The position numbers and the translations under genes were made by a program. This document shows, in pieces, positions 1-33,249 of a DNA stretch of 33,249 nucleotides. The notes below the pieces were generated by a model. The model saw only the letters and a list, made by a program, of their open reading frames with translations. It was not told where the DNA came from and ran no database searches. Numbering within the stretch: position 1 is the first letter of the stretch; each line of letters starts with the position of its first letter. Origin of the DNA: Candidatus Peregrinibacteria bacterium CG11_big_fil_rev_8_21_14_0_20_46_8 (lineage in GTDB: Bacteria; Patescibacteriota; Gracilibacteria; UBA1369; UM-FILTER-53-11); assembly GCA_002796025.1 (NCBI GenBank), contig PCVQ01000028.1:1-33249 (forward strand). The letters are read 5' to 3'.

Positions 1-96
1 CGGATTGATTTTCAGCAGCACTGCATTAGTGCGTACCGCGCTTGGCTGATTTACCTTGACCGAATTAAAAATCAACCGGCCGTGGTAGAGGAATAA
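1..96 (+). CDS. Possible C-terminal end of a CDS entering from the left edge (…AYRAWLIYLDRIKNQPAVVEE*)
   Basis: Frame +1 is open from base 1 to TAA at 94-96 with protein-like composition; would overlap the convergent SLH gene by about 32 bp. Confidence 0.3.
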   Translation, partial: RIDFQQHCISAYRAWLIYLDRIKNQPAVVEE

Positions 97-2707
97 CCAC
101 ATCTTCCCCTGGGTTAAGATTCTTCGGAAGCTCGATCAGTTTTTGTTCAGTCATGCTTTCCAAATCTGTCGCCTTGATTCTTCCCAATGATACGCTGTAG
201 AGCGTATTGCCGATGCGAATAATTCTCTTAATATCGTTCTCGGCATATTTTGTATATGGAATATCGCGCACATTTGTATCGGCATCGTAGTTACTAAGCT
301 TGCCGCGCAGCTGGAATCCATTTTCAAGATCTAAGTTGTAGACATAGGCGCCGCGGAAGGTAACTACTGGGTAGGGGAATACATCGGTGCGTTCTTGAAC
401 GGTAATTGGGAAGGCGAAGAGATTTCGTTCTTTGTCGTACATGAGCGCTTTATGGTTGCGAAGAAGTTCGCTGTCTGTGCCTGCCTCACCGATGAGTTCT
501 TTATGCAGTACCTTTGGACTACTTACATCAGTGACATCGAAGAGTGCGATTTTCATGCCTTGAATTTGTGTGAATGGAGCAGGTGCAATCGCTACGTCAT
601 CTGCCGGCTCGTCGACGAAGATAGCTGGCTCAATCCATCCTGGAAAATCGTCAACCTCGACGGTCTCTTTTCCAAATCCAATGACATGATTCTCATCATA
701 AGGATGAAGGTAATCGCTGAAGCCAGGAAGTTTTAGCTCTCCTAAAAGTGTAGGGTTTCGAGGATCGCTTAAATCAAATACAAAGAATGGATCGACCTGG
801 CGGAAGGTTACCATATAAGCTCGATCGCCAAGAAAGCGTACCGAAAAAATCTGCTCGCCGGCAGCAAGTGGTGCAGTTTGGCCAAGGATTTCGGCTAAAT
901 TATCGGGATTAACGGTAAAAATATAGTTGCCGGCGGGAACTTCATCCGTGTCGTGCCACTCGCGCACAGTCGTTGCAATGCGGAAGCTTTCGTCGGTTTC
1001 GTCCATGGAGAATTGATTGAGAATGTGACCGGGAACTGTTCCGCGTCCTGCAAATGCAAGATTATCTTGTGAGATATCGAACTTATATAAGAGAGTCGAT
1101 GGTTGTTCTACCGGCGGTGCCCAGACATCAAAGATCTCCGCTTGCGGCCGCACATAGCGGCTTGCTGCGATATATAAACTTTCTGTATTTGCATAGATGT
1201 TTTCTCCCGCGCCCATAATTACTTCTTTTTCGATATTTGCACTCGGATTTTCGAGGTCAATTTGCAGAACAGAGACAAAGTTTATTTGATCGTATTCAGG
1301 TACAAAACGAATATTGGAACATGTGGTGAGCGTCGATTCGGTCTCACTGGAAGAATCTACAACATGCGGCAAGAGATCTACGATATTTGTATTATCGACA
1401 CCATCTTCTGCAGTTGGATAGTAGTTCGGATAAAAATTGGTAACGAGAAAGAGACGGTTATTTATGCGGCGTGAAGAAACTTGGGTTCCGTCAAATGTAA
1501 GTGAGCGTGTGATATTTGGATTATTTTTATCGCTAATGTCGATAAGTTGTACCAATGTACGCGGTTTATAAATGCTAATAGGCCGTGAGAAATCGTGGAG
1601 TTTCCAATTTGTGCTATAGGATGGATGAATCGCAACGACTGTATTGTTTGTTACATAAAGATCGCTGAGTGATTCGTATCCAACATAAGTTGTTTCTCGT
1701 TCTTCATCAGTAATAAGCGGGAGTTCTGCGATTAATTCCATTTCGCCAGCCGGTGTTGCCTTTACAATTTTTAGACGTGCATTATTTGCTATATAGATGT
1801 ACTCGCCATCGGTTTTGATGATGTCCGCTTCATCTACACCGGCTACCTGAACATTCGTGTCGGTAAAATCTACGTCAGCTTCTTTATTTGCCGTTGGTGA
1901 CGGTGCAGCCTGCGGTGCCGTTGAGGCATCATCGCTGCTGCCATCGAAATCGGCGGCAGACTCTTCAAAAACAACTTGATCCCGGCCAAAAGCGCGCGAT
2001 TCTCCGAAGCCCTTTGATCTGCGATATGCAATATGTTCAAATTTTTCTTTGAGTTCGGCACACGATTCTAATAGGGGTGCTTCAGTATTTAGGTTTACAT
2101 AGCTTTTTGACGGCCTGGCATGATCTTCTTCATTGAGACGCCAGATAATTTCTGATGTTTCTGCACGGCTGAGCGGTTGAGAAATATGATCGAGAGAATT
2201 CGGCACTGCTTGTGCCTCAGTAAGATTTTCGATAAACGGGCGATACCAAGGATCGCGAGCGCCCGCGGCCGTCTTTTTTAATTTATAGGCACGGGTTAAA
2301 ATGGCACTCGCCTCGGCAAGGCTAATATTGTTCCCGGGGCGAAACGTTCCATCGGGGTGGCCTGCAACTAATCCCAGTTCTTTTGCCGAGCAAATAAAAC
2401 GTGCATACCATTGCTCTTGTACATCTTCAAAACAGTTTGCACCTTCCGGATTATCCTCTATTGACGCGATCACCATCGTAATAAATTCAGCTCGAGGGAT
2501 TGTTCTGTCGGGTGTAAAAGTTCCATTTGGATGTCCGGCGACAAATGCACGTTCCTTTAAATCTCCAATTGAACTTACAAAGGGATGATTTGTCGGTACG
2601 TCGGGGAAAGGTGAAGTATTGTTTTGTGCAGTAGCACTTCTTGCCGGCGCCAGAAGCGCAATAATAAGAAAAATCGGAAGTAAAGAACGTTTACAAAAAG
2701 CTTTCAT
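65..2707 (-). CDS. Secreted SLH-domain protein with C-terminal beta-propeller domain
   Basis: Signal peptide (MKAFCKRSLLPIFLIIALLAPARSATA); two SLH repeats (FPDVPTNHPFVSSIGDLKERAFVAGHPNGTFTPDRTIPRAEF; CFEDVQEQWYARFICSAKELGLVAGHPDGTFRPGNNISLAEA); long region resembling secreted Beta_propel proteins (VQVAGVDEADIIKTDGEYIY). Internal ATG at 2707 preferred over ORF start 2728. Confidence 0.85.
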   Translation of the reverse strand: MKAFCKRSLLPIFLIIALLAPARSATAQNNTSPFPDVPTNHPFVSSIGDLKERAFVAGHPNGTFTPDRTIPRAEFITMVIASIEDNPEGANCFEDVQEQWYARFICSAKELGLVAGHPDGTFRPGNNISLAEASAILTRAYKLKKTAAGARDPWYRPFIENLTEAQAVPNSLDHISQPLSRAETSEIIWRLNEEDHARPSKSYVNLNTEAPLLESCAELKEKFEHIAYRRSKGFGESRAFGRDQVVFEESAADFDGSSDDASTAPQAAPSPTANKEADVDFTDTNVQVAGVDEADIIKTDGEYIYIANNARLKIVKATPAGEMELIAELPLITDEERETTYVGYESLSDLYVTNNTVVAIHPSYSTNWKLHDFSRPISIYKPRTLVQLIDISDKNNPNITRSLTFDGTQVSSRRINNRLFLVTNFYPNYYPTAEDGVDNTNIVDLLPHVVDSSSETESTLTTCSNIRFVPEYDQINFVSVLQIDLENPSANIEKEVIMGAGENIYANTESLYIAASRYVRPQAEIFDVWAPPVEQPSTLLYKFDISQDNLAFAGRGTVPGHILNQFSMDETDESFRIATTVREWHDTDEVPAGNYIFTVNPDNLAEILGQTAPLAAGEQIFSVRFLGDRAYMVTFRQVDPFFVFDLSDPRNPTLLGELKLPGFSDYLHPYDENHVIGFGKETVEVDDFPGWIEPAIFVDEPADDVAIAPAPFTQIQGMKIALFDVTDVSSPKVLHKELIGEAGTDSELLRNHKALMYDKERNLFAFPITVQERTDVFPYPVVTFRGAYVYNLDLENGFQLRGKLSNYDADTNVRDIPYTKYAENDIKRIIRIGNTLYSVSLGRIKATDLESMTEQKLIELPKNLNPGEDVVIPLPRPVDF

Positions 2708-2757
2708 AATATAAAGGTTAAGAGTCATTGATTTAGAACGGCAAAATCGCAGATTAG

Positions 2758-3552
2758 TTACGATTTAATATACATACTCGCAAGAAAGAGTATCAATGAG
2801 AGAACTACAATGCTTCCTCCGCTGGCAATGTCGAGATAGTATGACGAGAAAAGTCCTCCTATCACTGAAAAAAGTGAAAAGCCGACGGCAAGTGAGAGTG
2901 TTCGTTTAAAGCTAAGCCCGTACTGCATCGCAGTAATTACGGGAATAACCATGAGCGCTCCAATGAGCAAGACGCCGACTATACGCATTGCCAACGAAAT
3001 AGTGACTGCTGCAAGCACCACAAGTAAAGTGTTGATAAGCGTTGTTTTAATACCGCTCGCTCTGGCGAGTTCTACATCGAGTGCGACAAAAAAGAACTCT
3101 TTATATAGGACAATTATGGTTATAAAGACGGTAATGCCGAGAATTAAAATTGTAGTGATGTCCTGTGTGCTTACAGTTGTGATGCTGCCGAACAAAAAAC
3201 TAAAGAGGTCGACATTAAAGCCCTGAGCAATGCTGATAAGTACCACCGAAATCGCAAGACTGCCCGAAAGGAAGAGTGCCAGTACCGATTCTCCGAATAT
3301 TTTTCCCCGTTCGCGGATCCGTTCTATTCCAAGGCCGGCAAGAACGGAGGTGATAATTGCAGTGATGACTGGAGGGGTATTTATGAGCATGCTAATGGCA
3401 ATGCCCGCAAGTGCAACATGTGCGAGTGTATCTGCCATGAGTGAGTAGCGGCGCACTACAAGAAAAGTTCCGATCATTGGAGCAATGATGCCGATGATCG
3501 TGCCTGCTACAAAGGCGCGAACCATAAAATCATATTGGAAAATTTCAAACAT
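2758..3552 (-). CDS. ABC-3 family metal (Zn/Mn) transporter permease
   Basis: Multi-TM protein with typical ABC-3 sequence (FVAGTIIGIIAPMIGTFLVVRRYSLMADTLAHVALAGIA). Confidence 0.85.
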   Translation of the reverse strand: MFEIFQYDFMVRAFVAGTIIGIIAPMIGTFLVVRRYSLMADTLAHVALAGIAISMLINTPPVITAIITSVLAGLGIERIRERGKIFGESVLALFLSGSLAISVVLISIAQGFNVDLFSFLFGSITTVSTQDITTILILGITVFITIIVLYKEFFFVALDVELARASGIKTTLINTLLVVLAAVTISLAMRIVGVLLIGALMVIPVITAMQYGLSFKRTLSLAVGFSLFSVIGGLFSSYYLDIASGGSIVVLSLILFLASMYIKS

Positions 3553-3557
3553 ACTGT

Positions 3558-4331
3558 TTAGTGGTCATGAAGAAGAAAGCTTACATTTTTCCCGTAAATC
3601 TTTTTAAGATTTGCTTCTGTTAAAAAGCTCTTTGGAGGTCCGTGTGAAATCAGTGTGCGGTTTAGGCACATTACCGAGCTGGCTTCGTGTGCAATTACAT
3701 CGATATCGTGCGAAACAAAGAGAATTGTGAGCCCATAGGTTTTATTGAGATCGGTTATAAATGAATAAAATTTTTCTTGGGCCGAGATGTCTACGCCAAC
3801 GGTCGGTTCATCCAGAATGAGAATTTTCGGCTCTCCGGCAAGCGCGCGTGCAATAAAAACACGCTGGCGTTGGCCGCCCGAAAGTTGGCCAATTCGTTTA
3901 TTTCGCAGCTTCTCGATCCCCGCAATTTTAATGGCACTTTCGACGGCACGATCGTCACTGGGCTGAAAATTTTTGAGAATACCGATTCGTGCAATGCGGC
4001 CGGTGCGAACAACTTCTTCTACGGTAGCGGGAAATGCACTGCCGCCGTGCGCAATTTTTTGTGGCACATAGCCGAGTACGGATTGATTTTTAAATTTTTC
4101 GAGCGGTGTTCCGAAAATGCGCACCTCACCAAAAGAGGGCTGAATTAAGCCGAGAAGGATTTTAATGAGTGTTGTTTTTCCGCCTCCATTCGGTCCTATA
4201 ATGCCTAAATATTCTCCGGCCCCAATGGCAAATGAGACGTTCTCTATAACCGGTGTATCATTGTATTGAAAATTGATGTTTATCGCTTCTATTGCGGGGG
4301 CCTTTTTTTTCTCTTTCAATTTATCTTTCAT
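3558..4331 (-). CDS. Metal ABC transporter ATP-binding protein (ZnuC/MntB-like)
   Basis: Walker A GPNGGGKTT, signature LSGGQRQRV, Walker B ILILDEP; directly upstream of the ABC-3 permease. ATG at 4331 chosen over TTG at 4343. Confidence 0.87.
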   Translation of the reverse strand: MKDKLKEKKKAPAIEAININFQYNDTPVIENVSFAIGAGEYLGIIGPNGGGKTTLIKILLGLIQPSFGEVRIFGTPLEKFKNQSVLGYVPQKIAHGGSAFPATVEEVVRTGRIARIGILKNFQPSDDRAVESAIKIAGIEKLRNKRIGQLSGGQRQRVFIARALAGEPKILILDEPTVGVDISAQEKFYSFITDLNKTYGLTILFVSHDIDVIAHEASSVMCLNRTLISHGPPKSFLTEANLKKIYGKNVSFLLHDH

Positions 4332-4365
4332 AAGTTGGGTCAATTAATCTTAGCACGGCTTTATA

Positions 4366-4394
4366 TTGGGCAGCCAGGGCTTTTTTGGTATACT
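4366..4394 (+). promoter_or_regulatory. Predicted promoter TTGGGC-17-TATACT, 8 nt before trhO ATG
   Basis: -35-like 4366-4371, -10-like 4389-4394, spacer 17. Confidence 0.5.
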
Positions 4395-4402
4395 CAAGCC
4401 CG

Positions 4403-5431
4403 ATGAAGCAATTGCGCAATATCTATTCTCCTGAGGAGTGTCGGCGGCGTTTAGCAGCTGAAACATTCGAACGTACTACCATTTCTTTTTATCGCTATGT
4501 AAAGATTGAGCAGCCGGCTGTACTACGCGATGAGCTTTATAGAGAGTGGAGCGAACTTGGGGTGCTCGGTCGTATTTATCTTGCAGAAGAGGGAATTAAT
4601 GCGCAGTTTTCTGTGCCTACGCATAATCTCAAAAAATTCCGTGAAAGTTTGGAATCGCGCGGAATTTTTAGACAAATGCCGTTTAAAATTGGATTAGAGC
4701 AGCGCGAATCTTTTATTAAATTGACTATAAAAGTAAAAAAACAAATTGTAGCTGATGGACTGCAGCCCGATGATTACGATGTAACAAATGTTGGCAAGCA
4801 TCTTGAACCAGAAGAGTTCAATAAAGCTTTGGAAGAAGGTGCAGTAGTCGTTGATATGCGCAATCATTACGAAAGCCGCATCGGACGCTTTGAGGGCGCG
4901 GTTTGTCCGGATAGTGACACCTTCAAAGATGAGCTGCCAATCGTGCGCGACTATTTAAAGGGCAAAGAGGATAAGAAGATTTTGTTGTACTGCACGGGAG
5001 GAATTCGTTGCGAGAAGGCAAGTAGTTATTTGAAGCATTGCGGCTTTAAAGATGTGAATCAGCTCTATGGCGGAATTATTAATTACGCGAAAGAAGTTGA
5101 GGAAAAGGGATTGGAGTCGAAATTTGTCGGGAAGAATTTTGTCTTTGATAATAGGATTGCGGAAAAAATTACCGACGATGTGCTGACTGAGTGCGATCAA
5201 TGCGGCGAAAGTTGTGATATTTATGTGAACTGCAAGAATGCGATTTGTAATCTGCTCTTTATCCAGTGTGAAAAGTGTGGTGAAAAGATGATGAACTGTT
5301 GCAGCGAACAGTGCAAAAAGATTGCGCTAATGCCGATTGAACAACAAAGAAAACTGCGCAAACAACAGGGCGAAACAAATCATGCGCTCTTTGTGCAGCG
5401 CCAGCGGCCGCGATTGCGACCGAGATTGTGA
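4403..5431 (+). CDS. trhO: tRNA uridine(34) hydroxylase, rhodanese family
   Basis: YceA/TrhO architecture; rhodanese loop CTGGIRC; Cys-rich C-terminus; ends in TGA. Confidence 0.88.
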   Translation: MKQLRNIYSPEECRRRLAAETFERTTISFYRYVKIEQPAVLRDELYREWSELGVLGRIYLAEEGINAQFSVPTHNLKKFRESLESRGIFRQMPFKIGLEQRESFIKLTIKVKKQIVADGLQPDDYDVTNVGKHLEPEEFNKALEEGAVVVDMRNHYESRIGRFEGAVCPDSDTFKDELPIVRDYLKGKEDKKILLYCTGGIRCEKASSYLKHCGFKDVNQLYGGIINYAKEVEEKGLESKFVGKNFVFDNRIAEKITDDVLTECDQCGESCDIYVNCKNAICNLLFIQCEKCGEKMMNCCSEQCKKIALMPIEQQRKLRKQQGETNHALFVQRQRPRLRPRL

Positions 5432-5497
5432 TCTATGCTACAAAACTGTACTCGTGGCTTAATTTAAAGCGCGCAGAAATTGATACAATGCAACTCT

Positions 5498-6520
5498 ATG
5501 AAGTTAAGAATAGTGATTTTGGGAGTTATGTTTATCGTTGTAACAGGTTGTAGCGTGAGTGAAACGCCTTCTGGGCCGGTAGTAAACGACAATGGAAATG
5601 AGGCGCCGTCGAGTGCAGAGCGGAAAATTCAGATAACTAACGGCGTCAAACATCTTGTTCCGCTTGAGAAAATTTTGAGTGGCGGCCCGCCTAAAGACGG
5701 CATTCCCTCTATTGATAATCCTCAATTTGAGAGCGTTACAGACGCAGATACGTATTTAAATGATGCGGGGCTCGGCATTGCAGTTTCGTTCAATGGAATT
5801 GACCGCTTTTACCCAAATCAAATTTTAAATTGGCACGAGATTGTAAATGATGAAATTGGCGATCAGCCTTTGCTCGTTACCTACTGTCCATTATGCGGAA
5901 CCGGAATTGTTTTTGATCCTGTCATTGAGGGGAAACGAGTCGAGTTCGGTACCTCCGGCAAGTTATTTAATTCAAATTTAGTCATGTACGACCGCGAGAC
6001 CGATTCGTATTGGAGTCAGATTTTGGGGCAAGCAGTTGTGGGCCCGCGCACCGGAATGAAATTACAACTTCTGCCGCATCAGAATGTGCAGTGGAAAGAT
6101 TGGAAGGCGGCGCATCCAAATGGGCAGGTTTTATCTCGCGACACCGGGCATAGCCGCAACTATACGCGCAGCCCGTACGGTGACTACGAAAATAACCGGG
6201 AAATTTTCTTTCCAGTGGATTTTGAAAGCGATGAGTATCATCCAAAGGCCCCGGGATGGGGGTTAGAGATTAATGGAGAGCATAAGATTTATCTTCTCGA
6301 AGAGCTCGATAAAGCTGCTGCGAATGAGGACGAAGACGATGTTGAATTTATAGATTTAAGTTTTGGACCAAATGGTATGAAGATTACATATGATCCCGAC
6401 ACAAGAGCTGTGCAGTTTTTTGACGCTGCCACTGGTGAAGAGATAATCGGCTCATTTGGATTTTGGTTTTCGTGGTATTCTGTGCATCCTGATACTAAAG
6501 TATTTACTCCCGAACTATGA
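5498..6520 (+). CDS. DUF3179-family lipoprotein
   Basis: Lipobox VVTGC; PLLVTYCPLCGTGIVFDP and FGTSGKLFNSNLVMYDRETDSYWSQ motifs typical of DUF3179. Confidence 0.87.
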   Translation: MKLRIVILGVMFIVVTGCSVSETPSGPVVNDNGNEAPSSAERKIQITNGVKHLVPLEKILSGGPPKDGIPSIDNPQFESVTDADTYLNDAGLGIAVSFNGIDRFYPNQILNWHEIVNDEIGDQPLLVTYCPLCGTGIVFDPVIEGKRVEFGTSGKLFNSNLVMYDRETDSYWSQILGQAVVGPRTGMKLQLLPHQNVQWKDWKAAHPNGQVLSRDTGHSRNYTRSPYGDYENNREIFFPVDFESDEYHPKAPGWGLEINGEHKIYLLEELDKAAANEDEDDVEFIDLSFGPNGMKITYDPDTRAVQFFDAATGEEIIGSFGFWFSWYSVHPDTKVFTPEL

Positions 6521-7113
6521 AACGATTTTTTAATAAGCTCGCTGCGGCTCAAACCCCCGCCGAGGCGCGGATTTTGAGCCTTGCTGGGCGCTCGCGCCGT
6601 GCGCTCGCAGTAATTATTCTTGCTACAGTATTGTCTCTGAGCGCTTGCGCACCGACGGGAGACAATCAGGACAGCTCTCAAGAAAAACCGCTAGTTGGTT
6701 TTACCGCGCCCGATTTTACCCTGCAAACATACGATGGCCGCGAAGTTTCACTTTCGGATTTTCGTGGAGAAAAGCCGGTCATGCTGAATTTTTGGGCGGG
6801 ATGGTGCCCCTTTTGTTTAGCGGAGATGCCGGCAATGGCGCTCATTCAAGAAGAATTTGGAGATGAAGTAGCTGTGATTGCCGTTAATCGTGGGCAAAAA
6901 TTAGAAACTGCAAAAAAATTTACCGACGATTTAAATGTTACCGATGCATTTACTATTGTCCTCGATCCGGACGATAGGCAGTTCCCAAAGTATCAGGGAA
7001 TTGCCATGCCCATGACGTTTTTTATTGGCCGTGATGGCGTGATTGTAGATAAGCATTTTGGCCCTTTGGAATCAAAAGATATGCGCGAGCGATTAAAGCC
7101 GCTTGTGGAATAA
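6517..7113 (+). CDS. TlpA/ResA-like thioredoxin-fold lipoprotein
   Basis: APDFTLQTYDGREVSLSDFRGEKPVMLNFWAGWCPFC; lipobox LSAC; 4-bp overlap with DUF3179 gene (ATGA). Confidence 0.88.
   Translation: MKRFFNKLAAAQTPAEARILSLAGRSRRALAVIILATVLSLSACAPTGDNQDSSQEKPLVGFTAPDFTLQTYDGREVSLSDFRGEKPVMLNFWAGWCPFCLAEMPAMALIQEEFGDEVAVIAVNRGQKLETAKKFTDDLNVTDAFTIVLDPDDRQFPKYQGIAMPMTFFIGRDGVIVDKHFGPLESKDMRERLKPLVE
6546..6580. repeat. GC-rich inverted repeat inside the TlpA N-terminal coding region
   Basis: GGCTCAAA (6546-6553) … TTTGAGCC (6573-6580), perfect 8-bp arms. Confidence 0.7.
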
Positions 7114-7132
7114 ACTCATAATATACTTCACT

Positions 7133-7810
7133 ATGCGTCCCAAATATTGGTATCTACAACAAGTGAATCTCTTTGAAGGCATGACGCCCGATGAATTGCA
7201 GCGCCTGGCTGAAGATATTATTGATAGAAGCTGGGAAAAGCGGGAGATGATTTATACGCCGGATGACGAGCTCGATAAGGTTTATATTATTAAGGAAGGT
7301 GAGGTGACGCTGTATCGCGTGCACGATGACAAGCGTATTATTATCGATGTTTTGAAGCCCGGTGCAGTCTTTGGAAATATCGCTTTTGTAAAAGATACGC
7401 AGCACGGACATTTTGCAGAGGTTTCTCAGCGCGCGTATTTGTGTGCAATTTCAAAACGCGATTTTTTAAAGATTTTTCAGGCACGGCCCGAGCTTGCAAT
7501 GAGGCTGCTCAGGATGTTGGCGGAGCGTATTAGTGAGTATGAAGATAAAATTCAGGCGCTTTCCCTATTTGATGCAAAGGCGCGCGTTCTCCAGCAAATT
7601 CAGCATATTGCTGCAAAGGATCGGAAGAGTGTTTTGCCGCCGATTTTGCGGCGCAAGAGCAAGCTGACGCACGAAAAATTGGCCGAAATGACGGGCTTAA
7701 CGCGGGTAACGGTAACCCGCTCAATTCATGAATTGGTCGGGGAGGGGAAGCTAGCAGTCGAGGGACGAGAAATTAGAATGATCGACGGCGCAGGAATGGA
7801 CACAGTTTAG
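7133..7810 (+). CDS. Crp/Fnr family transcriptional regulator
   Basis: Cyclic-nucleotide-binding-like domain then HTH LTHEKLAEMTGLTRVTVTRSIHEL; start at ATG 7133. Confidence 0.85.
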   Translation: MRPKYWYLQQVNLFEGMTPDELQRLAEDIIDRSWEKREMIYTPDDELDKVYIIKEGEVTLYRVHDDKRIIIDVLKPGAVFGNIAFVKDTQHGHFAEVSQRAYLCAISKRDFLKIFQARPELAMRLLRMLAERISEYEDKIQALSLFDAKARVLQQIQHIAAKDRKSVLPPILRRKSKLTHEKLAEMTGLTRVTVTRSIHELVGEGKLAVEGREIRMIDGAGMDTV

Positions 7811-7824
7811 AGATATAGTTTTAT

Positions 7825-7840
7825 ATGTTCACGGGAACAT
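7825..7840. promoter_or_regulatory. Palindromic operator candidate ATGTTC-N4-GAACAT
   Basis: Perfect 6-bp arms, directly upstream of TATACAAT (7843-7850) and the glutaredoxin-like gene. Confidence 0.5.
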
Positions 7841-7861
7841 TTTATACAATAACAGTCTACT

Positions 7862-8119
7862 ATGAAAACGATTACTATCTATAAAACCCCCACCTGCGGT
7901 TTTTGTAAAATGCTTAAGGCATTTTTAGATTCGCAAAGTATTGAATATGTTCAGCGCGATGTAGTTGAGAGCAGTGATGCTCGCGATGATCTCTTCGAGC
8001 TGGTCCCGGGCAATATGAGCGTGCCGGTAATTGTTTTGAATAAAGGAAAAAAAGACCAAGAGATATTAATTGGATTTGATCAGGAAAAGTTAGAAGCTGC
8101 TCTTGGCCTGGATGGATAA
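7862..8119 (+). CDS. Glutaredoxin-family protein
   Basis: TPTCGFCKMLKAFLDSQSIEYVQRDV; later VPVIV. Confidence 0.85.
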   Translation: MKTITIYKTPTCGFCKMLKAFLDSQSIEYVQRDVVESSDARDDLFELVPGNMSVPVIVLNKGKKDQEILIGFDQEKLEAALGLDG

Positions 8120-8174
8120 TGCATATTTGGAGTTCACAAGATAGCCGTTGTCAAAATGATGCAGATTGTTTTGT

Positions 8175-9023
8175 TTACTGAGCTCCATTGTTTTTTTTCT
8201 GGAGTTTCAGAATAGTAGGAATGTCTTCAGGACATGTATCAATTAAGCGATCCGAAATGCATGTAGGAATTGCGCGTGCTCTTTCGAGCAAACGAGGAGG
8301 AAGGGGATTTGGGTTCGCAGCGTTCCTGGCAATTAGTGACTCGCATAAGTTTCTAAGTGCAATACGTGTTTTAAATTTAAGATACGGCATGTCTCTGCCG
8401 GATTCGGCAAATTGTGCTATCGCTCCGATTGCATGCGCCGCTTCATTTAAAAATGAATAAAAAAAATCGCGCTGCGATGCATGATACTCAGTATTTGATT
8501 CGCCAGCTGCAGCCTGAATTTCTTCTTTTAAATAGAGCTGTGCTAGCTCAAAAAACAGTACTGCCCGGTATTCAGGATTTTCCCAGCTTCTGGCGCGTAC
8601 GTATGCCTCTTTTTCTTTTTGTGCGACTTGGTATGTTTCCTGCTTTTCGACCAAACGACGGTTACTGAACTTTCTCCGCGCTTTTTTGAGTTCATTTTGT
8701 ATAAGCGTTTTTAGCCTTTTGTTTTTTTGATCGTTGCGCAGAACGGCATCAACGATTGTGTCGATTTCTTTGCATAGGTGTGATCGTTGTGTTTGCGTCA
8801 CAATAGGTAGTCTTGAACTGAAATCGGTATGCCGCCGGATACAATTTTTTAAATCTTGTTGGAGTGCCCGTACATCTTTTTCAACCCCACGGAAAAGAGA
8901 CCTTTCCATTTGTTCTTCGAGACGCTCAAGGAGATGTCCGCAACGCCTCTCGACATGTTCACATAATTCATCGGCCGTAATTTCTTCAACCTCGAATATG
9001 CTGCTGGGTTCAGAAAATGCCAT
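8175..9023 (-). CDS. Hypothetical alpha-helical / coiled-coil protein
   Basis: 282-aa uninterrupted ORF with charged helical composition; no family recognised. Confidence 0.65.
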   Translation of the reverse strand: MAFSEPSSIFEVEEITADELCEHVERRCGHLLERLEEQMERSLFRGVEKDVRALQQDLKNCIRRHTDFSSRLPIVTQTQRSHLCKEIDTIVDAVLRNDQKNKRLKTLIQNELKKARRKFSNRRLVEKQETYQVAQKEKEAYVRARSWENPEYRAVLFFELAQLYLKEEIQAAAGESNTEYHASQRDFFYSFLNEAAHAIGAIAQFAESGRDMPYLKFKTRIALRNLCESLIARNAANPNPLPPRLLERARAIPTCISDRLIDTCPEDIPTILKLQKKNNGAQ

Positions 9024-9135
9024 ACGAATGTATAAAGGTGTATTTTTGTATCATAAAAAGGCGGGTTTGCCAAGGCTTGTCTTTTTGGCGTGGTGTAGTG
9101 TCGGCCGCAATTCGAGAATTTAGATCAATATGGGC

Positions 9136-9351
9136 TCAATCGCGCCAATTTTTCATTTCCCTATATACCCGGTACAGCGCATACGAACCACTAACTATGA
9201 GCGCTAAGCCGGCAACACCGGCACCGTGAGAGCTCACATAGTGCAGCAGATTAAAGCTATCCGTGACTTCGACGCCGTGCCCGGGATGTGCTAATACCAC
9301 ACTTGGAAGCAAGCTTCCTGCAAGAGCCAGAATGTATTTTAATGCTTTCAT
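9136..9351 (-). CDS. Small exported/membrane protein with predicted N-terminal HPGHG after signal cleavage
   Basis: MKALKYILALAGSLLPSVVLA|HPGHGVEVTDSF plus one TM segment; 24 nt downstream of the aldolase gene. Confidence 0.6.
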   Translation of the reverse strand: MKALKYILALAGSLLPSVVLAHPGHGVEVTDSFNLLHYVSSHGAGVAGLALIVSGSYALYRVYREMKNWRD

Positions 9352-9375
9352 AGTTATATTGTACGCCGCTTGCAT

Positions 9376-10416
9376 TTAGGCTGCCACCCCATTGGCCTCC
9401 ATCTCTGGAGAGTAGGTGCCTTCGCGTGCCGCTGAATTTAGCTTGAGACGTTTATGAAAGCGTTCACGTGCCTCCGGCATTTTTGCATCATCGCCCGCCC
9501 AAGCTTCCAGTGCAGGACCTTGCAATGCGCGCGCATAGGAAAATGTGAGTTGCCATGGTGCCCCTTCTTTTTTTGCAAGTTTGTTGATTGCATCGAGATT
9601 TGCGCTTGCTTGTTCCGCTGTTTGTCCACCGGATAAGAATACAATTCCGCCAAGATTTGCGGGCACGCTTGTTTTGAGGGTGCGCAACGTTGCTGCTGCA
9701 ACTTCTTCGGGCGTGCTCTGTTTTTCATGTTTGTTGCCGGCAAGCACCATGCTTGCTTTTAACACAACGCCTTCGGGCATGACGCGCATCATCTCTAGGT
9801 GTTCAAAGGTTGCTTTGAGAATTTCTGTTGTTACTGCTTCACAACGCTCAATCGAGTGGTCGCCCTCAAGCATTACTTCGGGTTCAACAATTGGCACAAT
9901 ATCATTCTCCTGGCAGAGTGCGGCGTAGCGAGCCATGGCGTGCGCATTGGAGTGAGTGCACGCGTAGGTTGGCAGTTCATCACCTTTAATGTTGATAACT
10001 GCGCGCCACTTTGCAAATCCGCATCCCATTTTATTGTATTCCTGAAGACGCTCGCGTAGTCCATCTAAGCCCTCAGTTATCATCTCGCCCGGAAAGTTTG
10101 CAAAATCTTTTGCCCCCATGTCTACTTTAATGCCGGGAATAATTCCGCGCTCTTTGAGCAGCTCGTGAAAAGGTTTGCCGCTGTTCGATTTTTGGCGGAG
10201 CGTTTCGTCGTAAAGGATGACGCCGCTGAGATACTCTTCAATTCCTTCGGAAGCCAAAAAGAGCTCGCGATAGCGGCGGCGATTCTCTTCATTTTGTTCG
10301 ATATTAACCGATGCCAGCCGCTTATTTGCGGTACTGCTACTCTCGTCAGCAGCAAGGATGCCTTTGCCGGCAGCTACCATTTTTTGAGCCGTTTCTTTGA
10401 GAAGATCTGCATTCAT
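9376..10416 (-). CDS. Class I fructose-bisphosphate aldolase (eukaryote-like family)
   Basis: GKGILAADES, GIKVDMG, GFAKWRAV, PIVEPEVM, VLKASMV, FSYARALQGPAL; all expected Schiff-base/catalytic residues visible. Confidence 0.92.
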   Translation of the reverse strand: MNADLLKETAQKMVAAGKGILAADESSSTANKRLASVNIEQNEENRRRYRELFLASEGIEEYLSGVILYDETLRQKSNSGKPFHELLKERGIIPGIKVDMGAKDFANFPGEMITEGLDGLRERLQEYNKMGCGFAKWRAVINIKGDELPTYACTHSNAHAMARYAALCQENDIVPIVEPEVMLEGDHSIERCEAVTTEILKATFEHLEMMRVMPEGVVLKASMVLAGNKHEKQSTPEEVAAATLRTLKTSVPANLGGIVFLSGGQTAEQASANLDAINKLAKKEGAPWQLTFSYARALQGPALEAWAGDDAKMPEARERFHKRLKLNSAAREGTYSPEMEANGVAA

Positions 10417-10530
10417 GGGGGAAAAATGTTAGAGGAATAGGCCACTTGGCCGGGATTATAGTAGTCGGCCGATAGATTTGAGGCAAGAGATAGTGCTTGC
10501 TTGCCGGATAGTACCTATGATATCCTAAAA

Positions 10531-10551
10531 TTAGAAAATCTAACTTTCTAA
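10531..10551. promoter_or_regulatory. TA operator candidate TTAGAAAATCTAACTTTCTAA
   Basis: Three half-sites TTAGA/TCTAA/TCTAA; lies 3 nt before the antitoxin ATG. Confidence 0.5.
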
Positions 10552-10554
10552 CTT

Positions 10555-10767
10555 ATGAAAACAGCTATTTTGAAAGTCCAAAGTAAAGGTCAGGTCATGC
10601 TCCCAAAGGAGTGGCGTACAAATATTTCTTTATATCAAGCTGTTAAAGACGACGATATGATTTTTTTGATTCCAGTTCACCTTGCTTCCAAGAAAGATGT
10701 TCTTGCGACGGCATCAAAAGTGATGAAAAAAAATGCTAAACTTTTAAAATCCTTGGCTGACAAGTAG
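10555..10767 (+). CDS. SpoVT/AbrB-type antitoxin
   Basis: KVQSKGQVMLPKEWR; followed 1 nt later by a Doc gene. Confidence 0.75.
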   Translation: MKTAILKVQSKGQVMLPKEWRTNISLYQAVKDDDMIFLIPVHLASKKDVLATASKVMKKNAKLLKSLADK

Positions 10768-10768
10768 A

Positions 10769-11149
10769 ATGATCTATTTAACTGTAGCCGACGTGATAGC
10801 CATTCATGACGAGCTTGTTCGGCGATACACAGGTTCTTTTGGGATTCGCTCTCAAAAATTATTGGAATCGGCAGTGTTTAGAATACAGGCAAGTTTTGGC
10901 GGCGAGTTGCTCTACAAAAATATTTTTGAGCAATCAGCGGCGATTCTCGAATCGCTCATTAAAAATCATCCGTTTATTGACGGTAATAAACGTACGGCTT
11001 TTGTATCGGCGGTTACATTTTTGGAGCTGAATGGATACAAAACCAAATTCGATGCTGCAAGAACAGAGAAATTTATTTTAGATATTGTTGCAAAGAAAAA
11101 AACTTTTGCGCAGATTGCAAATTTTCTTAAAAAGAATAGTGAAAAGTAA
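10769..11149 (+). CDS. doc: Doc (death-on-curing) Fic-fold toxin
   Basis: HPFIDGNKRTA motif, size 126 aa. Confidence 0.88.
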   Translation: MIYLTVADVIAIHDELVRRYTGSFGIRSQKLLESAVFRIQASFGGELLYKNIFEQSAAILESLIKNHPFIDGNKRTAFVSAVTFLELNGYKTKFDAARTEKFILDIVAKKKTFAQIANFLKKNSEK

Positions 11150-11196
11150 GATTGGGGTGTAAACTATATATTTACCTACTACTTAATTTTTTTGTT

Positions 11197-11778
11197 ATGG
11201 AAAAAACTTCGCGAAAATCCGGCTATCCTATTAGTGATCATTTTCTCAACCGCTGGTCGCCGCGGGCAATGAGTGCCGAACCGCTTACCGACGATGAACT
11301 CATGCCCCTCTTTGAGGCTGCCCGCTGGGCGCCGTCTTCGTACAATAATCAGCCGTGGCGCTTTATCTATGCCAAACGCGATACTGAGCACTGGGAGAAG
11401 TTTTTTAATCTTATGGTCGAATTTAATCAAAATTGGGCAAAGAATGCGGCGGTATTGGTTGTGGTCGTCTCTAAAAAAACATTTGATAAAAACGAAAAAC
11501 CCTCGGTAACGCACGCATTTGATGCCGGAGCGGCGTGGGAAAATTTAGCACTGGAAGCTGCGCACCGCGGACTCGTTGCGCATGGCATGGAGGGATTTGA
11601 TTATGAAAAGGCGCAGCGCAAACTCAACATTCCCGATGACCATGAAGTGCATGCCATGATCGCGATTGGGAAGCGCGGCAAAAAAGAAGATTTGCCGGAA
11701 AAGATGCAGGAAATGGAAGTGCCGAGCGAGCGCCGCCCGCTGGAAGAAATTGTTATGGAGGGTTCATTTCGCCTCTAA
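11197..11778 (+). CDS. Nitroreductase family protein
   Basis: RWSPRAMSAEPLTDDELMPLFEAARWAPSSYNNQPWRFIYA. Confidence 0.87.
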   Translation: MEKTSRKSGYPISDHFLNRWSPRAMSAEPLTDDELMPLFEAARWAPSSYNNQPWRFIYAKRDTEHWEKFFNLMVEFNQNWAKNAAVLVVVVSKKTFDKNEKPSVTHAFDAGAAWENLALEAAHRGLVAHGMEGFDYEKAQRKLNIPDDHEVHAMIAIGKRGKKEDLPEKMQEMEVPSERRPLEEIVMEGSFRL

Positions 11779-12375
11779 CATTTGAAATATATTCGTTCTA
11801 TATTTGCTTTGAATATCTTTGAATCCCGCTTCTTTTAGATACTCACGATATTTATTCTCAATAGCTTCATCTATGGGTTCAAAGTGATGCATCATTTTTG
11901 CTTCGATGTGCCCCAGCCAGTTTTTTGGCGGTGCAAAATCAAATAAAAAGAAGGAGCCGCCGGTCTTCAGTAGCCTGCGGGCTTCTTGTAGCATCTGTTT
12001 TTTTTCGTCGGTAGGAAGGTGATGAATGACAAGCGTGCTTATTACGATATCAAATTTTTCGCGAAGCGGAATATCGGTAGCGCTCGCTTCAATCAGCTTT
12101 GCATCGATCTTGTTTTTGTGAAATTTACGGGCCGCAATTTTTAAGATTTTAGGATCGATATCAACACCGGTAATTTCTATTTTAGGCTGGTATTTTTTGA
12201 GTGCTTGTATGACGAGGCCCGACCCGCAGCCAATGTCGAGAATTTTTTGCCCTTCTTTGGGTTTAATAATGGGTGCGATTTTTTTGTAAAGAGATCCAAA
12301 AAATATTCGCACAAAGGGATCGTACAGCGATGTAAGAAAGTGGTAGTGAGCGGCGGGAAGAAAGTCGTGTTTCAT
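11764..12375 (-). CDS. Class I SAM-dependent methyltransferase
   Basis: GQKILDIGCGSGLVIQAL, ITGVDID; start ATG overlaps the TGA of the upstream gene; 3' end overlaps nitroreductase by 15 bp. Confidence 0.85.
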   Translation of the reverse strand: MKHDFLPAAHYHFLTSLYDPFVRIFFGSLYKKIAPIIKPKEGQKILDIGCGSGLVIQALKKYQPKIEITGVDIDPKILKIAARKFHKNKIDAKLIEASATDIPLREKFDIVISTLVIHHLPTDEKKQMLQEARRLLKTGGSFFLFDFAPPKNWLGHIEAKMMHHFEPIDEAIENKYREYLKEAGFKDIQSKYRTNIFQMLEAK

Positions 12376-13241
12376 AAGATTTTTTGCCAATTTTTTCCGC
12401 TGTCGCTTGATTTATAAATGTTTGATTCATGAGCGGCATAGAGCACGCCGGGATTTTTTTGATCGGCTGCAAGCTGAACAGCGGGTTTATTGCCCGGCAG
12501 TGCGCCCATCGTTTCAAAATTTAAAACTGTGCTATCGAGATTAGCGCGCAGAACGCCCTGCTGTAAGGTTGTAATCCAGAGCGTATTGCCGGTGCGGTCA
12601 ACTTCAATATCTAGCACTGCATCAGTCGCTTGTTCTAAAAGAAAAGCCGGTTCCCAGTCTTCTCCTTTATTTTGACTTTGTATGAGCGCGCCATTTGTTC
12701 CGGCATAGACGACTTCTTCATTGCGTGGATGGGTAGCAAGACTCGATATTGCTATTTGATTTTGCAATATTTCCCACGTTTCACCGCTGTCTTCTGAGCG
12801 ATATACATAACCCCGGTAGTATCCGTAGATTAAAGCCGGGTTTGCTTCACTTACGGTCATTGCATGAAAATCAACCGGACCGCTTGGGTCGCCATTTGTC
12901 AGTTTTTTCCATGTTTCACCGCCATTGGTAGATTTGCGGACGCCCATATTTCCGCCGCTAGCCGGATGACCGCTCGAGAAGAAGATTTTTGAATCGGTAG
13001 GATGTGGAGAAAATCCCATATAGTCATCGCGCGATGTGCCGACAAGTTCGAGATTTTTGTCATCGCTGAGTAAGAACAGACCATTATGCGTGGCGATATA
13101 CAGATGGCTTGAATCACTGCGATCGACTGCGAGCCCATGAACGTGACTGTTGAGCGTACTTTGTTGTGATGGAGCTGGATCGCCTGCACAGGCGCTGAGG
13201 AGTAGCGGAAGTGTTAATAGAATGACGATGCGGAATTTCAT
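12372..13241 (-). CDS. BNR-repeat/sortilin-like lipoprotein (F510_1955-type)
   Basis: Lipobox LSAC; HVHGLAVDRSDSSHLYIATHNGLF, MGFSPHP, SGHP, STNGGETW, VDFHAM, SEDSGETW repeats. Confidence 0.75.
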   Translation of the reverse strand: MKFRIVILLTLPLLLSACAGDPAPSQQSTLNSHVHGLAVDRSDSSHLYIATHNGLFLLSDDKNLELVGTSRDDYMGFSPHPTDSKIFFSSGHPASGGNMGVRKSTNGGETWKKLTNGDPSGPVDFHAMTVSEANPALIYGYYRGYVYRSEDSGETWEILQNQIAISSLATHPRNEEVVYAGTNGALIQSQNKGEDWEPAFLLEQATDAVLDIEVDRTGNTLWITTLQQGVLRANLDSTVLNFETMGALPGNKPAVQLAADQKNPGVLYAAHESNIYKSSDSGKNWQKIL

Positions 13242-13266
13242 ATATTGAAAGTTAATAATTAAAGAG

Positions 13267-14112
13267 TTAAGTCTTCTGTTGAGCCGGCTTATGCAAGAGG
13301 GACGTGATCATTGGAAACAGCACGAGGAAAGCGTAAATCAAGAAATGATCATTCACAAAGTTCAGTATATAGTTCAATGCGAGTATGGCCGATTCTACGA
13401 CAATAATTGTAAGGGCAAGCACTGGCGAAAGCTGACGATCCGAAAAGTTTTTTCCGAGCTTTTTCATAAACTCGTCCGGACGGTTTCGTAAACCAACCAC
13501 AATAAAGATGAGGTACGCATAGAGTACAAAAAAACTCATGCCTTGGATAAAAACTTCAAGCGGCGGAATATTAAATGCATTTTTTTGTTGTATGAGCCAG
13601 CCGACAAAATCGAAAAAGATAAGAAAGCCGATCATCGCCATGGCCCAAAGATGCGTCGCACTCCGGAGTGCAATGTGAGCCGGCTTTGGATGAAAAGCTT
13701 GGATAAAGACAAGAAGCGAGGCGCCGATAACAAGGGCCATTTTGCCGTTCCAAAGCGTTTCTATGGGAAATGTAACAAAAATAAAGTAGAGAAAAATAAT
13801 ATTGATATGGAGAATTCTTTGTTCATCAATTCTTTGATAGAGTTGGTCGTGAAACAGCGCAGTGAGCAAGCCGATGTATAGGACAATTGGATATGCGAGA
13901 CCGAGATGCAATAGTTGCGATGCGATGCTTTCATCAAAATAAATTGAGAGTCCAACCCCTGCAGTAACAAGTATGACTATACTAAATTTGATAATTACCC
14001 AAAGACGCTTCTTTTTTTTCGCTTGTGCAAAGGCGGGCAGCAATATTTGCAGAATGCTTTGCAGCAGAACGCCAAGGCCAAAGATAAGGGTAAGAACCGT
14101 GAAATGATTCAT
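13267..14112 (-). CDS. Polytopic membrane protein of unknown function
   Basis: 281 aa with about 8 hydrophobic segments; upstream of the BNR lipoprotein on the same strand. Confidence 0.65.
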   Translation of the reverse strand: MNHFTVLTLIFGLGVLLQSILQILLPAFAQAKKKKRLWVIIKFSIVILVTAGVGLSIYFDESIASQLLHLGLAYPIVLYIGLLTALFHDQLYQRIDEQRILHINIIFLYFIFVTFPIETLWNGKMALVIGASLLVFIQAFHPKPAHIALRSATHLWAMAMIGFLIFFDFVGWLIQQKNAFNIPPLEVFIQGMSFFVLYAYLIFIVVGLRNRPDEFMKKLGKNFSDRQLSPVLALTIIVVESAILALNYILNFVNDHFLIYAFLVLFPMITSLLHKPAQQKT

Positions 14113-14139
14113 GGGGATTTTGGGCCATTATATCGTACC

Positions 14140-14213
14140 TGGCAGGGGCGGCAGGAATCGAACCCGCGATAGCGGTTTTGGAGACCGCTGTTATACCATT
14201 TAACTACGCCCCT
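14140..14213 (-). tRNA. tRNA-Trp (anticodon CCA)
   Basis: AGGGGCG…CGCCCCT acceptor, anticodon loop CTCCAAA in GCGGT/ACCGC stem, GGTTCGAATCC T arm, encoded CCA. Confidence 0.95.
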
Positions 14214-14248
14214 AGAGTGCTCGTGGATTGTATCATATACGCGAATTC

Positions 14249-14518
14249 TCACAGATCGTAAATATCTTTCCTGTTTTTGATTCTGAGGATCATGAGGATT
14301 TTTATCTTTCCTTTGGAGTCTGCATCAAACAGCACGCGGTATTCTCCAATCCTAAATCTGTATTCCCCGATTCGGGGATCCGATAAGCGCTTCGCAAATT
14401 TTAGCGGATCTTTTTGCTCACTAAAGAATAAGAGCTTTTTAATGATTCGCTTAGCAATGGGTTTATCAAGTTTTTTTAAATCCTGGAGCGCTTTTTTAGC
14501 GTAGATGAGCTTATGCAT
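14249..14518 (-). CDS. RelE/ParE-family toxin
   Basis: YAKKALQDLKKLDKPIAKRIIKKL … RFRIGEYRVLFDAD … RKDIYDL. Confidence 0.85.
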   Translation of the reverse strand: MHKLIYAKKALQDLKKLDKPIAKRIIKKLLFFSEQKDPLKFAKRLSDPRIGEYRFRIGEYRVLFDADSKGKIKILMILRIKNRKDIYDL

Positions 14519-14531
14519 ACGATGCTCCGAT

Positions 14532-14783
14532 TTAAATAATCCCTAATTCTTTCATTACCTCTGCTTGTGTATATACTTCACCGCGTTTTATCTGTTTGCG
14601 TGCTTCGGCAACATCTTCAGCAAGTTTTTCGAGCGTGATTTCTTTTTCATCAATAGCCTTTATTTCTAAAACCGGTACATTTTTTTTCAAAATAATGAAG
14701 CGGACATTTTGTTGTTTTGCCTTTTTAGTGTAGGTCGCCATATTTTGGCGAAAATCTTTCATGCCGATGAATTTTGTAGTCAT
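14532..14783 (-). CDS. Phd/YefM-type antitoxin
   Basis: MTTKFIGMKDFRQNMATYTKKAKQQNVRFIILKKNVPVLEI; paired with RelE-like toxin. Confidence 0.75.
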   Translation of the reverse strand: MTTKFIGMKDFRQNMATYTKKAKQQNVRFIILKKNVPVLEIKAIDEKEITLEKLAEDVAEARKQIKRGEVYTQAEVMKELGII

Positions 14784-14798
14784 TGGGATGTTTAAATG

Positions 14799-14822
14799 TT
14801 AAGTGTACCTTAAGTGTACACT
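14799..14822. promoter_or_regulatory. YefM-type operator candidate
   Basis: Direct repeat TTAAGTGTAC at 14799-14808 and 14810-14819; palindrome AGTGTACACT at 14813-14822. Confidence 0.55.
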
Positions 14823-14844
14823 ATATATAGCAAAATTCAATCCC

Positions 14845-17109
14845 TCACGCATCCGGCGGAATATTGTAGTACTTCAGCATGAACTCTGCGATCTCGCTAA
14901 AGAGGGGGGCTGCGGTCGAGCCGCCCCAGATTGAAGCACGTGGACGGTCTATTTTAACCAACACGGCAAATTGCGGATCATTTATTGGTGCATACCCTAT
15001 AAAAGATGCAATGGTTGTTCCGGGTCCGGTGAGCGGCTGGCCATGTTTATATGTTTGTGCAGTTCCGGTTTTGCCGGCAATACGGTAGCCCTTTACTGCA
15101 GCACGGTTGCCTCCGCCATTTTCTACAACACTTACCATCATTGCGGTAATGGTTGCTGCTGTTTTTTCTGAAATAACACGCCGCACCGGCTCGGGTTCGA
15201 TGGTGGCAATTTGTCCGTTACCGCGATCGATCTTTTTTACAATTTGCGGCTTCATGAGGATTCCATTATTTGCCAGTGCGCCGACGGCGGTAATGAGCTG
15301 AATCGGGGTTACTGCGATACCTTGTCCGAATGCATAGGTAATAAGTTCTGATTCAGCCCAGCGCGAGCCATCTTGCATTTGTCCTTTTTGCTCGCCTTCA
15401 AATTCAATGTAGGTGCGCTCTCCAAATCCAAACTTTCTTAAATTTCTGTAAAAAAGTTCGCGTCCCATTCTACGCGCCACAAAGGCCATGCCGGTATTGA
15501 GCGACTCTTCCAGAACGGTCTGCATCGTTGTATTCGGACCATAGTAGTCGCCAAGCGCATTTTTAATTTCGAACTCATCAACTTTAACCGGGCCAGTATC
15601 GTTAAATGTTGTTTGCGGCGTTACGTCGCCGTCTTCAAGTGCAATTGCCATTGCGATCGATTTAAATACAGAGCCCGGCTCATATACATCCTGTACTGCT
15701 CGATTTCGGAACACACCAGTTCCGAGCAGATTTTTAAATTTTGAGACAATAATTTTGCCGCCTTCGGTAAGTTGTTTAAAAACCTGGATGCGATAGTTGC
15801 TGTCGGGGTCAATCCAGAGATAGTGACTTTGGTTCGGCGGTTCGCCGACATCGACAATGCCCTCTTTTTCTTCTGTTGTAAGGTTGTAAATATCTTCGGT
15901 TTCGAGCGCTCGCCAGTACTCATTCGGGTCAAAGGTAGGGTAGTGAGCCATAGAGATAATGCGGCCAGTTTTTGGTTCCATCACAATAACCATTCCTGAA
16001 TCGGCACGCACACCGTCGACAGTCTCTTTAAGGAGGCGCTCAACTTCCATTTGAATAGAACGATCAATGGTAAGCGTAACATTTGCACCGTCAATTGCCG
16101 GTTGGATAATAAGGTCGTCGCCTACGATTACCTGTTGGCCCGTTGCATCGAGTCGTGTTTTAAAAATTCCTTTTTTGCCGCGCAGCTCTTCATCAAAACT
16201 CTGCTCAATGCCATAGAGTCCGCCGTCGTTATTTGCAAAGCCCAGCACTTGGGCTGCCAGCTCTCCTTCTGGATAGTAGCGGTAGCTTTGATCCTGGAAT
16301 GCGATACCGGCAAAGAGTTTTGCATCGGTAGCCTTATCTTCTTCTATCATTTTGCGAATTTCCTGTTCAGCCTGGCTCGAAACGCGCCGTTGTAAAACCA
16401 CATAGCGGTTGCGCCCCTTAAGCAGCTCATCGAGGCGTTCGTAAGGAATTTCGATAAGCGGTGCCAAAACCCGTGCAGTATATTCGCGGTCGCCGATCTG
16501 CATGGGATGTGCCAAAATATCTTCGTCCGATATTACAATGCCGGGCAGATTTTGCTTTTGAATTTTTTCAAGAAGTTTTGGTTCAGCTTCTTGATACAAG
16601 ATAATTGTATCGCGCGTCTTTTGACTGATTTTTCTGAAAAGTTCGGCATGAAAGTCCGAACGAAGCTGTTCTTCGGGTTTGGGCGTTAGGCGCGCCAGCT
16701 CTTCTTGCGACGGATTGTCGGGAAGGTTGCGGCGGACTTCGCGAATGCGAGCCGTATCTTCCGCTTGGGCATCTTCTACATTAAAGATAAGAGGCGCCAG
16801 CTTGTCTGCGAGATATTGAGGATCTTTAATGAGTGTTGGGTCGGCAAAGAGGAGGGGAATGGTTGTATTTGTTGCAAGTCGAAACTGCTCGCCAGAGTGG
16901 TAGTCCTCCAGCAGAATTTCTCCGCGGCGTGCATTTACTTCGCTGTATCCAAGATGGCTTGTCTCTGCTTTATCGGCATAGTAGTTGCCGCGTACAACTT
17001 GCAAATAAAAGAGTTTTGCTACGATAAGTGCCGCAACGGCCAGGCTCAGGCCTAGCATAATATAAACACGATTGAATTGGGTGCGTCGGGCTACCATGTG
17101 GGAATTCAT
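14845..17109 (-). CDS. Penicillin-binding protein 2 / FtsI-like peptidoglycan transpeptidase
   Basis: N-terminal TM; YEPGSVFKS (SxxK), ESLNTGM (SxN), GKTGTAQT (KTGT). Start at ATG 17109 or 17097. Confidence 0.88.
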   Translation of the reverse strand: MNSHMVARRTQFNRVYIMLGLSLAVAALIVAKLFYLQVVRGNYYADKAETSHLGYSEVNARRGEILLEDYHSGEQFRLATNTTIPLLFADPTLIKDPQYLADKLAPLIFNVEDAQAEDTARIREVRRNLPDNPSQEELARLTPKPEEQLRSDFHAELFRKISQKTRDTIILYQEAEPKLLEKIQKQNLPGIVISDEDILAHPMQIGDREYTARVLAPLIEIPYERLDELLKGRNRYVVLQRRVSSQAEQEIRKMIEEDKATDAKLFAGIAFQDQSYRYYPEGELAAQVLGFANNDGGLYGIEQSFDEELRGKKGIFKTRLDATGQQVIVGDDLIIQPAIDGANVTLTIDRSIQMEVERLLKETVDGVRADSGMVIVMEPKTGRIISMAHYPTFDPNEYWRALETEDIYNLTTEEKEGIVDVGEPPNQSHYLWIDPDSNYRIQVFKQLTEGGKIIVSKFKNLLGTGVFRNRAVQDVYEPGSVFKSIAMAIALEDGDVTPQTTFNDTGPVKVDEFEIKNALGDYYGPNTTMQTVLEESLNTGMAFVARRMGRELFYRNLRKFGFGERTYIEFEGEQKGQMQDGSRWAESELITYAFGQGIAVTPIQLITAVGALANNGILMKPQIVKKIDRGNGQIATIEPEPVRRVISEKTAATITAMMVSVVENGGGNRAAVKGYRIAGKTGTAQTYKHGQPLTGPGTTIASFIGYAPINDPQFAVLVKIDRPRASIWGGSTAAPLFSEIAEFMLKYYNIPPDA

Positions 17110-17129
17110 TATAGCGCAAAGCCGGAGCT

Positions 17130-17158
17130 TTGACATTTGGCAGTCTACTCTTTATTCT
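17130..17158 (+). promoter_or_regulatory. Predicted promoter TTGACA-17-TATTCT, 8 nt before the M16 ATG
   Basis: Perfect -35 at 17130-17135, -10 at 17153-17158. Confidence 0.7.
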
Positions 17159-17166
17159 GCACCGCG

Positions 17167-18429
17167 ATGCAAAAAGAAACTTTTACAAATGGATTGCGTG
17201 TCGTGACGCATGAACTGCCCGGTACGCAAGCAGCTACGGTTTTAATTTTAGTCGGCGCAGGCTCTCGATATGAAACCCGAGAAATAAACGGCATTAGCCA
17301 CTTTTTGGAACATATGTTTTTTAAAGGAGCAAAGAAGTACAAAACTGCAAAAGAAGTTTCTGAAAAGATTGATGGCATGGGCGGCGATTTTAACGCATTC
17401 ACCGGCAAAGAGTATGTAGGATACTATGTAAAAGCTGCGTCGCACCACTATGAGACCGCAATGGATGTGCTTGGTGACATGCTTCTCTTTTGTAATCTCG
17501 ATCAAAAAGAGATCGATAAAGAGCGCGGCGTAATTATGGAAGAGTATAATATGTATCAAGATACCCCGATGTATCAGGTTGGTTGGGATTTTGAGCGCTT
17601 AATGTATGGAGATCAGCCGATGGGATGGGATCAGGTTGGAACAAAAGAAGTGATTAACGGTGTTACCCGTGAGCAGTTTTTCGATTATAAAAATGCACTC
17701 TATTCTCCGGATAATGTAGTAATAAGCGTTGTTGGTAATGTAAAGCACGATGATGTATTGGAAAAAGTACGCACCTATTTCCCCTTTCAGGACGGCAAAA
17801 AGCAGTACGATTCCGCTGCATTGCAGCCGAATGACGATACGACGCGCGTTAAGCTCCAAACAAAGAAGACGGAGCAGGGCCATGTTGTTGTCGGCTTTCC
17901 CGGATATGCAGAAGAGCATCCCGATCACTATGCACTAAAAGTATTGTCAGTTATTTTGGGCGGTAATATGAGTTCGCGCATGTTTCTTGCAGTGCGTGAA
18001 GATAAAGGCCTTTCATATTATATCTCTACCTCGACCGATGATTATTTGGATTCGGGAATTATCTCGACTCGTGCCGGTGTAGACACAAAGCGCACACCGC
18101 TTGCTGTAGAGGCTATTTGCCAAGAGTATAGGAAAATTCGCGGCGAGAAAGTTCCCGAAGCGGAGCTGAAAAAAGCTAAAGAATATTTAAAAGGAAAATT
18201 GGCGCTGCGGCTCGAAGATTCTGAAGAGTATGCACATTTAATTGGAAAAGACGAGTTGCTGCATGGTAAGGCGAAGACTCCTCAAGAGATTGTTGCAGAG
18301 GTCGAAAAAGTTAGCACGGACGATGTTGCCCGGGTATCTGCAGATCTCTTTCATGATGATAAGTTGCGCATGGCTGCAATCGGGCCGTACGAGGATGCCG
18401 CCGTTTTCGAAAAAGTTTTACACATATAA
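17167..18429 (+). CDS. M16-family zinc metallopeptidase
   Basis: HFLEHMFFKG (HxxEH) plus downstream ERGVIMEEYNMYQDTP. Confidence 0.93.
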   Translation: MQKETFTNGLRVVTHELPGTQAATVLILVGAGSRYETREINGISHFLEHMFFKGAKKYKTAKEVSEKIDGMGGDFNAFTGKEYVGYYVKAASHHYETAMDVLGDMLLFCNLDQKEIDKERGVIMEEYNMYQDTPMYQVGWDFERLMYGDQPMGWDQVGTKEVINGVTREQFFDYKNALYSPDNVVISVVGNVKHDDVLEKVRTYFPFQDGKKQYDSAALQPNDDTTRVKLQTKKTEQGHVVVGFPGYAEEHPDHYALKVLSVILGGNMSSRMFLAVREDKGLSYYISTSTDDYLDSGIISTRAGVDTKRTPLAVEAICQEYRKIRGEKVPEAELKKAKEYLKGKLALRLEDSEEYAHLIGKDELLHGKAKTPQEIVAEVEKVSTDDVARVSADLFHDDKLRMAAIGPYEDAAVFEKVLHI

Positions 18430-18445
18430 ACTACTTCTAGCTTCT

Positions 18446-18478
18446 TATCTCCCTATCTCCCTATCTCCCTTATCTCTC
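18446..18478. repeat. Short tandem repeat (TATCTCCC)x3 plus degenerate TATCTCTC
   Basis: Read directly at 18446-18453, 18454-18461, 18462-18469 and 18471-18478. Confidence 0.9.
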
Positions 18479-18482
18479 TTCT

Positions 18483-18956
18483 ATGGAACGCACACTCATT
18501 CTTATTAAACCGGACGGTGTACAGCGCGGATTAGTCGGTGAAGTTTTGCGCCGACTCGAGCGTAAAGGCCTTAAGCTCGCTGGGCTTAAAATGATGACCC
18601 TCGACGAAGCTGTACTGCGCGAGCACTATGCGCACATTGCAGATAAGAGTTTTTATCCTGGTGTAGAGAGTTTTATGAAGAGCTCGCCTGTGGTTGCAGT
18701 GTGTGCTGAAGGATTGGAAGCTGTTGAAGCAGTGCGCTTAATTACCGGTATTACCAAAGCGCGTGAAGCCGATGCCGGAACGATCCGTGGAGACTTTGCT
18801 ATGAGTGTTGCATGTAACGTTATCCACGCTTCAGATACGCCGGAAAATGCCGCTAAAGAAGTGAAGCGCTTCTTCAATCCCGATGAACTGCACTCGTACG
18901 ACAAGAGCGAGTATATGCATGTATATGTTGAGGATGAGCGGGGAGAGGCACGATAG
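18483..18956 (+). CDS. ndk: Nucleoside diphosphate kinase
   Basis: ERTLILIKPDGVQRGLVGEV; NVIHASD active-site His. Confidence 0.93.
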   Translation: MERTLILIKPDGVQRGLVGEVLRRLERKGLKLAGLKMMTLDEAVLREHYAHIADKSFYPGVESFMKSSPVVAVCAEGLEAVEAVRLITGITKAREADAGTIRGDFAMSVACNVIHASDTPENAAKEVKRFFNPDELHSYDKSEYMHVYVEDERGEAR

Positions 18957-18980
18957 TTCCGGCAAGCCAGCTTTGCCTTT

Positions 18981-20270
18981 ATGTACACATCGGTTTATTA
19001 CGAAACCTCTGTCTCGGCACAGCAAGTCTTTAAAAAGCTGCGTGATTCAGGCAGAGAGGTAGTCTTGTTGCACGGAAAGCCATGGTCTTTTGTGGGTGTG
19101 GTAAATCCAAAGATTGTAGTACCCAATGGTGAAGCGGGGCTTCGCTTTATCCGTGAGTATGTTGCCCGGTCGCGGAGTAAGCATGAAGGCCGGGTGCGAA
19201 AAGAAGATATGTCGCCGTTTGTGGGAGGATTTGTCGGTTTTGTAAGTTATGATTTAGGACTCGACTGGATGGGCATTGAGCGCGGGCCCGAGTATCCCCA
19301 TATTGTGCCCGATGCGCGCTTTGTTTATGTAGATGAGGTTTACGCTGTGCATGAGAAAAATAACGCCCCGGAGATGGCACCAGCGGCAGCGGAGGCCACC
19401 GCATCAAACACCACCATATCTGACGCCTCCTCCCAAAATTCAGAGCTATTTCGCGAATACTGCGCAAAAATCGATGAGATTAAAGAGCTGCTTTATGCAG
19501 GCGAAACATACCAAGTAAATTTTTCCCGCTTTTTTGAGCGGCCATATAGCGGTGATGCTTTTGAACTCTTTACAAGACTTAACGAACTTAATCCCTCTCC
19601 AATGCAGTTTTTTATGGAGACAAAAGATTGGGCGCTCATTTCGAATTCTCCGGAGCGTCTTTTTTCTGCATCGGCGCGCTCGCATGACAATGTGATTCAT
19701 CTTGAAACGCGTCCAATTAAAGGAACAGTCCCGCGAGGTGCAACCCCCGAAGAAGACCGTAGAAATATTAAGCGACTACTTGAGAGCGAAAAAGAGAGCG
19801 CAGAGCTCTCGATGATTGTCGATCTTTCACGAAACGATCTAGGTAAGGTTGCGAAGCCCGGAACACTCCGTGTGCGTGAGCATCGTGCTATACAGAAACT
19901 TTCGCATGTTATTCATACCTATTCTACAATTGTGGCCGAACTCGCCCCCGGTTTAGACTGGTTTGATTGTTTGCAGGCATTTTTCCCCGGCGGTTCCATT
20001 ACTGGCTGCCCCAAAAAGCGCACCATGGAAATTATTAAAAGGTTAGAAGGGCGTCCACGTGGTGCCTACTGTGGTTCAGCTGGGTACATTGGATTAGATG
20101 GAAGTTGTGATTTTAATATTATGATTCGTACATTGTGGTTGGATAAATTGAAGAAGAGCGTCGTATACAATACAGGCGGTGGCATTGTAATCGATTCTGA
20201 TTCCCACAAGGAATTTCAGGAAACCGAGCACAAAGCCGCTGCCTGCCTAAAGGCCTTGACAGATATATAA
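18981..20270 (+). CDS. pabB: Aminodeoxychorismate synthase component I
   Basis: Chorismate-binding domain; PIKGT (PabB-type), ELSMIVDLSRNDLG, FPGGSITGCPKKRTMEII, FNIMIRTLW. Confidence 0.87.
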   Translation: MYTSVYYETSVSAQQVFKKLRDSGREVVLLHGKPWSFVGVVNPKIVVPNGEAGLRFIREYVARSRSKHEGRVRKEDMSPFVGGFVGFVSYDLGLDWMGIERGPEYPHIVPDARFVYVDEVYAVHEKNNAPEMAPAAAEATASNTTISDASSQNSELFREYCAKIDEIKELLYAGETYQVNFSRFFERPYSGDAFELFTRLNELNPSPMQFFMETKDWALISNSPERLFSASARSHDNVIHLETRPIKGTVPRGATPEEDRRNIKRLLESEKESAELSMIVDLSRNDLGKVAKPGTLRVREHRAIQKLSHVIHTYSTIVAELAPGLDWFDCLQAFFPGGSITGCPKKRTMEIIKRLEGRPRGAYCGSAGYIGLDGSCDFNIMIRTLWLDKLKKSVVYNTGGGIVIDSDSHKEFQETEHKAAACLKALTDI

Positions 20271-20283
20271 TAAATGCTAGTAT
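20256..20283 (+). promoter_or_regulatory. Predicted promoter TTGACA-16-TAGTAT (extended TGC)
   Basis: Overlaps the pabB 3' end, about 30 nt before the small hypothetical gene. Confidence 0.5.
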
Positions 20284-20316
20284 AAGAGTCGTAATTTATT
20301 TACAACTTCAATTTTT

Positions 20317-20577
20317 ATGGAAAGACAACAAATTATAGATTTAGCTCAACAGGTAGCAATGGAGGAAGCAGGTGCTGAAAATGTATGGCAAGCTGTCGAT
20401 GAATTAGGATTTGTCGGCGCATTAGAAGAGCGTCTAAATAGTGGTGGTCCTGATGCTGTACAGGCTTTTTTGGATAACCCTGAAGAAGAAGCGCCCGAAG
20501 GTCTAGGAGATGTGTATCGATCTATTGCCCAGAACTTGAAAGCAAAGATCAAGCGCTTAGAGGAAGAAGGATTATAG
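20317..20577 (+). CDS. Small acidic hypothetical protein
   Basis: 86-aa ORF after a plausible promoter; no family recognised. Confidence 0.6.
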   Translation: MERQQIIDLAQQVAMEEAGAENVWQAVDELGFVGALEERLNSGGPDAVQAFLDNPEEEAPEGLGDVYRSIAQNLKAKIKRLEEEGL

Positions 20578-20586
20578 AATCAATAT

Positions 20587-21006
20587 ATGTATGTAAAAGT
20601 TAAAGATCTTATCGCTTGTGTCGAAGAAATTTTTTCTGATGAAACAGAAGATTTGGGTGCATCAGCCGCTGACGATAATGTCGTTTCCTTAAGCAGGGTA
20701 CAGAAAAGTAAGGAAAAATCGGAAATTCCACCAGATATTCAGGAATTAATCGCAAGCGTACGCGGTGATATTTTTGTGGAAGGCATGCGTCAAGTTTGTA
20801 ATTTGGATAGAGATCCGGACCGTATTAATGGCAGGTTTCTACATGAAGATATGGATTTCATATTCAAAGCATTCGATGACTGTTTACGAGCAATATTGGA
20901 CGAAGTTGAGCCTGAGCAGCGAGCAAGAGAGGCCCAGCGTTTAGGGCCATTAATGTTCTATTTGCGTACGAGAATACACAGACTATTTACAGATGCGCTA
21001 CAATAG
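20587..21006 (+). CDS. Hypothetical acidic helical protein
   Basis: 139-aa ORF 9 nt after the preceding one and 5 nt before pabC. Confidence 0.6.
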   Translation: MYVKVKDLIACVEEIFSDETEDLGASAADDNVVSLSRVQKSKEKSEIPPDIQELIASVRGDIFVEGMRQVCNLDRDPDRINGRFLHEDMDFIFKAFDDCLRAILDEVEPEQRAREAQRLGPLMFYLRTRIHRLFTDALQ

Positions 21007-21011
21007 GCACA

Positions 21012-21809
21012 ATGATCGTCTATTTGAATGGCCGATATCTGGAAGCGGATGAGGCGAAGATCTCAATCTTTGATCCGGGATTTTTATATGGCGATGGAAT
21101 TTTTGAAACCTTGCGTACCTATCGGGGTACGGTGTGGCAGATGGAAAAACATTTGGAGCGCCTGTACGAGTCGGCAAAGATCCGCGGATGGAAGTTGCGT
21201 GTCTCCAAATCGCGCCTGCAAACCGCGATTGAAAATACGGTGAAGCGTAACGGCTTTGAAGAGTCGCGCATTCGCGTAACTATTACAAAGGGTCAAGAGC
21301 CGCAGCCCACACTCTTTATTTGGGTTCAGCCATTGGCAAAGTTGCCGCCGTCACAATATGCCCGCGGAGTATCTGTGGTTACATTTCCATTAGAACGTGC
21401 CTTCCCGCAAATGAAGACCACGAGCATGCAGCCGTTATTGATTGCACGAAGCGAGGCGCAGAAGAGGCGTTGTTTTGAGGCATTGCTCGTTAATCGCCGC
21501 GGCAATGTTACGGAAGGCACATGGGCAAATTTTTTTATTGTAAAAGATAAAGAGCTCATTACGCCCAAGGCCGGTATTCTGCTCGGCACCACCCGCGACC
21601 GAGTTTTAAAAATCGCAAAGCCCCTTTTTAAAATTAAGCAGCAGACCGTCTCCCTAAAAGAGCTGCTTGAAGCAGATGAGTGCTTTATAACGAATGCACC
21701 AAAAGGAATTATTCCTGTAGTAAAAGTGGACGGTCAGCAGATAGGCAAAGGCCGTGTTGGGCCAATTACGAAGCATTTGCGGAAGGAGTTTGAGAAGGTG
21801 GTGGTGTAG
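21012..21809 (+). CDS. pabC: Class IV aminotransferase, probably aminodeoxychorismate lyase
   Basis: FDPGFLYGDGIFETLR, MKTTSM (PLP Lys), GNVTEGTWANFF, TNAPKGIIPV; assignment as PabC rather than BCAT from linkage to pabB/folP. Confidence 0.7.
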   Translation: MIVYLNGRYLEADEAKISIFDPGFLYGDGIFETLRTYRGTVWQMEKHLERLYESAKIRGWKLRVSKSRLQTAIENTVKRNGFEESRIRVTITKGQEPQPTLFIWVQPLAKLPPSQYARGVSVVTFPLERAFPQMKTTSMQPLLIARSEAQKRRCFEALLVNRRGNVTEGTWANFFIVKDKELITPKAGILLGTTRDRVLKIAKPLFKIKQQTVSLKELLEADECFITNAPKGIIPVVKVDGQQIGKGRVGPITKHLRKEFEKVVV

Positions 21810-21817
21810 CCGCGAAA

Positions 21818-22447
21818 TTAACCACAATTTACACAGCCTTCATGTAAGATTTCATGCCAATAATGCTTGAGTGAAAATAATGCATCGGCTTTAACGGTAT
21901 CCGAAAGAATCCACCCCTGACATTCATTAGGGTTATCTCCAAGAAATTCGCATTCGTATCCAATTTTTTGTAATTCACTCATTAACTTTGAACTTGGAAT
22001 ATTTTTAAGTTCGAGACTCGAACCATATATATATTCGCCATCTGCATTGTTTAAAAATTCTTCTAGCCGACCGCAGTCCGATGCAGTAAACATCTGACCG
22101 AGGCCCTGTCCGTCTGATGCATCTTTATATGCCATTGAGACCGGATAGTGCATACTGCCAATATCTGTTTCGTATGGTTGTGCAACACATACTGCCCGTT
22201 TATGTCCCAGTTCCGCCATAGCCTGCGTTAACATAACGCTCATTTCAGAACGCTTTAGATTATTATTCGGACCAAAGGTGCCATCTGCATAGCCATTCAC
22301 GATTCCATACTGTTTTAAAAATTCGGTTGCGTCAGAGTACCACTCTCCTGCTGGAACATCAGAAAAATAGTTGAGATATTGGGCGCTTGTAGTAAGTGCA
22401 AAAGTCAGAAGCGCACCGGCTAGTAATCCAAAAAAGAATTTTTTCAT
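21818..22447 (-). CDS. Secreted protein with a single SLH domain
   Basis: Signal peptide MKKFFFGLLAGALLTFALTTSA; FSDVPAGEWYSDATEFLKQYGIVNGYADGTFGPNNNLKRSEMSVML. Confidence 0.8.
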   Translation of the reverse strand: MKKFFFGLLAGALLTFALTTSAQYLNYFSDVPAGEWYSDATEFLKQYGIVNGYADGTFGPNNNLKRSEMSVMLTQAMAELGHKRAVCVAQPYETDIGSMHYPVSMAYKDASDGQGLGQMFTASDCGRLEEFLNNADGEYIYGSSLELKNIPSSKLMSELQKIGYECEFLGDNPNECQGWILSDTVKADALFSLKHYWHEILHEGCVNCG

Positions 22448-22481
22448 AAAATAAGAGTTAAGATTATTTTGAATATAGCAT

Positions 22482-23285
22482 ATGCTTATTCTGATGCAGA
22501 AAAAAGTAAGACTTATGGGGATTCTCAATGTTACGCCGGACTCGTTTTCCGATGGCGGTCAGTATTTAAATTTGGAGGCCGCGGAAGTGCGCGCTTTGGA
22601 GATGATTAAACAAGGTGCAGAGATTATCGATATTGGCGGGGAGTCGAGCGGGCCGGGAAGTATAGATGTTGATGTTGAAGAAGAGGTGCGTCGCGTGGTT
22701 CCTGTTATTGAGATGTTACGAAAAACAATTCCAAAAACAATTATTATTTCGGTTGATACATATAAGGCGGCGGTGGCGCGGCAAGCAATTGAGTTTGGTG
22801 CAAATATGATAAACGATATAACCGCTTTGCGCGGTGATCCGAAGATGGCAGAGCTTGTTGCACAAACCGGTGTGCCCATTGTGCTCATGTATTCCAAAGA
22901 CCCAACGGCGCGCACTACACGCGAAGAGGTGCACTACGACGACGTTGTCGTAACCATTAAAGATTTTTTGCGCGAGCGTATTGCGTATGCGCAGGCCCAC
23001 GGAATTAAACGTCGGCAGATTATTATCGATCCCGGCATGGGGGCTTTTGTAAGTGCTGTTCCGGAATATAGCTGGGAGATTTTGGAGCGCTTGCATGAAT
23101 TTAAGGAATTCGATTTGCCTATTTTGGTCGGTGCTTCACGCAAATCATTTCTTGGCGGTGCGCTTAATGAACGTCTCGGACCAACGCTGCAAGCGCATAT
23201 GCTTGCAATCAAAAATGGTGCGGATATTATCCGTGTGCACGATGTAAAAGATCATCGTGTGGTTATGGAGCAGCTATCGTATTAA
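22482..23285 (+). CDS. folP: Dihydropteroate synthase
   Basis: MGILNVTPDSFSDGG; GAEIIDIGGESSGPG; IIDPGMG. Confidence 0.92.
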   Translation: MLILMQKKVRLMGILNVTPDSFSDGGQYLNLEAAEVRALEMIKQGAEIIDIGGESSGPGSIDVDVEEEVRRVVPVIEMLRKTIPKTIIISVDTYKAAVARQAIEFGANMINDITALRGDPKMAELVAQTGVPIVLMYSKDPTARTTREEVHYDDVVVTIKDFLRERIAYAQAHGIKRRQIIIDPGMGAFVSAVPEYSWEILERLHEFKEFDLPILVGASRKSFLGGALNERLGPTLQAHMLAIKNGADIIRVHDVKDHRVVMEQLSY

Positions 23286-23296
23286 ATAATTACTTT

Positions 23297-23953
23297 ATGA
23301 AAAGAAACATACTCGTTGGACTTGTAATCTTAGTTGTTGCTCTCGGTGTCGCTGGATGTTTTCTTCGTCCCATTGATCCGGATGATCCTACCGCACCACT
23401 TGAGCTGGAAGAAAAAGCTGCAAAGTTGAAACAAGAACGGAATCAGCTTGCACGCGAATTATCTGCAGCAAAAGAAGAAGAGTTGTCTCTTAAAGTCCAG
23501 CTGGCACTCGCTTCTGATTCTGGCGCGAGCAGTCCAATTCGCGATCCTGAAAACAAGATGCGCTTTTACTATATTTCCCAGGATGGCTCCGGTCAGAATA
23601 TCTGGCTCTATGATGCTGCGAAAGACGAGTCGTACCAAAAGAGCGGTTTTGTAGCAGTTTCTCAATTTCACAAACTTCTTTATAACGAGAAACTCGATGA
23701 GGAGATGGAATTCCGTTTAGTAGGCTTGGATAATGGCAAAATTATATTTTTAGAGACCGGCTTTGAGGATTCACCAGGCCCGTGCTATTCGGCATGGCTC
23801 GAGTGGCGTCCTCTTTATTCCATCGATATTGCCGCTGCAGCACAGAGCGATATTCGTGATGTGAAGCGTAGCGAGTACAAAATCTCTGCGGCGAAAAAAC
23901 TAGAAGCAGAGCAGGATGTCGCTGCCTGCGAATCCGATCTCGGCCCGCAGTAA
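23297..23953 (+). CDS. Lipoprotein of unknown function with N-terminal coiled coil
   Basis: Lipobox VAGC; heptad-like EEKAAKLKQERNQLARELSAAKEEELSL. Confidence 0.6.
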   Translation: MKRNILVGLVILVVALGVAGCFLRPIDPDDPTAPLELEEKAAKLKQERNQLARELSAAKEEELSLKVQLALASDSGASSPIRDPENKMRFYYISQDGSGQNIWLYDAAKDESYQKSGFVAVSQFHKLLYNEKLDEEMEFRLVGLDNGKIIFLETGFEDSPGPCYSAWLEWRPLYSIDIAAAAQSDIRDVKRSEYKISAAKKLEAEQDVAACESDLGPQ

Positions 23954-23959
23954 TACATG

Positions 23960-23968
23960 TGCTATTAT
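23960..23968 (+). promoter_or_regulatory. Extended -10 TGC-TATTAT, 9 nt before queD ATG
   Basis: Direct reading; no convincing -35. Confidence 0.4.
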
Positions 23969-23977
23969 GTCTACCTT

Positions 23978-24358
23978 ATGAGCAAAGCTCACAATCTTCG
24001 GATCAGCCGCGAATTCCACTTTGATGCCGCGCACCATCTTACAAATTACTATGGGAAGTGTGAAAATCCGCATGGTCATACGTATCGTCTAGAGGTGGTG
24101 GTGGAGGGGCCGATTGGTGAAGACGGTCTGGTGATAGATTTTGTGGTTCTCAAAAAAATGACCAAAGAGCGGGTGCTCGAAAAGCTCGATCATAAAGATT
24201 TAAATGAGATTTTTGATAATCCATCTGCGGAAAATATTGCGGTTTGGGTTTGGGAGCAGCTGCACGATATTGGGGCTGCTGCAGAGCGTCCGGTAAAACT
24301 CGTTGAAGTAAAGTTGTGGGAAGGGCAGAATACGGCTGTAATATATGCAGGAAATTGA
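23978..24358 (+). CDS. queD: 6-carboxytetrahydropterin synthase / PTPS-family enzyme
   Basis: FHFDAAHHL, KCENPHGHTYRLEV (CxxxHGH), LDHKDLNEIFDNPSAENIAVWV. Confidence 0.92.
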   Translation: MSKAHNLRISREFHFDAAHHLTNYYGKCENPHGHTYRLEVVVEGPIGEDGLVIDFVVLKKMTKERVLEKLDHKDLNEIFDNPSAENIAVWVWEQLHDIGAAAERPVKLVEVKLWEGQNTAVIYAGN

Positions 24359-24908
24359 ACGAAAAATTTTAGGGATTGATAAAGACGCACTTGTAGCAAA
24401 GCTACTCAAGCTTGGTGCACAAAAGAAATTTAGCGGATTAGTGCGTACAAAGTATTTCGATCATAAAGACGGACGCATAAAGAAGCGCAATGATCTTTTG
24501 CGTGTGCGCGAATTTATTGAGGATGGCAAAGGGGCTTATTCCGAGATTGTCTACAAAACTTTTAAAGGTTTCGAAAAGGGATGCAAAGTAGTGGATGAGA
24601 CAGAATTGAAATTACCGGGCGCCGAAAGTTTTGCAACTATCTGTTTGCTATTAGAAAAACTCGATTTTGAGCAGGTGAAATATTTTGAGAAGAAGCGTGA
24701 AATTTATGTCTATGAAAAGTGGAAATTTGAATTTGATGAGTATCCAAAAATTCCAGAATTTTTAGAGATCGAGGCGCAATCAATAGGTGATATCGATGAG
24801 GCCGTGAAGCTCTTGGGTCTGGAAGAGTACGAGCAGACAGCCGATGCAATCAGCCGTTTACTTAAGAGGAAATATCCAAAAGTAGAATTGGATGGCCTTG
24901 TTTTTTGA
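24345..24908 (+). CDS. CYTH-domain (class IV adenylate cyclase / triphosphate tunnel) protein
   Basis: EIERK (ExExK), LLRVREF, ETELKLP, KKREIYVYEKWKFEFDEYPKIPEFLEIEAQS; overlaps queD by 14 bp. Confidence 0.87.
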   Translation: MQEIERKILGIDKDALVAKLLKLGAQKKFSGLVRTKYFDHKDGRIKKRNDLLRVREFIEDGKGAYSEIVYKTFKGFEKGCKVVDETELKLPGAESFATICLLLEKLDFEQVKYFEKKREIYVYEKWKFEFDEYPKIPEFLEIEAQSIGDIDEAVKLLGLEEYEQTADAISRLLKRKYPKVELDGLVF

Positions 24909-24919
24909 TTTTTCTACAT

Positions 24920-25417
24920 ATGATTATTCTCAGTCTTGGCTCTAATCTGCAGAATACGGAAGAAAATCTTGCGCAAGCTAGAAAATTATTGGCTAAATAT
25001 CTAAGCATAGAGGAAATTTCGCAGCTTTATGAGAGTGAGCCGATCGGTGTCGAAAATCATCCCTGGTACCTGAATCAGGTGGTTTTGGGTAATACCAATT
25101 TGACGGCACAGCAGCTCCTCAAAGTAGCTAAAGAAATTGAACAAAAGATGGGTCGCGATATTCATGCTCCAGATTCCAGCACGCAGATGCGGCCGCTCGA
25201 TATCGATATTCTGTTCTATAATGACGAATGTATTGAAGTTACGGGTTTAATGGTGCCGCACCCGCGTTTGCATCTCCGCCGCTTTGTTCTGGAGCCGCTG
25301 GCCGAGATAGCGCCTAATTTTGTCCATCCTAAACTGCAAAAAACCGTACGGGAATTGTTGAAGGATTGCCCGGATCGCTCTATAGTAAGGCTCCATGGAA
25401 ATTCGCGAACTGCGTAA
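24920..25417 (+). CDS. folK: 2-amino-4-hydroxy-6-hydroxymethyldihydropteridine pyrophosphokinase
   Basis: LSLGSNL, YESEPIG, RPLDIDILFYND, VPHPRLHLRRFVLEPLAEIAP. Confidence 0.93.
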   Translation: MIILSLGSNLQNTEENLAQARKLLAKYLSIEEISQLYESEPIGVENHPWYLNQVVLGNTNLTAQQLLKVAKEIEQKMGRDIHAPDSSTQMRPLDIDILFYNDECIEVTGLMVPHPRLHLRRFVLEPLAEIAPNFVHPKLQKTVRELLKDCPDRSIVRLHGNSRTA

Positions 25418-26303
25418 ACTCGCAACTCAATTTCGTATCGATGTCTTGTATACGACGCATCGCGCGCAGTCCGGTCATGTGACCTCGGCGCTCTCTTGTA
25501 TCGAGCTCCTAACCCTGCTGTATTTCGGCCAGTTAGGCGAAGCTCCGATTATGCGCTTTGACCCGAGCAGAGCTTTGTGGGAGGGCCGCGATCATTTTGT
25601 TTTGAGTAAGTGGCATGGGGTTCCGGCGCTCTATGTTATGTTGGCACATCTCGGATTTTTTCCGCATGACGAGTTGCGCTATTTCCGCCAAGTGAATGCA
25701 ATGTTGCAGGGTCACCCTGTGCGCCGAGTGCCCGGCATAGATGCAACCATCGGTGAATTAGGCCAGGGACTTTCGATTGCAAACGGCATCGCGCTTTCCC
25801 TTAAAATGGATAAAAAACCAAACCGTGTTTATACTCTTCTTGGCGATGGTGAGCTGCAGAGTGGCCAAATTTGGGAGGCAGTTATGACTGCAGCAACGCA
25901 TAAATTGGATAATCTTATAGCTATTGTCGATAACAATAAAATGCAACAAACAAACTTCACGCGTGCGATTAAAGATTTAGATCCGATCGGGCCCCGCTTT
26001 AGTGCCTTTGGCTGGAACGTTGTACCGGTGCGCGACGGGCACTCGTTTGAAGAGCTGCACGATGCGATGTTTCGAGCCTGGAAAGGGCGTCAAAAACCGA
26101 CTGTGATTATTGCAGATACGGTGAAGGGGAAGGGAGTTCCGTTTGCAGAAAATAAAGCTTTTTATCATGGTAAGGCGCTTTCTGATGAAGAGATGCATGA
26201 AGCATTAAAGATTTTGGAGCGCGGATTGTCGGCGCTGGAAACTGAGACATCAGAAGAAATCCAAGCTGTTGCGACAACATACCAAGACAATGCATTGCTG
26301 TAA
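25395..26303 (+). CDS. Transketolase N-terminal subunit (ThDP PP domain)
   Basis: SGHVTSALS, RDHFVLSKWHGVPALY, LQGHP, LGQGLSIANGIAL, GDGELQSGQIWEA … IVDNN (ThDP motif); overlaps folK by 23 bp. Confidence 0.87.
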   Translation: MEIRELRKLATQFRIDVLYTTHRAQSGHVTSALSCIELLTLLYFGQLGEAPIMRFDPSRALWEGRDHFVLSKWHGVPALYVMLAHLGFFPHDELRYFRQVNAMLQGHPVRRVPGIDATIGELGQGLSIANGIALSLKMDKKPNRVYTLLGDGELQSGQIWEAVMTAATHKLDNLIAIVDNNKMQQTNFTRAIKDLDPIGPRFSAFGWNVVPVRDGHSFEELHDAMFRAWKGRQKPTVIIADTVKGKGVPFAENKAFYHGKALSDEEMHEALKILERGLSALETETSEEIQAVATTYQDNALL

Positions 26304-26321
26304 TTCTTAGTTAATTATTCT

Positions 26322-26753
26322 ATGGCTACATTCAAACTTTATAAAGAAGGAAAAGATTACCATCAGATTTCAATAAAAAAGATTCGGGACGGTCTAACAA
26401 AAATTGCGCCGCTCGAGTGTTTTGAATTTACTGCACATGCGCCGGGCGAACACTGGGTCAGCATTGCCTCTCCCGAGCTCACTTCAATTTGTCCCTTTTC
26501 CGACTATCCGGATTTTGGCGCGGTAACAATTGAGTATGTTCCGAATAAGCGCTGCTTGGAATTAAAATCGTTTAAGCTCTACATCAACGCATTTCGCGAG
26601 GTTAAAATCTTTCATGAATCTTTGACCGAATTGATTTTTGCCGACTTTTTGGAGGCGGTGAAGCCCCTAAAGGCGCGCATTAGTATCGATATGAATGTGC
26701 GCGGAAATGTAAAAACAGTATGTAAGAAGTACTATAAGTGCAGCCCGCAATGA
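26322..26753 (+). CDS. queF: preQ0 reductase (NADPH-dependent 7-cyano-7-deazaguanine reductase)
   Basis: SICPFSDYPDFGAVTIEYVPNKRCLELKSFKLYINAFREVKIFHE. Confidence 0.9.
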   Translation: MATFKLYKEGKDYHQISIKKIRDGLTKIAPLECFEFTAHAPGEHWVSIASPELTSICPFSDYPDFGAVTIEYVPNKRCLELKSFKLYINAFREVKIFHESLTELIFADFLEAVKPLKARISIDMNVRGNVKTVCKKYYKCSPQ

Positions 26754-27391
26754 TTCTGAACGAAGTATTTTTTTCGGTACAGGGCGAGGGCGTGAATATC
26801 GGTAAGCCCGCAATTTTTGTGCGCTTTGGGAATTGTAATTTGAAGTGCACGTGGTGTGATACGAAGTACACATGGGATCCGGCGGTGGCGGATAATGTGC
26901 GTGTGGATTTGCCGGAACTGTTTGGAAAAATTCGCGCCTATGATTGTAAGCATTTAGTGATTACCGGCGGCGAGCCGATGTTACAGCAAGATGTAATTTG
27001 TGCGATTCGAGAGGAGTTTCTGGACTACTATATTGAGGTCGAGACAAATGGTTCGTTTGCTGCGACAGAGAAGTGCGCCGAGGCCGTGGATTTATTTACC
27101 GTTTCGTATAAGACGAGCAATTCCGGTAATGCACCATACGAGTTGAAGATGTTTGGGTTGGCGTGTGTATATAAATTTGTGGTTGATGCAGTGGGGGACT
27201 TTGAAGAAATTGAAGCTGTGATTGCCAAATATAAGCTGCCGGCTGAGAAAATTTATTTGATGCCGCAGGGCGTAACCCGCGACGAACTGTTAAAAAAACA
27301 CGATATGCTCATTGCACGCTGCAAAGAGAAGGGCTATACATTTACGCCACGATTGCACATTTTAACCTGGGGCGCAGAGCGCCGAAAATAA
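26750..27391 (+). CDS. queE: 7-carboxy-7-deazaguanine synthase (radical SAM)
   Basis: SVQGEGVNIGKPAIFVRFGNCNLKCTWCDTKYTWD; VITGGEPMLQ; ATGA overlap with queF. Confidence 0.92.
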   Translation: MILNEVFFSVQGEGVNIGKPAIFVRFGNCNLKCTWCDTKYTWDPAVADNVRVDLPELFGKIRAYDCKHLVITGGEPMLQQDVICAIREEFLDYYIEVETNGSFAATEKCAEAVDLFTVSYKTSNSGNAPYELKMFGLACVYKFVVDAVGDFEEIEAVIAKYKLPAEKIYLMPQGVTRDELLKKHDMLIARCKEKGYTFTPRLHILTWGAERRK

Positions 27392-27393
27392 TA

Positions 27394-28011
27394 ATGAAAA
27401 CAATTCTCATCTACTCCGGCGGCATGGACTCGACCACGCTTTTGTATAAGTTACTTGCCGATGGTGATGAGGTTCGTGCGATCTCTTTTGATTACGGCCA
27501 GCGGCACAAAAAGGAATTGGACTGCGCTGCGCAAATTTGCAAAAAGCTTAATGTGCCGCACGAGAGTATCGATGTGACAAATTTAAAGAGCTTGATGCGC
27601 GGTTCGGCTTTGACTGATCGTATCGAAGTGCCCGAGGGTCACTACGAAGATGAAAGCATGAAGCAGACCGTGGTCCCGAATCGCAATATGATTTTTATCT
27701 CACTCGCGATTGCAGCGGCGGTTAGTGCAAAGTTTGGCCGCGTTGCCATTGCGGTGCACGCCGGCGATCATGCCATTTATCCCGACTGCCGCCCGGAATT
27801 TATCGAAAAAATAGATGCCACAGCGCGCATTGCCAATTACGAAGCAATCGAAGTCCATGCGCCTTTCTTGCACATTTCAAAAGGAGAAATCGCAAAAATC
27901 GGCCGCACCCTAAGCGTGCCCTACGAATTAACGTGGACCTGCTATAAAGGATTAGATGAGCCGTGCAGCAAGTGCGGAGCCTGTGTGGAGCGGGCGGAGG
28001 CGCTGGGGTGA
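27394..28011 (+). CDS. queC: 7-cyano-7-deazaguanine synthase
   Basis: IYSGGMDSTTLLY, YGQRHKKEL, VPNRNMIFISLA, WTCYKGLDEPCSKCGACVERAEA. Confidence 0.94.
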   Translation: MKTILIYSGGMDSTTLLYKLLADGDEVRAISFDYGQRHKKELDCAAQICKKLNVPHESIDVTNLKSLMRGSALTDRIEVPEGHYEDESMKQTVVPNRNMIFISLAIAAAVSAKFGRVAIAVHAGDHAIYPDCRPEFIEKIDATARIANYEAIEVHAPFLHISKGEIAKIGRTLSVPYELTWTCYKGLDEPCSKCGACVERAEALG

Positions 28012-28073
28012 TAGAGGCCTCTTGCTAAGTGTGTCTACCGCGGCTCGTCTATGTACAATAGACCATTTTCCCC

Positions 28074-28101
28074 TTGTCCCCTCAACAAAAAGCGCTATCA
28101 T
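28074..28101 (+). promoter_or_regulatory. Predicted promoter TTGTCC-16-TATCAT, 6 nt before the DUF192 ATG
   Basis: -35-like 28074-28079, -10-like 28096-28101. Confidence 0.45.
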
Positions 28102-28107
28102 AAGCCC

Positions 28108-28599
28108 ATGAAAAAGATTTCCCTTATCGCTCTGCTTGCAGGTGTAACCCTTACGCTTTCTGCTTGTTCGGTCAGTAATTTAGTTCCTGATTTTTTAAAG
28201 GGCGGTCTGCCCAAAGAAGAACTCACAATCAAGACGCAATCCGGCTCGGTTGTGGTAAAGGCCGAGGTTGCCGATGACGACGAAGAGCGTTCACAAGGTT
28301 TGATGAATCGTGAAAAGCTCGAGAGCGGCAACGGCATGCTCTTTGTTTTTGAAGATGAGGCGCCGCGGGCATTTTGGATGAAAAACACTCTTATTCCGCT
28401 CGATATTTTATACATAAGCAGCAAGAATGAGGTCGTCTCGATTGTTGAGAATATGGAACCATGCACTGTGCCGCAGTGCCCATCATACTTGTCGGGGCGT
28501 CCTGCAATGTTTGCACTGGAATTGCCAGCCGGCTTTGTACAGCAGTATGGCATCGAAGTTGGTGACACGATTCAGCGTGGCGGAAATGACGACGCCTAA
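28108..28599 (+). CDS. DUF192-family lipoprotein
   Basis: Lipobox LSAC; RSQGLMNREKLESGNGMLFVFEDEAPRAFWMKNTLIPLDILYIS. Confidence 0.88.
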   Translation: MKKISLIALLAGVTLTLSACSVSNLVPDFLKGGLPKEELTIKTQSGSVVVKAEVADDDEERSQGLMNREKLESGNGMLFVFEDEAPRAFWMKNTLIPLDILYISSKNEVVSIVENMEPCTVPQCPSYLSGRPAMFALELPAGFVQQYGIEVGDTIQRGGNDDA

Positions 28600-28614
28600 T
28601 TTCGCATAACAACT

Positions 28615-29520
28615 ATGGAAACCATTGCAACAAAATCATTTGGAGAAGTTCTTGGCGTGCTTGCAGATCGCTATCGTAATCTTGTTGTCTTAACCGGGGA
28701 TATTGTAATTTCTGGCATTGGCAGTTCTGATCGTGTTATTAATTTAGGTTTTGGTCACGCCGATATGATCGGTTGTGCTGCAGGCCTTGCGATTGCCGGT
28801 AAAATTCCCGTGGTCTGTGCACCTGCAAGTGCGATTGCCGGTCAGGATTGGGAGCAAATACGGAATTCGATTGCGCTTCCGAATTTAAATGTAAAGCTTA
28901 TTGGAGTATCCGGCGGATTGGAGGCTGCACAGGATGGTCCCGCACGGCAGGCTCTTGAAGATTTTGCTTTGATGCGTGCAATGCCCAATATGAAAGTTTT
29001 TTGTCCGGCGAGCAGAGAGGAATTGCGTGCGATGCTGCCACAAATCTTTGAAGATTTTGGTCCTTCATATTTGCGTTTAGGTGCGCTTGGCGTAGATCTT
29101 GAACAAGAGCATGTGCGTTTTGAACTTGGTAAAGGCAGTTTGTTGCGCGGAGGTAATGATGTTGCGGTTTTTGCAACCGGCGCATTGGTGGGTAGCGCAG
29201 TACATGCTTCTGACCGTCTTGCCGAAGAGGGGATTAACGTTCGTGTTATTAATCTTTCAACAATCCAGCCGATAGACCAAGAGTTAATTTTAGATACCGC
29301 TGAGCAAGTGAAAATTGTAGTGACTGCCGAAGAGCATCAAATTCAAGGAGGATTGGGAAGTGCCGTAGCCGAGGTGCTGGTTGGCGCCAAGCCGAAGGTG
29401 CTGCATCACATTGGTATGCGGCAAACCTTTGGAGACTCGGGCCGTATCGGAGCTCTTTTTCGTAAATATCGCTTTGATGCCGAGGGCGTATACCAACAAA
29501 TACGGGCGTTGGTGATATAG
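28615..29520 (+). CDS. Transketolase C-terminal subunit-like protein with atypical active site
   Basis: METIATKSFGEVLGVL, WEQIRNSIALPNLNVK, DGPARQALEDFALMRAMPNM, VVTAEEHQIQGGLGSAVAEVL; PYR plus C-terminal domains. Confidence 0.85.
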   Translation: METIATKSFGEVLGVLADRYRNLVVLTGDIVISGIGSSDRVINLGFGHADMIGCAAGLAIAGKIPVVCAPASAIAGQDWEQIRNSIALPNLNVKLIGVSGGLEAAQDGPARQALEDFALMRAMPNMKVFCPASREELRAMLPQIFEDFGPSYLRLGALGVDLEQEHVRFELGKGSLLRGGNDVAVFATGALVGSAVHASDRLAEEGINVRVINLSTIQPIDQELILDTAEQVKIVVTAEEHQIQGGLGSAVAEVLVGAKPKVLHHIGMRQTFGDSGRIGALFRKYRFDAEGVYQQIRALVI

Positions 29521-29537
29521 GCTCTATCAGTTAAAAA

Positions 29538-29546
29538 TGCTATACT
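29538..29546 (+). promoter_or_regulatory. Extended -10 TGC-TATACT, 9 nt before prs ATG
   Basis: Direct reading. Confidence 0.45.
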
Positions 29547-29555
29547 ATACATACG

Positions 29556-30503
29556 ATGGCAAAGCCTAAAATAAAGCTTTTTGCAGGGACATCGCATCCC
29601 GCGCTTGCAAAACAAATATCGAAATTACTCAAAATTCCACTTTCTCCAATGCACATTCAACGCTTTGCGTGTAACGAGATTTATACGAAGCCGAGCGAGA
29701 GTGTTCGCGATGCCGATGTCTTTATTATTCAAACCGGCACGCAAAATGTAAACGAAGATTTAATGGAGCTCTTTATTATGCTCGATAGCTTTAAGCGCTC
29801 GTTTGCTTCAACTGTTCATGTGGTTATGCCGCATTTTCCATACGCCCGGCAAGATCGTGTTGCGAGTCCGCGTGAGCCGATTACCGCAAAGTTGATTGCC
29901 GATCTTTTGTCGAAAGCAGGTGCCGATCATCTTATTACATTTACACTGCACAGTGATCAAGAGCAGGGATTCTTTGATTTTCCTGTCGATAATTTGACGG
30001 CGCGCAAGCTCTTTGCAGAATATTTTAATAAGAAAAAATTTAAAAAAGCACCGGTCATTGTTGCGCCGGATGTGGGCAGTGCTAAAGAGGCCGACCGCCT
30101 TGCCAAGATGCTTGGAGCGGATTTGGCAATTTTGAATAAAATTCGTCCTAAGCATAATGTTGCCGAAGTTACGCATGTCGTTGGTGATGTAAAAGGCCGC
30201 GACTGTATTCTCTACGACGACATGGTCGATACCGGTGGTTCAGTTGTAGGTGGTGCAAATGTATTGAGAAAGTCCGGAGCAAATAGCGATATTTATCTTG
30301 CGGCTACGCATGCCGTGCTTTCGCGTGATGCTGCCGAAAAATTAAAGAGCGCAGATTTTAAGGAGATTGTCTTTACCGATACGATTCCGATTCCAAAGGA
30401 AAAGCAGTTAAAAAATATGAAGATTATTTCTGTGGCGCCCCTGCTTTCGCGCGTTGTCGATCACGTACATACTGGCAAAGCCCTTAGCCATTTACACGCA
30501 TAA
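29556..30503 (+). CDS. prs: Ribose-phosphate pyrophosphokinase
   Basis: PHFPYARQDR, FDFPVDNL, CILYDDMVDTGGS (PRPP loop). Confidence 0.92.
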   Translation: MAKPKIKLFAGTSHPALAKQISKLLKIPLSPMHIQRFACNEIYTKPSESVRDADVFIIQTGTQNVNEDLMELFIMLDSFKRSFASTVHVVMPHFPYARQDRVASPREPITAKLIADLLSKAGADHLITFTLHSDQEQGFFDFPVDNLTARKLFAEYFNKKKFKKAPVIVAPDVGSAKEADRLAKMLGADLAILNKIRPKHNVAEVTHVVGDVKGRDCILYDDMVDTGGSVVGGANVLRKSGANSDIYLAATHAVLSRDAAEKLKSADFKEIVFTDTIPIPKEKQLKNMKIISVAPLLSRVVDHVHTGKALSHLHA

Positions 30504-30513
30504 CTTTATTCTT

Positions 30514-30966
30514 ATGATTTATATCGGATCAGATCATGCAGGTTACGAGCGTAAGCAAGAAATCGAAGCCTATTTAAAAGGAAAGGGAGAAGATGTTGTT
30601 GATCTCGGTGTTTTTGCGGCAGAACCGCCTATGGATTATCCCGATATTGCGCACGAAGTGGCAGAGAAGGTGCGGCAAACTCACGGCGCCCGCGGAATTT
30701 TGGTATGCGGTTCTGGAGTTGGCATGTGTATGACTGCAAATAAGAAGCACGGAATTCGTGCAGTACATGGTGAGCGTAATGACAGTGTCGAAATGTCGCG
30801 CAAACACAACGATGCAAATATTCTCTGTTTGGGCGCACGTATGTTGAGCAAGGAAGAGTCATTCCAATTTATCGATACATTTTTATCAACTGAATTTGAA
30901 GCCGGAGAAGAGCGTCATGTTCGACGCGTAGATAAGATTGAGCCGGCAGCACAGCCCCATGCCTAA
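30514..30966 (+). CDS. rpiB: Ribose-5-phosphate isomerase B
   Basis: IGSDHAGYERKQEI, VDLGVF, ILVCGSGVGMCMTANK, AVHGERNDSVEMSRKHNDANILCLG. Confidence 0.93.
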   Translation: MIYIGSDHAGYERKQEIEAYLKGKGEDVVDLGVFAAEPPMDYPDIAHEVAEKVRQTHGARGILVCGSGVGMCMTANKKHGIRAVHGERNDSVEMSRKHNDANILCLGARMLSKEESFQFIDTFLSTEFEAGEERHVRRVDKIEPAAQPHA

Positions 30967-31612
30967 ACTACTTATTGCCCCATCGATTCTCTCGGCTGAC
31001 TTTGGCAAGATCAATGAAGAGATTGCCAGCATCTCTTCGCATGCCGATATGATTCATGTCGACGTGATGGATGGGCACTTTGTGCCGAATATCACCTTTG
31101 GGCCGGATCAAATTGCAAAGATGCGCAGCACATTGCCCATGGACGTGCATTTGATGATTGAGCAGCCGGAGAAGTATTTGGAAGAATTTGCAAAGGCAGT
31201 AGAAAAGGCGCACGGGCGCCGCGATGATTCGTATTTAACTGTGCATCAGGAATCCAGCGTCCATCTTGAGCGCTTGGTTCAGCAGATAAAAGGATTGGGG
31301 ATGAAGGCTGCAGTTGCATTGAATCCGGCAACGCCATTGGTGAGTATCGAATCGTTGCTCGGCGATATAGATATGGTCTTACTCATGACCGTTAATCCCG
31401 GTTTTGGCGGGCAGAGTTTTATTGCATCTGTTGTGCCGAAGATTAAGGAATTGCGTGCAAAGGCACCGGATTTGAATATTCAAGTTGATGGGGGGATTAA
31501 CGAAAAAACGTATCGGCAGGCAGTTGAGGCCGGTGCAGATATCTTGGTTGCGGGCTCATATGTGTTTGGTGCAAAAGATCGTGCAGCCGCAATTGCGGCG
31601 CTGAGAAAATAG
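30959..31612 (+). CDS. rpe: Ribulose-phosphate 3-epimerase
   Basis: IAPSILSADF, HVDVMDGHFVPNITFG, DVHLMIEQPE, VNPGFGGQSFI, QVDGGINEKT; 8-bp overlap with rpiB. Confidence 0.95.
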   Translation: MPKLLIAPSILSADFGKINEEIASISSHADMIHVDVMDGHFVPNITFGPDQIAKMRSTLPMDVHLMIEQPEKYLEEFAKAVEKAHGRRDDSYLTVHQESSVHLERLVQQIKGLGMKAAVALNPATPLVSIESLLGDIDMVLLMTVNPGFGGQSFIASVVPKIKELRAKAPDLNIQVDGGINEKTYRQAVEAGADILVAGSYVFGAKDRAAAIAALRK

Positions 31613-31628
31613 AGGCAGAGCGCACACC

Positions 31629-31657
31629 TTGCCATATAGTTAAAATATTGCTATAAT
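31629..31657 (+). promoter_or_regulatory. Near-consensus promoter TTGCCA-17-TATAAT (extended TGC)
   Basis: -35 at 31629-31634, -10 at 31652-31657. Confidence 0.75.
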
Positions 31658-31687
31658 TTAGTAATAGTTTTTTAATCAAAAACAAAT

Positions 31688-31948
31688 ATGAAAAAAGCTT
31701 CGCGCAATGCACACACTCTAGATTCGGGTAAGGTTAACTATTTGCTTATTGGTATGGTGCTCGGCGCAATTGTCTCTGCGCTCTTTTTCCACTACCGCTT
31801 GCAGCAAGGTCAGACCAACCTTTTTTACAGTTATCCAACCTACAATACCTACGAGAAGTATCAGTTAGATGATGGCAAGGGATACTCATCGCTCGACGAC
31901 GGCAAAGGATTTACGAGTTTGGATGACGGGAAGGGGTATGCTTACTGA
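31688..31948 (+). CDS. Small single-TM protein with C-terminal LDDGKG repeats
   Basis: TM VNYLLIGMVLGAIVSALFF; tail LDDGKGYSS-LDDGKGFTS-LDDGKGYAY; strong promoter upstream. Confidence 0.7.
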   Translation: MKKASRNAHTLDSGKVNYLLIGMVLGAIVSALFFHYRLQQGQTNLFYSYPTYNTYEKYQLDDGKGYSSLDDGKGFTSLDDGKGYAY

Positions 31949-33249
31949 AGACAGCAGCGAATCCCACCAAGTTTCCATTCGAGTTCCTTTTTAACAGCCG
32001 CTAATTGCCGGATGCTTTCTTGAAGTTCAGGAGCGCGCTCTCCAAGTTGGTCAGGGGTTCTGCCATTGAGTATTCCGCGTGCTCCTTCTATTTTTCTTTC
32101 AATTGCTCCCACTGCATTAACCAATTTCTCCTGGGCTTCGCCTGCGTGCGGAATAACAAATGTCTGAACAAACTCCCAATCTTCTGGTGAAATTTCAAAG
32201 CGCTCATTTTGGGCGTGGTGAATCAAATGGCCAAGATTTGCTAAATGGGATTGGAGATCTTTTCTTTGTTCAGGTGAGAGTTCCTCTTGCGGTAAAAATC
32301 GCTTGTCTTTATCCAGTCGACCACCGCTGATACAGAGTTCAGTACTTCCCATGGCGGCATTCCATGCCATTGTTAATGATTGTGGATGATTCTCAATGTC
32401 ACGGCACTGCAGTAACAGACGAGCAAGATTGCATCCGATTGCTTCGGCACGAGAATGAATTGGAAATTGCCGAGGGCTCGATTCATGTCTCAATTGGCGA
32501 AGCTCACTCAGCGCTTGCTGATATTTGCCGGCGTATTGGACGCCTTCAGCCGTTGTAAACGGCCGCCGCTCTATCCTCTGTTGCGCTGCTGCTCTCCAGT
32601 CTGCACTTTCTCTTATATTCCAGGCATATTCGGCAGGATAGAGAATAGAGAGTTTTTCGGCCTGATCGAAGTGGATAGTGGCATCGTGGAGCGCGGTAGG
32701 CGTATTAGACAATAATAATGCTGCACGTCCGGCATAAATATGCATGCGGGCAAGATCTTTTTTATTTGGCATTAATACTCCTCCGGAATTTCGGTTGTCG
32801 CTAAATAACTGTTCTAGCAGTTGCTGCGCCTGCCTTAATTCTGCGGCAGTTTCGCGATTTGTGCTCGGTCCCATTGCGAGAGCTGCTTCAACATCCCCCA
32901 GATGTTTTTTGCGCTGAGTAGCTTTTTCGATAATGCAGACTGCAGCACGACGGCGTGCCTCGAATAAGGTCTGTTGCAATATCCGAGATAGATTCGGCAT
33001 GTTATCTACTTCATCAATGACTTCATTTAGAATTGCCAGTGCGCGGTTAATATTTCTTTCTTCTTCTTCAAATGTTTCATACTGAGGAAAGTAATATCCA
33101 AGTGCCTCTGTTATTTTTGCCTGCAGCATAAATGGCTGCGCTTCTTTAGGGTCGATCTTTATAGAAGCGAGTTTTGCAGGTTCACAATGTTCAGCAAGGG
33201 CAGCCATTGCCATAGTAATGTGCCATTCATTGCGTGAGCTTATTGCTGC
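31942..33249 (-). CDS. Large alpha-helical (possibly TPR-like) hypothetical protein, N-terminus beyond window
   Basis: ORF listed from 33213 is still open to base 33249 upstream (…SSRNEWHITMAMAALAEHC), so the true start is probably outside the window. Confidence 0.6.
   Translation of the reverse strand, partial: AAISSRNEWHITMAMAALAEHCEPAKLASIKIDPKEAQPFMLQAKITEALGYYFPQYETFEEEERNINRALAILNEVIDEVDNMPNLSRILQQTLFEARRRAAVCIIEKATQRKKHLGDVEAALAMGPSTNRETAAELRQAQQLLEQLFSDNRNSGGVLMPNKKDLARMHIYAGRAALLLSNTPTALHDATIHFDQAEKLSILYPAEYAWNIRESADWRAAAQQRIERRPFTTAEGVQYAGKYQQALSELRQLRHESSPRQFPIHSRAEAIGCNLARLLLQCRDIENHPQSLTMAWNAAMGSTELCISGGRLDKDKRFLPQEELSPEQRKDLQSHLANLGHLIHHAQNERFEISPEDWEFVQTFVIPHAGEAQEKLVNAVGAIERKIEGARGILNGRTPDQLGERAPELQESIRQLAAVKKELEWKLGGIRCCLQ

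Follow-up and report, generated by a model that had tools for sequence, protein, structure and literature searches.

Textbook knowledge of yeast transketolase assigns the activation of N1' of thiamine diphosphate (ThDP) to E418, with which E162 is coupled, an aromatic clamp to F442 and F445, sugar-phosphate binding to R359, H469 and R528 alongside H481, active-site roles to the histidines H30, H69, H103 and H263, and Mg binding to D157 and N187. In Carboxydothermus hydrogenoformans the enzyme is an active alpha2beta2 complex of two separately encoded subunits (6yaj/6yak). Departures from this scheme include glyoxylate carboligase, a ThDP enzyme in which Val replaces the Glu (PMC3534367), and the steroid-17,20-desmolase DesAB, proposed to be a homologue of split transketolase that has left the pentose-phosphate pathway for another task (PMC3735941). 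Metabolic pseudoenzymes, in turn, keep a fold and a sequence under selection after the loss of catalytic residues.

The window analysed here, a stretch of 33,249 nucleotides, is one contig (C53) of a 1.32-Mb Candidatus Peregrinibacteria genome that is 91% complete and in draft in 70 contigs. It carries a split transketolase pair, tktN and tktC, in the order folK-tktN-tktC-prs-rpiB-rpe (Table 1). The gene order of the window is that of a genome of the same family (G003), indicating that the contig is native, and the synteny of the locus persists across families, even where tktC is reduced to a stub. The queF-queE-queC genes between tktN and tktC are found in the window and in G003 and are absent from that position in the other families read. 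The lipoprotein-like reading frame that follows them may encode a DUF192 protein. Described Peribacteria genomes lack folate synthesis genes, whereas the window has folK; 6-phosphofructokinase is missing from them as well, its place reportedly being taken by enzymes of the pentose-phosphate pathway (PMC4736985). Folate genes occupy window positions 18981-25417, folK being assigned by NCBIfam and pabB, pabC and folP from the sequence by eye. S-layer-homology-like repeats (FPDVP..HPF / FSDVP..EWY) occur in the proteins encoded at 65-2728, where they are fused to a long propeller-like region, and at 21818-22528.

Table 1. Features of the split transketolase locus in the window
Feature	Coordinates	Strand	Basis
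folK, conserved neighbour upstream of tktN	24905..25417	+	NCBIfam TIGR01498 above cut-off; synteny
tktN, partner N subunit (PP domain)	25395..26303	+	Sequence comparison; model against 6yak
queF, queE, queC (7-deazaguanine pathway)	26322..28011	+	Profile matches; same three in G003
Small lipoprotein-like ORF; commonly separates tktN from tktC in the order	28051..28599	+	Synteny; sub-threshold NF002996 match only
tktC, split-transketolase C subunit (Pyr and C-terminal domains), eroded active site	28615..29520	+	Pfam; 6yaj alignment; AlphaFold model
prs, PRPP synthetase; throughout the order the next gene after tktC or what is left of it	29556..30503	+	NCBIfam NF002320 and TIGR01251 above cut-off; synteny
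rpiB, ribose-5-phosphate isomerase B	30454..30966	+	Profile match; synteny
rpe, ribulose-phosphate 3-epimerase	30938..31612	+	Profile match; synteny

Fold and active site of the window pair

The tktC frame is open throughout and encodes 301 aa, in which the Pfam domains Transket_pyr and Transketolase_C were both found well above cut-off. Among solved proteins, the C chain of 6yaj comes closest (E=4e-62) and is also the best PDB match of the AlphaFold model (pLDDT 90, TM 0.89), while the TktN model (pLDDT 91) best matches the N chain of 6yak (TM 0.87/0.93). Domains and folds therefore follow the split-gene layout, with the Pyr and C-terminal domains in the C subunit and the PP domain in the N subunit, and the preliminary description of this DNA was right that the fold is retained.

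Aligned with 6yaj, TktC reads NLGFGHAD for NMGIAEQN, VSGG for THAG, QDGPARQ for EDGASHQ, CAPASA for STFAVF and RLGA for RLGR, so that His48 occupies the column of the N1'-activating Glu. In yeast numbering the changes amount to E418H, F442P, F445A, H469S, H481R and R528A (H48, P70, A73, S99, R111 and A157 of TktC) and to the deletion of R359, along with ~6 residues between positions 33 and 40; the Glu and the ligands expected of a transketolase are thus absent, with His48 in place of the former and a gap, S99, A157 and R111 in place of R359, H469, R528 and H481. The replaced motifs had been noticed in the preliminary description, and the codons given there for His48 (CAC, 28756-28758) and Arg111 (CGG, 28945-28947) are confirmed in the window; that account understated the loss, having missed the R359 equivalent, the ~6 residues and E162 of the partner. 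Among positions invariant across the order, TktC has lost 7 of 8 in the active site and 12 of 69 elsewhere (Fisher p=1.4e-4), and the model and the residue counts together show the combination expected of a pseudoenzyme, with catalytic residues gone and the fold retained.

TktN retains 9 of 10 active-site residues, among them the two Mg ligands and the full set of four histidines. The diphosphate motif for ThDP is present (G150-D151-G152 ... N181), as are the donor-site histidines H28, H74, H107 and H258; GPLGQG reads GELGQG, and the position of yeast E162 is Ser156 (QEG to QSG). The earlier statement that the N partner keeps GDG...NN is accurate, and the histidines stay as well, but the subunit is not intact, having lost the coupled Glu. 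This degree of retention is compatible with either residual chemistry or recent loss.

A second, canonical transketolase, proposed earlier as something to look for, is encoded on contig C5. This complete 702-aa enzyme (PF00456, 482 bits) retains HYGVREHAM, THDS, GEDGPTHQ and the N-side motifs, and the eroded split pair is thus dispensable as the transketolase of the cell.

The locus across the order

The order was searched in 89 genomes and the locus was read in 72, of which 19 have an intact TktC catalytic set (counting G026, with Lys for the last Arg, and G001, read in part), 52 are eroded and one (G185) has tktC off the piece fetched. The E418 column holds Glu in 44 of 66 aligned TktC and another residue in 22 (Leu in four, Ser in three, Asp, Tyr and Ile in two each, and His, Met, Gly, Gln, Lys, Phe, Ala, Trp and Val once each), the single His being that of the window. 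With four stubs from family f4, seen by tblastn only, the Glu is missing from 26 of the 72 loci, and at least nine changes at this position are required by parsimony when a TktN tree built from the first 46 loci is used. All of the TktC read at the Glu motif from outside the order (the class and four unrelated genomes) keep the Glu, from which it follows that the erosion is derived; the pair ancestral to the order is shown to have been canonical as a split transketolase and to have lain in a pentose-phosphate/PRPP gene cluster.

Eroded TktC occur in most families of the order and take several forms. Full-length proteins with active-site loss are present in the window and in G006, G014, G016, G038, G056, G209 and G211, proteins cut to the Pyr domain alone (~130-175 aa) in G019, G030, G058 and a dozen more, and a stub of 112-119 aa in each of the six f4 genomes, where it separates tktN from prs. 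No tktC was found in G028. The orthologous pair in five genomes from the family of the window has canonical motifs (GISEQD or GIAEQD, SHGG, GEDGATHQ and RLGR), though in G001 it is split over two contigs and was read only in part. Set against four sisters, window tktC has a branch of 1.14 changes per site where theirs are 0.15-0.21; for tktN the branch is 0.50 against 0.10-0.21. Identity to G003 is 48% for TktC and 64% for TktN. It reaches 66-78% in prs, rpiB, rpe, queC and ndk, but is also low in folK, pabB and the lipoprotein (44-54%). In the preliminary description canonical relatives were to mark the window copy as one divergent or mis-sequenced gene. Relatives in the same family are indeed canonical, but other families lost the motifs independently, and window tktC is therefore not a lone mis-sequenced copy; a single odd gene is ruled out by the synteny and the many independently eroded relatives.

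Most of the eroded genomes read possess another transketolase, which in many lineages is a complete enzyme, a fused enzyme or a second split pair. For G045 (98% complete), G206 (99%), G209 and G010, an eroded pair was found and no other TktN-like match, and transketolase may be absent from them altogether. Redundancy alone is thus insufficient to account for the erosion, unless these genomes are incomplete or the cells do without the enzyme. The second split pairs of relatives L041, L038, L032, L035, L036, L037, L039, L040, L043, L115 and L116 are otherwise canonical and have SEG for GDG in TktN, with Glu in place of the Mg-ligand Asp. In the same class, the split TktC of G174 (L172, G174:C66:31302-32222) contains 19 in-frame TGA codons, which fits TGA as a sense codon and the recoding of Absconditabacteria/Gracilibacteria, and makes a Gracilibacteria- or Peregrinibacteria-like lineage within the candidate phyla radiation likely.

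The losses are concentrated in the active site across nine lineages (common odds ratio 18, active-site against other invariants), with a p of 5e-27 that assumes independent sites and is indicative only. The least-kept TktN positions among 53 eroded loci are H103 (2/53), Leu122, Gly106, Thr119, Arg98 and E162 (12/53), and those of TktC are F442 (3/45), R528 (3/36), H481 (5/31), H469 (5/30) and D477 (8/33). Structural positions are kept in 50-53 of the 53 loci, E167 in 51, the Mg ligand D157 in 50 and N187 in 43. The sugar, thiazole and pyrimidine pockets are lost, while the metal-diphosphate end is largely retained along with the fold; as D157 may persist for structural reasons, this retention only suggests ligand binding. 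A strict rule, by which every pair without E418 would also be without E162, applied to 17 of 17 cases in the first set and was abandoned after exceptions in three of nine held-out genomes, leaving an association (23 loci with both lost, three with E418 only, 17 with E162 only and 27 with neither; p=5e-5, kinship ignored).

Selection and alternative readings

Close pairs of eroded copies gave pN/pS values of 0.007-0.47, compared with 0.077-0.086 for canonical controls. The E418L TktC shared by G006 and G050 has a value of 0.045 and its TktN 0.007, Pyr-only TktC have 0.07 and 0.15, and in f4 the values are 0.17-0.20 for TktN and 0.42-0.47 for the ~115-aa stub, whose synonymous sites are near saturation (all p<2e-7); the TktC of G037/G049 has 0.125. 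Eroded copies with close pairs evolve like working proteins, under purifying selection. These measurements come from relatives; for window tktC itself the evidence is indirect, from a simulation of neutral change in 30% of its residues, in which ~4.5 stops are expected.

The reading that we consider probable is that TktN and TktC form a pseudo-transketolase pair, probably unable to activate ThDP or to hold sugar phosphates, and kept for a non-catalytic role. The faster evolution of both window genes, the synteny maintained across families and the Glu of TktC outside the order also speak for it. The order would have inherited its split transketolase within a folate/queuosine/pentose-phosphate gene neighbourhood; the arrival of a second transketolase may then have freed the native pair, which would have lost catalysis and been retained. 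The two subunits may still assemble in alpha2beta2 fashion and, as a complex, bind either a partner or, at D151/N181, a Mg-diphosphate ligand. The lasting position of the pair beside prs, rpiB and rpe, along with the retention of the fold, suggests a putative scaffold or regulator for ribose-5-phosphate/PRPP metabolism. More tentative, and somewhat short of an even chance, is the extension of this account to the whole order, in which the native split transketolase would repeatedly have turned into a non-catalytic complex whose gene position stayed fixed. It would have kept the Mg-diphosphate pocket and the fold, shed catalytic residues first and whole domains later, and served ribose-5-phosphate/PRPP metabolism as a regulator or scaffold.

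It is less likely, at something like one chance in five, that the native pair of the window is degenerating without function after the gain of the complete transketolase, whether or not the copies of relatives are functional. Such decay would fit the long tktC branch and the same-family genomes that have no second transketolase and keep all motifs: the split pair is the sole TktN-like locus in G001, G003 and G004, while G002 and G005 have an extra fused ~685-aa enzyme besides a canonical pair. The genus is, moreover, known from one genome, no same-genus relative having been found. Against decay, the open tktC frame has a normal codon-position composition and a stop-free outcome occurred in only 1.1% of neutral runs (P=0.011), which disfavours recent decay; further, the lesion is centred on the active site and parallel lineages are under strong purifying selection.

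A ThDP enzyme of changed chemistry, in which the N subunit binds ThDP and the ketose head group and a new C subunit (His48, Arg111) takes another substrate or mechanism, is improbable. The retained TktN residues H28, H74, H107, D151, N181 and H258 would suit such an enzyme, glyoxylate carboligase shows the Glu to be dispensable in one family (PMC3534367) and, according to a published proposal, DesAB is a split transketolase that acts on a different substrate (PMC3735941). However, the Glu column takes ~14 residues, neither His48 nor Arg111, whose conservation had been raised as a question, occurs in any relative read, the aromatic clamp F442/F445, the coupled E162 and the phosphate ligands are all lost, and relatives have dropped whole domains at the same locus. 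Since His is found at the Glu position in window TktC alone, His48-based ThDP chemistry is unlikely. The preliminary description had offered a changed mechanism or a pseudoenzyme subunit as its two possibilities; the first finds no support in the varied Glu column or in the loss of the clamp and the sugar-phosphate ligands, and the second is supported by an erosion centred on the active site, the retained fold, the intact transketolase elsewhere in the genome and purifying selection on the eroded copies of relatives. An artefact of a chimeric contig, sequencing error or mis-alignment, which the fragmented draft assembly might invite, is extremely improbable and already contradicted by the gene order identical to G003, the gap-free alignment of the motifs to 6yaj (E=4e-62) and the same kind of erosion in many independent genomes.

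Comparison with known systems

If the pseudo-transketolase reading is correct, the locus is a natural replay of enzyme-to-pseudoenzyme evolution at one operon position in dozens of genomes, with all stages seen, from intact enzyme through active-site-null heteromer to a 115-residue stub, and with selection still measurable. A possible second, non-catalytic role of transketolase would become testable. Annotations of TktN and TktC in these small-genome bacteria can mislead, and as several genomes have only the eroded pair, pentose-phosphate reconstructions that rely on it need rechecking. No such case was found in open-licence papers, whether on split transketolase, on pseudoenzymes derived from transketolase or on the enzyme in Peregrinibacteria.

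The window pair shares its two-subunit layout and fold with the C. hydrogenoformans enzyme, from which it differs in a C subunit without equivalents of E418, F442, F445, H469, H481, R528 and R359 and an N subunit without that of E162. Like glyoxylate carboligase, TktC has no Glu at the N1' position, but that enzyme belongs to another branch of the ThDP superfamily and its Val is fixed family-wide, whereas in this order the position is random, with no defined replacement conserved among relatives, and the remaining active site is lost too. DesAB differs as a proposed active ThDP enzyme in its own operon, its likeness to the window pair lying in the split layout and the diverted role. A further parallel is with metabolic pseudoenzymes, from which this case differs in its recurrence across an order and in stepwise domain loss at a fixed locus. 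A pseudoenzyme derived from a metabolic enzyme is of a known kind; what is new to us is this particular case, the fact that it recurs, and the way domains are shed step by step at a single locus.
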